DNA of 64,000 nt from Beijerinckiaceae bacterium (GTDB lineage Bacteria; Pseudomonadota; Alphaproteobacteria; Rhizobiales; Beijerinckiaceae), in NCBI GenBank assembly GCA_027531565.1, contig JAPZSB010000002.1:186001-250000 (forward strand), read 5' to 3'. Positions 1 through 64,000 of the stretch are shown here, piece by piece (position 1 is the stretch's first letter; every line of letters starts with the position of its first letter). Made by a program: the position numbers and the translations under genes. Under the pieces are notes generated by a model that was given only the letters and a program-made list of their open reading frames with translations, was not told where the DNA came from and did not search any database.

Positions 1-2
1 AT

Positions 3-2384
3 CCCGAGGGGGTTCCGGGGAAAGTCGAGGGCCAGCTCACGGCCGAGCTCGCCCTGATCGCCAAGCTGGATTACGCCCGCTATTTCCTGACGATCCACGA
101 CATTGTCCGCGTCGCGCAGGACAAGGGCATTCTCTGCCAGGGCCGGGGCTCGGCGGCGAATTCGGCGGTCTGCTACGTGCTCGGCATCACGGCGGTCGAC
201 CCGAACGAGCACAATCTCCTCTTCGCGCGGTTCATTTCCGAGGAGCGCCGCGAGCCGCCGGATATCGATGTCGATTTCGAGCATGAGCGGCGCGAGGAGG
301 TGATTCAACATATCTACGAGCGCTATGGCCGTCATCGCGCCGGCATTGCCGCCACCGTCATCACCTACCGGCCGCGCAGCGCCATCCGCGAGGTGGGCAA
401 GGCGCTCGGCCTGACGGAGGACGTGACGGCGCGGCTCGCCTCGACCCAGTGGGGGAGCTGGGGCACGGAGATCCGTCGCCAGCATATCCTCCAGGCCGGA
501 CTCGACCCGGATAATCCGATGATCGCACGGGCGGTGCGGCTGGCCTTGCGCCTGCTCGGCTATCCGCGCCATCTCTCGCAGCATGTCGGCGGCTTCGTGC
601 TGGCGCGGGACCGGCTCGACGAGCTGGTGCCGGTGGGCAATGCGGCGATGGAGGACCGGACCTTCATCGAATGGGACAAGGACGATATCGATGCCCTTGG
701 CCTGATGAAGGTCGATGTGCTGGCCCTCGGCATGCTGACCTGCATCCGCAAGGCCCTCGATGAGCTCCGAACCCATGAGGGGATCGACTGGGGGCTGGCC
801 GATGTCCCGCAGGACGACGCGGCCACCTACGCCATGCTCACCCGGGGCGATTCGATCGGCGTGTTCCAGGTCGAGAGCCGGGCCCAGATCAACATGCTCC
901 CGCGGCTGAAGCCGAAGGTGTTCTACGATCTCGTCATCCAGGTGGCGATCGTCCGCCCCGGGCCTATTCAAGGCAACATGGTGCACCCCTACCTGCGCCG
1001 CCGCTCGGGGCTTGAACGGGTCAGCTTTCCCTCGCCTGCGCCCGGGCATGGCCCGCCGGACGAGCTGCACCAGGTGCTCGGCAAGACGATGGGCGTGCCG
1101 CTCTTCCAGGAACAGGCGATGCAGCTGGCCATGGTGGCGGCCAAATTCTCCGATGTGGAGGCGAACCAGCTCCGCCGGGCCATGGCGACGTTCCGCAATG
1201 TCGGGACGATCCATCTGTTCGAGGCCAAGATGGTCGAGCGCATGGTCGCGCGGGGCTATGACCGCGCCTTCGCGCAGAGCTGCTTCGAGCAGATCAAGGG
1301 CTTCGGCAGCTATGGCTTCCCGGAGAGCCATGCCGCCTCCTTCGCCAAGCTGGTCTATGTCTCCTCCTGGCTGAAATGCCACCATCCCGCGATCTTCGCC
1401 GCGGCCCTGCTCAATTCCCAGCCGATGGGTTTCTATGCGCCGGCGCAGATCGTCCGCGATGCGCGCGAGCACGGGGTCGAGATCCGCCCGGTCGATCTCA
1501 ACCACAGCTTCTGGGACAATACGCTGGAACGCGATGCGCATGGTGCCCTCGCGCTGCGGCTCGGCTTCCGGCAGGTGGACGGGCTACAGGAAGCCGAGGC
1601 TGGCCGGCTTGTCGCCGCGCGGGGAGCCGGCTATCCCGCAATCGAGGATATCGCCCGCCGCGTCCGGCTTCAGGCCCGCACCTTGCGCCTGCTCGCGGAT
1701 GCGGATGCGTTCAGCTCGCTCGGGCTCGATCGCCGCGCGGCCCTCTGGGCGATCCGCCGCCTGCCGGATGATGCGCCGCTGCCGCTTTTCCTTGCCGCCG
1801 ATGCGCCGGAACTTGCGCCCGAACCGGCGGTCATCCTGCCGGCCATGGCGCTCGGCGAGCAGGTGGCTGCGGATTACCAGACGATCCGTCTGTCATTGAA
1901 AGCGCATCCGATGGCGATCCTGCGCCCGGTTCTCGATGCCGAGCGGATCCTGACCTGCCGGGAGGCCAATGCCGCGCCAGATGCGCGGTTCGTCCGCAAT
2001 GCCGGGCTGGTTCTGGTGCGCCAGCGTCCGGGCAAGGGCAATGCGATCTTCGTGATGATCGAGGACGAGACCGGGATCACCAATCTCGTGCTCTGGGCGC
2101 GGCTGTTCGAGCAATTCCGGCGCGAGGTGATGGCGGCGCGGCTGATGCAGGTCGAGGGCCGGATCCAGCGCAGCCCGGAAGGCGTGGTCCATCTGATGGC
2201 GAGCCGCATCATCGACCGTTCCGTCCTGCTGGACCGGCTCTCGACGATCCATCGCGCCGATATCGACGTCGCGCGGGCGGATGAATTCCTGCGGCCGCAG
2301 GTGCCGCGGGGGCCCCATGCGCCGCCGCGCGGCCGTCATCCGCGCGATGTGCGCGTCATCCCGAAATCCCGGGACTTCCATTGA
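3..2384 (+). CDS. dnaE2: Error-prone DNA polymerase DnaE2 (ImuC), 3' part
   Basis: The reading frame is open from the first bases of the window, so the N-terminus (PHP domain and start) lies outside. About 793 residues are visible; the family is usually near 1,080. The visible part has the C-family polymerase signature [16 protein letters not shown], followed by a [15 protein letters not shown]-type catalytic acidic motif. It continues through the SHAASFAKL region and a C-terminal OB-fold segment ending in the [12 protein letters not shown] tail typical of DnaE2. DnaE2 is the SOS-induced translesion polymerase that works with ImuA and ImuB; those genes usually lie just upstream and would be off the window. 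It converges on the AceE-like gene with 22 bp between stop codons. Confidence 0.95.
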
Positions 2385-2406
2385 AGGCTTCCGGCCGACC
2401 AGCCGC

Positions 2407-4812
2407 TCACGCAATCCGGAAATGGCGGATCGGCCGGCCGCGCGTCATGGCTTCCGCCGCTTTCAGGATGCCCCGGGCATCGATGCCATAATGCCGGTAG
2501 AGATCGGCGATGGTGCCGGTCTGGCCGAAATGCTCGACGCCGAGGGCCCGGCAGCGATGGCCCTGGACGGAGCCCAGCCAGCCGAGGGTGGCCGGATGCC
2601 CGTCGACCACGGTGATCAGCGCGCAATGCGGGGGCACGTTCTCGAGCAGGCGCTCGACATGGCTCTGCGCATGGACAAGCCCATTCTCGCGAGCCCGCTG
2701 CGCCGCCGTCCAGCCGGCATTGAGCCGGTCGGCGGAGGTGATGGCGAGCAGGCCGATATCGCGCCGGTCCTCGCCCATCAGCCCGACCGCCTCGATGGCT
2801 TCCGGTGCCAGCGTTCCGGTATAGGCGACGACAATCTGCGCATTCGGGCCGGGGCGGCGCATCCAGTAGCCGCCATCGACGATGTCGCGCTCGAGTTCCG
2901 GCGTCATCTCGCGCAGGGGTTGCTCAAGCGGGCGGGTCGAGAGGCGCAGATAGACCGAGCCGCCGGTCGCATCGCGCAGCCAGGTGCGGCTGTCCGGCTC
3001 GGCCTCGCCGTCTCGCTGCATGTAATCGAAGGCAAAGCGCATCATCACCGCGAGTTCGTCGATGAAGGCCGGCTCGAAGGCGCAGAGCCCGTCCTGCGCC
3101 ATGCCGACCAGCGGCGTGGCGATGGATTGATGGGCACCGCCTTCCGGCGCCAATGTCACGCCTGACGGCGTGGCCACCAGCAGGAAGCGCGCATCCTGGT
3201 AGCAGGCATAGTTCAGCTGATCGGCCGCGCGGAGAATGAAGGGATCATAGACGGTGCCGATGGGCAGCAGCCTTTCGCCGTTGATGGCATGGCTGAGCCC
3301 GAAGGCCGAAAGGGCGATGAAGAGGTTGGATTCGGCGATGCCGAGTTCGAGATGCTGGCCGCGCGGCGAGAACTCCCACGTGTAGGTGGAGGGGATCCGC
3401 TCGGCCTTGAACGTGTCGGCCATGCTCTCGCGGGCAAAGAGCCCGCGCCGGTTCACCCAGGGGCCGAGATTGGTCGAGACGGTGACATCCGGCGCGGTCG
3501 TGACGATCCGGCTGGCAAGCGCGCTGTCCTCGCGCGCGATCTCGTTGAGGATCTGGCCGAAGCCCATCTGGGTCGAGACCGGCTTTCCACCGGAGGCCGG
3601 TGCCGGCAGGCGGGGCGGAACCGGGATGACCGGCGCTCCGCGGCGGCGGGTGCCCGTTGCGAAGAACGGCGCGCGGTTCACGAAGTCCTGCAGTGTTTCC
3701 GCCGGAAGGCGGGCGCCTTCCCATTTGTCCCATTCATGGCCCGGGCGGATGCCGGCGGCCTTGCGGAACCCCTCCATCTGGGTCTCCGTCATCAGCCCGG
3801 CATGATTGTCCTTGTGGCCGGCCAGAGGCAGGCCGAAGCCCTTGATCGTGTAGCAGATGAACAGCGTCGGCCGGTCGTGCTGCGAGGCCTTCCCGAACGC
3901 TTCGAGCAGCGAGGGCATGTCATGCCCGCCAAGATTGCCCATCAGCGCGGCGAGTTCGGCATCGGAGCGGCGCTCGATCAGCCGGGTCACGGGGCCCTGA
4001 TCGCCGATTTCGTCGAGAAGCCGCTTCCGCCAGGCCGCACCGCCCTGGAAGGTGAGGGCGGAATAGAGCTGGTTCGGGCAGGTATTGATCCAGTTCCGCA
4101 GCACCTCGCCACCGGGTTCGGCGAAGGCGGCTTCCTGCAGCTTGCCATGCTTCACGATGACCACGTCCCAGCCGAAGCTCTCGAACATCCGCTCGAACTT
4201 CTCCCAGAGGCCCTCGCGCACAACGGCATCGAGGCTCTGGCGGTTGTAGTCGACCACCCACCAGGTGTTCCGCAGGCCGTGCTTCCAGCCTTCGATCAGC
4301 GCCTCGTAGATATTGCCCTCGTCCATCTCGGCATCGCCGACCAGCGCAACCATGCGGCCTTCCGGGCTGCCCTTCATCCAGCCATGGGCCTTCACGTAGT
4401 CCTGCACGAGGCTGGAAAAGAGCGTCTGCGCCACGCCGAGACCCACCGAACCGGTCGAGAAATCGACGTCATCGATATCCTTGGTGCGCGAAGGGTAGCT
4501 CTGCGCACCCTTGTAGCCCCGGAAATTCTCCAGCTTCTCGCGTGTCTGGTTGCCGGCGAGATACTGGATCGCATGGAAGATCGGCGAGGCATGGGGCTTC
4601 ACCGCCACGCGGTCCTGCGGGCGCAAGGCCGAGAGATAGAGCGCGGTCATGATCGTCGCCATCGAGGCCGAAGAAGCCTGGTGGCCCCCGACCTTCACCT
4701 CCCCGGAAGCCCGGAGATGATTGGCGTTGTGGATGGTCCAGGAGGCCAGCCAGAGCACCCGCCGCTCGATATCGGCGAGGCAGTCCAGCGGATTGGCGGG
4801 GGGCAGGCTCAT
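2407..4812 (-). CDS. AceE-like/transketolase-family 2-oxoacid dehydrogenase E1 (thiamine diphosphate enzyme)
   Basis: The 801-residue protein has the homodimeric AceE (pyruvate dehydrogenase E1) layout. An N-terminal part has the motif SSASMATIMTALYLS. A ThDP-binding segment begins GDAEMDEGN and ends VVDYNRQSLDAVV, matching the AceE form of the GDG...N motif. A transketolase-like pyrimidine-binding domain follows (ESNLFIALSAFGLSHA), then a C-terminal domain ending HFGQTGTIADLYRHYGID. It is somewhat shorter than AceE (about 890 residues). Databases often label such proteins simply 'transketolase'. No lipoyl E2 or E3 gene is adjacent, so the substrate (pyruvate, 2-oxobutyrate or another 2-oxoacid) cannot be assigned. 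MdeB, a 2-oxobutyrate E1, is one described relative. The start at 4812 is the first ATG of the conserved N-terminus. Confidence 0.85.
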   Translation of the reverse strand: MSLPPANPLDCLADIERRVLWLASWTIHNANHLRASGEVKVGGHQASSASMATIMTALYLSALRPQDRVAVKPHASPIFHAIQYLAGNQTREKLENFRGYKGAQSYPSRTKDIDDVDFSTGSVGLGVAQTLFSSLVQDYVKAHGWMKGSPEGRMVALVGDAEMDEGNIYEALIEGWKHGLRNTWWVVDYNRQSLDAVVREGLWEKFERMFESFGWDVVIVKHGKLQEAAFAEPGGEVLRNWINTCPNQLYSALTFQGGAAWRKRLLDEIGDQGPVTRLIERRSDAELAALMGNLGGHDMPSLLEAFGKASQHDRPTLFICYTIKGFGLPLAGHKDNHAGLMTETQMEGFRKAAGIRPGHEWDKWEGARLPAETLQDFVNRAPFFATGTRRRGAPVIPVPPRLPAPASGGKPVSTQMGFGQILNEIAREDSALASRIVTTAPDVTVSTNLGPWVNRRGLFARESMADTFKAERIPSTYTWEFSPRGQHLELGIAESNLFIALSAFGLSHAINGERLLPIGTVYDPFILRAADQLNYACYQDARFLLVATPSGVTLAPEGGAHQSIATPLVGMAQDGLCAFEPAFIDELAVMMRFAFDYMQRDGEAEPDSRTWLRDATGGSVYLRLSTRPLEQPLREMTPELERDIVDGGYWMRRPGPNAQIVVAYTGTLAPEAIEAVGLMGEDRRDIGLLAITSADRLNAGWTAAQRARENGLVHAQSHVERLLENVPPHCALITVVDGHPATLGWLGSVQGHRCRALGVEHFGQTGTIADLYRHYGIDARGILKAAEAMTRGRPIRHFRIA

Positions 4813-4867
4813 GGAACACTCCGGAAAAGGATGATCAAAAGGAATTTCGGCCGATCATGCGCAACTC

Positions 4868-4888
4868 GGCGGGGCTTGCAACCCCGCC
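4868..4888 (-). terminator. GC-rich hairpin downstream of the coiled-coil gene
   Basis: GGCGGGG (4868-4874) pairs with CCCCGCC (4882-4888) across a 7-nt loop just after the stop of the minus-strand coiled-coil gene. No T-run follows on the minus strand, so it may only be an attenuating stem between this gene and the AceE-like gene. Confidence 0.35.
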
Positions 4889-4892
4889 CGTG

Positions 4893-5630
4893 TCAGCCGA
4901 CCTGCTTCTGCCGGGCGAGCGGGATTGCGGACTGGTAGGTTTCCTCGCCACCCCGGATCCGCTGCAGCAGCGCACCGTTCTCGATGCCGGCGACTTTCCG
5001 CTCGAGGTCGCGCAGTTCCGCCGTCCGTGCCTGAAGGTCGTTCCGCAACTGACTGTTGCGCTGGGTTTCCGCGGCAACCGCTTCGCGGGCCCGTTCCGCG
5101 AGAACGCGCGCCTCGTCGAGGGCGATCCGGCGGCTCTCGGCCAGCTCCGTCGCGGCTTCCTGCTGGGCGATCTGGGCCGCGACCTGCCGCTCGAGCCCGT
5201 CAATGGCGGCGCGATCATGGTCACGCTCGGATTCGAGATCGGCAATCCGGAGGTCACGGGTCTGGATCTCGACGCGCAACGACCCGATCTCGGCTTCCAG
5301 TGCGAGGATTCGCCGCCTTTCGGTCTCGATCTCCTCGGAAAGCCGGGCCTGGGCCTGGATCCGTTCGCCGGTTTCGGCCCGGGCCGCCGCCACCGCGGCC
5401 TGCGCCTTCTGGAGCTGCATGCCGATCCGGGCGATCTCGACGGCGCTCTCGGCGCGCGTGCGGTCACGGAAGGCGGCGATCTCGTTGACGGACATCGGCA
5501 GGCTGCGTTCCAGCCGCTCGCGTGTCAGGCGGGTCGCACGACGCCAGAAGGCGGGAAGCATGATCAGCCAGATCACGCCCGCCATTGCCATGCCAAGGAT
5601 GAAGACGAGCACCAGCTCGATCATGGCCAA
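4893..5630 (-). CDS. Membrane-anchored coiled-coil protein, function unknown
   Basis: This 245-residue protein has one N-terminal membrane segment (about residues 4-28: IELVLVFILGMAMAGVIWLI). A cytoplasmic-looking tail follows, dominated from about residue 60 to 225 by long heptad-rich helices with alternating Glu, Arg, Ala and Leu. The motif SVNEIAAFRDRTRAESAVE links the two parts. Proteins of this shape occur in many Hyphomicrobiales and are annotated as hypothetical; I do not recognise a named function. It lies upstream of the AceE-like gene on the same strand (80 bp gap containing a hairpin). A structural or scaffold role at the inner membrane is possible but unproven. Confidence 0.8.
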   Translation of the reverse strand: MAMIELVLVFILGMAMAGVIWLIMLPAFWRRATRLTRERLERSLPMSVNEIAAFRDRTRAESAVEIARIGMQLQKAQAAVAAARAETGERIQAQARLSEEIETERRRILALEAEIGSLRVEIQTRDLRIADLESERDHDRAAIDGLERQVAAQIAQQEAATELAESRRIALDEARVLAERAREAVAAETQRNSQLRNDLQARTAELRDLERKVAGIENGALLQRIRGGEETYQSAIPLARQKQVG

Positions 5631-5713
5631 ACCGCACCTTTCCGCTAACCCGTTGGCATGAAAATGCCTTCAGGTCAAAGGAGCCGGCCTCAACTCGACG
5701 TGAACCTGCGGTT

Positions 5714-6361
5714 TCAGAAGGGGTTCCAGGTCGACTGGCTGGTGAATTTGAGATACCCGACATTGATCCCGAGACGGGCGCCGACGCCCGAGCGGATCGG
5801 CACGATCACGATGTTGTTGGCCGTGACGGCCGTCATCCCGAACCCGCCGATGAAATAGGCCGAGCCGTCGATCCCGGCGAAACGCTGGTAGAGCGAATCG
5901 ACCCGCGGCAGGCGATAGACGAGCATCATGGTGCGGTTGCCGTCGCCTCCGAAATCCCAGCCGACGGAAGGGCCCTGCCAGAACACCTTCCGGTCGCCGG
6001 CATTCCGGGTGTAGAGTACCCCTTCGCCGTAGCGCAGGCCGCCGATAAAGGCGCCGCCCGCTTCCTGCCCGAGGATATAGCCGTTCGGTTCGCCCCAGCG
6101 GCGCGTGGCCTCCTCGATGGTCAGCGCCAGTCCGCGCGAGACCGACCCGAAAAACTGATGGCCGGAGGAAATCAGTTCCTGCGCCCTGAACGTGTTGCCA
6201 CGTCCGGGACGGGTCTCCTGTGCAACGGCTCGGAAAGAAAGTTGAGCTATGAACAGCGAGGTCAGGAGCAGCAGGAGGGCGGTCCGGGCCTTCCAGCCGA
6301 ACCGGGTCAGCCCGGCCAGCATGTCGCGGGGGCGGGTTTGCCGGGAGGTATGATCGGTCAT
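5714..6361 (-). CDS. eipA: EipA-type envelope protein (DUF1134)
   Basis: The product has 215 residues from the ATG at 6361, which is preceded by a GAGGG sequence. The reading frame extends further upstream, but that part runs through the divergent YHS-gene region and looks non-coding. A hydrophobic signal segment (TALLLLLTSLFIAQLSF) is followed by a periplasmic domain rich in Gly. It has the GGAFIGGLRYGEGVLYT and WQGPSVGWDFGGDG motifs of DUF1134 and ends in a WNPF-type C-terminus. The family includes EipA of Brucella and Caulobacter, a periplasmic protein needed for normal envelope integrity. The gene is divergent from the YHS-domain gene with 64 bp between them. Confidence 0.85.
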   Translation of the reverse strand: MTDHTSRQTRPRDMLAGLTRFGWKARTALLLLLTSLFIAQLSFRAVAQETRPGRGNTFRAQELISSGHQFFGSVSRGLALTIEEATRRWGEPNGYILGQEAGGAFIGGLRYGEGVLYTRNAGDRKVFWQGPSVGWDFGGDGNRTMMLVYRLPRVDSLYQRFAGIDGSAYFIGGFGMTAVTANNIVIVPIRSGVGARLGINVGYLKFTSQSTWNPF

Positions 6362-6425
6362 GGAACCCTCGATGGATTGAACAGCCGGTGCCGCAAAATC
6401 GGATGGAAATGGTAAGCGATTCGTT

Positions 6426-6977
6426 ATGAACAAAAGGTTCAGCGGACAAAAAGGCGTTCTGATGGCCGGAGATCGGCGCTGCCATGACCGCAACCGCATC
6501 ACCGCCCGCGCCAGTCGTCGCGCCGTGCTGTTCGGCCTCGCTCTTGCCTTGCCGGTCTCGGCCGCGCAGGGCCAGGCAATCGGGCTGTCCGACGAGATCA
6601 TCGCCGATCCCAATTCCGGCGCGGCGCTGTTCGGCTTCGATCCCGTCGCCTATTTTCTCGAGCAGCGCGCGGTTCCCGGCCGGCCGCAGCTGCAGACCGT
6701 CCATGCCGGGCGCGTGTGGCATTTCGCGTCGCCGGCCAACCAGGCCGCCTTCGAGGCCGATCCCCAGCCGTACATGCCGGCTTTCGGCGGGCATGATCCG
6801 CTCGGTATTGCGGCCGGGTTTGCCGTTGCGGGCAATCCGCACACCTTCGCCGTTGCCGATAACCGGCTGTTCCTGTTCCGAGATGACAGTTCACGCGCCA
6901 TCTTCCTGCGCGAGCCGGCCCGGCTCGACCTTGCCGAGCGCAACTGGCCGCTGGTCCGGCGCGACATGGTTCCCTGA
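6426..6977 (+). CDS. Exported YHS-domain protein
   Basis: This is a 183-residue protein from the ATG at 6426; an in-frame ATG at 6462 is an equally plausible start. Residues around 30-50 form a signal sequence that begins with adjacent arginines and a hydrophobic core (SRRAVLFGLALALPVSAAQ), which resembles a twin-arginine signal. The mature part has the YHS pattern: GFDPVAYFLEQ, then VWHFASPANQAAFEADPQPYMP, then FGGHDPLG, without obvious extra domains. Related small exported YHS proteins have been linked to metal or redox roles, but no substrate can be read here. A hairpin after the stop separates it from the convergent cysQ. Confidence 0.8.
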   Translation: MNKRFSGQKGVLMAGDRRCHDRNRITARASRRAVLFGLALALPVSAAQGQAIGLSDEIIADPNSGAALFGFDPVAYFLEQRAVPGRPQLQTVHAGRVWHFASPANQAAFEADPQPYMPAFGGHDPLGIAAGFAVAGNPHTFAVADNRLFLFRDDSSRAIFLREPARLDLAERNWPLVRRDMVP

Positions 6978-6999
6978 AACCGGGGCATGGTCCCCGGTT
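6978..6999. terminator. Hairpin between convergent YHS gene and cysQ
   Basis: AACCGGGG (6978-6985) and CCCCGGTT (6992-6999) form an 8-bp stem with a 6-nt loop exactly between the two convergent stop codons. T-runs are short on both sides, so termination strength is uncertain. Confidence 0.45.
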
Positions 7000-7011
7000 C
7001 CGGAACAGCCC

Positions 7012-7791
7012 TCAGCCCGGCAGCCGACGATAGGCCACGAAATCCGGATTGGCCCAACCCAGTCCGCTCCGGCCATAGGCAAGCGGCTTCCCCTCGAGAT
7101 CCTGCACCCCGCCGCCCAGGCAACGCAGCAGTGCATCGCCAGCGGCGACATCCCATTGCATCGTCCGTCCGACGCGCGGGTAGAGATCCGCCTCGCCCTC
7201 GGCGAGCCGGACGAATTTCAGCGCGGAATTTTCAGAACGGATCTCCGCAATGTCCATGCGGCCGCAGAGAAGCCGGCTGGCCTCGCCGGCATGTTCGGCC
7301 GAAATCATTGCCACGGCACCGCCCGAACGCGCGCCCGGCCCGGGCACGATCATCTCCGCGTCACCGGCGGGATCGCCGCGGAAGGCATGGATGCCAGACC
7401 ACCAGCTGCCTTCCCCGACCGGCTGATGGATGGCGCCGGCAATCGGGACGCCCCGTTCGATCAGGGCGATCAGGACGCAGAAATCAGGCCGTCCGGCCAG
7501 GAAGGCGCGGGTGCCATCGAGCGGATCGACGAGGAAGAAGGTCGAGGCATCGGCAGGAACATCGATCTCGCCCTCCTCGCTGATCACCGGCCATTGCGGA
7601 AAGCGCTCGCGCAGGGCAGCCACGATCACCTGTTCCGATGCCATGTCCGCCGCACTGACCGGAGACCCGTCCGGTTTGAGGCTGCGCGCGCAATCGGGAC
7701 TGCGGTAGCACAGCAGTGATTCGCCGCCCATCTTCGCGATGCGCGCCATCTCGCGGCCGATCCTATCACGGTCATGGGGGGAAATTGGCAT
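7012..7791 (-). CDS. cysQ: 3'(2'),5'-bisphosphate nucleotidase CysQ / inositol-monophosphatase family
   Basis: The protein has 259 residues from the ATG at 7791. Longer readings would run into the chpT upstream region and add a non-conserved tail. The metal-binding signatures of the lithium-sensitive phosphatase superfamily are present: VISEEGE, VDPLDGTRAF near residue 85, and MQWDVAAGDALLRCLGG near the C-terminus. The SLKPDGSPVSAADMASE motif is the usual CysQ N-terminal segment. CysQ hydrolyses PAP to AMP and so relieves inhibition in sulfate assimilation. No sulfur genes are adjacent, so a related inositol-phosphatase activity cannot be excluded. Confidence 0.85.
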   Translation of the reverse strand: MPISPHDRDRIGREMARIAKMGGESLLCYRSPDCARSLKPDGSPVSAADMASEQVIVAALRERFPQWPVISEEGEIDVPADASTFFLVDPLDGTRAFLAGRPDFCVLIALIERGVPIAGAIHQPVGEGSWWSGIHAFRGDPAGDAEMIVPGPGARSGGAVAMISAEHAGEASRLLCGRMDIAEIRSENSALKFVRLAEGEADLYPRVGRTMQWDVAAGDALLRCLGGGVQDLEGKPLAYGRSGLGWANPDFVAYRRLPG

Positions 7792-7901
7792 CCGACCCGG
7801 CCCCATCCCTGGGCTCAAAGCGGCTTTTTCGCGAGCGAAGACCCCGCCGGGGTTGGCGGGAGTCGCGACGAGATGTATCACCGCAGCCTGGACATGACAA
7901 T

Positions 7902-7917
7902 GTGACGACGGCGTCAC
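7902..7917. repeat. Short inverted repeat upstream of chpT
   Basis: GTGACG-ACGG-CGTCAC is a perfect 6-bp inverted repeat with a 4-bp spacer, ending 17 bp before the chpT start codon. It could be an operator or a small hairpin near the ribosome-binding site. No regulator can be named. Confidence 0.35.
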
Positions 7918-7934
7918 GGCGACGGGGGACCTTG

Positions 7935-8594
7935 ATGTCGGAAGAGCTCAAGCGGATCGATCTGGGGGCACTCGATCTGGCGGCGCTGCTGTGCAGCCGG
8001 GTCTGCCATGACGCGGTCGGCCCCGTCGGCGCCATCGTCAACGGGCTGGAACTGCTCGACGAGGATGACAGCCCGGAAACCCAGGCCCTGTCGCTCGAGT
8101 TGATCCGCAAGAGCGCGCGCCAGGCCTCGGCCCGGCTGCAATTCGCCCGGATTGCCTTCGGCGCGGCCGGATCTGCCGGTTCGGCCGTCGATCTGGGCTA
8201 TGCCCAGCAGCTCACCAGCCAGTTCATGCAGGACGAGAAAGTGGCGCTGAACTGGAACACGCCCCGGCTTTTCGTCGAGAAGAACCGCGTGAAGCTGCTG
8301 ATGAATCTCGTGGTGATTGCCCTGGCCTCGGTACCGCTGGGCGGCACGATCGATGTCACGATGGAGGGCGATGCGGAAGCCCCCGAATTTCTCGTGCTGG
8401 CCAAGGGGCCGAAGCCGCGCCTCGGGCCGCATGTCCTCGACCTGCTCGACGGGAAGAGCGAGAGCGGGCAGGTCGATGCCCATGGCTTCCAGGTGTTCTA
8501 TACCGGCGAGATCGCCCGGGCCGCCGGCATGGCTGTTTCCGTGACCCTCGACGACCAGGCAGTACGGATTGTCGCGAAGCCGGCGAATGTCTGA
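7935..8594 (+). CDS. chpT: Histidine phosphotransferase ChpT
   Basis: The product has 219 residues from the ATG at 7935, which is preceded by GGGGGAC. It has the pseudo-histidine-kinase layout of ChpT. An N-terminal dimerisation helix contains the phospho-accepting His25 (CSRVCHDAVGPVGAIVNGLELL). The rest is a degenerate HATPase-like domain without recognisable ATP-binding G boxes. In Caulobacter and Brucella, ChpT relays phosphate from CckA to CtrA and CpdR. Here it is 120 bp upstream of cheA and about 7 kb from ctrA, which fits a joined cell-cycle/motility locus. cckA and cpdR are not in the window. Confidence 0.93.
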   Translation: MSEELKRIDLGALDLAALLCSRVCHDAVGPVGAIVNGLELLDEDDSPETQALSLELIRKSARQASARLQFARIAFGAAGSAGSAVDLGYAQQLTSQFMQDEKVALNWNTPRLFVEKNRVKLLMNLVVIALASVPLGGTIDVTMEGDAEAPEFLVLAKGPKPRLGPHVLDLLDGKSESGQVDAHGFQVFYTGEIARAAGMAVSVTLDDQAVRIVAKPANV

Positions 8595-8714
8595 GGAAAT
8601 TTGTCCGTTTCCTCGCCAGGGCGTTTTGTAACAACTAATCATAAACCCTTCTGGCGGTAGGTTTGTCCTGATTGAGGGCGCCCGGGCGGCGCATAACAAG
8701 TCAGGTCAAACGGC

Positions 8715-11462
8715 ATGGACGATCTCCTCAAAGATTTCGTGGTTGAAACCTCCGAGCATCTCGACATCGTCGATGCCGAGCTGGTGCGCTTCGAGCGGGA
8801 TCCCAACAACTCCGCCACACTGGCGCTGATCTTCCGGCTGGTCCACACGATCAAGGGCACCTGCGGCTTCCTCGGGCTTCCACGCCTCGAACATCTGGCC
8901 CATGCCGGCGAGGACGTGATTTCCGGCTTCCGGGACGGCAAGCCCGTGACGGCGCCCGCCGTGACGATGATCCTGAAGACGATCGACCGGATCAAGGGCA
9001 TCATCGCCGAGCTCGAGCGCAGCGGTTCCGAACCGGATGGCGATGATGAGGATCTCGTGCAGGCGCTACGGGCACTGGCCAACGAACCGGCCGGGGCTCC
9101 GCCGCTCGCGACGGCTCCGCCGCCTGCGGTGACGATCGAGTCGAAGGGCAACCTGTCCTTCCAGATTCTCGAACGCCCGCTGCGCGAGGACGAGGTCACG
9201 CTGGACGAACTGGAACGGGCCTTCCGCGATGCGCCGGGGCCGGAAATGCCGCCTTTCGTCGAGCCCGCCCCGGTTGCGCCCCCGCCGCCGCCCGCTCCCG
9301 CGGCCGAAGCTCCCAAGGAGGCGCCGCGCAAGGAAAAGAAAGCCGCGCCGAAGGTCGAGGCCAAGGCCGAACCCGAGGCTGCCGAGGCCCAGGCCAGCAA
9401 CGAGAATTCGGTCTCCAAGCAATCCGTCCGCGTCGCGGTGGGCACGCTTGACCGCCTGATGACCATGGTTTCCGAACTGGTGCTGACACGCAACCAGCTG
9501 CTGGAAATCGCGCGCCAGCGTGACGATGCCGATTTCAAGAGCCCGCTGCAGCGTCTCTCGCATATCACGGCCGAGCTGCAGGATGGCGTGATGCAGACCC
9601 GCATGCAGCCGATCGGCAGCGCCTGGACCAAGCTGAGCCGCGTTGTCCGCGACCTGTCCGAGGAACTCGGCAAGAAGATCGAGCTGATCCAGAGCGGCGC
9701 CGAGACCGAGATCGACCGCCAGCTTCTCGAGATGATCAAGGATCCGCTGCTGCACATGGTGCGCAATGCGGCCGATCATGGCCTCGAAATGCCGGATGAG
9801 CGCGTGGCCGCCGGCAAGCCGGCGCATGGCACCATCCATCTGCGTGCGGCACAGGAAAGCGGCTACATCATCGTCGAGGTGTCGGATGACGGCCGCGGCA
9901 TCGATGTGGAGCGGGTCAAGGCCAAGGCGCTGCGCAACGGTCTCAGCACCGAGGCGGATATCGCCCGGATGAGCGACGAGCAGATCCTGCGTTTCGTGAT
10001 GGAGCCGGGCTTCTCGACCGCCGCCGCCGTGACCAACATTTCCGGCCGGGGCGTCGGCCTCGACGTGGTGCGCAGCCATGTCGAGCAGGTCGGCGGGATC
10101 GTCGATCTCCGCTCGCGGGCCGGCCGCGGCCTGACCGTGACCATCAAGCTGCCGCTCACGCTGGCCATCGCCTCGGCGCTGATCGTGGAGGCGGCCGGCC
10201 AGCGCTTTGCCATTCCGCAGATTTCCGTCGCCGAACTGGTCCGGACGCAGGAATCCGGCGAAGTCCGGATCGAGACGCTCAACGGCCAGGCCACCTTGCG
10301 CCTGCGCCAGCGCCTGCTGCCGGTTGTCGATGTCGCGGATGTGCTCAACCTGCCGCGGCAGGGCGGTTCGCTGGCGACCGACAACCAGGCGGATGACCGC
10401 CTTGTCGTGGTCTGCCATGTCGGCGGCCATCGCTTCGGCATCATCGTCGACTCGATCCTGCATACCGAGGAAATCGTCGTGAAGCCGATCTCCTCGAAAC
10501 TCCGGCACATGTCGGTCTATTCCGGCGCGACGATCCTGGGGGATGGCTCGGTCATCCTGATCCTCGAACCTGCCGGCGTGGCCCGCTCCGTCATGGAGAA
10601 CGGAACCCGCGAGACCGCCGCCCAGTCCGAGGCCGAACTCGCCGCGGAGCTCATGGCCAGTGCCGAGCGCTCGCTGCTTCTGCTCTTCCGGGCCGGCGGC
10701 ACCAATCTCAAGGCCATCCCGCTCGCTTTCATCGGCCGTCTCGAGGAATTCGAGCATGCCAAGATCGAGGATACCGGCGGCCGGGCCGTGGTGCAGTATC
10801 AGGGCCGCCTGATGCCGATCCTCGGGTACCAGCCGCAGGCGGGCTTCGATCTCGAGGCGCGCCAGCCGGTGCTGGTGTTCCATCAGCAGGATCGCGAGAT
10901 CGGCATGGCCGTGGACGAGATCGTCGACGTGGTCGAAGTGTCGATCCAGATCGATACCAGCCATGCCACGCCGGGAACCGTGGGTGCCACGATCATCGAT
11001 GGCAAGGCCGTCGAGATTGTCGATGTGTCCGATCTGGTCGCGCCGGAAGGGCAGGAAAAGCCCGCTTCCGACGAACAGGTCGATGTGATGGTGATCGAGA
11101 GCTCGGAATTCTTCCGGGCCCTGTTCGCTCCGCTGCTCCAGAATGCCGGCTACCGGATCGCCGTCCTGCCGTCGCTGCAGGCCGCGCGCCTCGCCATCGC
11201 CCGGCAGAAGCCTTCGGTGATCGTGATGGATCTCGACCAGCCGGGCGACGAGGGCTTCTCCTTCGTCCGCGAACTGGCCGAGGACGGCACGTCTCCGCCG
11301 GTCATCGGCCTTGTCAGCCGCGCCGGCCCGCGCCTGATCGAGAAAGGCAAGGTGGCCGGCCTCTATGATCTCGTCGGCAAGTTCGACCGCCAGGGCCTGA
11401 TGAGCTCGGTGGGCGACGTGCTCGGCGGCTATTCGACCACGCAATGGGGAGCTGCGGCATGA
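8715..11462 (+). CDS. cheA: Hybrid chemotaxis histidine kinase CheA with two CheW-like domains and a receiver
   Basis: This 915-residue protein reads in order: Hpt domain with His44 (LVHTIKGTCGFLGL); a Pro/Ala/Lys-rich linker at about 110-230 in place of a clear P2 domain; the CheA dimerisation helix pair from about 232; HATPase with N box HMVRNAADHGLE (about 347), DDGRGID and GRGVGLDVV; a CheW-like domain from about 478; a second CheW-like domain from about 641; and a receiver from about 788. The receiver keeps the acceptor Asp839 (IVMDLDQPG) but has VIESS where two acidic residues usually sit. The gene overlaps cheW by 4 bp (ATGA). Single cheA genes with an attached receiver and next to chpT/ctrA are known in Hyphomicrobiales. 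No methyl-accepting receptor gene is nearby. Confidence 0.93.
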   Translation: MDDLLKDFVVETSEHLDIVDAELVRFERDPNNSATLALIFRLVHTIKGTCGFLGLPRLEHLAHAGEDVISGFRDGKPVTAPAVTMILKTIDRIKGIIAELERSGSEPDGDDEDLVQALRALANEPAGAPPLATAPPPAVTIESKGNLSFQILERPLREDEVTLDELERAFRDAPGPEMPPFVEPAPVAPPPPPAPAAEAPKEAPRKEKKAAPKVEAKAEPEAAEAQASNENSVSKQSVRVAVGTLDRLMTMVSELVLTRNQLLEIARQRDDADFKSPLQRLSHITAELQDGVMQTRMQPIGSAWTKLSRVVRDLSEELGKKIELIQSGAETEIDRQLLEMIKDPLLHMVRNAADHGLEMPDERVAAGKPAHGTIHLRAAQESGYIIVEVSDDGRGIDVERVKAKALRNGLSTEADIARMSDEQILRFVMEPGFSTAAAVTNISGRGVGLDVVRSHVEQVGGIVDLRSRAGRGLTVTIKLPLTLAIASALIVEAAGQRFAIPQISVAELVRTQESGEVRIETLNGQATLRLRQRLLPVVDVADVLNLPRQGGSLATDNQADDRLVVVCHVGGHRFGIIVDSILHTEEIVVKPISSKLRHMSVYSGATILGDGSVILILEPAGVARSVMENGTRETAAQSEAELAAELMASAERSLLLLFRAGGTNLKAIPLAFIGRLEEFEHAKIEDTGGRAVVQYQGRLMPILGYQPQAGFDLEARQPVLVFHQQDREIGMAVDEIVDVVEVSIQIDTSHATPGTVGATIIDGKAVEIVDVSDLVAPEGQEKPASDEQVDVMVIESSEFFRALFAPLLQNAGYRIAVLPSLQAARLAIARQKPSVIVMDLDQPGDEGFSFVRELAEDGTSPPVIGLVSRAGPRLIEKGKVAGLYDLVGKFDRQGLMSSVGDVLGGYSTTQWGAAA

Positions 11463-11944
11463 GCGCCGAACAACGCATGCGTCGCGACATGAGCATCGTG
11501 GACGAGATCCAGCTGGTCTCTGTCCGGATCGAAGGCCAGCTGATCGGCCTGCCGATCACCTCGGTGCGCGATGTCTTCTCGATCACGGCGATGACGCCGG
11601 TGCCCAAGGCGGACCGCGCGGTAGCCGGACTCGTCAACCTGCGTGGCCACATCGTCACGATTCTCGACCTCGGCTACCTCCTGAATTCCCGCCGGACCGA
11701 ACGGCAGAGCGAACAGGAGCCGATGGCGGTCGGGGTCGAGTGGCAGGGCGAGGTTTTCGGTCTTGTCGTCGACGAGATCGGCGATGTGCTGTCGCTTTCC
11801 GGCGATTCCAGCGAGCCGATGCCCGCGAATATGGGAACCAACTGGGCGCGCTTCACGCGCCGGGTCCACAAGCTTGAACGAGAGCTCATGATCGAGATCG
11901 ATCTCCATGCGCTTCTCGAGACCATGAGCCTTCAGGCGGCCTGA
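11459..11944 (+). CDS. cheW: Chemotaxis coupling protein CheW
   Basis: The protein has 161 residues; the ATG at 11459 overlaps the cheA stop, giving translational coupling. The CheW fold is recognisable from LVSVRIEGQLIGLPITSVRDVF, VAGLVNLRGHIVTILDL (the receptor-contact NLRG motif) and VFGLVVDEIGDVLSL. It would bridge receptors and the CheA kinase at the membrane array. The last 25 residues form an extra C-terminal helix (KLERELMIEIDLHALLE). Confidence 0.92.
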   Translation: MSAEQRMRRDMSIVDEIQLVSVRIEGQLIGLPITSVRDVFSITAMTPVPKADRAVAGLVNLRGHIVTILDLGYLLNSRRTERQSEQEPMAVGVEWQGEVFGLVVDEIGDVLSLSGDSSEPMPANMGTNWARFTRRVHKLERELMIEIDLHALLETMSLQAA

Positions 11945-11952
11945 TAAGGACG

Positions 11953-12324
11953 ATGACCATGAAAACCTGCCTCGTTGTCGACGATTCCAGCGTGATTCGC
12001 AAAGTCGCCCGGAGGATTCTCGAAGGTCTCGATTTCGAGATCACCGAAGCCGAGGATGGCAAGCAGGCCATGGATCGCGTGGCGTCCAAGATGCCGGATG
12101 CGATCCTGCTCGACTGGAACATGCCGAACATGGATGGCTACGAGTTCCTGGTGAAGCTGCGCCAGATGGCGGGCGGCGACCGGCCGAAAGTGGTGTTCTG
12201 CACCACCGAGAACGATATCAGCCATATTGCCAAGGCCATGGATTCCGGCGCGGACGAATATGTGATGAAGCCGTTCGACAAGGAAATCCTGTGTTCGAAA
12301 TTCGGTGAAGTCGGCCTCGTCTGA
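11953..12324 (+). CDS. cheY: Single-domain response regulator CheY
   Basis: This 123-residue receiver has all the switch residues: the acidic pair in CLVVDDSS, acceptor Asp54 (ILLDWNMPNMDG), a Thr in FCTTEND and the Lys in YVMKPFDKE. It lies 8 bp after cheW and 64 bp before cheB, so it belongs to the same operon. It probably carries the kinase output to the flagellar motor or acts as a phosphate sink. A Cle-type (c-di-GMP-binding) CheY is possible, but no Arg-rich Cle tail is visible. Confidence 0.93.
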   Translation: MTMKTCLVVDDSSVIRKVARRILEGLDFEITEAEDGKQAMDRVASKMPDAILLDWNMPNMDGYEFLVKLRQMAGGDRPKVVFCTTENDISHIAKAMDSGADEYVMKPFDKEILCSKFGEVGLV

Positions 12325-12388
12325 GTGTTCCTGACGGGCCTTTCCGGGCCTGCCACCCCAACGGGCTTCAGAGCCCCGGAGTTCGTGA

Positions 12389-13630
12389 ATGGCGGCCCTG
12401 CCCCACGCCCAGTTTCCGAGACAGACGGCCCAGCCGGTGCGGGTTGCCGTGGTCGACGACTCGGTGGTTGTCCGTGGCCTGCTGTCCAAATGGCTGTCGG
12501 AGACCAGCGGCATCGAGGTTGTCGGCGCGTTCAAGTCGGGCCGCGAGATCATCGACGCCTTGCCCGGCGTTGCGCCGCGCATCATCCTGCTCGATCTCGA
12601 CATGCCCGACATGGACGGGATCACGGCCCTGCCGCTGATCCTGGCGAAATCGCCGCAATCCCGCGTGATCGTCGTATCCTCGCTCTCCGTGCACGGTGCG
12701 GAGCTGACCATGCGCTCGCTGATGCGCGGCGCGACCGATTACCTGCCGAAACCGTCCAACCATCGCGAGGTTTCGACCTCGGCCGACTTCCGGCAGGCGC
12801 TGGTTGCCAAGGTGCTGGCCGTGGGCGGTGTCCGCGCGATCCCGCGGGCGCTGCCGCCGGCTGCCGCACCGAGACCGGCCGCTGCGCCGCCCGTGGCCCG
12901 GTCGCCTTTCCCCGCGACCAGCCCGATCCAGCGGATTCCTGCTGCCGCATCGCCGGTATCGCCGTTCCGCCAGGCCGTTCCTGCCGCCGCCGCTGCGGTC
13001 GATCGCTCAGCCGGGCCGCAGGTCCGGGCGCTCGAGCGCGTTCGGCCGAAAATGGTGGTGATCGGCGCCTCAACCGGCGGGCCGCAGGCGCTTGTTCTCA
13101 CGCTCGGGCGCATGAAGAACCTGATCGCGCGGGTTCCGGTGGTGATTGCCCAGCATATGCCGCCGATTTTCGGGTCGATCTTCGCCTCCCATCTCAAGCA
13201 GCATGCCGGCCTTCCGGCCGTCGAGGCTGTCGAAGGCAAGTCGCTCCAGCCCGGAACGATCTACCTCGCCCCGGGCGGCTGCCACACGGTGGTGCGCCGG
13301 AAGGCGGATGGCCAGCATGTCATTGCCATGCTCCCCTCCGAGGCCCGCGGCCCGTGGCGCCCCTCGATCGACCTGCTCTTCTCGAGCGCTGCCGAGGCCT
13401 ATGGCCACGAGGCCCTTGCCATTGCGCTGACCGGCATGGGGCGGGACGGCACCGAGGGAGCCCTCCATCTCTCGCGCCGCGGGGCGAATGTTCTCGTCCA
13501 GGACGAGGCGTCCAGCGTCGTCTGGGGAATTCCCGGATCCATTGCCGAGGCCGGTCTGGCCAGTTCCATCCTGCCTCCTGAAAAAATTGGCGAGCTCGCC
13601 GTCGCGCTGCTCGAAGGACAAGCCCCATGA
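12389..13630 (+). CDS. cheB: Chemotaxis glutamate methylesterase CheB
   Basis: The 413-residue protein has an N-terminal receiver (VAVVDDSVVVRG, acceptor Asp69 in IILLDLDMPDMDG). An unusually long Ala/Pro-rich linker (about 150-220) leads to the methylesterase domain. The catalytic triad signature is present: Ser in VVIGASTGGPQA, His in VVIAQHMPP and Asp in ALTGMGRDGTEG. It removes methyl groups from receptor glutamates, opposing CheR. The stop overlaps the cheR start by 4 bp. The start at 12389 is the ATG before the conserved receiver. Confidence 0.94.
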   Translation: MAALPHAQFPRQTAQPVRVAVVDDSVVVRGLLSKWLSETSGIEVVGAFKSGREIIDALPGVAPRIILLDLDMPDMDGITALPLILAKSPQSRVIVVSSLSVHGAELTMRSLMRGATDYLPKPSNHREVSTSADFRQALVAKVLAVGGVRAIPRALPPAAAPRPAAAPPVARSPFPATSPIQRIPAAASPVSPFRQAVPAAAAAVDRSAGPQVRALERVRPKMVVIGASTGGPQALVLTLGRMKNLIARVPVVIAQHMPPIFGSIFASHLKQHAGLPAVEAVEGKSLQPGTIYLAPGGCHTVVRRKADGQHVIAMLPSEARGPWRPSIDLLFSSAAEAYGHEALAIALTGMGRDGTEGALHLSRRGANVLVQDEASSVVWGIPGSIAEAGLASSILPPEKIGELAVALLEGQAP

Positions 13631-14472
13631 GCGCACCTGTCATTCTTCGTGTCATTGATTTCATCAACAAGGCGGCTGGCATCGTCCTGACGACCGAGAA
13701 GGCCTATTTCGTGGAGGCGCGGCTGTCGCCGGTGCTTCGCGAGGAAGGCCTGCCGAGTATTGACGAGCTGATGACCCGGGCGGAACGCGGTGATCGCCGG
13801 CTGGCCCAGCGGGTCATCGACGCGCTGACAACGAACGAGACCTTCTTTTTCCGGGACAAGACGCCATTCGAGCATTTCCGGAACGTGATCGTTCCGGAGC
13901 TTCTGGCCCGTCGTCCGGCCGGGAAGACGCTGCGGATCTGGTGCGCGGCCTGTTCTTCGGGCCAGGAGCCGTATTCACTGGTCATGGTGCTCGACGAACT
14001 GAAGGCCCAGCTGGCCGGCAGGCAGGTCGAGATCCATGCCTCCGACATTTCGGAAGCGATCCTCTCCAAGGCGAAGTCCGGCATCTTCAACCAGTTCGAA
14101 GTGCAGCGCGGCCTGCCGACCAAGATGCTCCTGCAGTATTTCCAGAAAGTCGGCGACAACTGGCAGATCTCGCCAGACGTTGTGAAGCGGGTGAATTTCT
14201 TCAAGTTCAACCTGCTGGAAGAACCCAAGACCATGGGCACTTTCGACGTGATCTTCTGCCGCAACGTGCTGATCTATTTCGACCGGCCGACGCGAGCCAA
14301 GATCTTTGACCGCCTGGCCGATCGCCTGGCGCCGGACGGGTTCCTGTTGCTCGGCGGTGCCGAGAGCACGTTCGGCGTCACGGACCGGTTCACCAGCCAC
14401 CCCAAGGAGCGGATGCTCCACGTGCCGTTGATGCGCCGGGCTGATCCCGCCGCGCGCACGGCCATCGCCTGA
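13627..14472 (+). CDS. cheR: Chemotaxis protein methyltransferase CheR
   Basis: The protein has 281 residues and is translationally coupled to cheB. The N-terminal helical domain carries TNETFFFRDKTPFEHF. The SAM-binding domain has IWCAACSSGQEPYSL, IHASDISEAIL and DVIFCRNVLIYFD, all CheR signatures. It methylates receptor glutamates. It is the last gene of the chpT-side chemotaxis cluster and converges on ctrA across a terminator region. Confidence 0.95.
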   Translation: MSAPVILRVIDFINKAAGIVLTTEKAYFVEARLSPVLREEGLPSIDELMTRAERGDRRLAQRVIDALTTNETFFFRDKTPFEHFRNVIVPELLARRPAGKTLRIWCAACSSGQEPYSLVMVLDELKAQLAGRQVEIHASDISEAILSKAKSGIFNQFEVQRGLPTKMLLQYFQKVGDNWQISPDVVKRVNFFKFNLLEEPKTMGTFDVIFCRNVLIYFDRPTRAKIFDRLADRLAPDGFLLLGGAESTFGVTDRFTSHPKERMLHVPLMRRADPAARTAIA

Positions 14473-14591
14473 CGGCCCCTCCCCGGCTTCGATCGGACGC
14501 TGCAGCAGCCCGGTCCCTCCGCCTGAACAGGCGGGGGTTCGGCATGCCGATGCCAATGCCCTGCCTTTTCTGTCGGACATGCCGGCGCAAC

Positions 14592-14616
14592 AAAAAAGGC
14601 CCGCGGGAAGCGGGCC
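14592..14616 (-). terminator. Rho-independent terminator of ctrA
   Basis: GGCCCGC (14598-14604) and GCGGGCC (14610-14616) form a 7-bp stem with loop GGGAA. On the minus strand the stem is followed by six T (the A-run 14592-14597). It lies 28 bp after the ctrA stop and between convergent cheR and ctrA. Confidence 0.85.
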
Positions 14617-14643
14617 GTTTGTCCGGGACTGCCGGAGAGCCGG

Positions 14644-15345
14644 TCAGGCCGGGATGCGCTCGTCGGTATCGAGCGGCTCGCGGAGCACGTAGCCCCGACC
14701 CCACACCGTCTCGATATAGTTCCGGCCTTCCGAGGCATTGGCCAGCTTCTTCCGAAGCTTGCAGATGAAGACGTCGATGATCTTCAGTTCCGGCTCGTCC
14801 ATGCCGCCATAGAGATGGTTGAGGAACATTTCCTTGGTCAGCGTCGTGCCGCGCCGCAGCGAGAGCAGCTCGAGCATCTGGTATTCCTTGCCCGTGAGAT
14901 GGACGCGGTGGCCGCCGACCTCGACCGTCTTCTGATCCAGGTTGACCACGAGATCACCGGTCTGGATGACTGACTGGGCATGGCCCTTTGAGCGGCGGAC
15001 GATCGCATGGATGCGCGCAACGAGCTCATCCTTGTGGAACGGCTTGGTCAGGTAATCGTCGGCGCCGAAGCCGAGACCCTTCACCTTGTCATCGATGCCG
15101 GCCATGCCCGAAAGGATGAGGATCGGCGTCTTGACCTTGGCCACCCGGAGTGACCGCAGGACCTCGTAGCCGGACATGTCCGGGAGGTTCAGGTCGAGCA
15201 GGATGATGTCGTAATCGTACAGCTTGCCCAGATCGATCCCTTCTTCGCCGAGATCGGTCAGGTAGATGTTGAAGTTCTCCGACTTGAGCATCAGTTCGAT
15301 GCTCTTGGCGGTGGCATTGTCGTCTTCAATCAGGAGAACGCGCAT
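14644..15345 (-). CDS. ctrA: Cell-cycle response regulator CtrA
   Basis: The protein has 233 residues from the ATG at 15345, giving the standard MRVLLIEDD start; an in-frame upstream start adds nine non-conserved residues. The receiver has the acidic pocket EDD at 7-9, acceptor Asp51 ([14 protein letters not shown]) and Lys in [11 protein letters not shown]. The OmpR/PhoB-type winged helix carries the CtrA-specific [20 protein letters not shown] and YVLREP motifs. CtrA is the master regulator of cell cycle, division and flagellar genes and is phosphorylated via ChpT. Its upstream region carries a CtrA-like box and GANTC sites (separate entries), consistent with autoregulation and methylation-dependent control. 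Confidence 0.97.
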
Positions 15346-15764
15346 TTTCTGGTCCCCGGCCCCATAATCCATGCCTTGCCCGCAAACCGAATCGATACCG
15401 TCAGCGACGATCCGGCTCGCAGTCCATGCCTTAAAACTTCAGTCACAAATTACGCCCGAAGAGTTAACAAAGCGTAATTCGTTAAGGCAAGCTTGATGCT
15501 GTTTCTTCAGGATTTTTCCTAACTGCCGATGATTTTTGCGAAATTTTTTCGTCCACGACCGAGTTGATTCGATCTTGAAGCAGATCCGGCTAAGCGATTC
15601 GACTGACTCACTCTTTTTGCCGGTATCCGACCGGGCGCGCCGGCGCGGCACGTCAATCGGCGCGGGAAAGCCCGGGGCCGCGCTCGCCTCGCTTGCCGGT
15701 TCTGAGCTACCATTTGCAGGTGATTCGCAACGAATCAGCGGTCGTTCGGACGGCTGGCCAGCGG
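15346..15764. promoter_or_regulatory. ctrA-fliI divergent control region with six GANTC sites
   Basis: This 419-bp stretch has no gene and is AT-richer than its surroundings. It separates divergent ctrA and fliI. GANTC (CcrM methylation) sites lie at 15389, 15566, 15596, 15605, 15722 and 15732. At about 65% GC one such site is expected per roughly 300 bp, so six is a clear excess. Three of them fall within 44 bp. In Caulobacter, GANTC hemimethylation and GcrA control a ctrA promoter. T-runs near 15515 and 15545 could be parts of core promoters, but I cannot place a TSS. Confidence 0.7.
15482..15496 (-). promoter_or_regulatory. CtrA-like box upstream of ctrA
   Basis: Reading toward ctrA the site is TCAA-N7-TTAAC, one mismatch from the CtrA consensus TTAA-N7-TTAAC. 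It lies about 137 bp before the ctrA start codon. Further TTAA half-sites occur at 15431 and 15464. It fits CtrA autoregulation. Confidence 0.55.
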
Positions 15765-17120
15765 ATGGGGGCGGGGATGCCTGTCGAAGCCTTGCGCAGT
15801 GTCGTCGAGGATATCGCCGAATACGAGGTGTTCGGCCGGGTCGCTGCCGTTCGCGGCCTGATGATCGAGATCGTGGGCCCGCTGACCCACATGGAACTTG
15901 GCGGGCTCGTGGGCATCGAGACCCAGGGCGGCGAGCGCATTCCCTGCGAGATTGTCGGTTTCGATGCAGGCCGTGCGCTTGCGATGCCGTTCGGGCCGGT
16001 TGACGGCCTCCGCCGCGGCTGCCCGGCTCATGTGCTGTCCCGCCGTGCCACGATCCGCCCCGGGCGGGCGTGGCTGGGACGGGTCGTCGATTCCTTCGGC
16101 CGTCCGATCGACGGCAAGGGCCCCATTGTCTCCGGGCCGCGACCGTATCCGTTCCGGGGCGACGCCCCGGCCGCCCACAAGCGGCAGCGTGTCGGCGAGC
16201 CGCTCGATCTTGGCGTCCGGGCGCTCAACGCCTTCCTCACGGTCTGCCGAGGGCAGCGCATGGGCATCTTCGCCGGTTCCGGCGTGGGCAAGTCGGTGCT
16301 GCTCTCGATGCTGGCGCGGAATGCGGTCTCCGATGTCTCGGTGATCGGCCTTGTCGGCGAGCGCGGCCGCGAGGTGCAGGAATTCCTGCAGGACGATCTC
16401 GGCGAGGAAGGGCTCGCGCGGTCTGTGGTCGTCGTTGCCACCTCGGACGAAACCGCCCTGATGCGCCGCCAGGCGGCCTATCTGACGCTGTCGATCGCCG
16501 AGTTCTTCCGCGACGAGGGGCTCGACGTGCTCTGCATGATCGACTCGATCACGCGCTTTGCCATGGCGCAACGCGATATCGGCCTCGGCGTGGGCGAGCC
16601 GCCGACAACCAAGGGCTACACGCCGTCGGTCTTCGCCGAATTGCCGAAACTGCTCGAACGGGCAGGGCCGGGCGAGATCGGCAGCGGCACGATCACCGGG
16701 ATCTTCTCGGTGCTCGTCGATGGCGATGACCATAACGAGCCGGTCGCGGACGCAACGCGCGGCATTCTCGACGGCCATATCGTGATGGAACGGAAGATCG
16801 CCGAGCGCGGCCGCTATCCCGCGATCAACGTGCTGAAATCCGTGTCGCGGACGATGCCGCGCTCCTGCGACCCCGAATTCTACCCGACGATCGTCGAGGC
16901 GCGCGGCCTGATGTCGACCTATACCGACATGGAAGAACTGATCCGCCTCGGCGCCTACAGGCGCGGTTCCTCGCCCGAAGTTGACCGCGCGATCGACGCT
17001 TTTCCTGAACTCGAAGCTTTTCTTGGCCAAGGTAAGGAAGAATCAACCTCCTTACGCGAAAGCTATATCCGTCTCGCGGATATTGTTAACCGCCTGAGGT
17101 CAACGCCGGCTGGCGCGTGA
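15765..17120 (+). CDS. fliI: Flagellum-specific ATPase FliI
   Basis: The product has 451 residues from the ATG at 15765; an ATG at 15777 directly after GCGGGG is an alternative, and a TTG 72 bp upstream is less likely. Walker A is GSGVGKS within [15 protein letters not shown]. Walker B lies in [20 protein letters not shown], followed by [18 protein letters not shown], all typical of the FliI/YscN/F1-beta-like ATPases. FliI energises or unlocks substrates at the flagellar type III export gate and works with FliH and FliJ. fliJ follows after 50 bp. It is divergent from ctrA, and GANTC sites lie 29-43 bp upstream of the start. Confidence 0.96.
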
Positions 17121-17170
17121 TCCGGGCCCCCGGGCGTGTTTCCGGGTTTCGGTCAAGGAGTGTAACGACC

Positions 17171-17590
17171 ATGAAGTCGCGCGATACGTTGATCCGTCTG
17201 AAGCGGTTCCACGTTGACGAAAAGCGCCGCCGTGTTGCCCAGATCGAGGCCATGATCGCTGAATTCCAGCGCATGGCCACGGAGCTCGACCGCGAGATCG
17301 AGAACGAGGAACGGCGTGCCGGCATTTCCGATACCGCTCATTTCGCCTACCCGACCTATGCCAAGGCCGCGCGGACGCGGCGTGACAACCTGCTGCATTC
17401 GGCGGGCGAGCTGAACGACCAGCTCGAGGAAGCCAAGGCCGCCCTCAACGAGGCGTTCGAGGAACTCAAGAAGGTCGAGATTCTGGAAGACCGCGAGAAA
17501 GCCGCGGAACGCGCCGAACTGGCGCTCCGCGACCAGATCGAGACGGACCGGATCGCCGCCCGCATGCGATACGCGGCCGGACGGCTCTGA
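17171..17590 (+). CDS. fliJ: Flagellar export chaperone/stalk protein FliJ
   Basis: The product has 139 residues from the ATG at 17171, with AGGAG 9 bp upstream. The sequence is almost entirely coiled coil (KSRDTLIRLKRFHVDEKRR, then alternating Glu/Arg/Ala heptads), as in FliJ, which inserts into the FliI hexamer like the gamma subunit of F1. Position directly after fliI supports the assignment, since sequence identity in this family is low. Confidence 0.88.
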   Translation: MKSRDTLIRLKRFHVDEKRRRVAQIEAMIAEFQRMATELDREIENEERRAGISDTAHFAYPTYAKAARTRRDNLLHSAGELNDQLEEAKAALNEAFEELKKVEILEDREKAAERAELALRDQIETDRIAARMRYAAGRL

Positions 17591-17611
17591 ACCGGTCGGC
17601 CAGGAAGCATC

Positions 17612-17637
17612 GGAAAGGCCCGGCAACGGGCCTTTCC
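17612..17637. terminator. Strong hairpin between fliJ and a convergent GNAT gene
   Basis: GGAAAGGCCCG (17612-17622) pairs perfectly with CGGGCCTTTCC (17627-17637) around a GCAA tetraloop. It lies between two convergent stop codons and can serve both strands; T-runs are weak. Confidence 0.75.
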
Positions 17638-17646
17638 CTGTCTTGG

Positions 17647-18243
17647 TCAGGGCTCGAGCAAGGGCAGCCACGGCGCCGCGTCACGCGGCAGGGTTCCATC
17701 CAGCCTCGGGTCGTCGAAGACCTCGATCGCGCGCCGGATCGGCCGGAATCCCGCCCGGCAGTAGAAATCCAGCGCGCGCGGATGATCAAGCGAGCAGGTA
17801 TGGACGTGAAGACGGTCCATTCCGGCCGCCTTGGCGCGCAGAAGCGCAGTCGTCATCAGCCGCTTGCCGATTCCCTGCCCGAGGGCGTCGGGGACAACGC
17901 CGAAAAATGCGAGTTCCGGCGCTTCCGTATCGCGGAAATCCAGTTCGAGCAGGCCGACATCCTTTCCGTCACGGACCAGCGCGTAGGCCTCGACAGCCGG
18001 TGCCATCAGGATTTCCCAGAGGGCGAGGTCCGGCATGCGCAGCCTGCTGAACCACAGCCATTCGGCGCCGACGGCGGAAAACAGGGAGCGATAGCGCTCG
18101 AGCGCTGCACCGTTGAGCCGTTCAAGGACGAAGCCTTCCGGCCAGGCCGGTTCGGCCGGGATGGTCTCGAGGTCATGGACGAGGTAGGTCACCAGGGCCG
18201 CAAGTTTCTGCGGATCGAGAAGGGTGTAGCCATCCTGTTGCAT
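17647..18243 (-). CDS. GNAT-family N-acetyltransferase
   Basis: In this 198-residue protein the acetyl-CoA-binding motif A is clear: LAFFGVVPDALGQGIGKRLM at about 115-135. It is followed by a beta-strand/helix pair (RLHVHTCSLDHPRALDFYCRAGF) that ends the GNAT fold. The N-terminal half is poorly conserved, so the substrate is unknown. It sits as a minus-strand guest gene between fliIJ and the YbhN-like gene. Confidence 0.85.
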   Translation of the reverse strand: MQQDGYTLLDPQKLAALVTYLVHDLETIPAEPAWPEGFVLERLNGAALERYRSLFSAVGAEWLWFSRLRMPDLALWEILMAPAVEAYALVRDGKDVGLLELDFRDTEAPELAFFGVVPDALGQGIGKRLMTTALLRAKAAGMDRLHVHTCSLDHPRALDFYCRAGFRPIRRAIEVFDDPRLDGTLPRDAAPWLPLLEP

Positions 18244-18445
18244 TGAAACCTGAATCCTTTGCCGGATCCGTTTGAGCAGGCCCGGTCCGGCAAGGCAAGA
18301 TCCGCTCCGGTCCTCTCCCCAGCCGTGTGATGCCGGGCTCCTGCGCCGGCGGGACGGAAATCATCCGAAGGTCTTGCCACGTCGGGGGATGTCGGGCAGT
18401 GAAACGCGGGACAGGCCCGTGAAGAGGGTCAGGGGCGGGGGAACG

Positions 18446-19468
18446 ATGAAGCGCTTCAAGGATTGGTTCTGGCCGATCGTCGGTCTGCTGGCCGTCGTTC
18501 TGTCTCTCAAGGTCCTTTACGACAAGTTGCGGGGCGAGGCGGCGACCGATGCCGCGACCAAGGCGCTGCTCGACAATGCCGGCGTCCTCGAAAGCCTCGC
18601 CATCATCTCGCGCGTCATCGGACAGAAGCTGGCGATCATTCCGATGCACGGCTACCTCCTCGCGGTGGCGGCCACGCTTTTCGCCTACTGGGCGCTGGCC
18701 TGGTATGACCGGATCGCCCTGATCCATCTCAACCGGACCAAGGGCATTTCGTGGTTCTACATCACGATCTGCTCGTTCACGACCTATGCCATCTCGCACA
18801 ATATCGGGGCCTCGGTGTTTTCCGGCGGCATGGTCCGGTACCGGGCCTATACGGCCAAGGGCCTCAGTGCACCGGAAGTGGCGGTGCTTGTCGCGCTCTG
18901 CTCCTTCACCTTCGGGTTTGGCACCATCCTGCTCGGCGGGCTCGTGCTGATGTACGAGCCGGAGATCGTGCAGCCGCTCCTGCCGCTCAGCCCGCTGGTC
19001 ACGCGGCTGATCGGCTTCGGGATGCTGGCTTTCTGCATCCTCTACACGATCGGGTCCTGGCTTCAGCTGAAGCCGCTGGTCATCCGGAATTTCAAGCTGG
19101 AATATCCCGGCCTGCATGTCGTCTGGCGCCAGTGGATCGCTGCGCCGATGGAATTGCTGGGGGCGGCGGGGATCATCTATTTCGCGCTTCCGGGCGAGAG
19201 CAATCCCGGCTTCATGATTGTCCTCGGGGCATTCCTGCTGTCCTTCTCGGCCGGGCTGCTCGTGCAGGCGCCCGGCGGGATCGGGGTGATGGAGGTCATC
19301 TTCCTCAAGGTCATGCCGGGCATGCCGGCGACCGAGGTCTTTGCGGCGCTGCTGGTCTGGCGGCTGCTCTACCTGCTGATCCCTCTCGCCATCTCGATTC
19401 CTGTCGTCCTGGCCTTCGAGAAATCGCAGCTCCGGAACGCTGCAAACGACACGACGCCGGCACCCTGA
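18446..19468 (+). CDS. YbhN/UPF0104-family multi-pass membrane protein (lysylphosphatidylglycerol synthase TM-like)
   Basis: The product has 340 residues from the ATG at 18446 with a G-rich Shine-Dalgarno. About eight hydrophobic segments are seen. The family signatures include YAISHNIGASVFSGGMVRYRAYTAKGLS and the C-terminal QAPGGIGVMEVIFL, which correspond to the flippase-like region of MprF/AglD/YbhN proteins. It has no soluble lysyl-transferase domain, so it is probably a lipid or polyprenyl-lipid transporter or flippase-like protein. Its stop codon lies inside a 10-bp-stem hairpin. Confidence 0.8.
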   Translation: MKRFKDWFWPIVGLLAVVLSLKVLYDKLRGEAATDAATKALLDNAGVLESLAIISRVIGQKLAIIPMHGYLLAVAATLFAYWALAWYDRIALIHLNRTKGISWFYITICSFTTYAISHNIGASVFSGGMVRYRAYTAKGLSAPEVAVLVALCSFTFGFGTILLGGLVLMYEPEIVQPLLPLSPLVTRLIGFGMLAFCILYTIGSWLQLKPLVIRNFKLEYPGLHVVWRQWIAAPMELLGAAGIIYFALPGESNPGFMIVLGAFLLSFSAGLLVQAPGGIGVMEVIFLKVMPGMPATEVFAALLVWRLLYLLIPLAISIPVVLAFEKSQLRNAANDTTPAP

Positions 19469-19481
19469 GGGGCCGGCGTCG
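19452..19481. terminator. Stem-loop overlapping the stop codon of the YbhN-like gene
   Basis: CGACGCCGGC (19452-19461) and GCCGGCGTCG (19472-19481) form a perfect 10-bp stem with a 10-nt loop that contains the TGA stop. flhA ends 31 bp further on from the other side. No T-run is present. Confidence 0.45.
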
Positions 19482-19512
19482 CGAGGCTTCATTCACCAAG
19501 CGAGCGAAGGTG

Positions 19513-21654
19513 TCAGATCGAGCCGACCGTCCGGAGGCGTGCGGAGGGGTGGATCTCGCCCTGGGCCAGCACGGCCGTCTGCGGGCGGAACCGTTCGACG
19601 ATCATGCGCACATAGGGGCGGATTGCGTTCGAGGTGACGAGGACCGGCAATTCGCCGAGCCGCGCCGCTTCCTCGAAACGGTCCCGCAGGGCGATCACGA
19701 AGTCATGCAGGCGCGAGGGCTGCATCGCGAGGTGCTTGATCTCGCCGTCGCCGACCAGTGACGAGGCAAAGGCATCCTCCCAGCTCGGCGACAGGGTGAT
19801 CAGCGCGAGCTGGCCGGTGGGGCCGGTATGCTGGGCGCAGATCTGCCGGCCGAGGCGCGAGCGGATATGCTCGACGATCATGCGCGGATCCCGGGTGACG
19901 GTGCCGGCGACTTCCGCCACCGCCTCGAGGATGGTGCCGAGGTCGCGGATCGAGACCCGCTCGGCGAGGAGCAGCTGGAGGATGCGCTGGATGCCGGTAA
20001 TGCTGATCGCGCCGTTCGTGAGGTCCTTCACGAGGTCCTGATGCGGCTTCGAGAGGTCCTTGAGCAGCTTCTGCACCTCTGCATAGGAGAGCAGTTCCGC
20101 CATGTTGTTCTTGATGATCTCGGTGAGATGCGTGGCGATGACGGTCGCCGGGTCGACCACCGTGTAGCCGCGCAGCTGCGCCTCGTCGCGCAGGCTCTCG
20201 TCGATCCAGGTGGCGGGGAGGCCGAAAGTCGGCTCCAGCATATGCGCGCCCGGCAGCTGGACCTGCCCGCCGGCCGGATCCATCGCCATGTACTGGTTCG
20301 GGAAGACGACCCCGTTGCCGGCATCGATCTCCTTCATCTTGATCACGTAGTGGTTCGATTCGAGCTGGACATTGTCGACCAGCCGGACCGAGGGGAGGAT
20401 GAAGCCCATCTCGGTCGCCAGCGTCCGGCGAAGGGCCTTGATCTGCTCCGTGATCTTGTCCTCGCCGTTCTGCCCCTGCACGAGCGGGAGAAGGGCGTAG
20501 CCGATCTCGATCCGCAACTCGTCGAGCCGGAGCGCTTCCTGCACGGGGGGGTCGGAGGCCTTCTGCTGGGCCACGACCTGCTCCATCGCCTGCTCGGCCG
20601 CGGCATCGATCCGCGCCTGCTTCTCCTGCCGGTCGAGGCGCCAGGCCATGTAGCCGGCCAGCAGGGCGAGGCCGAGGAACGGGATGGCCGGCATGCCCGG
20701 CAGGATGGCGATGACGACCATGACGAAGGACGACATGCCGAGTGCCTTGGAGGAGCTGGCCAGCTGCTTGGACAGGGCCTTGTCGGCGGCGCCGGTGACG
20801 CCGGCCTTGGAGACCAGCAGGCCGGCCGCGGTCGAGACGATCAGGGCCGGGATCTGGGTGACGAGGCCATCGCCGACGGTCAGCAGCGTGTAGGCCTTCG
20901 CCGCGTCGTTGAAGGTCATGCCGTTCTGGGCGACGCCGATGATGATGCCACCCACGACGTTGATGAAGGTGATCAGGATGCCGGCAATCGCATCGCCGCG
21001 CACGAACTTCGAGGCACCGTCCATGGCACCGAAGAAGGCGCTCTCGTCCTCGAGAGCCTTGCGGCGGGCCTTGGCCTCGTCCTGGTCGATCAGGCCGGCC
21101 GAGAGATCGGCGTCGATCGCCATCTGCTTGCCGGGCATCGCGTCAAGGCTGAAGCGGGCCGCGACTTCCGCGATGCGGCTCGAACCCTTGGTGATGACGA
21201 CGAAGTTCACGATCACGAGGATGACGAAGACGATCACCCCGATCACGAAATTGCCGCCCATCACGAAATTGCCGAAGGCCTCGATGACATGCCCTGCCGC
21301 GCCCTGGCCGGTATGGCCGTTCTGGAGGATCAGCCGGGTCGAGGCGAGATTCAGCGACAGCCGCAACATCGTTGCGATCAGCAGGATCGTCGGGAAGGAC
21401 GAGAATTCCAGCGGTGCCGCGATGAAGAGCGCGGTCATCAGGATCAGGACCGAGAGAATGATCGAGAACGCCAGCAGCAGGTCGAGCACCATCGGCGGCA
21501 GCGGCACGATCAGGACGACCAGGATCGTCAGGATCCCCATGGCGAGGGCGATATCACCCCGCTTCAGGAAAGCGCCAAGCTCTTGAGGTGTCATGAATTT
21601 TGGCGTCTGGAGTCCGGGAAGGCCTCCCTTGCCGCCAAGGCTCGCGTCACTCAT
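19513..21654 (-). CDS. flhA: Flagellar export gate protein FlhA
   Basis: The product has 713 residues from the ATG at 21654, preceded by AGGGGA; an upstream in-frame start would cover promoter DNA. The N-terminal half has about eight membrane helices with the FHIPEP-family signature region (PTILLIATMLRLSLNLASTRLIL) and the cytoplasmic loop RFSLDAMPGKQMAIDADLSAG. The C-terminal half is the cytoplasmic ring (FlhA-C) that docks export substrates and chaperones. The gene is separated from flbD by 112 bp containing its own promoter elements. As in Caulobacter, flhA stands apart from the fliF operon. Confidence 0.97.
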   Translation of the reverse strand: MSDASLGGKGGLPGLQTPKFMTPQELGAFLKRGDIALAMGILTILVVLIVPLPPMVLDLLLAFSIILSVLILMTALFIAAPLEFSSFPTILLIATMLRLSLNLASTRLILQNGHTGQGAAGHVIEAFGNFVMGGNFVIGVIVFVILVIVNFVVITKGSSRIAEVAARFSLDAMPGKQMAIDADLSAGLIDQDEAKARRKALEDESAFFGAMDGASKFVRGDAIAGILITFINVVGGIIIGVAQNGMTFNDAAKAYTLLTVGDGLVTQIPALIVSTAAGLLVSKAGVTGAADKALSKQLASSSKALGMSSFVMVVIAILPGMPAIPFLGLALLAGYMAWRLDRQEKQARIDAAAEQAMEQVVAQQKASDPPVQEALRLDELRIEIGYALLPLVQGQNGEDKITEQIKALRRTLATEMGFILPSVRLVDNVQLESNHYVIKMKEIDAGNGVVFPNQYMAMDPAGGQVQLPGAHMLEPTFGLPATWIDESLRDEAQLRGYTVVDPATVIATHLTEIIKNNMAELLSYAEVQKLLKDLSKPHQDLVKDLTNGAISITGIQRILQLLLAERVSIRDLGTILEAVAEVAGTVTRDPRMIVEHIRSRLGRQICAQHTGPTGQLALITLSPSWEDAFASSLVGDGEIKHLAMQPSRLHDFVIALRDRFEEAARLGELPVLVTSNAIRPYVRMIVERFRPQTAVLAQGEIHPSARLRTVGSI

Positions 21655-21712
21655 TCCCCTGCCCCCATGCGTTGCTGCATGCCGAATCCGGTCGGTGCTG
21701 ACCGGTCGACTG

Positions 21713-21725
21713 GGCAATTTTTGCC
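21713..21725 (-). promoter_or_regulatory. Candidate FlbD operator in the flhA promoter
   Basis: GGCAA-AAA-TTGCC (minus strand) is a 13-bp palindrome ending 58 bp before the flhA start. The same palindrome occurs upstream of fliF (27060-27072) and fliK (30911-30923). FlbD is the obvious candidate because its gene is adjacent and Caulobacter FlbD binds palindromic ftr sites in flagellar promoters. A GANTC site lies at 21684-21688. Confidence 0.6.
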
Positions 21726-21734
21726 GGGCATATG

Positions 21735-21750
21735 GTTAACGCCCGGTTAC
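21735..21750 (-). promoter_or_regulatory. CtrA box of the flhA promoter
   Basis: The minus strand reads GTAA-CCGGGCG-TTAAC, one mismatch from TTAA-N7-TTAAC. It is exactly 9 bp upstream of the palindrome at 21713-21725, the same spacing as in front of fliF. Confidence 0.65.
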
Positions 21751-21766
21751 TTTCGTCAGGGAAAAG

Positions 21767-23134
21767 TTAAAGCGCGGCAATCCGCGCGGCGCCGGGCTCC
21801 GGAACATCGATGCCGACGGCCACATATTCGTTGAGCTTGTTGCGCAACGTCCGGATGGAGATGCCGAGAATCTTGGCGGCATGGGTGCGGTTGCCGAGGC
21901 AATGATCGAGCGTGTCGAGAATCAGCTCGCGTTCGACATCGGCCACCGTCCGGCCGACAAGCGCACGCGTGGCGGCCTCGGCAGCTTCCGCAACCTTCCG
22001 CGCGGTGGCCTCGTTGGCATCGCGGCTGATCGATTCCCCTTCCGGGGTCAGGATCGCATCCGGTCCGATATCGACGCCATTGGCCAGCAGGACGGCGCGA
22101 TGCAGCGTGTTCTCGAGTTCGCGCACGTTGCCGCGCCAGGGATTGGCCAGCAGCATCCGCTTGGCGTCATGGCTGATCGGGCGGACCGGCAGCCCGTTCA
22201 TCTGGGCGTAGCGCTTGGCGAAATGGTTCGCGAGTTCGATGATGTCGTTCGGCCGTTCCCGCAGCGGCGGGATCTTCAGGTTGACGACATTGAGCCGGTA
22301 GAGAAGGTCCTCGCGGAATTCGCCCGATTTCACGCTTTCGGCGAGATTGCGGTTCGAGGTCGCGATGATGCGGATATCGACCGGAACCGGCCGGGTGCCG
22401 CCGACGCGGTCGATCACACGCTCCTGGATCGCCCGGAGCAGCTTGGCCTGAAGGCGGACATCCATTTCCGAGATTTCGTCCAGCAGGAGCGTGCCGCCAT
22501 CGGCCTCCTCGAACTTGCCGACGCGCCGGGCGATTGCGCCGGTAAAGGCACCCTTCTCGTGGCCGAACAGCTCGCTCTCGAGCAGGTTGTCGGGGATCGC
22601 GGCACAGTTGACCGACACGAAGGGCTTGGCCGAACGGCGCGATTTCTCGTGCAGGAACCGCGCCATGACTTCCTTGCCGACGCCCGATTCCCCGGTGATC
22701 AGCACCGAGGCATCGGAGCCCGCAATCTGCTGGGCGAGCTTGATGACGCGGGCCATCGCCTCGTCGCGGAAGACGATGGAGGTTTCGGTCTTGCTGACGG
22801 CCTCGAGAATGGCCGCGATCAGCTCCGGGTCGGGCGGAAGCGGGATATATTCCTTCGCGCCGGCCTCGATGGCCGCCACCGCCGCGCGCTTGTCGTTCGC
22901 GACACCGCAGGCCACGATGGGCAGCGTCATGTGTTCCGACGCGAGTCCTTCCGCGAGGGCCGCGATGTTCAGATGGGCATCGACCATGGCCAGATCGGCG
23001 CCCTTGCCCTGCCGCAGATGGGACAGGGCGGCCTCGATCCCGTCGACCTGTGCGACCGACGCGCCCCGCTCCCGGGCGATCTTCGCGGCGGTGATCAATT
23101 CACCGCGCAAGGTTCCGACAATCAGAAGCCGCAT
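21767..23134 (-). CDS. flbD: Sigma-54-dependent flagellar regulator FlbD
   Basis: The 455-residue protein has three parts. An N-terminal receiver-like domain (about 1-115) lacks the acidic pair (it starts MRLLIVGTLRG) but keeps an Asp in ADLAMVDAHL. An AAA+ sigma-54-interaction domain (about 130-360) has GESGVGKE (Walker A), the GAFTGA loop near residue 196 and GGTLLLDEISEMD (Walker B). A Fis-type helix-turn-helix at about 405-445 reads LDTLDHCLGNRTHAAKILGIS. In Caulobacter, FlbD activates sigma-54 class III/IV flagellar promoters and represses fliF. It is the last gene of fliF-fliG-fliH-fliN-flbD, the Caulobacter order. Confidence 0.95.
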   Translation of the reverse strand: MRLLIVGTLRGELITAAKIARERGASVAQVDGIEAALSHLRQGKGADLAMVDAHLNIAALAEGLASEHMTLPIVACGVANDKRAAVAAIEAGAKEYIPLPPDPELIAAILEAVSKTETSIVFRDEAMARVIKLAQQIAGSDASVLITGESGVGKEVMARFLHEKSRRSAKPFVSVNCAAIPDNLLESELFGHEKGAFTGAIARRVGKFEEADGGTLLLDEISEMDVRLQAKLLRAIQERVIDRVGGTRPVPVDIRIIATSNRNLAESVKSGEFREDLLYRLNVVNLKIPPLRERPNDIIELANHFAKRYAQMNGLPVRPISHDAKRMLLANPWRGNVRELENTLHRAVLLANGVDIGPDAILTPEGESISRDANEATARKVAEAAEAATRALVGRTVADVERELILDTLDHCLGNRTHAAKILGISIRTLRNKLNEYVAVGIDVPEPGAARIAAL

Positions 23135-23163
23135 GGTTCTGTCTCCTCGTCCGTCCTGACCGG

Positions 23164-23511
23164 TCAGCGGTCGGACTTGATGATTTCCGTCATGGTCACG
23201 CCGAGCTTGTCATCGACCAGCACCACTTCGCCGCGCGCGACCAGCCGGTCGTTGACGAAAATGTCGATCGCCTCGCCGACGCGGCGATCGAGCTCGAGAA
23301 TATGCCCCGGGCTCATCCGGAGCAGTTCGCCCACGCCCATCTTGGACCGGCCGAGCACGGCCGAGACCTGCACGGGCACATCGAAGACATGCTCGAGATC
23401 CGCTGCGGTCTTGGAGGAGAGCGGGGTCTCGCCATCGCTGCCATAGGCGGCGGCGACCAGATCAGCAGTCGATTCCAGATCCTGGAGCTGGAAATTGTTG
23501 TCAGTGGCCAT
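23164..23511 (-). CDS. fliN: Flagellar motor switch/C-ring protein FliN
   Basis: This is a 115-residue protein. The SpoA (surface presentation of antigens) domain covers the C-terminal 75 residues: VFDVPVQVSAVLGRSKMGVGELLRM, then GHILELDRRVGEAIDIFVNDRLVARGEVVLVDDKLGV. This is a typical FliN. It forms the lower C-ring with FliM and FliG and docks FliH-FliI. It lies 46 bp after fliH and 29 bp before flbD. fliM is not in the window. Confidence 0.94.
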   Translation of the reverse strand: MATDNNFQLQDLESTADLVAAAYGSDGETPLSSKTAADLEHVFDVPVQVSAVLGRSKMGVGELLRMSPGHILELDRRVGEAIDIFVNDRLVARGEVVLVDDKLGVTMTEIIKSDR

Positions 23512-23557
23512 GGGTCCTCAAGCCTTTCGATCTGTGAGGGTTTCAGTCTCTTTGTGG

Positions 23558-24199
23558 TCAGTCCTCGGCATCGGGGAAGAGCATCTTCGCCGATGTCTCG
23601 ATGAGGTTCTCAAGGCGGTTCCGGTCGCGGACGATGCCGCCGTCGGACCATTCGATCCGGCAATCGCCGAGCGCGATCTCCGGATCCGGAAACACGAAGA
23701 GCCGCGATTCGATGCCGTTTTCCTTCAGGAGGCCGATCAGCCGCTCCTTGCAGGGATCGACGAGATCGGGTGCGACCCGCACCGCGACATGGGGCGAACC
23801 GCGGAGATCGTTGAAGATCGCCCGCGCGGTCGCCTCGATCGCGCCGACCGGCGCGGTATCGATCAGGCGTCCCGCGATCTTGCGGGCGAAAAGCATCGCG
23901 AAGGCCAGGGCCTCGCTGCGCGCGGTCTCCTCGAGGCGCCGCATCTCGATCGTCGCGATCTCCAGCCGGGCACTGATGGCGTCGAGGCCATTGGCGATCC
24001 GGATCTGCTCGTTGTCGGCCTGCATCCGCCGGCCTTCCTCGATGCCCTGCTGGTAGGCCGCCTGCCGGGCTTCCTCGACGAGGCGCGCATGCTCGGGATA
24101 GGGCACAGGCACGCGCTGGCCGGGCTCGATGAAGGGCAGGCCCGAACCGGCTTTCGTGAAATCCCGGCCGAAGGTGAAGGCAGAGCGAGCGGTCGACAT
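23558..24199 (-). CDS. fliH: Flagellar assembly protein FliH
   Basis: In this 213-residue protein an N-terminal segment carries RPE-like GQRVPVPYPEHARLVEEARQAAYQQGIEEGRR, the GxxxG-rich helix of FliH. It is followed by a helical middle and a C-terminal alpha/beta part (VRVAPDLVDPCKERLI, DPEIALGDCRIEWSDGG) that resembles the FliH/YscL/F-ATPase-delta family. It regulates FliI and anchors it to FliN. It lies 10 bp after fliG. In Caulobacter the gene at this position is called flbE. Confidence 0.9.
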   Translation of the reverse strand: MSTARSAFTFGRDFTKAGSGLPFIEPGQRVPVPYPEHARLVEEARQAAYQQGIEEGRRMQADNEQIRIANGLDAISARLEIATIEMRRLEETARSEALAFAMLFARKIAGRLIDTAPVGAIEATARAIFNDLRGSPHVAVRVAPDLVDPCKERLIGLLKENGIESRLFVFPDPEIALGDCRIEWSDGGIVRDRNRLENLIETSAKMLFPDAED

Positions 24200-24209
24200 G
24201 GCGTGGCCT

Positions 24210-25271
24210 TCAGTAGATCAGTTCGTCTTCGGCGCGGTTCTTGCCGATGGTGATTTCACCCTTCGAGGCCAGTTCCTTCGCCAGCATGACAATGCGGGTC
24301 TGTGCCTCGTCGACCTCCTTGAGGCGGACGGGGCCGCGGCTCTGCATCAGTTCTTCCATGTTCTTCGCGGCGCGGGTCGACATCTGCTGGAAGAAGAACT
24401 TCTTCATGGCCGGCGCCGCGCCCTTGAGCGCCACGGCGAGAATGTCGCGGTCCGAATAGCGGATCAGCGTCTGGGTCGAGCCCGGATCGAGCTTTGCCAG
24501 ATCGTCGAAAGTGAACATCAGCGACCGGATCTTCTGGGCCGCCTCGCGGTTGCGCTCGTCAAGCGCGGCGAGGAACCAGCTTTCCGTCTGCCGGTCGAAG
24601 GAGTTGAAGATCTCGGCGATCATCTCGTGGCTGTCACGGCGCGAGGTCTGCGACAGGTTGGAGATGAACTCGGTGCGCAGGGTTTCCTCGATATGCGCAA
24701 GCACTTCCTTCTGCACCGGCTCCATGTTGAGCATCCGGTTCACGACTTCCAGCGCGAATTCGTGCGGCAGCAGCGAAAGGACGCGCGCGGCATTTTCCGA
24801 ACGGATCTTCGAGAGGATCACCGCCACGGTCTGCGGATATTCGCCCTTGAGATAGTTGGCGAGAACCTGATCCTGCACGTTGCCGAGCTTCTGCCACATG
24901 TTGCGACCGGCCGGACCGCGGATCTCCTCCATCAGGGAGTAGACCTTGTCCTTCGGCAGCAACTTGCTGAGCAGGGCTTCGGTGCGGTCATAGTCGCCGG
25001 TGACGGCGCCGCCCTGGGCCATCATCGACAGGAATTCCGCAACCAGGGCCTCGACCGCTTCCGCCGTGACCGCGCCCAGCCGGGACATGGCCCGCGAAAC
25101 GGTGCGGATCTCGTCCTCGTCGAGCGCCTCCCAGACCGGGCCGCCATAGCGCTCGCCAAGGACGAGCAGGATGATCGAGGCCTTTTCCGGGCCGGACAGG
25201 AACCGTGTCAGTTCCTTGTTCGGTGCCGGAGCGGTTTCCGGCGTCTTTTCCGCTGTACTCGTCTTCGCCAT
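24210..25271 (-). CDS. fliG: Flagellar motor switch protein FliG
   Basis: The 353-residue protein has an N-terminal FliF-binding domain ([21 protein letters not shown]). The middle domain holds the EHPQ-like region ([13 protein letters not shown]). The C-terminal torque helix carries alternating charges ([33 protein letters not shown]). It is the C-ring component that contacts the stator. It is in the fliF operon, 40 bp after fliF. Confidence 0.96.
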
Positions 25272-25311
25272 TCCTGCCCCCTGGGCCCTGATCCGTGTCC
25301 GGCTCTAGCGG

Positions 25312-27000
25312 TTAGCGTGTCTGGGCGATCCACTGGCGAACGATCGCCACGGATTCACTCGGGTTTTCCTGCACGATCCGGCCGAGGCTATCGATCGCGC
25401 CCTGCTGGAGTGCGTGCTGGATCGTGTTGACATTCGTCTGGTTCGAGTTGGCGGCGACCATTGCCCCGGCCTGGCCCGGGGCGGGCAAGGCCAGAGGCTG
25501 GCCGGCCGGACCGGCGGCGCCGGGCACCATGCCGGACGCGTCGATCACGCTCTGGAGCCCGCCGATCTGCGGTACGGCAACCAGCGACGTGTCGGTGCGT
25601 TCCTTCGTGCCGATTCCCATCTGGCGCAGCAGCGGGCGGACCACCAGCAGCGTGACCAGCAGCGTCAGCAGGCCGAAGACGCCGATCTCGACCATGCGGA
25701 GGATGTCTTCCTTGGTCAGGGCAAGCATCTGCTCGGTGAAGGTCGGCGTCCGGCCCTCGACCGCGGCCACACCCTCGGCGAAGCGGAGATTGATCACATC
25801 GACCTGGTCGCCGCGGTTGCGGTCGAACCCTATCGAGGAGCGCACAAGCGCCGCGATGCGTTCGAGTTCCTCGGCCGGGCGCGGCTGGTAGTTCATCTGG
25901 CCATTCGCGCCGGGGGTGTAGATCCCGTCGACCAGCACGGCAACCGAGAGGCGCTTCACCCGACCGGCCTCGATGATCTCGGTGCGCGTGGTCTTGGTGA
26001 TCTCGTAATTGACGATTTCCTCGTTGCGCTGGGTCGCATCCCGCTGCTGCGGATTGGCTTGCGCATTCTGCTGCTGCTGCTGCGGCAGTTCGTTGCCGAT
26101 GGTGACCTGGTTGTCCCGGGTTTCCTGGCTCTGCTGGTTCTCGGTCCGGGTCTGGGTAGAGCGAATCACCCGGCTCTCGGGATCGAAGCTGTCGGTCACC
26201 TGCTGCACGCGGTTGAAATCCATCTCGGCGGCGACCTGCACCCGGGCGCGACCCCGCCCGACAATGCTGGCGACGATATCCTCCACCTGGCCCCGCAGGC
26301 GGCGCTCGTGGTTGCTCTGCTTGTCGGCCGCGAGGGCGGCGGCATCGGTCTCGTTGCCGGCGCCGTCGGCCAGCAGGCGGCCGGTTTCGTCGACGATGGA
26401 GACGCGCTCGGGCTTCAGGCCCTGCACTGCTGTCGCCACGAGATGGCGAACCGCCCGGATCTGCCCCGGTTCGAGTTCGCCCCGGACCTTCAGCACGATC
26501 GAGGCACGCGGTTCCTGCCGGTCACGTTCGAACAGGCGCTTTTCGGGAATGGCGAGATGGACACGGGCCTGCTGCACCCGCTCGATGCTGCGGATGGTGC
26601 GGGACAGTTCGCCTTCGAGGGCCCGGAGCTGGTTGACGCCCTGCACGAGGCTGGTGGCGGAGAAACTGTCGCTCTTGTCGAAGATCTCGTAGCCGACCGT
26701 GCCGCCGGCGGGCATGCCCTTGCTGGCAAATTCCATCCGGAGGCGGGTGGCCTGATCCCGGGGAACCAGGATCGTGGTGCCGTCCCCGCGCAATTCGTAG
26801 CGGACCCCGCGGTTTTCCAGGTCCCGAACGATGGCGTTCGAATCCTGGATCGGGAGATCGCTGAAGAGAACGCCCATATTCGGGCCGGACATCTTCGTCA
26901 TCACGAAGGCGAAGAAGCCCACGAGAGCAAGGGTTACGGCCCCCATCGCCACCAGGCGCTGCGGTCCCAACCGGTTCACGAGTTCGAGGATGCCGTTCAC
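25312..27000 (-). CDS. fliF: Flagellar MS-ring protein FliF
   Basis: The 562-residue protein has a first membrane helix at about 15-37 (GAVTLALVGFFAFVMTKM). The periplasmic ring-building region has LFSDLPIQDSNAIVRDLENRGVRYEL and EGELSRTIRSIERVQQARVHLAIPE. A second helix follows at about 437-460 (VFGLLTLLVTLLVVRPLL), then a C-terminal tail that binds FliG. A Gln/Asn-rich stretch (about 295-320) lies in the periplasmic part. It is the first gene of the flagellar operon ending in flbD and is preceded by the CtrA box and palindrome at 27060-27097. It is divergent from pdxA. Confidence 0.96.
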   Translation of the reverse strand: MNGILELVNRLGPQRLVAMGAVTLALVGFFAFVMTKMSGPNMGVLFSDLPIQDSNAIVRDLENRGVRYELRGDGTTILVPRDQATRLRMEFASKGMPAGGTVGYEIFDKSDSFSATSLVQGVNQLRALEGELSRTIRSIERVQQARVHLAIPEKRLFERDRQEPRASIVLKVRGELEPGQIRAVRHLVATAVQGLKPERVSIVDETGRLLADGAGNETDAAALAADKQSNHERRLRGQVEDIVASIVGRGRARVQVAAEMDFNRVQQVTDSFDPESRVIRSTQTRTENQQSQETRDNQVTIGNELPQQQQQNAQANPQQRDATQRNEEIVNYEITKTTRTEIIEAGRVKRLSVAVLVDGIYTPGANGQMNYQPRPAEELERIAALVRSSIGFDRNRGDQVDVINLRFAEGVAAVEGRTPTFTEQMLALTKEDILRMVEIGVFGLLTLLVTLLVVRPLLRQMGIGTKERTDTSLVAVPQIGGLQSVIDASGMVPGAAGPAGQPLALPAPGQAGAMVAANSNQTNVNTIQHALQQGAIDSLGRIVQENPSESVAIVRQWIAQTR

Positions 27001-27059
27001 TGCCCCACCATCCAGCTTTCTGTCCGACGCGAATTGCGCGCGCCGTGTTTCCTGCGCTA

Positions 27060-27072
27060 GGCAAGAATTGCC
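27060..27072 (-). promoter_or_regulatory. Candidate FlbD operator in the fliF promoter
   Basis: GGCAA-TTC-TTGCC on the minus strand, 59 bp before the fliF start. It is 9 bp downstream of the CtrA box, as at flhA. In Caulobacter, FlbD represses fliF from such a site (ftr4); the same role is inferred here. Confidence 0.6.
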
Positions 27073-27081
27073 CGGTGGATG

Positions 27082-27097
27082 GTTACCGGGCCGTTAA
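27082..27097 (-). promoter_or_regulatory. CtrA box of the fliF promoter
   Basis: The minus strand reads TTAA-CGGCCCG-GTAAC, one mismatch from the CtrA consensus TTAA-N7-TTAAC. Caulobacter fliF is a known direct CtrA target. It lies in the 186-bp fliF-pdxA divergent region, which otherwise shows no gene. Confidence 0.65.
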
Positions 27098-27186
27098 TGT
27101 CCTGACCTTTTTTGAACCAGTTCGGGACGAATGCGCATTTTTCCGGGCGGACGATCCCGTCCGCCACCATGCCCAGGAAGGTCGAC

Positions 27187-28185
27187 ATGTCCGCTCCTCT
27201 CGCGATCACCATGGGCGATGCTGCGGGAATCGGCCCCGAAATCATTGCCCGCCATGTCGAGATCCACGGTCCGGACGGCCTCGTCGTGCTCGGCGATCCG
27301 GCCCAGATGCGGCGCGCCTTTGCCCTGATCGGGTCCCGACGTTCCATCGTCTCATGGGAGCAAGACCAGCCCCTCAAGATGAATCCTAAAATTGGCGGCA
27401 CCGATTCGCCGCTGGCGATGATCGATACCGGCTCGGTCCCGGCCGACATCCCCTATGGCGTCATTTCGGCCGAAGCGGGCGCGCTCGCTCATGCCGCCAT
27501 TCTCCGCGCAATCGACCTTGCGATGGCCGGGCGCGTGGCGGGGCTGGTCACCGCGCCGATCCACAAGGAAGCGCTGCATGCCGCCGGAGTGCCCTTCCCG
27601 GGGCATACCGAGATCCTGGCCGACCGGACCGGCACGCGCGATTTCGCGATGATGCTGGCCGAGGGCCCGCTTCGCGTGATCCTCGTCTCGATCCATGTCT
27701 CGCTGCGTCAGGCGCTCGACCTCGTTACCGAGGCGCGGGTGCTGCGGACGATCCGCCTCGCGGACCAGGCGTGCCGGGCGCTCGGCATCGAGCAGCCGCG
27801 AATCGCCGTGGCCGGGCTGAACCCGCATGCCGGCGAGGGCGGGCTGTTCGGCCATGAGGATGCGGAGGTTATCGCCCCGGCCATTGCCGCCGCGCGGGTG
27901 GAAGGACTGGAGGCCAGCGGGCCTTACCCGCCGGATACGGTCTTCATGCGCGCGCGGCGCGGAGCCTTCGATATCGTTGTCGCGCAGTATCACGACCAGG
28001 GGTTGATCCCGGTCAAGCTCAACGGGATCGAGAAGGGTGTCAACGTGACGATCGGGCTGCCGATCATCCGGACGTCGGTCGATCACGGCACGGCGTTCGA
28101 TATTGCCGGCAGGGGGCTGGCCGATCCGTCCAGCCTGAGCGAGGCGATTGCCGTGGCCCGCCGGATGATCGCGGCGCGGGGCTGA
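27187..28185 (+). CDS. pdxA: 4-hydroxythreonine-4-phosphate dehydrogenase PdxA
   Basis: The product has 332 residues from the ATG at 27187 with AGGAAGG upstream. The family motifs ITMGDAAGIGPEI, TAPIHKEALHAAGVPFPGHTE, GLNPHAGEGGLFGHED and AQYHDQGLIPVKL (metal- and substrate-binding His/Asp residues) are all present. The enzyme oxidises 4-phosphohydroxy-L-threonine in pyridoxal phosphate synthesis. It is a biosynthetic guest inside the flagellar region, divergent from fliF. No ksgA or surA is next to it. Confidence 0.95.
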   Translation: MSAPLAITMGDAAGIGPEIIARHVEIHGPDGLVVLGDPAQMRRAFALIGSRRSIVSWEQDQPLKMNPKIGGTDSPLAMIDTGSVPADIPYGVISAEAGALAHAAILRAIDLAMAGRVAGLVTAPIHKEALHAAGVPFPGHTEILADRTGTRDFAMMLAEGPLRVILVSIHVSLRQALDLVTEARVLRTIRLADQACRALGIEQPRIAVAGLNPHAGEGGLFGHEDAEVIAPAIAAARVEGLEASGPYPPDTVFMRARRGAFDIVVAQYHDQGLIPVKLNGIEKGVNVTIGLPIIRTSVDHGTAFDIAGRGLADPSSLSEAIAVARRMIAARG

Positions 28186-28193
28186 TCCCCGAC

Positions 28194-28217
28194 GCCAAAA
28201 AGCCCGCCGAAGCGGGC
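28194..28217. terminator. Terminator between pdxA and sciP (strong on minus strand)
   Basis: GCCCGC (28202-28207) and GCGGGC (28212-28217) form a stem with a CGAA loop. On the minus strand it is followed by an uninterrupted run of five T, ending sciP transcripts 24 bp after the stop. On the plus strand it is followed by CTTGTC and may end pdxA. Confidence 0.8.
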
Positions 28218-28241
28218 CTTGTCGGGCGCGGAGGGCGCCGG

Positions 28242-28517
28242 TTACTGGCGGTAATGCTGGATGCGCGTCGTGCGGAGCCCGGCGAGGCCGTGCTCGTCGA
28301 TCGAATGCTGCCAGGACAGGAATTCCTCGACCGTCAGCGTGTAGCGCGAGCAGGCCTCCTCGAGGGAAAGCAGGCCGCCCCGGACGGCAGCGACCACTTC
28401 GGCCTTCCTGCGGATCACCCACCGGCGGGTTTCCGGCGGCGGCAGATCGGCGATCGTCAGGGGGCTGCCATCGGGACCGATGACATACTTCACACGCGGG
28501 CGAAGTGGTTCACTCAT
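28242..28517 (-). CDS. sciP: CtrA inhibitory protein SciP (DUF1153)
   Basis: The product has 91 residues from the ATG at 28517, which gives the family-typical start just before RVKYVIGPDGSPLTIADLP. The TRRWVIRRKAEVVAAVRGGL helix and the SLEEACSRYTLTVEEFLSW helix-turn-helix are the DUF1153 signature. In Caulobacter, SciP is a small G1-phase protein that represses CtrA-activated genes by binding CtrA or nearby DNA; its own gene is activated by CtrA. A CtrA-like box lies 53 bp upstream. An in-frame TTG at 28538 adds seven residues and is less likely. Confidence 0.93.
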   Translation of the reverse strand: MSEPLRPRVKYVIGPDGSPLTIADLPPPETRRWVIRRKAEVVAAVRGGLLSLEEACSRYTLTVEEFLSWQHSIDEHGLAGLRTTRIQHYRQ

Positions 28518-28569
28518 GGGTACGCTCACAAAACGCAACGACTACATCCATGAGTTTAGGGTCCGCCTC

Positions 28570-28584
28570 TTAAAAAACGCCTAA
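28570..28584 (-). promoter_or_regulatory. CtrA-like box upstream of sciP
   Basis: The minus strand reads TTAG-GCGTTTT-TTAA, one mismatch from TTAA-N7-TTAA. It lies between flgD and sciP, 53 bp before the sciP start codon. It fits the known CtrA to SciP negative loop. Confidence 0.6.
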
Positions 28585-28596
28585 GTCTCCCCCGGG

Positions 28597-29250
28597 TTAT
28601 CGACGGATCGATTTGACGGATGTCATCGGCACGCCGATATCGCCGATCTTGAGCACCGGGACCTCGCTGGTGACATCGACATTGTCGACCGTGCCGGTGA
28701 TTTCCGACTTGATCGACATGGCCTGGCCGGCGGCATCGCGCGCGGCGACCACGATGGTGTATTGCCCGGCCGGGGCATTGGTGCCGCTGGTGGTGCGGCC
28801 GTCCCAGACGAAGCTCTGGTCACCGGCGGTGATGACCTTCTGGGCCGCGTAGACCTCGTTGCCGCTCTTGTCCTTGATGGTGATCGTGGCGGAGCCGGTC
28901 TTCGGCGCGTTGATCTGCCACGTCGCCTTGCCGTTCTGCAGCGCGGTCGTCGTGCCGTCCGCCGTGACATTCGCGCCAACGAAGCCAAGGGCATTGGTCA
29001 GGTTCGCGGTCTTGTTCGCGGTGAGAAGCGACGTGAGGTTGTCATTCGTCTTGATCTGCTGCTCGACGCTGGCGAACTGGACGAGCTGCTGGGTGAACTG
29101 GTTGGTATCCAGCGGATCCAGCGGGCTCTGGTTCTTGAGCTGCGTGGTCAGCAGCTGCAGGAACTGGTCGAAATTGTCCGCGATGCGGGCAGCGGGATTG
29201 GACGTGGAACTCGACGCAGGCGTCGAGGTGACATTGGAGACGGTGGTCAT
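28597..29250 (-). CDS. flgD: Flagellar hook capping protein FlgD
   Basis: The 217-residue protein has the FlgD N-terminal signature FLQLLTTQLKNQSPLDPLD, continued by TNQFTQQLVQFASVEQQI. A C-terminal FlgD Ig/tudor-like part follows (ATITIKDKSGNEVY, FVWDGRTTSGTNAPAGQYTI). It acts as scaffold for hook assembly. It follows fliK by 13 bp, so the two form an operon driven by the sigma-54-type promoter upstream of fliK. Confidence 0.93.
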   Translation of the reverse strand: MTTVSNVTSTPASSSTSNPAARIADNFDQFLQLLTTQLKNQSPLDPLDTNQFTQQLVQFASVEQQIKTNDNLTSLLTANKTANLTNALGFVGANVTADGTTTALQNGKATWQINAPKTGSATITIKDKSGNEVYAAQKVITAGDQSFVWDGRTTSGTNAPAGQYTIVVAARDAAGQAMSIKSEITGTVDNVDVTSEVPVLKIGDIGVPMTSVKSIRR

Positions 29251-29263
29251 CGTGCCCTCGCGA

Positions 29264-30766
29264 TCAGATCATCAGATCCAGGCTGGTGTTGGGGATGAGG
29301 GCGCGACGCATCACCAATTCGCCCATCTGCGGTGTGGTGCCGATATCCTCGAGCCCCTGCTGGGACGAGCCCTGACGGCCCCGTTCCTGCTGCTGGCCCG
29401 ACTGGCCCTCGCCCCTCAGGGAGAAGGTCAGTCCATCGGCGGATTGCTTCAGGCCGGCCTGTTCGAAGGCCTGCTGGAGCGTGGAAGCATCGCGGCGCAG
29501 CATCTGCAGCGTCTCGACGCGATCGACAACGAGGCTGGCATTCACTTCGCCATTCTCCTTGATCTGGAGTTTCACATCGACGCGGCCGAGCTCGGCCGGA
29601 TCGAGGCGGATCTGGAAATTCGTGACCCCGCGCACCGCCTGCATGCCGATCTCGATCGGCAGCATCTGCAGCGGTGTCGGGCGGATGGCCGCCGTCTCGG
29701 CCTGGCCGAGACCGGCGGTCGGAAGCGAGCGGTCGAGGCCGGCAAGGATATCCGCCGGGCGATAGATTGCGTTCTGGGTGCCCATGCCGTGGAACAACTC
29801 GGCGAAAGGCGTTGTCCGGACCGGGTGATGACCCTGGCCCGCGCCCTGGGCTTTCGCCTCCGTCCCGACCGGATTTGTGGCGGTCTCCGCGGCCTTGGCG
29901 CCCTTGCCCGAAGTCTCGGCAGCCGCAAGGAGCGATCCCGCTTCGACGCCGGTGGTTTCCGCGGTTGCGCCCGCGTCCGGGGCGGACTTGCCGGCCGGAG
30001 CCACGATGGCAGCCGTTCCGGCATCCTTGGCCGGGGCAGCATTCGCCTCGGTCGTGGCGGTGGCTTCCGTGGCCGCCTTGGCGGCCATCGCGGCCGCTCC
30101 GGTTGCGGCAACGACGTCGCCGTCTGCGGGCGCCTCGCCCGCAGGTGCGGGGACAGCAGCCGGAACCGCGGCAATGCCATCGGCATCGACCGGCGTGTCA
30201 ACAGCGACAGCCACGGCCGTCTCGGCCGTGACATCCGTGGCTTCGCCTTCGGTCGTGCCGGCCTTATCCGCGGCCGCAGCCTCGTCGCCTTCCGCCTTGG
30301 CGATGGCATCGGTTTCGCCGGATTCATCGCCGCCGGCCTGCGCTTCGGCCGTCTCCTCGCCCTCGGGCTTGTCGCCTTCGGCCTCGCCCTGTGTCTCGCG
30401 GGCCTCGTCGGCGGACCGACGCTCGTCAGCCCGGGCCTTGGTCGCATCGTCAGCCCGGTCGTCCTTGCGGTCCGCCCGCTTCGGGGCGGTGTCATCGGGC
30501 CGGCCGCGCGGCGCGTCCTGTTCTTCGGCCGCCGGGTTCGCGCGGGGCGACGGATCGGGCGCATTCTCCCGCGGGGGGACCGGACGTGCCTCGCTGCGCT
30601 GCGGCCCTGGCGCCGATCGGGCCCATTCCGAGACCAGCGAACCGAAATTGTCCGGCTCGTTCCCGTCCCGGGCGGTCTGGCGTTCACCCGGCCGCATCTC
30701 GGCCCGGCGAGTGGCGATCTCGGTCAGGGCATTGGTCAGGCTGGTCAGCATCGTGTTCGACATCAT
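29264..30766 (-). CDS. fliK: Flagellar hook-length control protein FliK
   Basis: The product has 500 residues from the ATG at 30766, with AGGA 6 bp upstream; starting further upstream would place the start inside the sigma-54 element. Most of the protein (about 30-340) is low-complexity Ala/Glu/Asp/Thr-rich sequence, as in other FliK rulers. The conserved C-terminal substrate-switching domain reads [19 protein letters not shown], then [27 protein letters not shown]. It measures the hook and switches export specificity with FlhB. Confidence 0.9.
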
Positions 30767-30797
30767 GCGCAATCCTGTTTGCGTTCCGTGTCGGACC

Positions 30798-30813
30798 TGC
30801 AAGCCGGAGGCCA
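30798..30813 (-). promoter_or_regulatory. Sigma-54 (-24/-12) promoter of fliK-flgD
   Basis: The minus strand reads TGGCCT-CCGGC-TTGCA, against the consensus TGGCAC-N5-TTGCA, with correct GG to GC spacing of 12. The inferred start of transcription is near 30787, about 20 nt before the fliK ATG. A class III flagellar operon with this element should need FlbD. Confidence 0.7.
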
Positions 30814-30908
30814 GTTTGAAAGACCGAACAAATTATTGTAATATAATATTTATTTCGCGCGTCTGCTTCGGGATGGCCCGTCCATTCTTGCCGTTCGGCC
30901 CCGTGGAT

Positions 30909-30925
30909 CCGGCAAAAATTGCCGG
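30909..30925. promoter_or_regulatory. Candidate FlbD enhancer: perfect 17-bp palindrome
   Basis: CCGGCAA-AAA-TTGCCGG is a perfect 7-bp inverted repeat about 105 bp upstream of the -24 element of fliK. Its 13-bp core equals the flhA palindrome. Between enhancer and promoter lies a very AT-rich stretch (about 30828-30860) that would favour bending. It is also 52 bp upstream of mnmA on the other strand. Confidence 0.65.
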
Positions 30926-30977
30926 TTCCCACCCCCGAGGCTGGAAAGACAGGGCAATCCGGGCTATGGAGGGCCTG

Positions 30978-32159
30978 ATGCTGAACTCGCTCGATCTCGC
31001 CAAAAAGCCCGAAGACACACGGGTTGTTGTCGCCATGTCCGGCGGCATTGATTCATCGGTGGCTGCCGCCCTGATGAAGCAGGCCGGCTATGACGTGGTC
31101 GGGATCACGCTCCAGCTCTACGATCACGGCGCGGCGACGCACCGGACCGGCGCGTGCTGCGCGGGCCGCGACATCCAGGATGCGCGCAATGTCGCCGCCC
31201 ATCTCGGCATCCCGCATTATGTGCTCGATTACGAGAGCCGTTTCCGCGAGGAGGTGATCGACCGGTTCGTCGACAGCTATGCCGCAGGCGAAACGCCCAT
31301 CCCCTGTGTCGATTGCAACCGGACGGTGAAATTCCGCGATCTGCTGCGTTTCGCCGAGGATCTCGGTGCGGATTGTTTGGTGACCGGGCATTATGTCGAG
31401 AGCCGCCTGATGCCGAATGGCCATCGGGCCCTGTTCCGCCCGCATGATCTTGACCGCGACCAGAGCTATTTCCTCTACGCGACCACGCAGAAGCAGCTCG
31501 ACCTGCTCCGGTTCCCGCTGGCCGGGCTGACAAAACCGGAAACCCGCGAGGTTGCCCGGTCGATGGGCATCGCCATCGCCGACAAGCCGGACAGCCAGGA
31601 TATCTGTTTCGTGCCGAGCGGGAACTACGCCGCCCTGGTCGAGAAGCTGCGTCCGGAAGCGACCCAGCCCGGCATCATCCGCCATGTCGATGGCCGCGAA
31701 CTCGGCCGGCATGATGGGATCATCCGCTACACGATCGGGCAGCGCCGGGGCCTTGGCATCGCCTCGCGGGATCCGCTCTACGTCGTCCGGATCGATGCGG
31801 GCACGCGGGAAGTGGTTGTCGGCCCGCGCGAGGCGCTGGCTGTCCGCAGCCTCGAGCTGCGCGATGTCAACTGGTTGGGCGATGTCCTGCCCGACCGCCT
31901 GCCGGCCAATGGGATCGAGGTTTTCGCCCGGGTCCGGTCCACGCGGCCGCCCCGGCCCGCCATCTTCCGGCGGGATGGCGATGTCTTCGTCGTCGAGCTG
32001 CTCGATGGGGAGGAAGGCGTGGCGCCGGGCCAGGCCTGCGTTCTTTATGCCGAGGGCGAGGGCCAGTCGCGCGTGCTCGGGGGCGGCACGATCGGCCGTC
32101 GCCGCGCGCCGGGCCAGACCGTGCCGGATGATGCGAAGGTGGCGCTGGGCGCCGCCTGA
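30978..32159 (+). CDS. mnmA: tRNA-specific 2-thiouridylase MnmA
   Basis: The product has 393 residues from the ATG at 30978, with GGAGGG 4 bp upstream; longer in-frame extensions run antisense to fliK. The PP-loop motif [14 protein letters not shown] is at the N-terminus. The two catalytic cysteines lie in [11 protein letters not shown] and [10 protein letters not shown]. The protein thiolates U34 of tRNA-Lys, -Glu and -Gln using sulfur relayed from IscS. It is divergent from fliK. Confidence 0.95.
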
Positions 32160-32194
32160 TCGACCTGAACATGCCAGATCGCAGGGGAGCGGGA

Positions 32195-32854
32195 ATGGCC
32201 AAGGATATCGACCTGTCGACCATCACGAAGGCCTACGCCAAATGGGCGCCGGTCTATGACATGATCTATTCCCGCATCCTGCGGCCCGGCCGGAACGAGG
32301 CCGTCAAGGCCGCCCTGGCCTGCGGCAGGGAGATCCTCGAGGTCGGTGTCGGGACCGGGCTCTCGCTGGGGGATTATCCTGCCGGCTACCGCGTGACCGG
32401 GATCGACCTGTCGAAACCGATGCTCGACAAGGCGGCGGAGAAGCTGGCGGGGCTGCCCGGCCATGCCGTCACCGGCCTCGCCGTGATGGATGCCTGCCGG
32501 CTCGGCTTCCGTGATGCCACGTTCGATGCGGTTGTCGGACAATACATGATCACACTGGTGCCCGATGCCGAGGTTGCCCTCGATGAATTCGCGCGCGTGG
32601 TGAAGCCCGGCGGCGAGATCATCCTCGTCAATCATATCGGAGCGGAGAAGGGCTTCGTCGCCATGCTGGAAAAGGCCGCGGCTCCCTTCGCCAAGCGCGT
32701 CGGATGGCGCTCCGAATTCCAGCTGCAACGGATCCGGAACTGGGCCAGCCAGGCCGGCTTTTCCGTGGCTTCTGCGAAGCGCGTCGGGTTTGCCGGCTTC
32801 TTTACCGTCGTCCGGCTGCGGGATGCCCGCATCGCCAAGGCCGAGGCGGCCTGA
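32195..32854 (+). CDS. pmtA: SAM-dependent methyltransferase, PmtA-like (phosphatidylethanolamine N-methyltransferase)
   Basis: The product has 219 residues from the ATG at 32195, preceded by AGGGGAGCGGG. The N-terminal YAKWAPVYDMIYSRILRPGRNEAV motif resembles the Rhodobacter-type PmtA. The SAM-binding motif is ILEVGVGTGLSL, followed by GIDLSKPMLDKA and VVGQYMITLVPD. PmtA methylates phosphatidylethanolamine toward phosphatidylcholine at the inner membrane. A different small-molecule or quinone methyltransferase cannot be ruled out from sequence alone. It lies 35 bp after mnmA, possibly cotranscribed. Confidence 0.75.
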   Translation: MAKDIDLSTITKAYAKWAPVYDMIYSRILRPGRNEAVKAALACGREILEVGVGTGLSLGDYPAGYRVTGIDLSKPMLDKAAEKLAGLPGHAVTGLAVMDACRLGFRDATFDAVVGQYMITLVPDAEVALDEFARVVKPGGEIILVNHIGAEKGFVAMLEKAAAPFAKRVGWRSEFQLQRIRNWASQAGFSVASAKRVGFAGFFTVVRLRDARIAKAEAA

Positions 32855-32932
32855 TTGCGATAGGCCCTTGACCGGCGCGGCGCGGGCCCTTATGCGGGGG
32901 GCTCTCGCGCGGCGCCTCATGCCGTCAGGGAT

Positions 32933-33009
32933 GGCAGTGTAGCTCAGCTGGTTAGAGCGTGGCACTCATAATGCCAAGGTCGGTGGTTCGAGCCCACTCA
33001 CTGCTACCA
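32933..33009 (+). tRNA. tRNA with CAU anticodon (elongator Met most likely)
   Basis: This is a 77-nt cloverleaf: acceptor GGCAGTG pairs with CACTGCT (first pair G-U), D arm AGCTCAGCTGGTTAGAGC, anticodon loop CTCATAA, T arm GGTGG-TTCGAGC-CCACT, discriminator A and encoded CCA. The absence of the initiator features (C1-A72 mismatch, three G-C pairs under the anticodon) argues against tRNA-fMet. A lysidine-modified tRNA-Ile2(CAU) is the alternative. Confidence 0.9.
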
Positions 33010-33081
33010 TCCCGTCTTTCCGCGCCGTGATCATCGTGTCCTGATCCAAACTCCGCCCGGCGCCACGCGCCGGTGCAGCAG

Positions 33082-33109
33082 GCTGCCGCTCCCCTGCGGG
33101 AGCGGCAGC
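33082..33109 (-). terminator. Strong hairpin after the RND pump gene
   Basis: GCTGCCGCTCCC (33082-33093) and GGGAGCGGCAGC (33098-33109) form a perfect 12-bp stem with a CTGC loop, 3 bp after the stop of the minus-strand pump gene. No T-run follows. Confidence 0.6.
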
Positions 33110-33112
33110 GCG

Positions 33113-36100
33113 TCAGGTGGCTTCCGACGGTTCCGGCGCAGCAGCCGGCTTCTTCTTCCGCGAGAAGGACATCAGCCAGCTGCAGACGACATAGAAGACC
33201 GGCGTGAAGATCAGGCCGAAGAAGGTGACCCCGATCATTCCCGAGAACACCGCGATCCCGAGGGACTGGCGCATTTCCGCGCCGGCGCCCTGCGCGATGA
33301 CAAGCGGCAGCACGCCGAGGATGAAGGCGAGCGAGGTCATCAGGATCGGGCGGAGGCGGGTCCGGGCCGCCTCGATGGCGCCCTCGATCCGCGACCGGCC
33401 CTCATCTTCGGCCTGCTTGGCGAATTCGACGATCAGGATCGCGTTCTTCGCCGCGAGCCCGACCAGCACCACCAACCCGATATCGACAAGGATGTTCCGG
33501 TCCAGCCCCGCGATCCTGACGCCGATCATCGCGGCGAAGATGCACATCGGCACGATTAGCAGAACGGCGAGCGGCAGGAGCCAGCTTTCATACAGCGCCG
33601 CCAGCAGCAGGTAGACGAAGATCACGGCCAGGCCGAAGGCGATGATCGTCGTGTTGCCGGCGAGCTTCTCCTGCAGAGCGATTTCCGTCCATTCGAAGCC
33701 GAAGCCCGAGGGCAGGCGCTCGCGTGCGATCTTCTCGATCGCGGCGATGCCCTGCCCGGAGGAGTAGCCGGGTGCCAGCGAGACCTGCACTTCCGCTGCC
33801 GGATAAAGGTTGTAGCGCGGCACCCGGTAGGCGCCTGTGATGTTGGAGAAGGCGGCGACGGAACCGATCGGGACCATCTCGCCGTCGACGTTGCGCGTCT
33901 TGAGATTGGCCACGTCGCGCAGATCGAGACGATAAGGATTGTCGGCCTGCGCCGTGACCCGGTAGGTGCGCCCGAGAACGTTGAAATCGTTCACGAAGGA
34001 GGAACCCATATAGATCGAGAGCGCCTCGAAGACCCGGCCGATCGGCACGCCGAGCATTTCCGACTTCGTGCGGTCGATATCGGCATAGATCTGCGGTGTG
34101 CGGGTGGAGAACAGCGTGTAGGCCTGCGTGAGGCCGGGCGTCTGCATCGCCGAACCGGCGATGATCCACGCTGCGCCTTCCAATGCCGGCAAGCCACGTC
34201 CACCCCGGTCCTGGACATAGCCCTTGAGGCCGCCGCCCGTCCCGATGCCCGGCACGGCCGGCGGTTCGATCACCAGCGAGAAGGCTTCGGGGATCGCGAA
34301 CATCTGACGGCGGAGATCGTTGAGGATGTCCTTGCCGGTTAGCTTGAGTGCCTCGCGATCCTTGAAGTCGGAGAGTGTCACGAAGACGACGCCGCCATTC
34401 GGCGCGTTGGTGAAGGTGGCGCCGTCCAGCCCGACGAAGGCCACGGCGTTCTTCACGCCCGGGCGCGAGAGCAGGATATCCGAGGCGCGGCGGATGACGG
34501 CATCGCTGCGCTCCAGCGTCGAGCCCGGCGGAAGCTGGAACGCGACGATGAGATAGCCGCGATCGAGCTGCGGGATGAGGCCGGTCGGGACGACCCGGAT
34601 CTGGTAGGCCGTCAGGCCGATCAGGCCGCCATAGACCACGAGGACCATCATCGAGAGGCGGATCATCCGCGAGGTCAGCATGCCGTAGCGGTTCGAGAGC
34701 CAGTCGAAACCCCGGTTGAAGGCGCCGAAGAAGGCGCGGATCGGGGCGCCCAGCCTGCCGCCGGCTTTGTGATGCGGATCATGCGGCTTCAGCAGCACCG
34801 CCGACAGGGCGGGCGAGAGCGTCAGCGAGACGAAGGCCGAGATGGCCGTCGAGGCGGCGATGGTAATCGCGAACTGGCGGTAGAACGAGCCCTGCAACCC
34901 TTCGATGAAGGCCGTGGGGATGAAGACCGCGCAAAGGACCAGCGAGATCGCGATCAGCGCGCCGCCGACCTCGTCCATCGTCTTGTGTGCGGCCTCGCTG
35001 GGAGAGAAGCCCTCGCGCAGGTAGCGCTCGACATTCTCGACCACGACGATCGCGTCGTCGACCACGATGCCGATCGCGAGGACAAGCCCGAACAGCGACA
35101 GCGTGTTGAACGAGATGCCGGCCATCGCCATGATCAGGAAGGTGCCGACCAGCGAGACGGGAATGGCGAGGATGGGGATGATCGCAGCCCGCCAGGATTG
35201 GAGGAACAGCACCACCACCACGATGACGAGGAGCGTGGCCTCGATCAGCGTTTTCACCACCTCGTTGACCGATTGCTGGATGAATTCGGTCGGGTTGTAG
35301 ACCACGGAATAGCTCAGGCCGGACGGGAAGGTCTCGGCCATGCGGGCCATTTCCCGGGTCAGCGCATCGGAGGTCGTCAGCGCATTGGAGCCGGGGCGCT
35401 GGAAGACGCCGATGGCGACTGCGTTCTTGTTGTTGAGATAGGCGTTGATCGAATAATCCTGGCTGCCGAGTTCCGTCCGGGCGACATCGCGCACGCGGAC
35501 AACGCCGTTGCTGTCCGACCGGATGATGATGCTGGCGAATTCCTCGACATCGGTCAGCCGGCCCAGCGTCTGGACGGAGAGCTGGAACGCGGCGTCGGAA
35601 CTTGCGGGCGGCTGGTTGATCGAACCGGCGGCGACCTGCAGGTTTGCCGCGCGCAACGCCGCCACGACCTCGCCGGCCGTCAGGTTGCGGGCGGCGACCC
35701 GGGCCGGATCGAGCCAGACTCGCATCGAATAGTCGCGCGCGCCGAAGACGCTGATATTGCCGACGCCATCGACGCGCCCGAGCACATCCTTCACGTAGAG
35801 CGTGGTGTAGTTCGAGATGTATTGCTGGTCCCGGGTGCCATCGGGCGAGGTCATGTGGATGACCATCATCAGGTCGGGCGAGGATTTCCGGACCTGTACG
35901 CCCTGCCGGCGGACTTCCTCCGGCAGCCGGGCTTCCGCGCCGGAGACGCGGTTCTGCACCAGCACCTGCGCCTGGTCGACATTGGTGCCCGGCTTGAACA
36001 CCACATTGATCGAGACGCGGCCATCCCCTGTCGATTGCGAGGAGATGTAGAGCATGTTGTCAACGCCGTTCACTTCCTGCTCGATCGGTGCGGCGACGGT

Positions 36101-36286
36101 GGAGGCGATGATCTCTGCCGAAGCCCCCGGATAGGACGCCGTGATATTGACCGTCGGCGGGGCGATTTCCGGATATTCGGAGATCGGCAGGGCCCGTTGC
36201 GTGATCAGGCCGGCAATCGTGACGAGGATCGACAGCACGCTGGCGAAGATCGGGCGGTCGATGAAGAAATGCGAGAACCGGAACAT
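33113..36286 (-). CDS. RND multidrug efflux transporter, inner-membrane subunit (AcrB/HAE1 family)
   Basis: The 1,057-residue protein is full length for the family. It begins with the typical FFIDRPIFASVLSILVTIAG helix and has two tandem halves of six membrane helices each plus porter loops. The proton-relay Asp pair is in GLVLAIGIVVDDAIVVVENVER, in helix 4. The C-terminal tail is Lys/Pro-rich. It pumps hydrophobic drugs or other amphiphiles from periplasm to outside in a tripartite complex. The adaptor gene is 61 bp upstream in the same operon. No outer-membrane TolC-type gene is adjacent, so a shared channel is likely. Substrates cannot be read from sequence. Confidence 0.94.
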   Translation of the reverse strand: MFRFSHFFIDRPIFASVLSILVTIAGLITQRALPISEYPEIAPPTVNITASYPGASAEIIASTVAAPIEQEVNGVDNMLYISSQSTGDGRVSINVVFKPGTNVDQAQVLVQNRVSGAEARLPEEVRRQGVQVRKSSPDLMMVIHMTSPDGTRDQQYISNYTTLYVKDVLGRVDGVGNISVFGARDYSMRVWLDPARVAARNLTAGEVVAALRAANLQVAAGSINQPPASSDAAFQLSVQTLGRLTDVEEFASIIIRSDSNGVVRVRDVARTELGSQDYSINAYLNNKNAVAIGVFQRPGSNALTTSDALTREMARMAETFPSGLSYSVVYNPTEFIQQSVNEVVKTLIEATLLVIVVVVLFLQSWRAAIIPILAIPVSLVGTFLIMAMAGISFNTLSLFGLVLAIGIVVDDAIVVVENVERYLREGFSPSEAAHKTMDEVGGALIAISLVLCAVFIPTAFIEGLQGSFYRQFAITIAASTAISAFVSLTLSPALSAVLLKPHDPHHKAGGRLGAPIRAFFGAFNRGFDWLSNRYGMLTSRMIRLSMMVLVVYGGLIGLTAYQIRVVPTGLIPQLDRGYLIVAFQLPPGSTLERSDAVIRRASDILLSRPGVKNAVAFVGLDGATFTNAPNGGVVFVTLSDFKDREALKLTGKDILNDLRRQMFAIPEAFSLVIEPPAVPGIGTGGGLKGYVQDRGGRGLPALEGAAWIIAGSAMQTPGLTQAYTLFSTRTPQIYADIDRTKSEMLGVPIGRVFEALSIYMGSSFVNDFNVLGRTYRVTAQADNPYRLDLRDVANLKTRNVDGEMVPIGSVAAFSNITGAYRVPRYNLYPAAEVQVSLAPGYSSGQGIAAIEKIARERLPSGFGFEWTEIALQEKLAGNTTIIAFGLAVIFVYLLLAALYESWLLPLAVLLIVPMCIFAAMIGVRIAGLDRNILVDIGLVVLVGLAAKNAILIVEFAKQAEDEGRSRIEGAIEAARTRLRPILMTSLAFILGVLPLVIAQGAGAEMRQSLGIAVFSGMIGVTFFGLIFTPVFYVVCSWLMSFSRKKKPAAAPEPSEAT

Positions 36287-36347
36287 GGCGTCGCCTCGGG
36301 ACGGGGATCAGGGACGGGCCGCGCGGCCGGGGGCCGCGCGAACGGGT

Positions 36348-37505
36348 TCAGGGGCGCGCCGGCGGCTTGATCTCGCCTGGCTGGGGGGTCACCGCGACAC
36401 CGGGCCGGACCATCGGGTTGGCAAGGCCGTTGATGATCACGCGGTCGGTCGGCGCGAGGCCGCTGCGGATGACGCGCAGGCCATCGACGATCGGACCCGG
36501 CACGACAGGCTTCGGCACGACCTTGTTCTCGGGGCCGATGACGAAAACCAGCTTGCTCGTCTGGTCCGAGACGATCGAGGCATCCGGGATCAGCAGGGCG
36601 TCGAGTTCGCCGCTGTAGAGCTGGAGCCGGCCGAAGGTGCCGGCGGTCAGGAACTGGTCCTGGTTGGCGAAGATCGCCCGGCCGCGGATGGTGCCCGAAC
36701 GGGCATTGAGCTGGTTGTCGACGAATTCCATCTGGCCTTCGCGCTTCCATTCCGGCTCGTCCGCCAGCCGGACGCGGACCGGCAGCGGCTTTTCGCGGCT
36801 CGACGGCCGGTCACCGGATTGCATCAGGCGGGAATAGCGCAGGTAATCCGCCTCCGACGCTTCGAAGACGAAGTTGATCGGATCGATGCTGATGATGTTG
36901 GTCAGCAGCGTGGCGCCGCCCTGCGCGCCGGTGATGAGGTTGCCGGCATCGACGCGCTTGTCCGAGATCCGGCCGCCGATCGGCGCCCGCACTTCGGTCC
37001 ATTCAAGGTTGAGCTCGGCCTGCTTGAGATTGGCCTCCGCCGCCTGCTGCGAGGCCCGGGCGCTGGCCAGATTGGCCTTGCGCTGGTCAAGGTCGCGGGC
37101 CGTGATCGTCTGGTTCCGCGTCAGCCCCTCGGCGCGCTCGACCTCGTTCTCCGCCAGCGCAACCTGCGCCTTCGCCCGTTCGACATCCGCGCGGGCGGCA
37201 TCGACACTGAGCTGGAAGGGGCGCTGGTCGATCGAGAAGAGCAGGTCGCCCTTGCTGACCACCTGCCCGTCCCGGAAATGGACCTTCTCGATGAAGCCGG
37301 AGACGCGGGCGCGCACCTCGACCTGCTCGCGCGCCTCGAAGCGCCCGGTATATTCATCCCAGAGAGTGATTTTCTTCGCCAGCGGGGCCGAAACCTGAAC
37401 CGGCGGTGCCGGCGGGGCTCCCTGCGCAAGGACATGGGTTGTGGCGGCAGCAGCGACGATCAGGGCGAAAGCCGACCGCCGGCAGGTATTCAGAACACGG
37501 CGCAT
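36348..37505 (-). CDS. RND efflux periplasmic adaptor (membrane fusion protein)
   Basis: The 385-residue protein starts with a signal peptide (RSAFALIVAAAATTHVLA) and lacks a lipobox Cys. The barrel-sandwich halves are EVRARVSGFIEKVHFRDGQVVSKGDLLFSID and VRAPIGGRISDKRVDAGNLI, flanking a coiled-coil hairpin (about 100-160, heptad-rich Ala/Glu/Arg). A beta-barrel and membrane-proximal domain follow. It links the RND pump to an outer-membrane channel. It is the first gene of the pump operon. The 179-bp region to the Fur-family gene holds the divergent promoters. Confidence 0.93.
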   Translation of the reverse strand: MRRVLNTCRRSAFALIVAAAATTHVLAQGAPPAPPVQVSAPLAKKITLWDEYTGRFEAREQVEVRARVSGFIEKVHFRDGQVVSKGDLLFSIDQRPFQLSVDAARADVERAKAQVALAENEVERAEGLTRNQTITARDLDQRKANLASARASQQAAEANLKQAELNLEWTEVRAPIGGRISDKRVDAGNLITGAQGGATLLTNIISIDPINFVFEASEADYLRYSRLMQSGDRPSSREKPLPVRVRLADEPEWKREGQMEFVDNQLNARSGTIRGRAIFANQDQFLTAGTFGRLQLYSGELDALLIPDASIVSDQTSKLVFVIGPENKVVPKPVVPGPIVDGLRVIRSGLAPTDRVIINGLANPMVRPGVAVTPQPGEIKPPARP

Positions 37506-37684
37506 TGCCGACTCCGTCGAAAGTTGAATGCGAAACTAGGTACATTGCTGCGCAAGAAAAACCAGCCACTTTCCGTGAATATCGCCTCCATGCTGCCAGA
37601 AAGATGACAGGAGCCGCAACGGGGCCTCGATCAATGCGGCAGGTGCTTCTTGCTCCTGCCTTGCAACAAGGCTAGTTTTCGCAA

Positions 37685-38119
37685 ATGGACGATGTGAAAA
37701 CCCGTTTCGATCGCTACCAGGCCGATTTGCGCCGGGCCGGCATCCGCATGACCAACCAGCGGCGGATCATCCTCCAGGTGCTGGCCGAGGCCGATGATCA
37801 TCCGGATGCGAACGAATTGCATCGGCGTGCCTTCGCGCATGATCCGACGCTCTCGCTGTCCACGGTCTACCGGACCTTACGCCTGCTGGAGGAGCGGGGC
37901 GCGATCCAGCGCCATGCCTTCGATGACGGCCGTTCGCGTTTCGAGAATGCGGATGTCGCCCATCATGACCACCTGATCGATATCGAAACCGGGCAGGTCA
38001 TCGAGTTCCATTCCGAGCGGATCGAGAAGCTGCAATCCGAACTGGCGCGTGAACTGGGCTACGAGATCGTCCGGCACCGGCTCGAACTCTACGGCCGGAA
38101 GCTGCCCGGCCGATCCTGA
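37685..38119 (+). CDS. fur: Fur-family transcriptional regulator (Fur/Mur type)
   Basis: This is a 144-residue protein. The winged helix has [17 protein letters not shown] and [20 protein letters not shown]. The metal site region is [25 protein letters not shown], typical of the rhizobial Fur that often acts as the manganese regulator Mur. The C-terminal CxxC zinc motifs of classical Fur are absent, as usual in this clade. It could respond to Mn or Fe. It is divergent from the efflux operon and convergent with the GGDEF-EAL gene. Confidence 0.9.
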
Positions 38120-38157
38120 GCCGGCCGCCCGGGACGGGAACCCGGCGGACAGGGAAT

Positions 38158-41127
38158 TCAGCGGATCCCGATGAGATAGCGCTGGCCCTGCGGCAGGCGA
38201 AGCCGTGCCTGCGCGAACGCAAGGGTCTGATCGGCGGGCATCGGCTTGCCATAGAGAAAGCCCTGGGCTTCGTGGCAGCCCATCTGCCGGAGCAGCGACA
38301 GCTGTTCCGCCGTCTCCACCCCTTCTGCTGTGATCTCGATGCCGATCCGGTTGCCGAGATCGGTGATGGCCCGGATGATCGCCTCGTTCCGGCGGTCGGA
38401 AATGCCCTTGACGAAGGACCGGTCAATCTTGATCCGGTCGAACCGGTGTCGATTGAGGTAGGAGAGCGACGACCAGCCCGTCCCGAAATCGTCGAGCGCC
38501 ACGCGCACGCCCAGCATCTGCAGCTTCTGGAGCACGGCCAGCGTGGTCGGGCTGTCGTCGAGGAGCGCGGATTCGGTCACCTCGATCTCGATCCGCTCGG
38601 GCGCGAGCCCGGTCCGGGCCATCGCGGACATCAGCGTGCCCATGAAATCCGGGTGGCGAAGCTGCATCACCGAGGCGTTGATCGCAACACGCAGCGGATC
38701 CGGCCAGGTCGCGGCGGTCTGCATGGCCTTACGCATCACGAATTCGCCGATCGGGACAATCAGCCCGTTTTCCTCGGCGATCGGGATGAAGCTGGCGGGC
38801 GAGATCATCGTCCCGTCCGGATGACGCCAGCGGACAAGCGCCTCGAACCCGCTCTGTCCCTGCCGGGTCAGGTCGAGGATCGGCTGGAAATGCACCTCGA
38901 AATGGTCATTCAGGATGGCCTCGCGCAGGCCCAGCTCGATCTGCTGGCGTTCCTCGATCTGCTCCTCGAGGGCCTGGCTGTAGCGGCGGAAGGCATTCCG
39001 GCCATCGCGCTTCGCCTGGTACATGGCCAGATCGGCGCGGCGCTTGACCTGGTCGATCTCGGTATCTTCCGGCTGGCCCCCGGCAATGCCGATGCTGGCG
39101 CCGACGCTGGCGCGCTGCCCGCCGGAGAGATGCACGACCTGGTTGATCGAGCCGATGATCTGGATGGCGAGCTGGTCGAGCTGCGCGATCGCCTCCGGCT
39201 CGGTGCAGAGAATGGCGAATTCGTCGCCGCCCATCCGGGCGACAAGACCGCGCCGGCCTGTCGTGGCCTCGATCCGGCGCCCGACCTGCGCCAGCAATTC
39301 ATCACCGGCGGCATGGCCGAAGCTGTCATTGACAGACTTGAAGCGGTCGAGATCGATATAGACCAGTACCGGGTAGATACCGCTCGACTCGGCCGCACGC
39401 ATGGCGCGGTCGAGATGGCCCCGGAGGCTCTCGCGGTTGGCAAGCCCGGTAAGCTGGTCGATCTCGGCCAGTTCACGCAGGCGCACCTGCGAGGCGATGC
39501 TCTCGGTAATGTCCGCCACCATGCCCTCGATGTAGAGCGGGTTGCCGTCCTCGGCCGTGACGATCCAGGCGGTTTCCGAAACCCACATCTGCCGGTGGTC
39601 ACGCGGGGCGACGACCTCGCTCTGGAAGTCACGCACGAGACCATGGTCGCGGAGCAGGACAAGCTTTTCCGCCTGCCGCTGGGGGTCCCGGTACCATCGG
39701 GTCAGGCCGGAATCGAGCAGGGCCTTCTCGGTTTCGAATCCCGCCATTGCGACCAGCGCAGGATTGGCATGGATCAGCCGGTAGTCGAGGGCCATGCGGT
39801 AGATGCCGATGATGCTGTGCTCGAACAGGTCCCGGTATTCGGTTTCCGCCTGTTTCCGGCGCGTGACATCGCGGATGTTGCAGACGATGCGCGGCTCGTC
39901 CCCGGCCTCCTCGGCCAAGGCCAGCGTGCCCTCGACCCAGATCCACGAGCCGTTCTTGCGCCGGAACCGATGGACCACCGTTGTCTTGGGGTTGGAGGCG
40001 GACAGGCTTGCCATCGCGTTCGAGACGGCTTCCAGATCATCCGGATGGACCCATTCGTGCACAGGCGTGAAGAGCGCCTCCTCGGCCGTGTAGCCGGCAA
40101 GGGTCTCGATGGCCGGCGAACAGTAGAGCCGCTTGCCGGCCCGCTCGCGCAGGATGATCACATCCCCGCTATGGGTGGCCAGCAGCTTGTATTGCGATTC
40201 CTTCTCGCGGATCTTCCGCTCGATTTCCAGCTGGGGCGTGATGTCCTCGTTGATCGCCACCCAGCCACCATCCGATGTCGGGTTGACGAAGATCCGGATG
40301 GTCCGCCCGTCCCGGAGGCGGATCAGGTGCGGGCGATCCCCGGCCTTCATCGCCTCGCGCCGCCATTCCAGATAATCCTCGCGGGACATCATGGGATCCG
40401 TGCCCCGCTCGAGGCGCCGGGCGAAGATGGTGGCGAGCGGGGTCCCGGGGAGGATATCGCCGGGCTCGAGAGCGTAGAGTTCGGCATATTGCCGGTTCGC
40501 GACGGCAAGCCGCTCGTCGGGGCCGAACAGGCAGAGCCCATGGGCGATATTGGCGATCGTATGCTCGAAACGCTGGTTGTTGAGATCGAGATCGCGCCGC
40601 AGGGTTTCGAGCTGGTCGATCTGGACCCGCAGCGTCACCTCATCCGAGACGATCCGCGCGAAATCCTCGAGATGGCGCAGCTCGGTATCGGTCCAGTCGC
40701 GCGGCCGGTGATCGATCGCGCAGAGTGCCCCGAACACGGTCCCGTCGGAGAAGCGCAGCGGGACGCCGAGATAGGCCACCACGCCCAAAGCCTCAATCGC
40801 CGGGTGGCCGCGCATGGCCTCGTCGGCCCGAAGATCGCCGATGGCGAGGTGACGACCGGACCGCGTGACATGCTGGCACAGGGAATGCGAAAGCGGCGTG
40901 GCCTGCTCGGTTGCCCAGGGCTCCCCGAGGCCGAACTGGCTCTTGAAGACCTGGCGCGTCTCCTCGATCAGCGTGAAAAGGCTCACCGGCACGGCCAGTG
41001 TGGCCGCCGTGAGCCGCGTCAGGCGATCGAAGGTCTCCTCCGGGTCCAGCGTGAACCCGGATCCCGGCAGTCGTTCCTTGGGCCCGTATCGCATCGATCC
41101 CGGAAAGGGTTGGGTGCCTGCATCCAT
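38158..41127 (-). CDS. GAF-PAS-PAS-PAS-GGDEF-EAL cyclic-di-GMP signalling protein
   Basis: The 989-residue protein has no membrane helices, so it is cytoplasmic. Domains run: GAF (about 25-165), three PAS domains (about 185-300, 312-430, 436-555), GGDEF (about 560-725, intact MGGDEFAIL near 632) and EAL (about 738-975, intact FEALVRW and DDFGTGWSSL). Both catalytic signatures are present, so it may both make and degrade c-di-GMP, with one activity chosen by the sensor domains. It converges on fur and has tRNA-Ala upstream. c-di-GMP commonly controls the motile to sessile switch, which ties it in theme to the flagellar cluster, but no direct link is visible. Confidence 0.93.
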   Translation of the reverse strand: MDAGTQPFPGSMRYGPKERLPGSGFTLDPEETFDRLTRLTAATLAVPVSLFTLIEETRQVFKSQFGLGEPWATEQATPLSHSLCQHVTRSGRHLAIGDLRADEAMRGHPAIEALGVVAYLGVPLRFSDGTVFGALCAIDHRPRDWTDTELRHLEDFARIVSDEVTLRVQIDQLETLRRDLDLNNQRFEHTIANIAHGLCLFGPDERLAVANRQYAELYALEPGDILPGTPLATIFARRLERGTDPMMSREDYLEWRREAMKAGDRPHLIRLRDGRTIRIFVNPTSDGGWVAINEDITPQLEIERKIREKESQYKLLATHSGDVIILRERAGKRLYCSPAIETLAGYTAEEALFTPVHEWVHPDDLEAVSNAMASLSASNPKTTVVHRFRRKNGSWIWVEGTLALAEEAGDEPRIVCNIRDVTRRKQAETEYRDLFEHSIIGIYRMALDYRLIHANPALVAMAGFETEKALLDSGLTRWYRDPQRQAEKLVLLRDHGLVRDFQSEVVAPRDHRQMWVSETAWIVTAEDGNPLYIEGMVADITESIASQVRLRELAEIDQLTGLANRESLRGHLDRAMRAAESSGIYPVLVYIDLDRFKSVNDSFGHAAGDELLAQVGRRIEATTGRRGLVARMGGDEFAILCTEPEAIAQLDQLAIQIIGSINQVVHLSGGQRASVGASIGIAGGQPEDTEIDQVKRRADLAMYQAKRDGRNAFRRYSQALEEQIEERQQIELGLREAILNDHFEVHFQPILDLTRQGQSGFEALVRWRHPDGTMISPASFIPIAEENGLIVPIGEFVMRKAMQTAATWPDPLRVAINASVMQLRHPDFMGTLMSAMARTGLAPERIEIEVTESALLDDSPTTLAVLQKLQMLGVRVALDDFGTGWSSLSYLNRHRFDRIKIDRSFVKGISDRRNEAIIRAITDLGNRIGIEITAEGVETAEQLSLLRQMGCHEAQGFLYGKPMPADQTLAFAQARLRLPQGQRYLIGIR

Positions 41128-41339
41128 CGAAGAACTCGTGTTTGTTCCGGCGAAGATGGATGCAGATCAGCGAATACACGCTTAACATTGCGGTTCCGGC
41201 GCTTTCCGTGCGGGGTTTCCCGTGATCACAGTCAACAACGGCTGAAGAGGGAGGGATGCATTGGAACGGTCAGGCGCGGCCCGGCCCGCTGTCCGGCAGA
41301 GGGCGCGGGCGAGGGAGCCGCTTCCGTGGAGACCGGTCC

Positions 41340-41415
<76 letters not shown>

Positions 41416-41569
41416 TGACCGGAAGCGGCTGAATGACCGAAGCTCGGGATGAAGTCAACTGCTTTTCCGGTGCATTCCCGGGCGCCGGGGCCGGGCCGGG
41501 CGAAGCCTGTCTTGCGGGGCGAAGCAGGCCTCCTGTAAGAGAGGGGCAACTGATGCGAACGGAGTGCCC

Positions 41570-41854
41570 ATGAACCCGCTTCTCTGGCTGTTCAACACGA
41601 TTATCGAGATCTATTCCTTTCTCCTCCTGGCCTATGTGATCCTGACGCTCCTGATCAATTTCAACATCGTCAATTCCCGCCAGCCGATCGTCTCCGCCAT
41701 CGGGGAGTTCCTGTACCGGATCACCGAGCCGCTGCTGGCGCCGATCCGCCGGCGGCTGCCCAATCTCGGGCCGATCGACATTTCGCCCGTGATCCTGCTG
41801 CTGGCGCTCCAGTTCGTCCAGGTCACCGTCAACTATTACGCGCGCAGCTTCTGA
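41570..41854 (+). CDS. YggT family membrane protein
   Basis: The product has 94 residues from the ATG at 41570 with GGAG 5 bp upstream. It has two hydrophobic helices joined by the YggT signature RQPIVSAIGEFLYRITEPLLAPIRRRLP and ends in DISPVILLLALQFVQV. YggT proteins are small inner-membrane proteins, often near cell-division or proC genes; their role is poorly defined. It is followed 57 bp later by the cytochrome P460-like gene and then a DUF167 gene, which commonly neighbours yggT. Confidence 0.9.
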   Translation: MNPLLWLFNTIIEIYSFLLLAYVILTLLINFNIVNSRQPIVSAIGEFLYRITEPLLAPIRRRLPNLGPIDISPVILLLALQFVQVTVNYYARSF

Positions 41855-41911
41855 GCCCTCTTGACGCCCTCGACGGGCCAGCCTCATCCTGCCGGAAAAG
41901 GGGAGGTGTGC

Positions 41912-42460
41912 ATGGTTCGTCGTTTCATCCTGGCCGGCCTGTTCGGGGCGCTCGCGGTCGGCCTTGTCCACGGGCAGAGCTTCCCGCCGGACGCCACGCC
42001 GACGCGCATCGCCTTCCCGAAGGACTTTGCGACGACTTTCCAGCGCTATGACATGGTGGACAAGCCCGACCGGAAGATCGTGCGGTTCCTGTATGTCAAC
42101 AAGGACGCCCTCGCCAAGGTGAACCCCGGCCAGCCTTTCCCGGAGGGAATCGTTCTGGTCATGGCGGATCATGATGTCGCGCTCGAGGCCGGCGGCACGC
42201 CGATCCGCAATGCGCAGGGCCGGCTCGTCCCGACAGGGCGGGTCAAGGCTGTCGCCGTGATGGAGAAGCAGAAAGGCTGGGGCGAGACCAATCTCTTTCC
42301 GCCCGAGAAGGACAATGGCGACTGGGAATACGCCTCGTTCAAGCCCGACGGCACGCTGAACATGATCAAGCTCGACAATTGTTACGCGTGCCATCTGCCG
42401 CAGAAGGGCCTCGACTACACGTTCTCGGGCGAGAAGATCCACGCTGCCGCTCCGAAGTGA
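41912..42460 (+). CDS. Cytochrome P460-family periplasmic c-type haem protein
   Basis: The product has 182 residues from the ATG at 41912 with GGAGGTG upstream. A signal peptide (RRFILAGLFGALAVGLVHG) is followed by a P460-like domain with RIAFPKDFATTFQRYDMVDK, GWGETNLFPPEKDNGDWEYASF and a single haem-binding CYACH motif near the C-terminus. In this family some members oxidise hydroxylamine or detoxify nitric oxide (cytochrome c'-beta), where a Lys cross-link to haem distinguishes P460. The CxxCH shows only covalent haem attachment. The stop overlaps the start of the DUF167 gene by 4 bp. Confidence 0.85.
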   Translation: MVRRFILAGLFGALAVGLVHGQSFPPDATPTRIAFPKDFATTFQRYDMVDKPDRKIVRFLYVNKDALAKVNPGQPFPEGIVLVMADHDVALEAGGTPIRNAQGRLVPTGRVKAVAVMEKQKGWGETNLFPPEKDNGDWEYASFKPDGTLNMIKLDNCYACHLPQKGLDYTFSGEKIHAAAPK

Positions 42461-42798
42461 GCGCGGAGGCGGCCACCCCGTTCCGGATCGTTTCCGGCGG
42501 GCTCGAACTGACCATCCGGGCCACACCGCGTGGTGGCCGGGATTCGTTTGACGGCCCTGGCACCGATGCCGCCGGGCGATGCTTCTGGCAGGTGCGCGTC
42601 CGCGTCGCCCCGGAGAATGGTGCGGCGAACCGCGCCGTCATCACCCTCGTGGCGGGGTTGCTCGGCGTTCCGGCGCGTGATGTGCGCCTCGTTGCCGGCG
42701 AAACCGCCCGGATCAAGCGCCTGCGGGTTGACGGAAATACCACGGAACTGGCCGCCCGGGCGCTGGCTGTGACGGATTCCTTAACCCGAACCGGCTAA
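42457..42798 (+). CDS. DUF167 (YggU-like) protein
   Basis: The product has 113 residues with a GTG start at 42457 that overlaps the upstream stop (GTGA), implying translational coupling. The DUF167 core is present: LTIRATPRGGRDSF, VRVRVAPENGAANRAVITLVAGLLGVP and VRLVAGETARIKRLRVDG. YggU-type proteins are small, conserved and of unknown function. Confidence 0.88.
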   Translation: MSAEAATPFRIVSGGLELTIRATPRGGRDSFDGPGTDAAGRCFWQVRVRVAPENGAANRAVITLVAGLLGVPARDVRLVAGETARIKRLRVDGNTTELAARALAVTDSLTRTG

Positions 42799-42955
42799 CC
42801 CGCTGCCCTGCGACGACATTCCCCCTGATCAACAGGGCCTGTCCGGCGTAGGGTGAACTTGCCCTTCGTTGCATTGCGAAGCGGTTCAAACTCGGTTAGG
42901 GGGACTGGCGGTCCTTTGATTGGATCTGTTCCAAAGTCTTGACAAGGTGACATCC

Positions 42956-43348
42956 ATGGCCCGAACCGGCCCGGCGGAGCGCCCGCTTTCTCCGCATCTG
43001 CAAATCTACAAGCCCTCGATCACGATGGTGATGTCGATCCTCCACCGCATCACCGGCGCGGCGCTGTTCTTCGGGACGCTGCTGCTCGTGATCGCCCTCG
43101 TCGCGCTGGCTTCGGGCAGTTCGGCCTATGGGACCGTGCAGGCCATCTACGGGTCGTTCCTCGGTAAACTGGTCCTGTTCGGATATACGTGGGCCCTTTT
43201 CCATCACATGTGCGGGGGCATCCGGCATTTCGTGTGGGATACCGGCGCCGGTCTCGAGCGCGGAACGCGCATGAAGCTCGCCTGGGGCACGCTGTTCGCC
43301 TCGCTGGGCATGACCGTCCTCGCCTTTGTTGCCTATCTCGCGGGGTAA
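42956..43348 (+). CDS. sdhC: Succinate dehydrogenase cytochrome b556 subunit SdhC
   Basis: The product has 130 residues from the ATG at 42956 with AAGGTGA upstream. The SdhC signature RPLSPHLQIYKPSITMVMSI, the HRITGAAL quinone-site segment and the haem-ligand region HHMCGGIRHFVWD are present, with three membrane helices. It anchors SdhAB and, with SdhD, binds haem b and ubiquinone. It is the first gene of sdhCDAB. The 157-bp region before it holds the operon promoter; no riboswitch-like structure was recognised. Confidence 0.96.
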   Translation: MARTGPAERPLSPHLQIYKPSITMVMSILHRITGAALFFGTLLLVIALVALASGSSAYGTVQAIYGSFLGKLVLFGYTWALFHHMCGGIRHFVWDTGAGLERGTRMKLAWGTLFASLGMTVLAFVAYLAG

Positions 43349-43352
43349 GCCG

Positions 43353-43751
43353 ATGAGCCAACAATCCTCCACCTCGCTCCGTACGCCGCTCGGCCGGGTC
43401 CGCGGCCTTGGCGCCGCCAAGTCGGGCACCGATCATTTCTGGAAATCGCGCGTGACGGCGGTCGCCAACGTGCCGCTGACCATCGCCTTCGTCGTCATCA
43501 TGCTGATGCTGTCGAAGCGGGATTATGCCGGCGCGGTCAAGCTGGTCGGCCAGCCGCTGGTGGCGATCCTGCTGCTGCTCTTCATCGGCTCGGCGACCTA
43601 CCACATGCGCCTCGGGATGCAGGTCATCATCGAGGATTACGTCCATAGCGAGGGCAAGAAGGTTGCCCTGCTCATGCTCAACACCTTCTTCGCGATCGCG
43701 GTCGGCCTCGCCTCGGCCTACGCGATCCTCAAGATCGGCTTTGCCGGCTGA
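43353..43751 (+). CDS. sdhD: Succinate dehydrogenase membrane anchor subunit SdhD
   Basis: The product has 132 residues from the ATG at 43353, 4 bp after sdhC. The N-terminal RTPLGRVRGLGAAKSGTDHFW and the YHMRLGMQVIIEDYVHSEGKK loop between helices 2 and 3 are typical of alphaproteobacterial SdhD. The His in the second membrane helix region (TYHMRLG) is the likely haem ligand. It is part of complex II. Confidence 0.94.
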   Translation: MSQQSSTSLRTPLGRVRGLGAAKSGTDHFWKSRVTAVANVPLTIAFVVIMLMLSKRDYAGAVKLVGQPLVAILLLLFIGSATYHMRLGMQVIIEDYVHSEGKKVALLMLNTFFAIAVGLASAYAILKIGFAG

Positions 43752-43766
43752 CGGCAGGAGATTCGC

Positions 43767-45605
43767 ATGGCTTCGAACGGAACTTCCAAGGGCAGCGCCC
43801 CGGCCGTCAACGGCAAGGCCTATCCAATCACCGACCACACATTCGATGTCGTGGTGGTCGGTGCCGGCGGTGCGGGCCTCCGCGCGACGGTGGGTTGCAG
43901 CCAGGCCGGCCTGCGCACGGCCTGCATCACCAAGGTCTTCCCGACCCGCTCGCATACGGTCGCGGCGCAGGGCGGCGTGGCCGCGGCGCTGGCCAATATG
44001 GGTCCGGACGAGTGGAAATGGCACATGTACGACACCGTGAAGGGGTCGGACTGGCTGGGTGACCAGGATTCCATCGAATATCTCTGCCGGAACGCGCCTG
44101 CCGCGGTCTACGAGCTCGAGCATTGGGGCGTGCCCTTCTCGCGCACGGAGGATGGCAAGATCTACCAGCGGCCGTTCGGCGGCATGACGACCGATTACGG
44201 CAACGGCCCGCCCGCCCAGCGCACCTGCGCTGCGGCGGACCGGACCGGCCATGCCATCCTGCATACGCTCTACGGTCAGGCCCTGCGCAACTCGACCGAG
44301 TTCTTCATCGAGTATTTCGCCATCGACCTGATCATGGATGAGGAAGGCCGCTGCCGCGGCGTCATCGCCCTGAAGATGGATGACGGCACGATCCACCGCT
44401 TCCGCGCGCAGACCGTGATGCTGGCCACTGGCGGCTATGGTCGTGCCTATTTCTCGGCGACCTCCGCCCATACCTGCACGGGCGACGGCAACGCCATGGT
44501 GCTGCGCGCCGGCCTGCCGCTGCAGGATATGGAATTCGTGCAGTTCCACCCGACCGGCATCTACGGCGCCGGCTGCCTCATCACCGAGGGGGCCCGGGGC
44601 GAGGGTGGCTATCTCACCAATTCGGAAGGCGAGCGCTTCATGGAGCGCTATGCGCCGAGCGTGAAGGACCTGGCCCCGCGCGACATGGTCAGCCGCGCGA
44701 TGACGATGGAAATCCGCGAAGGCCGGGGCGTGGGCAAGAACAAGGACCACATCTTCCTGCATCTCGACCATCTCGATCCGGCGATCCTGCATGCCCGCCT
44801 GCCGGGCATTTCGGAAAGCGCGAAGATTTTCGCTGGGGTGGACGTGACGAAGGAGCCGATCCCGGTCCTGCCGACCGTGCATTACAACATGGGCGGCATC
44901 CAGACGAACTTCTACGGCGAGGTCGTCACCCTGAAGGACGGCAACCCCGACGTCGTTGTTCCCGGCCTGATGGCCATCGGCGAGGCGGCCTGCGTTTCGG
45001 TGCACGGGGCCAACCGCCTCGGCTCCAATTCGCTGATCGACCTTGTCGTGTTCGGCCGTGCGGCCGGCCTCCGGGCGGCGGAGATCCTGACGCCCGGCGC
45101 CAAGCAGGCTGAACTGCCGGCGGATTCGGCCGATCTCGCCCTGTCCCGCCTCGACCGGTTCCGGCATGCCAGCGGCGGCACGCCGACGGCGGAACTGCGC
45201 CTGCGCATGCAGCGCGAGATGCAGACGAACTGCGCCGTCTACCGGACCGGCGAGACGCTGGCCGAGGGTTCGAAGAATATCCACCAGGTCTGGAAGGCTG
45301 CGGATGATGTCCGCGTCACCGACCGCAGCCTTGTGTGGAATTCCGACCTGATCGAGACGCTCGAATTCGACAATCTCATCACTCAGGCGGTGGTGACGAT
45401 GGATTCGGCGCTCAACCGGACGGAATCGCGCGGGGCCCATGCCCGCGAGGATTACAAGGACCGCGACGACAAGACGTGGATGAAGCACACGCTGGCCTGG
45501 GTCGACGAGGAGAAGAAATCCGTCTCGATCGATTACCGGCCGGTGCATTCCTACACGATGACCAACGAGGTCAGCTACATCGCGCCCAAGGCGCGCGTTT
45601 ACTGA
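43767..45605 (+). CDS. sdhA: Succinate dehydrogenase flavoprotein subunit SdhA
   Basis: The 612-residue protein has an FAD-binding Rossmann motif ([19 protein letters not shown]). The covalent-flavin His is in [11 protein letters not shown]. Active-site signatures are [43 protein letters not shown] and [14 protein letters not shown]. It catalyses succinate oxidation to fumarate in complex II. It lies 15 bp after sdhD. Confidence 0.97.
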
Positions 45606-45615
45606 GGTCCGGGTT

Positions 45616-46395
45616 ATGGCCGAGTTCAATCTTCCGAAGAATTCCCGCCTGGTGGAGGGCAAGACCTGGCCGAAGCCGGCCGGGGCCAACAATCTCCGCG
45701 AGTTCCGGATCTATCGCTGGGATCCGGATGGCGAGAGCAATCCACGGGTCGATACCTATTTTGTCGATCTCGACGATTGCGGACCGATGATCCTCGACGC
45801 GATCATCTGGATCAAGAACAAGATCGACCCGACGCTCACCTTCCGCCGTTCGTGCCGCGAGGGTATCTGCGGCTCCTGCGCGATGAATATCGACGGGACC
45901 AACACCCTCGCCTGCACCAAGGGCATGGACGAGGTGTCGGGCGCCATCAGGATCTACCCGCTGCCACATATGCCGGTGGTGAAGGACCTCGTACCGGACC
46001 TGACGCGCTTCTATGCCCAGCATGCCTCGATCGAGCCCTGGCTCAAGACCGAGACACCGGCGCCGGAAAAGGAATGGCGGCAATCGCCGTCGGACCGCGA
46101 GCATCTCGATGGCCTGTACGAGTGCATCCTCTGCGCCTGCTGCTCGACGTCCTGCCCGAGCTACTGGTGGAACGGCGACCGTTATCTCGGCCCGGCGGCC
46201 CTGCTCCAGGCCTATCGCTGGCTGATCGACAGCCGCGACGAGGCAACCGGTGACCGACTCGACAATCTCGAGGATCCGTTCCGGCTGTATCGCTGCCATA
46301 CGATCATGAACTGCTCGAATGCGTGTCCGAAGGGCCTGAACCCGGCCAAGGCGATTGCCGAGATCAAGAAGATGATGGTGGCGCGGCAGGTCTGA
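45616..46395 (+). CDS. sdhB: Succinate dehydrogenase iron-sulfur subunit SdhB
   Basis: The 259-residue protein has a [2Fe-2S] motif [20 protein letters not shown] with its fourth Cys following. The [4Fe-4S] and [3Fe-4S] ligands lie in [16 protein letters not shown] and [17 protein letters not shown]. It passes electrons from SdhA to quinone. It is the last gene of sdhCDAB and is followed by a hairpin terminator. Confidence 0.97.
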
Positions 46396-46423
46396 CCGGC
46401 GCGTCGTAACACGAGATCGACAG

Positions 46424-46448
46424 GAAGGCCGGGCATGTCCCGGCCTTC
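46424..46448. terminator. Terminator after sdhB, between convergent genes
   Basis: GAAGGCCGGG (46424-46433) and CCCGGCCTTC (46439-46448) form a 10-bp stem with a CATGT loop, followed on the plus strand by TTCAT. The MAPEG gene ends 7 bp further on from the opposite strand. Confidence 0.75.
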
Positions 46449-46454
46449 TTCATG

Positions 46455-46838
46455 TCAGGTGCCACGACCGGCCAGCGCGAACAGGCCGATCACCCCGAAT
46501 ATGCCGAGGCTCCAGACGATCGAGCGCAGGGTCGGCCGGTCCATCAGATAGGCGATGGTGTAGGCGATCCGGGCGAGCAGGATGCCGAGGGCGAGCCAGT
46601 CGACCGCCGAATTCGCGCCAAGGCGAAGATGCGCAACGAGAATCCCGGCGGTGAAGAAGGGCAGGAATTCGAAATGGTTCTGGTGGGCGGCATGGGCACG
46701 CCGGGCGAAGCCCTGCAACGAGCCGGCCCAGTCCCGCGGATTGCCGTTGTCATACCGGTTCGGGCCGGCCTTCGCGAGCGCGACAGTCAGGTAGGGCATC
46801 AGGCCCGCGATCAGGAGGCTCCAGAGGGCAAACGGCAT
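46455..46838 (-). CDS. MAPEG-family membrane protein
   Basis: This 127-residue protein has four hydrophobic helices and the motif RRAHAAHQNHFEFLPFFTAGILVAH, which matches the MAPEG fold (membrane-associated eicosanoid/glutathione metabolism family). Bacterial members are mostly uncharacterised; some conjugate glutathione. A separate soluble GST lies 0.9 kb away on the other strand. Confidence 0.88.
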   Translation of the reverse strand: MPFALWSLLIAGLMPYLTVALAKAGPNRYDNGNPRDWAGSLQGFARRAHAAHQNHFEFLPFFTAGILVAHLRLGANSAVDWLALGILLARIAYTIAYLMDRPTLRSIVWSLGIFGVIGLFALAGRGT

Positions 46839-47016
46839 TGTCGAATCCTGGTTGGCCTCCGTTTTACGCCCGAGGCTTCAGGCTGGATGCCTCGAAGATG
46901 CCTGATTTCTCGCTCAAGGCCCGGTTGGTGCCGAAAGTCAGGCCTTGTTCATGGCTTGTCAGCAATTATATGGGCACAAACCTGCGGAAACCGGGTGCTG
47001 GGACAGGGTGGTTCAC

Positions 47017-47682
47017 GTGCGTCAAGGCGTTGCATTGCGAATTCTGATGCTGGTGCCCCTGGGCGGGCTGCTGGCCGCCTGTGAATCAAGCTCGCGGCTG
47101 GGTTCGCTGCTGCCCGGCGAACCCTACCGCCCTGCGCGGAACGAGATCGCGGCCGCGCCGCCCCCGCTGACCCCGGCCCCGGCCGGAGAGGTCGAATCCT
47201 CTGCGCTGCCGCCGCCCCCGGGGGCCAATGTGGCCACGGCCCCGCCGCCGGTCGCCCCGGGCGAGCCCTTCCCGCCGGCCACCGGGACCATCAACCCGCC
47301 GCAGACACCGCCCCAGGGGCCCGTTCCCGGTGCCAACCCGGCCAATCGCGTTGCGACCGCGCCGGTCGCGCCGACGGTGAATGCCGCGCCCTCCGCGCCG
47401 ACAAGGACCGGCCTGATCGGCAATTGGTCGATGCGCGAGAGCAACGGCGCCAGCTGCCGCGTCACGCTGTCCAGCGCGCCGAAGCTCGATCTTTATGGTG
47501 CCGGCACGTCCGGCTGCCAGAACCGGGAGTTGCAGCGAATCAACGCCTGGGAGCTGGCGGGAAGCGACGTCATCCTCTATGAGCCGGGCGGGGGCGTCGT
47601 TGCGCGGCTCCGTCAGGCCGGCCAGCAGAACTTCTCGGGCGCGACCGCGAAGTCCGGTGCACCGCTGACCATGTCCAAGTAA
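47017..47682 (+). CDS. Omp19-like lipoprotein with AprI/Inh protease-inhibitor domain
   Basis: The product has 221 residues from a GTG at 47017, which gives a short basic N-terminus before the hydrophobic segment; an ATG at 47047 would leave no basic region. The lipobox is LLAAC. Residues about 30-140 are Pro/Ala-rich low complexity. The C-terminal 85 residues (GLIGNWSMRESNGASCRVTLSS, then GCQNRELQRINAWELAGSDVILYEPGG, with a Cys pair) match the Inh/Omp19 fold. Brucella Omp19 is an outer-membrane lipoprotein that inhibits proteases. The gene is monocistronic-looking, 39 bp before the GST gene. Confidence 0.82.
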   Translation: MRQGVALRILMLVPLGGLLAACESSSRLGSLLPGEPYRPARNEIAAAPPPLTPAPAGEVESSALPPPPGANVATAPPPVAPGEPFPPATGTINPPQTPPQGPVPGANPANRVATAPVAPTVNAAPSAPTRTGLIGNWSMRESNGASCRVTLSSAPKLDLYGAGTSGCQNRELQRINAWELAGSDVILYEPGGGVVARLRQAGQQNFSGATAKSGAPLTMSK

Positions 47683-47720
47683 GGGGCCGCGGACGGCCCT
47701 GTGCCGTCAGGAGGCCTTGT

Positions 47721-48353
47721 ATGACCGAATTTCGTCTGCACGGGTTCGGAGAATCCGGGAATGCCTACAAGGTAGCGCTGATGCTGGAACTCTGCAGCGC
47801 CGACTGGGAGGTCGTGCCGGTTGACTACTTTAATGGTGCCACGCGCAACCCTGAATGGCGCGCCGATCTAAACATCCAGGGCGAGGTGCCGGTCCTCGAG
47901 CATCGCGGCGAAACGCTCACCCAATCCGGCGTGATCCTCGATTATCTGGCGGAGGTTCTGGGCAAGTTCGGTGCGCGGGATTCCGGCGAGCGGCGCGAGA
48001 TCTGGCGCTGGATCCTGTTTGATAACCACAAGTTCACGAGCTATTACGGCACCTTGCGCTTCTTTTTCGGGATCCAGAAAACCGGCGAGACGCCCATCAC
48101 CGAGTTTTTCCGTGCCCGAGCGCGCGCGGCCCGGGGGGTGCTGGACCAGCATCTTGCTGCACGCTGTTTCGTGGTGGGCGAGCGCCCGACAATCGCCGAT
48201 TTCTCGCTTGCCGGCCTTGCTTTTTATGAGGATCCGACCGGAATCGATGATGCGGAGTTCCCGCATATCGAGGCATGGAAGGGCCGTATCCGGGCCCTGC
48301 CGCGTTGGAAGGGTCCGTATGATCTTATGCCGGCGTCATTGGCTAGGGGCTGA
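47721..48353 (+). CDS. Glutathione S-transferase family protein
   Basis: In this 210-residue protein the N-terminal thioredoxin-like domain has FRLHGFGESGNAYKVALMLEL and the glutathione-binding NIQGEVPVLEHRGETLTQSGVIL (cis-Pro and Ser). An all-helical C-terminal domain carries the N-capping motif RPTIADFSLAGLAFY. The substrate is unknown. It converges on a GNAT gene with 6 bp between stop codons. Confidence 0.92.
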   Translation: MTEFRLHGFGESGNAYKVALMLELCSADWEVVPVDYFNGATRNPEWRADLNIQGEVPVLEHRGETLTQSGVILDYLAEVLGKFGARDSGERREIWRWILFDNHKFTSYYGTLRFFFGIQKTGETPITEFFRARARAARGVLDQHLAARCFVVGERPTIADFSLAGLAFYEDPTGIDDAEFPHIEAWKGRIRALPRWKGPYDLMPASLARG

Positions 48354-48359
48354 GCGCGC

Positions 48360-48968
48360 TCAACCCACGCGCGAGACCGGAGGTGTTGCGGGCCGACGGG
48401 GCAACCAGAGCCGCGACCATTCCCAGCCATGGCCGGATGAGCGGGCCGCGGCGTCATCGATCGCTTCCCGGATCAACGAGATGATCGTCCGGCGCGGGGC
48501 CTCGACCAGCGCGACCGATTCATCGAGTTCGACGAGAATTTCCGCCGAAAACTTGCGAGCGAGCGCCCGCATCGGCGCGTTGTAGCGGAGGCAGCTCATG
48601 TAGAGGCGCCCGAAGCCCCGGTTCCGGGCAGAGCGGAGCGTCCGCTTGAAGAGTTCCGTGCCGATCCCGCAATTGCGCCAATCCGCCTCGACGGAAAAGG
48701 CAATCTCGGCCTCGCCGGTGAAAAGCTCGCCCAGAGGGCGCAATTCCGCCGCGCCGATCATCCTGCCATCGAGAAACGCGCCGTGGATGATGGCATTCAG
48801 GGTGATGCATCGGGCGGCATATTGCTCAAGGAACGCATCATTCGTGGCCGTGCCGAATCGCGTCCGCCGGCTTCCGGCATCCAGCGCCAGAAGATGGGCT
48901 TCGAAGGCCGGATGATCCGTCGGCAGCAGCTTCCGGTAGGTTATCCGGTCCAGGTCTGTATTGGGCAT
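48360..48968 (-). CDS. GNAT-family N-acetyltransferase
   Basis: This 202-residue protein has acetyl-CoA-binding motif A AEIAFSVEADWRNCGIGTELFKRTL (about 88-112), followed by LYMSCLRYNAPMRALARKF as motif B. The N-terminal YRKLLPTDHPAFEAHLLALDAGSRRTRFG resembles Pat-like GNAT domains that act alone. The substrate is unknown. It is divergent from zapE. Confidence 0.87.
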   Translation of the reverse strand: MPNTDLDRITYRKLLPTDHPAFEAHLLALDAGSRRTRFGTATNDAFLEQYAARCITLNAIIHGAFLDGRMIGAAELRPLGELFTGEAEIAFSVEADWRNCGIGTELFKRTLRSARNRGFGRLYMSCLRYNAPMRALARKFSAEILVELDESVALVEAPRRTIISLIREAIDDAAARSSGHGWEWSRLWLPRRPATPPVSRVG

Positions 48969-49155
48969 CGTTATCGTCCTTCAGCTTTCGCGTGACAGGC
49001 GCTCTCCCGATCTTTTGTTGCACCGCAATAAACTCCGCTTCGGGCTTTTCGATGGCAAGTTCCGTGCCGTTGAGCGCCTCCGGGTTCGACCACGCCTTGC
49101 GGTGGCGCCCCTGCTCATGCCAAAGAGCGACCGGAACAGCACGGGAAGACGCACA

Positions 49156-50331
49156 ATGGCGGGAGCGATTGCGGCACGGTATGCCGCGATGGTGCAGGAA
49201 GGCAGGCTCGAACCCGATCCTGCGCAGGCCCGGATCGTCCGCCGTCTGGATGCGCTGGCGGCGGAACTCGAGGCGCATCGCCTGGCCCGCAAGACCTCGG
49301 CGCTCGGCTGGCTGTTCAGCCGGAAGGCGCCGGCAGACCCGATCCGCGGGCTCTATCTCTGGGGTTCCGTCGGCCGGGGCAAAACCATGCTGGTGGACCT
49401 GTTCCACGAGCATCTCCAGGTGAAACGCAAGCGGCGCGCGCATTTCCATGCCTTCATGGCCGATGTGCATCAGCGCATCCATGCGTGGCGGCAGCAGGCG
49501 AAGCAGGGCCTCGTCAAAGGCGATGACCCGATCCAGCCCGTCGCCGAGGCTTTGGCCGAGGAAGCCTGGGTGCTGTGCTTCGACGAATTCGCTGTCACCG
49601 ATATTGCCGATGCGATGATCCTCGGGCGGCTGTTCCAGGCGCTTTTCGCGCGCGGGGTGGTGATCCTCGCCACCTCCAATGTCGAGCCGCAGCGCCTCTA
49701 CCATAACGGGCTCAACCGGGCCCTGTTCCTGCCCTTCATCGGGTTGATCGAACAGCGGATGGACGTGATCCGGCTCGATGCCCGGACGGATTACCGGCTC
49801 GAAAGGCTGCAGGGCCGGCCGGTCTATTACAGCCCGAACGGGGATGCGGCCCGGGCGGCGCTTGACGGCCTGTTCGCCGAGCTTTCGGGCGGGGCCGCAC
49901 CGAAGCCGCGCCCTCTCGATGTCGGCGGCCGGCAGCTGACCTTGCCGCAGGCCGCGGGCGGCATCGCGCGGGCAAGCTTCGACGAATTGTGCAACCGGCC
50001 ATTGGGCTCGCTGGACTATCTCGCGATCGCCCGGACCTTCCACACCCTGGTGCTGGACGACATTCCCGCCCTGACCTTCGACCGGCGCAACGAGACCAAG
50101 CGCTTCATCACGCTGATCGACATTCTCTACGAGCATCATGTGAAGCTGGTCTGCTCGGCCGAGAGGCCGGTCGAGCAGCTCTATGTCGCCGACCGTGGCC
50201 ATGAGGCGTTCGAATTCGACCGCACCATCTCGCGCCTGATGGAGATGCGCTCGGAAACCTACCTTGCCCTGCCGCATGGCCGGCCTGACAGCGAGGCTTC
50301 CGGCAATACGACGGGGCTGGTGGAGACATGA
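49156..50331 (+). CDS. zapE: Cell-division ATPase ZapE (AFG1 family)
   Basis: The product has 391 residues from the ATG at 49156; an ATG at 49117 adds 13 non-conserved residues. AFG1 motifs are GLYLWGSVGRGKTMLVDLF (Walker A), VLCFDEFAVTDIADAMILGRLF (Walker B) and ATSNVEPQRLYHNGLNRALFLPFI (sensor region). ZapE binds FtsZ and matters for division under stress in Escherichia coli. zapE just upstream of mdh is a common Hyphomicrobiales arrangement. It overlaps the tetR start by 4 bp. Confidence 0.93.
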   Translation: MAGAIAARYAAMVQEGRLEPDPAQARIVRRLDALAAELEAHRLARKTSALGWLFSRKAPADPIRGLYLWGSVGRGKTMLVDLFHEHLQVKRKRRAHFHAFMADVHQRIHAWRQQAKQGLVKGDDPIQPVAEALAEEAWVLCFDEFAVTDIADAMILGRLFQALFARGVVILATSNVEPQRLYHNGLNRALFLPFIGLIEQRMDVIRLDARTDYRLERLQGRPVYYSPNGDAARAALDGLFAELSGGAAPKPRPLDVGGRQLTLPQAAGGIARASFDELCNRPLGSLDYLAIARTFHTLVLDDIPALTFDRRNETKRFITLIDILYEHHVKLVCSAERPVEQLYVADRGHEAFEFDRTISRLMEMRSETYLALPHGRPDSEASGNTTGLVET

Positions 50332-50927
50332 GTTCCGCCGGCATGGTCGAGAGCGTCCGGAACCGCCTGATTGCCGCCGCAGCAACAGAGATCCGGCAGA
50401 TCGGCCCGCGCCGGATGACGATTTCGGGGATCGCCGGGCGGCTCGGCATGAGCCACGCCAATGTCTACCGCTATTTCGCCGACAAGGGCGCCCTGATCGA
50501 GGCCGTGCTGAATGGCTGGCTGCGGGTGATCGAGCAGCGGCTCCAGGATATTGTCGACGGGCCCGACCCGGCGGATGACAAGCTCGAGCGGTTCCTCGCC
50601 ACGCTGGCCCGGGCCTATGCCGATGCGGTTCATCAGGATCCGGGGATCTTCCACCTGCTGGCGGATCCTGAATTCACGCCGGCGGAAGCCGAACGGCACC
50701 GGCGGCGCGTCGAGGGCCTTGTCGAGCGGGTGATCGAGGAGGGGAACGTGACGCGCCTTTTCTCCGGCGGGGATTCCCGGCGCATGGCCGTGCTGGCCCT
50801 CGATCTCGGCTGCCGTTTCTGCGATCCCGGGATGGTCTGGCTGGGGCGGGCCGATTCCGTGGGTTCCGAAGCCCGGCGTGACCGCGTCGTGCGGTGGGTC
50901 GTGCGCGCGATGAGCGGTCGAAAATAG
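50328..50927 (+). CDS. TetR/AcrR-family transcriptional regulator
   Basis: In this 199-residue protein the N-terminal helix-turn-helix reads MTISGIAGRLGMSHANVYRYFADKGALIEAVL. The C-terminal ligand-binding part is helical and unassigned. Its ATG overlaps the zapE stop (ATGA), so it is cotranscribed with a division ATPase, which is an unusual partner. A perfect 9-bp inverted repeat, a plausible TetR-type operator, begins 8 bp after its stop (50936-50959). Confidence 0.9.
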   Translation: MSSAGMVESVRNRLIAAAATEIRQIGPRRMTISGIAGRLGMSHANVYRYFADKGALIEAVLNGWLRVIEQRLQDIVDGPDPADDKLERFLATLARAYADAVHQDPGIFHLLADPEFTPAEAERHRRRVEGLVERVIEEGNVTRLFSGGDSRRMAVLALDLGCRFCDPGMVWLGRADSVGSEARRDRVVRWVVRAMSGRK

Positions 50928-52204
<1,277 letters not shown>

Positions 52205-52285
52205 GGCCGTCGGCAAAGGGGAGCCGGCACTGGCCGGCTGCCCGCTGACTGCCCGACGCCGAATGCCACCCCGAAGGAATAACCG

Positions 52286-53479
52286 ATGAATATCCATGAA
52301 TATCAGGGCAAGGCGATCCTCAAGGCCTATGGTGCCAATGTCTCGGCCGGCTATCCGGCCATGACGGTTGCCGAGGCCGTGGAAGCCGCGAAGAAGCTTC
52401 CGGGCCCGCTCTATGTGGTGAAGAGCCAGATCCATGCGGGTGGCCGCGGCAAGGGCAAGTTCAAGGAACTGCCGGCCGATGCGAAGGGCGGTGTGCGCCT
52501 CGCCTTCTCGATCGACGAGGTCGAGAAGCATGCCAAGGAAATGCTCGGCAACACGCTGGTCACGATCCAGACCGGCGAGGCCGGCAAGCAGGTCAACCGC
52601 CTCTATATCGAGGATGGCTCGGATATCGAGAAGGAGTTCTACATCTCCATGCTCGTGGACCGCGAGACCGGGCAGACCGCCTTCGTCGTCTCGACCGAGG
52701 GCGGCATGGATATCGAGGCTGTCGCCCATGACACGCCGGAAAAGATCATCACCTTCTCGGTGGATCCGGCGACCGGCGTGATGCCGCATCACGGCCGCGC
52801 GGTGGCCAAGGCGCTGAACCTCTCCGGCGATCTCGCCAAGCAGGCGGAAGTGCTGACGGCTCAGCTCTACAAGGCCTTCGTCGAGAAGGACATGGCCATG
52901 CTGGAGATCAACCCGCTGATCATCACCAAGGATGGCAAGCTGAAGTGCCTCGATGCCAAGATCGGCTTCGATTCGAACGCGCTTTACCGCCATCCCGAGA
53001 TCATGGAACTCCGCGACCTGACGGAAGAGGATTCCAAGGAGATCGAGGCCTCGAAATTCGACCTCGCCTATATCGCGCTGGACGGCACGATCGGCTGCAT
53101 GGTCAACGGCGCCGGCCTCGCCATGGCGACGCTCGACATCATCAAGCTCTACGGCGCCGAGCCGGCGAACTTCCTCGATGTCGGTGGCGGCGCGACGGAA
53201 GAGAAGGTGACGGCGGCCTTCAAGATCATCACCGGCGATCCGAAGGTGAAGGGCATCCTCGTCAACATTTTCGGCGGGATCATGAAATGCGACGTCATCG
53301 CGCGCGGCGTGATCGGCGCGGTGAAGGCCGTGGGCCTCAAGGTTCCGCTCGTCGTCCGCCTCGAAGGCACGAATGTCGAGGAAGGCAAGAAGATCATCCG
53401 GGAATCCGGCCTCAACGTCATCCCCGCGGATGACCTTGATGACGCCGCCCAGAAGATCGTCAAGGCCGTCAACGGTTAA
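52286..53479 (+). CDS. sucC: Succinyl-CoA synthetase beta subunit (ADP-forming)
   Basis: This 397-residue protein has an ATP-grasp domain in its N-terminal part ([38 protein letters not shown]). The C-terminal CoA-ligase domain carries [14 protein letters not shown] and [16 protein letters not shown]. With SucD it converts succinyl-CoA to succinate with substrate-level phosphorylation. sucD follows after 20 bp. Confidence 0.97.
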
Positions 53480-53499
53480 GGTCAGGCAGAGGAACCACG

Positions 53500-54387
53500 A
53501 TGTCCATTCTCATCAACAAAGACACCAAGGTCATCTGCCAGGGCTTTACCGGCAAGAACGGGACCTTCCATTCGGAACAGGCGATTGCCTACGGGACGAA
53601 GATGGTCGGCGGCACCTCGCCGGGCAAGGGCGGCTCGACCCATCTCGGCCTGCCGGTCTTCGACACGGTGGCCGAAGCGCGCAACGCCACCGGCGCCGAT
53701 GCCTCGGTGATCTACGTGCCGCCGCCGGGCGCTGCGGATGCGATCTGCGAGGCCATCCAGGCCGAGATCCCGCTCATCGTCTGCATCACGGAAGGCATTC
53801 CGGTGCAGGACATGATCAAGGTCAAGCGGGCCCTGACCGGCTCGAAGTCGCGCCTGATCGGCCCGAACTGCCCGGGTGTGGTGACGGCCGGCGAATCGAA
53901 GATCGGCATCATGCCGGCGAATATCTTCAAGCCGGGCAATGTCGGCATCGTCTCGCGCTCCGGCACGCTGACCTATGAAGCCGTGTTCCAGACCACGCAG
54001 GAAGGCCTCGGCCAGACCACCGCGGTCGGGATCGGCGGCGACCCGGTCAAGGGCACCGAATATATCGACATGCTGGAAAAGTTCCTCGCGGACCCGAAGA
54101 CGGCGTCGATCATCATGATCGGCGAGATCGGCGGTTCGGCCGAGGAAGACGCTGCCCAGTTCATCAAGGACGAGGCCAAGCGCGGTCGCAAGAAGCCGAT
54201 GGTCGGCTTCATCGCCGGCCGCACGGCGCCTCCGGGCCGCCGCATGGGCCATGCCGGGGCGATCATCGCCGGCGGCAAGGGTGGTGCGGAAGACAAGATC
54301 GCGGCCATGGAGGCGGCCGGGATCCGCGTCTCGCCGTCGCCCGCGCGGCTCGGCAAGACGCTGGTCGAGGTGCTGAAAGGCGCCTGA
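53500..54387 (+). CDS. sucD: Succinyl-CoA synthetase alpha subunit
   Basis: The 295-residue protein has a CoA-binding Rossmann domain ([20 protein letters not shown]) and [17 protein letters not shown]. The phosphorylated active-site His lies in [20 protein letters not shown]. It is the partner of SucC. The cupin gene starts 5 bp after its stop. Confidence 0.97.
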
Positions 54388-54392
54388 TCCAG

Positions 54393-54734
54393 ATGCGGAT
54401 GTCGGAGATTCCCTTCGGAACCACGGATTGGTCGGCGATCGCGCCGACCCGTCATCCCGGCGAGGCCGGCGAGGCGCTCTGGCGCACGCAGACCTTCGGG
54501 CCGCAGGAAAACCGCATTCGCGTCCGCATGGTCGAATACTCGGCCGGATACGTGTCGGACCATTGGTGCGAGAAGGGGCATGTCCTGCTCTGTCTCGAGG
54601 GCGAGCTGGAAACCACGCTCGCCGATGGCCGCCATTTCGTACTCCGGCCGGGCATGAGCTACCAGGTCGCCGATGGCGCGGAGCCACATCGCTCCCGCGC
54701 GCCGAACGGCGCCCGCCTTTTCATCGTCGATTGA
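54393..54734 (+). CDS. Small cupin protein with a D-H-W-C motif
   Basis: The product has 113 residues from the ATG at 54393, or 111 from 54399; neither start has a strong Shine-Dalgarno, so translation may be coupled to sucD 5 bp upstream. A single cupin barrel is visible: VRMVEYSAGYVSDHWCEKGHVLLCLEGEL, then DGRHFVLRPGMSYQVADGAEPHRS. The His and Cys in DHWC and EKGH could bind a metal. It matches the family called DHCW-motif cupin, whose function is unknown. It is wedged inside the suc operon, 19 bp before sucA. Confidence 0.85.
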   Translation: MRMSEIPFGTTDWSAIAPTRHPGEAGEALWRTQTFGPQENRIRVRMVEYSAGYVSDHWCEKGHVLLCLEGELETTLADGRHFVLRPGMSYQVADGAEPHRSRAPNGARLFIVD

Positions 54735-54753
54735 ACCGCCAGGGGACGTTCAG

Positions 54754-57630
54754 ATGGACCGCGATTTCGACACTACCGACGAGCTGGCTGCCATCGGCGG
54801 CGACAGTGCCGCCTATTTCGAAGCGCTCTATGCCGAGGCCGCTCCCGGTCCGTCCTGGAAGCGCAAGAACTGGCCCGTTGCGGCCAATGGCGAGCTGATC
54901 TCGGCGCTCGACGGCAACTGGGCCGCGATCGAGAAGGCGGTGGGCGACAAGCTGAAGGGCAAGGCGGAAGCCGCCGGCAAGGGTGGCGGCATCTCGGAAG
55001 CCGATGTCCAGCGCGCCGCGCGGGATTCGGTCCATGCGCTGATGATGATCCGCGCCTATCGGATGCGCGGCCATCTCCACGCCAATCTCGATCCCCTCGG
55101 CATCGAGGGCCCGAAGGATCACGAGGAGCTGCATCCTTCGTCCTACGGCTTCACCGAAGCCGACTGGGACCGCAAGATCTTCATCGACCACGTGCTCGGG
55201 CTGGAATTCGCGACGATCCGCGAGATGCTGGCAATCCTCCGCCGGACCTATTGCGAGACGATCGGCTACGAGTTCATGCATATTTCCTCGCCGGCCGAGA
55301 AGGCCTGGCTGCAGGAACGCATCGAAGGGCCGGACAAGGAGATCACCTTCACCCGCGAGGGCAAGCGCGCCATCCTCAACAAGCTGGTCGAGGCGGAAGG
55401 GTTCGAGAAGTTCCTCGACGTCAAGTTCACCGGCACCAAGCGCTTCGGTCTCGATGGCGGCGAGAGCCTGATCCCTGCCCTCGAGCAGATCATCAAGCGC
55501 GGTGGCAATCTCGGCGTTCAGGATATCGTGTTCGGCATGGCGCATCGTGGCCGCCTCAATGTGCTGACGCAGGTGATGGGCAAGCCGCACCGGGCGCTGT
55601 TCCACGAGTTCAAGGGCGGCTCCTTCGCCCCGGATGACGTGGAAGGCTCGGGCGACGTGAAGTACCATCTCGGCGCCTCGTCCGACCGTGAATTCGATGG
55701 CAACCGCGTGCATCTCTCGCTGACGCCGAACCCTTCGCATCTCGAGATCGTCAACCCGGTCGTGCTCGGGAAGGTCCGCGCCAAGCAGGACCAGCTCGGC
55801 TGCCCGCCGGATGACCGCCGCGCCGTGATGCCGCTGCTCATCCATGGCGATGCGGCGTTTGCCGGCCAGGGCGTCGTGGCGGAATGCTTCGGCCTTTCGG
55901 GGCTGAAGGGCCACCGGACCGGCGGTTCGGTGCACTTCATCATCAACAACCAGATCGGCTTCACCACCTATCCGCGCTACTCGCGGTCCTCGCCCTATCC
56001 GTCGGATGTGGCGAAGATGGTCGAGGCGCCGATCTTCCACGTCAATGGCGACGATCCGGAAGCGGTGGTCTTCGCCGCCAAGGTGGCCACTGAATTCCGG
56101 ATGAAGTTCCAGAAGCCGGTCGTCATCGACATGTGGTGCTATCGCCGCTTCGGCCATAACGAGGGCGACGAGCCCGGCTTCACCCAGCCGGTCATGTACA
56201 AGAAGATCCGCGCCCATGAGAGCACGCTGGCCATGTATGCCCGCAAGCTCGTCGCGGAAGGCGTCGTCACCGAGGGCGAAGTCGAGAAGATGAGGGCCGA
56301 CTGGCGCTCGCGGCTCGAGGCCGAGTTCGAGGCCGGCCAGGCTTACAAGCCGAACAAGGCCGACTGGCTTGACGGCAAGTGGGCAGGCCTGAAGTCGACC
56401 AAGGAAAACGAGGATGATCCGCGTCGCGGCCAGTCCGGTGTCGCGATCGATCGGCTGAAGGAGATCGGCCTCGCGATCACCACTGTCCCGAAGGAAATGA
56501 ACATCCACAAGACGATCCAGCGGTTCCTCGAGAATCGCCGGAAGATGGTGGAGAGCGGCGAGGGGATCGACTGGGCGATGGGCGAAGCCCTTGCTTTCGG
56601 GACGCTCGTGACGGAAGGGCATCGCGTCCGCCTGTCGGGACAGGACTGCGAGCGTGGCACGTTCAGCCAGCGGCATTCGGTGCTGATCGATCAGGAAACC
56701 GAAACGCGCTACACCCCGCTCAACCATATCGAGGCCGGGCAGGGGCGCTACGAGGTCATCAACTCGATGCTCTCGGAAGAAGCGGTGCTCGGGTTCGAAT
56801 ACGGCTATTCGCTCTCCGAGCCGAATGCGCTGGTCTGCTGGGAAGCCCAGTTCGGCGATTTCGCCAACGGTGCGCAGGTGCTGTTCGACCAGTTCATCTC
56901 GTCGGGCGAGCGCAAGTGGCTGCGCATGTCGGGCCTGGTCTGCCTGCTGCCGCATGGCTATGAAGGCCAGGGCCCCGAGCATTCCTCGGCCCGCCTGGAG
57001 CGCTTCCTGCAGCTCTGCGCCGAAGACAACATGCAGGTGGCGAATTGCACGACTCCGGCGAACTATTTCCATGTGCTCCGGCGGCAGATCAAGCGCGACT
57101 TCCGCAAGCCGCTCATCCTGATGACGCCGAAGAGCCTGCTGCGCCACAAGCGCTGCGTGTCTGACCTGGCGGAGCTGGCGGAGGGCACCTCCTTCCACCG
57201 CATCCTCAAGGATGATGCCGAACTCGGGCGCGCGCCGCTCAAGCTGAAGCCGGATGCCAAGATCCGCCGCGTGATCCTCTGTTCGGGCAAGGTCTATTAC
57301 GACCTGCTCGAGGATCGCGAGAAGCGCGGTATCGACGATGTCTACCTGCTGCGCGTGGAACAGCTCTATCCGTTCCCGCTCAAGTCCATCGTTGCCGAAC
57401 TGTCGCGCTTCAAGAAGGCCGATGTCGTCTGGTGCCAGGAAGAACCCAAGAACATGGGGGCCTGGTCCTTCGTGGAGCCCTATTCGGAATGGCTGCTGAG
57501 CCAGTCCGGCTCCTCGGCCAAGAAACTGCGCTATGTCGGCCGTCCGGCCTCGGCCTCGACCGCCGTTGGCCAGATGTCGAAGCACCTGCAGCAGCTGCAG
57601 GCCTTCCTCGACGAAGCCTTCGCCACCTGA
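54754..57630 (+). CDS. sucA: 2-oxoglutarate dehydrogenase E1 component
   Basis: The product has 958 residues from the ATG at 54754, with AGGGGA upstream. E1o signatures include [56 protein letters not shown] (ThDP/metal region) and [23 protein letters not shown]. The N-terminal SucB-interacting segment is present. It decarboxylates 2-oxoglutarate and passes the succinyl group to the SucB lipoyl arm. sucB follows after 35 bp. Confidence 0.97.
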
Positions 57631-57665
57631 TTTTCCATCCAGAGACCGAACAAAGGTTCACCCTT

Positions 57666-58886
57666 ATGAGCACTGAAATCCGCGTCCCGACCCTCGGCGA
57701 AAGCGTGTCGGAAGCCACGATCGGCAAGTGGTTCAAGAAGCCCGGCGATGTCGTCAAGGCCGACGAGCCGTTGCTCGAGCTCGAAACCGACAAGGTGACG
57801 CTCGAAGTGAATGCGCCGGCCGCCGGCACGCTCGCGGAGATCGTGGCGAAGGATGGCGAATCGGTCGGTGTCGGGGCGCTGCTCGGCATGATCAGCGCCG
57901 GCGGCGCGGCGGCTGCTGCCGCCCCTGCTGCTGCCGCAGCCCCTGCCGCCCCCGCTGCTGCGCCGGCGCCTGCGCCTGCCCCGGCTGTCCAGCCGACCAC
58001 CATGCCGCCGGCTCCCTCGGCCGCGAAGATGATGGCCGAGACCGGCCTGTCGGTGACCGAAGGCTCGGGCAAGCGCGGCCAGGTGCTCAAGGAAGACGTG
58101 CTCCGTGCCGCGGCCGCGCCAGCCCCGGCGCCCGCGCCGGCTGCCGCCCCTGCGGCACCGCGCGCGGCTTCGGCCCCGTCGGATGCCTCCCGCGAGGAGC
58201 GCGTGAAGATGACGAAGCTGCGCCAGACGATCGCGCGGCGCCTGAAGGAAAGCCAGAATACCGCCGCCATGCTGACCACGTTCAACGAGGTCGACATGAG
58301 CGCGGTCATGGCGCTCCGCAACCAGTACAAGGACCTGTTCGAGAAGAAGCACGGCGTGAAGCTCGGTTTCATGAGCTTCTTCGTGAAGGCCTGCGTGCAG
58401 GCGCTGAAGGAACTGCCGGGCGTCAATGCCGAGATCGACGGCACCGACATCATCTACAAGAACTACTATCATGTCGGCATCGCTGTCGGCACGGAGAAGG
58501 GCCTTGTCGTGCCCGTCCTGCGTGATGCGGATCATCTAGGCCTGGCCGGCATCGAGAAGACGATCGCCGATTTCGGCAAGCGCGCCCGCGACGGCCAGCT
58601 CAAGATCGAGGAAATGTCCGGCGGCACCTTCACGATCACCAATGGCGGCATCTACGGCTCGCTGATGTCCACGCCGATCCTCAATGCCCCGCAATCGGGC
58701 ATTCTCGGCATGCACAAGATCCAGGAACGGCCGGTCGCCATCGGCGGCAAGATCGAGATCCGCCCGATGATGTATCTCGCGCTGTCCTATGACCACCGGA
58801 TCGTCGACGGCAAGGAAGCCGTGACCTTCCTCGTTCGCGTCAAGGAAAGCCTCGAGGATCCGGCCCGGCTGGTGATGGATCTCTGA
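57666..58886 (+). CDS. sucB: 2-oxoglutarate dehydrogenase E2 (dihydrolipoyl succinyltransferase)
   Basis: The 406-residue protein has one lipoyl domain (1-75, lipoyl-Lys43 in ETDKVTLEV). A Pro/Ala-rich linker and a peripheral-subunit-binding domain ([12 protein letters not shown], then [14 protein letters not shown]) come next. A second Ala/Pro linker leads to the catalytic domain with the active site [12 protein letters not shown] near the C-terminus. It forms the core of the OGDH complex. Confidence 0.97.
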
Positions 58887-58944
58887 TCGCCATGGCCGTT
58901 GACGGCCGGCGGTTGTGGTTTCTGAACCCTGAGGGAGGCCCCGC

Positions 58945-59691
58945 ATGATCCGAGTTGCGCTCGTCACAGGCGGCTCCCGCGGCATCGGTGCGGCCTGCTG
59001 CCGGCTTCTCGCCGCCAGCGGCCATGCCGTGGTGGTCAACTATGCCGGCAACGAGGCGGCCGCGCAGGCGGTTGTCGCCGGCATTGCCGGCGCGGGCGGC
59101 ACGGCGGTGGCCGTCCGGGGTGATGTCTCGGTGGAGGCCGATGTGCTGCGGATGTTCGAGGCCGCAGACCGGCTGGGCCGGCTCGTGGCGCTCGTCAACA
59201 ATGCCGGCGTTGTCGACCTGCCGGCGCGGGTGGACGAGATGAGTGTCGAGCGCCTCACCCGCATGTTCTCGATCAATATCACCGGTTCGTTCCTGCCGGC
59301 GCGCGAGGCCATCCGCCGGATGTCGACGAAGCATGGCGGACAGGGCGGCGGCATCGTCAACCTTTCCTCGGCGGCGGCCACGCTCGGCGCGCCGGGGCAA
59401 TATGTCGATTACGCCGCCTCGAAGGGCGCGATCGACAGCTTCACCATCGGCCTTGCCCGCGAAGTGGCGGCCGAGGGGATCCGGGTCAATGCGGTCCGGC
59501 CCGGCGTGATCGATACCGATATCCACGCCTCCGGCGGCTGGCCCGACCGGGTGGCGCAGGTGCGCGACAGCCTGCCGATGAAGCGCGAAGGCACGGCCGA
59601 GGAGGTGGCGCAGGCCATCACCTGGCTGCTCTCCGACGCGGCTTCCTACGTGACAGGCGCGATTCTCAACGTTTCGGGCGGCCGCGGCTGA
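58945..59691 (+). CDS. Short-chain dehydrogenase/reductase (SDR)
   Basis: The 248-residue protein is a classical SDR. Its cofactor motif is VTGGSRGIGAACC at the N-terminus, with NNAG at about 91, catalytic Ser in VNLSSAAA, and Tyr/Lys in VDYAASKGA. The residues after the glycine motif do not clearly decide NADPH over NADH. The substrate is unknown. It lies between sucB (58 bp) and lpd (24 bp), a position where other Hyphomicrobiales also carry an SDR. Confidence 0.93.
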   Translation: MIRVALVTGGSRGIGAACCRLLAASGHAVVVNYAGNEAAAQAVVAGIAGAGGTAVAVRGDVSVEADVLRMFEAADRLGRLVALVNNAGVVDLPARVDEMSVERLTRMFSINITGSFLPAREAIRRMSTKHGGQGGGIVNLSSAAATLGAPGQYVDYAASKGAIDSFTIGLAREVAAEGIRVNAVRPGVIDTDIHASGGWPDRVAQVRDSLPMKREGTAEEVAQAITWLLSDAASYVTGAILNVSGGRG

Positions 59692-59715
59692 CCAGACCAA
59701 CCAAGGAAAAGAACC

Positions 59716-61110
59716 ATGGCATATGATCTCATCGTCATCGGGACCGGCCCCGGCGGCTATGTCTGCGCGATCCGCGCGGCGCAGCTCGGCCTCAAGGTTG
59801 CCGTGGTGGAGAAGCGGAAGACGCATGGCGGCACCTGCCTCAATGTCGGCTGCATCCCTTCCAAGGCCCTGCTCCATGCCTCCGAAATGTTCGACGAGGC
59901 CGGCCATGGCTTTGCCGCGCTCGGGATTGATGTCCCCGCGCCGAAGCTCAACCTCCCGGCGATGATGAAGCACAAGCAGGACACGGTGGATGCCAATGTG
60001 ACCGGCGTCGGCTTCCTGCTGAAGAAGAACAAGGTCGAGACTTTCCACGGGCTCGGCACGATCCTCGCGCCGGGCAAGGTGCAGGTCACGGCCGCAGACG
60101 GAACCCAGCAGGTTCTCGAGGCCCGGAACATTGTCATCGCGACGGGCTCCGAGGTCGCACAGCTTCCGGGCGTGGCGATCGACGAGAAGCAGATCGTTTC
60201 CTCCACCGGCGCGCTGGAACTCGAGAAGGTTCCCGGCAAGCTCGTGGTGATCGGCGCCGGCGTGATCGGGCTTGAGCTCGGCTCGGTCTGGCGCCGGCTC
60301 GGGGCCAAGGTCGAGGTGATCGAATATCTCGACCGCATCCTGCCGGGCATGGATGCGGAAGTGGCCAAGCAGTTCCAGCGCATGCTGGAAAAGCAGGGCA
60401 TTACCTTCCATCTCGGCAAGAAGGTGACCGGCGCCAGCACGGGGGCCGGCGTTTCGCTGACGGTGGAGCCGGCTGCCGGTGGCGTGGCCGAAACGGTTGA
60501 GGCCGATATCGTGCTGGTGGCGATCGGCCGGCGGCCGAATACCGAAGGCCTCGGCCTCGAGGCGGCCGGCGTGGCGCTGGAGCGCGGTCGCGTGGTCATC
60601 AACGACCATTTCGCGACCAATGTGCCCGGCATCTACGCGATCGGCGACGTGGTGCGTGGCCCGATGCTGGCCCACAAGGCCGAGGATGAGGGCGTGGCCG
60701 TGGCCGAGATCCTTGCCGGCAAGGCCGGTCATGTGAACTACGATGTCATTCCGGGCGTGGTCTACACCTGGCCGGAAGTCGCGACAGTCGGAAAGACCGA
60801 GGAGGAACTCAAGGCCGCGGGCATTGCCTACAATGTCGGCAAGTTCCCCTTCACCGCCAATGGCCGCGCCCGCGCCAATCGGGCGACCGACGGTTTCGTG
60901 AAGGTGCTGGCCGACAAGGTGACCGACCGGGTTCTGGGTGTGCATATCATCGCTGCCGGGGCCGGCGAGATGATCCACGAGGCGGCGGTGCTGATGGAAT
61001 TCGGCGGCTCCTCCGAGGATCTGGCCCGGACCTGCCACGCCCATCCGACGATGAGCGAGGCCGTCAAGGAAGCGGCGATGGCCGTCGAGAAACGGCAGAT
61101 CCATCTCTGA
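59716..61110 (+). CDS. lpdA: Dihydrolipoyl dehydrogenase (E3)
   Basis: The 464-residue protein has an FAD-binding start [19 protein letters not shown]. The redox disulfide is Cys41/Cys46 ([19 protein letters not shown]), the NAD-binding motif [16 protein letters not shown], and the dimer active-site His/Glu lies in [14 protein letters not shown]. It reoxidises the lipoyl arm of the OGDH complex and perhaps other E2 proteins. It is the last gene of the TCA series, followed by a good terminator. Confidence 0.97.
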
Positions 61111-61118
61111 TGTGCGGA

Positions 61119-61144
61119 GGGCCGGTTCGACCGGCCCTTTTCTT
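61119..61144 (+). terminator. Rho-independent terminator after lpdA
   Basis: GGGCCGG (61119-61125) and CCGGCCC (61131-61137) form a 7-bp stem with a TTCGA loop, followed by TTTTCTT. It is a clear end for the mdh-suc-lpd transcription unit. Confidence 0.9.
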
Positions 61145-61230
61145 GTCGCCGCCGGCTTGGCCATGGTCCGCCCTTTCTTCCGCCACAGGCGCATGCAGGA
61201 TCAGCGCTGCACTCGACGGCATGAGGGCCG

Positions 61231-61758
61231 ATGCGCCGCCTGACCCGCTTCTTCTGGTTCCTTCTCGCGCTGGTCTTCCTCATCGAGGCCTGGCTCTGGG
61301 AGCGGCTTGCCCCGGTGGTTGGCTGGATCGTGGCCCGGATCCCGCTGGCGACCCTGAAGGCGGCCGTGTCGGCCGGCATTGCCCGCCTCCCGCCCTATGC
61401 GACCCTCCTGGTCTTCGGCATTCCCGGCCTGATCCTGTTCCCGTTCAAGCTGGCCGGGCTGTGGCTCATGGGGAAAGGGCATCTCGTTCTCGGGACCGGC
61501 GTTTTCCTTGTGGCCAAGACGGTCGGTCTCGCGGTGACAGCCTTCCTGTTCGAGGCCTGCAAGCCGAAGCTGATGCAACTCGGCTGGTTTGTCCGGCTGC
61601 ATGACTGGCTGCTGCGCGTGCGGGCCTGGGCCCATGCCCAGACCGAGCCGGCCCGTCGGATGATCCGCGTGATCCGGGCGCGGATCGGCGGGCAGCGCAA
61701 CCGCCTTCTGGCCCTGGCGGGCCGGATCCGCCGCCGGAGCTGGCGCCGCGCGGGCTAA
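61231..61758 (+). CDS. Membrane protein of unknown function
   Basis: This 175-residue protein starts with a helix RFFWFLLALVFLIEAWLWERL. Hydrophobic segments at about 60-80 (LLVFGIPGLILFPFKLAG) and 85-105 follow, and the tail is strongly basic (RIGGQRNRLLALAGRIRRR). Similar small proteins are found in Hyphomicrobiales genomes as hypotheticals. I do not recognise a function. Its last 4 bp overlap the convergent DUF4337 gene. Confidence 0.75.
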   Translation: MRRLTRFFWFLLALVFLIEAWLWERLAPVVGWIVARIPLATLKAAVSAGIARLPPYATLLVFGIPGLILFPFKLAGLWLMGKGHLVLGTGVFLVAKTVGLAVTAFLFEACKPKLMQLGWFVRLHDWLLRVRAWAHAQTEPARRMIRVIRARIGGQRNRLLALAGRIRRRSWRRAG

Positions 61759-62336
61759 TGCCCGATCGGCAGCAGGAACGGGTTCCAGACCGCAACTCCC
61801 ATCAGGACCAGCGCGATCACCGACAATCCGCCCGCGCACCAGACGAGCATCATCACACCGGTGATGATGGCCGTCGAGGCCAGCACGATGCCGATCTGCA
61901 GCAGGGCGGATGAGATCTCGAAGACCTCCGCGCGCTGCTTGGTGAAGTCCCGGCGTGTTTCCGATTGCTTTGCCCGGGCCATCAGTTCCTTGCGGCCCTC
62001 GCCGGTCTCCGGTTCGCTTTCATAGCGCGCGGCCGTGTCGCGCCAGCGTTTCACCTGCGCCTCGAGTGCCGCCTTCGCGGCGGGATCCGACGTCAGGGAG
62101 GCGGTGACATTCATTTCCTCGGCTGCCGTCAGGACCGATGTCCGCCGGATGGTCTTGGCCTGGTAGAATGCCCAGAGGTTCGAGGCATCGATGTTCTTGG
62201 CCATCGATTCGTTCTCGCTCTGCTTGTTCCCGATTTCGGAGAACGAAAGGATCAGCGCCATGATGGCGATCAGCAGGCCGATCCGCTTGTTTCCGCCGCC
62301 TGCATCGTGGCTGTCGTGCCCTGCACTGTGCGACAT
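61755..62336 (-). CDS. DUF4337 membrane protein
   Basis: The 193-residue protein starts with a His/Gly-rich tail and a first membrane helix (IGLLIAIMALILSFSEIG). A long helical domain with NLWAFYQAKTIRRT follows, then two C-terminal membrane helices (IGIVLASTAIITGVMMLVW and GGLSVIALVLMGVAVW). This layout and the WAFYQAK motif match DUF4337. No function is established. Confidence 0.85.
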   Translation of the reverse strand: MSHSAGHDSHDAGGGNKRIGLLIAIMALILSFSEIGNKQSENESMAKNIDASNLWAFYQAKTIRRTSVLTAAEEMNVTASLTSDPAAKAALEAQVKRWRDTAARYESEPETGEGRKELMARAKQSETRRDFTKQRAEVFEISSALLQIGIVLASTAIITGVMMLVWCAGGLSVIALVLMGVAVWNPFLLPIGH

Positions 62337-62410
62337 CGCTTCAACTCCCCCCGCGAATCATGTCGGGGGCAGATTGAGCCACGTAGTTCTACGCGCAAGG
62401 GGGTCCGGGA

Positions 62411-63319
62411 TCAGGCCCGTGGATGAGCGGCCCGATAGGTCGCCATCAGGCGGGCCGTGTCGACCTCGGTATAGACCTGCGTGGTCGAGAGTGAGGCATG
62501 GCCGAGCAGTTCCTGGATGGTGCGGAGATCCCCGCCCCGCGCCAGAAGATGCGTCGCGAAGGAATGGCGCAAGGCATGAGGCGTCGCGGAATCCGGCAGT
62601 CCGAGCGCGCCGCGCAGCCCTTCCATGGCCAGCTGGATGATGCGCGGAGACAGTGGCCCTCCCTTGGCGCCGAGGAAGAGCGGTCCTTCCGGCCCTGTCT
62701 TCCAGGGCGAGAGCGCGAGATAGGTTGCGATGCTGTCGACGATCAGCGGCAGCACGGGCACCTGCCGGACCTTGCCGCCCTTGCCGGTGATGGTCAGCAC
62801 GTCGCCGGCCGAGCGCGGCGCATCGCGGCGTTTGAGGGACAGGGCTTCGGAGATACGGAGACCGCCGCCATAGAGCAGCGCGAAGACGGCGGCATCACGG
62901 GCAAGGATCCAGGGCTCGCGCGCCTCGCCTGCCCGCGTGGCTGTGGCGGCCGTCGCGCGGGCATCCTGCGGGGCCAATGGCCGTGGCAGGCCTTTCCGGA
63001 TGCGCGGGCCCTTCACCGCCTTGAAGGCCGAGGCATGGCCATGGCCCTCGCGCTCGAGATAGCGGGCGAAGGAGCGCAGGCCTGCCAGTTGCCGCATGAT
63101 CGACCGGCTTTCGATGCCCTTCTCGCGGCGTTCCGCCAGGAACAGGCGCAGATCGGACGGGCGGACGGCCAGGAAGGATTCCGGCGAATGTCCCTCAGGA
63201 CCAAGAAAGGCAAGGAATTGCAGGACGTCGCGGCCATAGGCCTCGATCGTCTTCGCGGAATAGAGCCGCTCATGCGAGAGCGCGCGCAGCCAGGCGATCC
63301 GGCATTCCTCGAGCAGCAT
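62411..63319 (-). CDS. xerC: Tyrosine recombinase XerC
   Basis: The product has 302 residues from the ATG at 63319, preceded by GGGAGG; an upstream in-frame start would run into the priA promoter. The N-terminal SAM-like domain has YSAKTIEAYGRDVLQFLAFL. The catalytic residues are Arg in GGGLRISEAL, Lys in GKGGKVRQVPV, His/Arg in HALRHSFATHLL, His in LLGHASLSTTQ and the nucleophile Tyr in QVYTEV. It resolves chromosome dimers at dif with XerD. Its place next to priA is usual in Hyphomicrobiales and argues against a mobile-element integrase. Confidence 0.93.
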   Translation of the reverse strand: MLLEECRIAWLRALSHERLYSAKTIEAYGRDVLQFLAFLGPEGHSPESFLAVRPSDLRLFLAERREKGIESRSIMRQLAGLRSFARYLEREGHGHASAFKAVKGPRIRKGLPRPLAPQDARATAATATRAGEAREPWILARDAAVFALLYGGGLRISEALSLKRRDAPRSAGDVLTITGKGGKVRQVPVLPLIVDSIATYLALSPWKTGPEGPLFLGAKGGPLSPRIIQLAMEGLRGALGLPDSATPHALRHSFATHLLARGGDLRTIQELLGHASLSTTQVYTEVDTARLMATYRAAHPRA

Positions 63320-63413
63320 CCTTGCCTCCCTTCTCTGCACCGATTGTGGCCTGCCCGGGTTAAGGCTGGGTTCCCGGCCTCGCCAGCACCCGGAATCATG
63401 GTAGGAGCGAGCC

Positions 63414-64000
63414 ATGGATGCCGGGATGATCGACGACAGCATGGCGGAAACGCGGGCCCTCGTGGCCGATGTCGCGCTGCCGGTTGCGGTCGAGCATCCG
63501 TATTCCTACCGGATTCCAGAAGGCCTGTCTGTCGCGCCGGGTGATTGTGTCCGGGTGCCGCTGGGTCCGCGCGAGACGTTCGGCGTCGTCTGGTCGGTGA
63601 GCGAGACAGGCGGCGGCAACCTGAAGCCGCTGATCGGAAAGACGAGCCTGCCGCCGCTGTCCGGGCCGATGCGGCGGTTCATCCAGCGTGTCGCCGATTA
63701 CACGCTCGCCCCCCTCGGCATGGTGGCGCGGATGGCCCTGCGCGATCCGGACGAGGACATGCACGAGCGGCCGCGCCTCGCCCTGCGGGCAACCGGCAAC
63801 CAGCCCGCCCGGCTGACGCCGACCCGCGCCCGGGTGATGGCGGCGGTGCAGGGCGATCTCCTGCAGACGCGGCGCGACCTTGCCGAACGGGCCTCCTGTT
63901 CCAGCGGGGTGATTGATGCGCTGGTCGATGAAGGTGTGTTCGAAGTGGTCGAGCTTGCCCCGGCCGGCCGCGCCGATCCGCTCGACCCCGGCCATGCCCG
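63414..64000 (+). CDS. priA: Primosomal protein N' (PriA helicase), 5' part
   Basis: The frame is open from the ATG at 63414 (AGGAG 6 bp upstream) to the end of the window, giving about 195 residues. The N-terminal DNA-binding domain is clear: VADVALPVAVEHPYSYRIP, GDCVRVPLGPRETFGVVW, and the winged-helix part with RVMAAVQGDLLQTRRDLAE. The helicase domains lie beyond the window. PriA restarts stalled replication forks. It is divergent from xerC with 94 bp between starts. Confidence 0.93.
   Translation, partial: MDAGMIDDSMAETRALVADVALPVAVEHPYSYRIPEGLSVAPGDCVRVPLGPRETFGVVWSVSETGGGNLKPLIGKTSLPPLSGPMRRFIQRVADYTLAPLGMVARMALRDPDEDMHERPRLALRATGNQPARLTPTRARVMAAVQGDLLQTRRDLAERASCSSGVIDALVDEGVFEVVELAPAGRADPLDPGHA

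Follow-up and report, generated by a model that had tools for sequence, protein, structure and literature searches.

In Caulobacter crescentus, the early flagellar genes are activated by CtrA, and fliF is repressed by FlbD acting at the site ftr4 (excerpts of PMC3930126). FlbD activates the middle and later genes of the same organism via other ftr sites (excerpts of PMC3930126 and PMC3096577), and expression of a fliF-lacZ fusion rises without FliX (excerpts of PMC3096577). In Rhodobacter sphaeroides, CtrA boxes have been described at the fliF2 and flgB2 promoters of the fla2 system, with mapped starts, and the excerpted text of the same source states that FlbD is absent in the Rhodobacteraceae shown and that the fla2 genes are expressed without involvement of any of the four RpoN proteins (PMC6180460).

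The window analysed here (the whole stretch of DNA, 64,000 nucleotides) contains two promoters, ahead of fliF and flhA, in which a CtrA-type box is followed at a fixed distance by a short palindrome. Our main reading, with a probability of about 0.78, is that the two promoters belong to early flagellar operons, are activated by CtrA and carry a built-in off-switch worked by FlbD; the binding of both proteins, the transcription start, the operon limits and the repression are what we infer.

Composite promoters of the window

The flagellar genes of the window are the following:

25312 to 27000, minus strand: fliF (GTG start; Pfam YscJ_FliF and YscJ_FliF_C)
24210 to 25271, minus strand: fliG, downstream of fliF (Pfam FliG_N, FliG_M, FliG_C)
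23558 to 24199, minus strand: FliH-like gene (Pfam FliH at 22.6 bits, under the curated cut-off of 24.1)
23164 to 23511, minus strand: fliN (Pfam FliMN_C)
21767 to 23134, minus strand: flbD, coding for the presumed second factor (Pfam Sigma54_activat and HTH_8; receiver domain below cut-off)
19513 to 21654, minus strand: flhA (Pfam FHIPEP)
29264 to 30766, minus strand: fliK (Pfam Flg_hook; likely ATG at 30766, mechanical ORF start at 30802)

The first six stand in succession on one strand, with a gap of 112 bp between flbD and flhA, and the fliF composite heads the string that contains flbD. FlbD of the window carries GAFTGA at residue 195, and its close relatives stand beside flagellar genes of type I (defined below). 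This loop is needed for sigma-54 (excerpts of PMC10274813 and PMC12421884). Two long ORFs on the minus strand of the flagellar region (18173-19492 and 27352-28422) have no Pfam match and may or may not be genes.

Read from the letters on the minus strand, the fliF promoter (27097-27060) is TTAA-CGGCCCG-GTAAC, 9 bp, GGCAA-TTC-TTGCC, and the flhA promoter (21750-21713) is GTAA-CCGGGCG-TTAAC, 9 bp, GGCAA-AAA-TTGCC. Their elements are:

27082 to 27097, minus strand: CtrA-type box of the fliF promoter, TTAA-N7-GTAAC (1 mismatch to TTAA-N7-TTAAC)
27060 to 27072, minus strand: fliF promoter palindrome GGCAA-TTC-TTGCC, presumed operator (ftr) for FlbD (exact match; kept in relatives; linked to FlbD through sigma-54)
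21735 to 21750, minus strand: CtrA-type box of the flhA promoter, GTAA-N7-TTAAC (1 mismatch to the consensus)
21713 to 21725, minus strand: flhA promoter palindrome GGCAA-AAA-TTGCC, presumed operator (ftr) for FlbD (exact match; kept in relatives)

The sequence-only reading had noticed that fliF and flhA share box, 9-bp gap and palindrome, and this likeness proved to be well above chance: the window holds two composites with at most 3 mismatches (0.00 expected) and three exact palindromes (0.04 expected), numbers reached in 0/100 shuffles in both cases. Palindromes with one mismatch were uninformative (4 in the window against 2.3 expected, 19/100 shuffles reaching 4), so only exact palindromes were used. 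Two details of that reading did not hold: fliF starts with GTG and not ATG, and the agreement between the two leaders (the composites end 59 bp ahead of the fliF start codon at 27000 and 58 bp ahead of the flhA ATG at 21654) is a coincidence, since in relatives the distance from the end of the site to the start of the matched protein varies widely, from 29 to 258 bp for fliF (n=66) and from 26 to 237 bp for flhA (n=40). A further CtrA-type box, TCAA-N7-TTAAC, is found on the minus strand at 15481-15496 of the window, about 110 bp before the ORF 14644-15372.

The rest of the genome

The scan of the whole genome (3.67 Mb, 13 contigs) gave composites with at most 3 mismatches only at flgB (0 mismatches), flhA (1) and fliF (1), and none with the reversed control. 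The flgB composite (L038; G000:C11:154474-154511, minus) lies on another contig than the window and has a full CtrA box, TTAA-N7-TTAA. Among relatives, the flgB composite of Rhabdaerophilum calidifontis has exactly the letters of the one in G287, a genome assigned to the window's genus, so that the window probably comes from Rhabdaerophilum. Behind flgB, on the same strand, stand fliE, fliR and flhB, and on the opposite strand, divergent from the composite, stand fliP and, before it, a gene that we take to be FliO-like from this place, as Pfam assigns it no family. Judging from the gene strings of fliF, flhA and flgB, the composites therefore head genes for the MS ring, the C ring, the rod base and the export gate.

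The exact palindrome occurs at 7 places in this genome (reversed control: 1), five of which are flagellar promoters: fliF, flhA, fliK (30911), flgB and the fliL/flgF intergenic region. Of the other two, one falls in a release-factor-like gene and one between a glmM-like and an ftsH-like gene (labels read by eye from the translations). In the latter gap (L007:1501-1513; G000:C12:402525) the exact palindrome stands 10 bp behind a TTAAC that has no second TTAA. Loosening the palindrome pattern, with 2 mismatches allowed, yielded over 1000 matches in the genome, and this search was dropped. In the second flagellar cluster, a gene for a DUF6468 protein lies directly behind fliM (L196:11378-11839, minus).

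Conservation at orthologous genes

Searches with FlbD, FlhA and FliF covered 150 genomes of the order and separated two flagellar types: type I, with FlhA at or above about 850 bits and FliF above 390 bits, as a rule with a close FlbD, and type II, with FlhA of about 45% identity, FliF of about 30% and FlbD matches below about 285 bits. Upstream regions were chosen by gene, not by motif, and scored at spacing 9 with at most 3/19 mismatches. For type I, 87 of 88 genomes were used for flhA (a fragment in G089 was left out, and G002 was taken from an N-terminal piece) and 84 of 85 for fliF (a fragment in G144 was left out); the type II controls comprised 20 of 27 flhA and 23 of 26 fliF regions, weaker matches being unused.

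At this threshold the composite is present in 66/84 type I fliF regions, leaving 18 without it, and in 40/87 type I flhA regions; counted by family, it is found in 24/31 for fliF and 13/31 for flhA. The type II regions gave 0/23 for fliF and 0/20 for flhA, four of these fliF regions belonging to second systems in genomes that also have type I (G035, G119, G143, G149), and the reversed motif gave 0 in the same upstream regions at up to 3 mismatches. Two genomes have a composite without a full FlbD match, G128 (at fliF; 88% complete) and G123 (at flhA; 56% complete). These results, together with the genome scan, favour the earlier proposal of one conserved composite promoter, in as far as sequence can tell.

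The spacing is rigid: at up to 2 mismatches the fliF counts at spacings of 8, 9 and 10 are 3, 56 and 2. At up to 3 mismatches, fliF also gives 20/84 at spacing 8 and 22/84 at spacing 20, and flhA gives 13/87 at spacing 20, counts that we take to reflect a GGG run, along which the match can slide by one base, and an additional TTAA situated 11 bp farther upstream. The presence of the composite at flhA depends on gene order, being found in 7/49 regions where flhA lies directly behind flbD (this genome is among the seven) versus 33/38 where flhA lies elsewhere (Fisher p 6.5e-12, ignoring kinship), and this contrast indicates that the composite marks the heads of transcription units.

Relatives found by the motif

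At least 119 stretches with the exact composite are present in the public genome collection, with record titles that are mostly Hyphomicrobiales among the 119 matches listed. In a tblastn comparison with the proteins of this genome (which also took in one flhA site of the same genus, 120 in all, and in which fliK could not be matched because the FliK query was out of frame), the genes downstream of the 119 matches listed were FlgB (75), FliF (25), FlhA (9), FliO-like (1) and none (9); thus, among the matches listed, 110 composites precede flgB, fliF, flhA or fliO/P genes. In the FliO-like case (L141), the composite points to a fliP-type gene, and flgB lies on its opposite side. Among the nine unmatched stretches in the matches listed, five look like flgB sites, the gene being beyond the end of the stretch and a FliO-like gene being divergent as at flgB, and four come from Asticcacaulis and precede a transglycosylase-domain gene (Pfam SLT for the one tested).

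In these four (L111, L179, L186, L192) the exact composite lies 1-37 bp before the lytic transglycosylase-domain gene, and in two of them it is one base ahead of the ATG, which would fit a leaderless start. Another stretch (L064) has two exact composites back to back, at G002:C135:12886-12923 (minus) and 12988-13025 (plus), in the gap that separates flgB from the FliO-like gene. Composites with 3 mismatches occur in 223/297 genomes, a tally that is not counted as evidence because the reversed control also matches in many genomes.

Beyond the order, three Asticcacaulis genomes (Caulobacter's family) have upstream of fliF TTAA-N7-TTAAC, 9 bp, GGAAATTACTGCC or similar, then TAGT; the composite is thus found at 3/3 main fliF copies, with 2 mismatches each and spacing 9, and the scored upstream region of a second FliF-like copy in one of these genomes is without it. 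A search of the class matched FliF in 167/289 genomes, and of the best 27 fliF regions outside the window's own family, 6 score within 3 mismatches when the spacing is 9 and 5 when it is 8. A class-wide scan for the exact letters, with the spacing left free, found 6/385 genomes, two of the same genus and the others with a spacing other than 9; exact letters are too strict a search outside the order. From these sequence comparisons the layout seems to be older than the order, though less strict outside it.

The palindrome near sigma-54 consensus sites

Palindromes that stand away from CtrA boxes bear on the identity of the second factor. In the window there is one such site, ahead of fliK:

30911 to 30923, minus strand: exact palindrome ahead of fliK that lacks a CtrA box, presumed enhancer for FlbD (97 bp from the sigma-54 consensus)
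30798 to 30813, minus strand: sigma-54 type promoter TGGCCTCCGGCTTGCA of fliK (consensus match only)

Similarly, the palindrome between fliL and flgF (L196:13650-13662; G000:C11:163649) lies 99 bp upstream of a sigma-54 consensus that reads to flgF, so that early promoters and putative sigma-54 promoters of later flagellar genes (fliK, flgF) have the presumed operator motif in common. On the fliL side of the latter palindrome a TTAAC stands on the far side, and one palindrome might therefore serve both fliL and flgF.

Altogether, 29 distinct exact palindromes without a CtrA box were collected, two from this genome and 27 from the 119 public stretches listed. Among these matches, 11/29 have a sigma-54 consensus 77-99 bp away and reading away from them, versus 91/7320 random positions, a contrast that is partly chosen because this stricter, oriented scan was designed after seeing a first one (GC at -12, both sides, 250 bp), which had given 13/29 in the matches listed versus 1290/5950 random places. 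Nine of the eleven, all from Roseibium/Labrenzia-type records, do not count as independent, and the fliK and flgF palindromes of this genome complete the eleven; the remaining 18/29 among the matches listed have no sigma-54 consensus in range. Searching the sigma-54 pattern genome-wide gave 116 and 130 matches versus 56 and 62 in the control, and was dropped.

Palindromes near a sigma-54 consensus and away from CtrA boxes point to FlbD, encoded next to flhA, as the binder, and the pattern fits a protein that would act from the same palindrome as an enhancer at later genes and as an operator at early ones. FlbD had already been put forward as the second factor from the window's letters, and the candidate is now well supported by indirect evidence from sequence, namely the association of the composite with FlbD-type flagella and the palindromes at sigma-54 consensus sites.

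Predicted start site and promoter core

At position 40 of the composite, the second base after the palindrome, all fliF (66/66) and flhA (40/40) sites have a purine, as do about 96% of 118 public sites (among the matches listed), and position 39 is A in none of the fliF, flhA and public sites compared (for the public ones, among the matches listed). Start sites typically show a pyrimidine-purine step. Full CtrA motifs of C. crescentus begin near -35, and at -39 for ctrA P2 (excerpts of PMC4287350), positions that lead to the same base. The conserved purine, taken with this analogy, suggests the following starts:

27058, minus strand: predicted fliF transcription start, composite position 40 (from the conserved purine and the C. 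crescentus box positions)
21711, minus strand: predicted flhA transcription start, composite position 40 (from the purine in 40/40 flhA sites)

With a start at position 40, the palindrome would lie between -14 and -2. A/T makes up 79-89% of its centre, against 40-44% of the spacer and 33-42% of the next 27 bp, and the G/C content of the centre is 21% in the composites versus 52% in the 11 sigma-54-linked palindromes among the matches listed (ignoring kinship); given these contents, the core may double as the -10 element. No clear -10 hexamer was identified in the composite promoters. The two halves of the palindrome are not equally kept at fliF, where the right half is TTGCC in 60/66 sites and the left half is GGCAA in 25/66, GGAAA in 21 and GGTAA in 19, whereas at flhA the left half GGCAA is kept in 34/40. 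A kept right half and a drifting left half are as expected if the right side has a second duty, and the drift makes a perfect operator at fliF less convincing.

These observations can be joined in a tentative reading, to which we give somewhat less than even odds: the AA-N3-TT core would be operator and -10 at once, and CtrA box, -10/operator and start would make up a single module some 41 bp long whose spacing is locked; it would be old and portable and would predate the split between Hyphomicrobiales and Caulobacteraceae. Such a module would sit ahead of any early flagellar gene that comes first in its transcription unit (fliF, flgB, and flhA if apart from flbD) and would be lost behind another gene.

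Proposed mechanism and alternatives

In the proposed mechanism, CtrA would bind TTAA-N7-TTAAC and recruit the housekeeping polymerase, and FlbD, the flagellar sigma-54 activator, would bind the palindrome at about -14 to -2 and, once active, block the early promoter. Where this palindrome stands 77-99 bp ahead of a sigma-54 promoter (fliK, flgF), FlbD would switch on the next genes. Since flbD lies inside the fliF gene string, the circuit would be an autoregulatory loop, and the 9-bp spacing would be fixed because both sites keep register with the polymerase. At the level of sequence, the sites, their rigid spacing, their conservation at the same genes, the restriction to FlbD-type flagella and the presence of the palindrome at sigma-54 consensus matches are established; that the second factor represses, by covering the -10/start region, is the more likely sign of its action, given the predicted geometry and the C. 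crescentus precedent.

FlbD could instead bind the palindrome as a co-activator with CtrA, or set timing only, without being a repressor. Direct contact between the two proteins would also explain the fixed distance from CtrA box to palindrome, but a protein bound at the predicted -14 to -2 would cover the -10 region, and in C. crescentus FlbD represses fliF (excerpts of PMC3930126 and PMC3096577), which makes this reading unlikely. It is quite unlikely, too, that a protein other than FlbD occupies the palindrome at the early promoters. Binding by FlbD is a prediction from sequence, and the genome encodes other sigma-54 activators (six matches to FlbD, one of them at full strength); against this, the composite goes with FlbD-type flagella and is found in 0/43 promoters of the other type, four of them in genomes that also have the FlbD type, and the palindrome recurs before the sigma-54 consensus of flagellar genes.

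That the palindrome is a core promoter element only, forming the -10/start region for CtrA-dependent transcription and no operator, would account for the rigid spacing, the A/T-rich centre and the better conservation of the right half at fliF, but the palindromes before a sigma-54 consensus and away from CtrA boxes cannot be a -10 there, and the perfect two-fold symmetry is kept in flhA, so we regard this reading as very unlikely. A sigma-54 promoter in disguise is highly improbable: GGCA and TTGC resemble -24/-12 letters, but the distance from GG to GC is 8 bp in flhA and at best 9 bp in fliF, not 10, which does not fit GG-N10-GC, and the CtrA box stands where an activated sigma-70 type promoter needs it. 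Chance likeness between fliF and flhA, conceivable with just two sites in the window, is practically negligible in view of the shuffles (0/100), the genome counts (3 vs 0) and the conservation at orthologous genes.

Comparison with known systems

The preferred reading, a CtrA-activated early promoter that FlbD would shut off, describes a real, conserved composite promoter of a kind that is already known. What is added is the rigid spacing (which work on C. crescentus may already have published), the occurrence of the composite ahead of three early operons, its link with FlbD-type flagella and its role as a mark of transcription-unit heads. The control known from one model organism is thereby extended to much of an order through a signature of fixed geometry that can be read from sequence, and from which one can predict where transcription starts, which genes are targets and whether FlbD activates or represses, in many species on whose FlbD the literature searched contains little work. 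With its two positions, behind flbD and away from it, flhA offers a natural experiment on promoter gain and loss with operon layout.

Within the order of the window's organism, an FlbD-FliX system is reportedly at work in Bradyrhizobium diazoefficiens, where such control is said to have been described by Dardis et al. in 2021. The fla2 genes of Rhodobacter sphaeroides are alike in having CtrA boxes at the fliF and flgB promoters, and differ in that the excerpted text describes no ftr palindrome for them (PMC6180460). The closest likeness is to the class II fliF operon promoter of C. crescentus with its ftr4 site, which by analogy would make the composite an early promoter activated by CtrA and repressed by FlbD; unlike the fliF/ftr4 account in the excerpts of that literature, the composite described here also heads flhA and flgB, and its spacing is fixed over an order.
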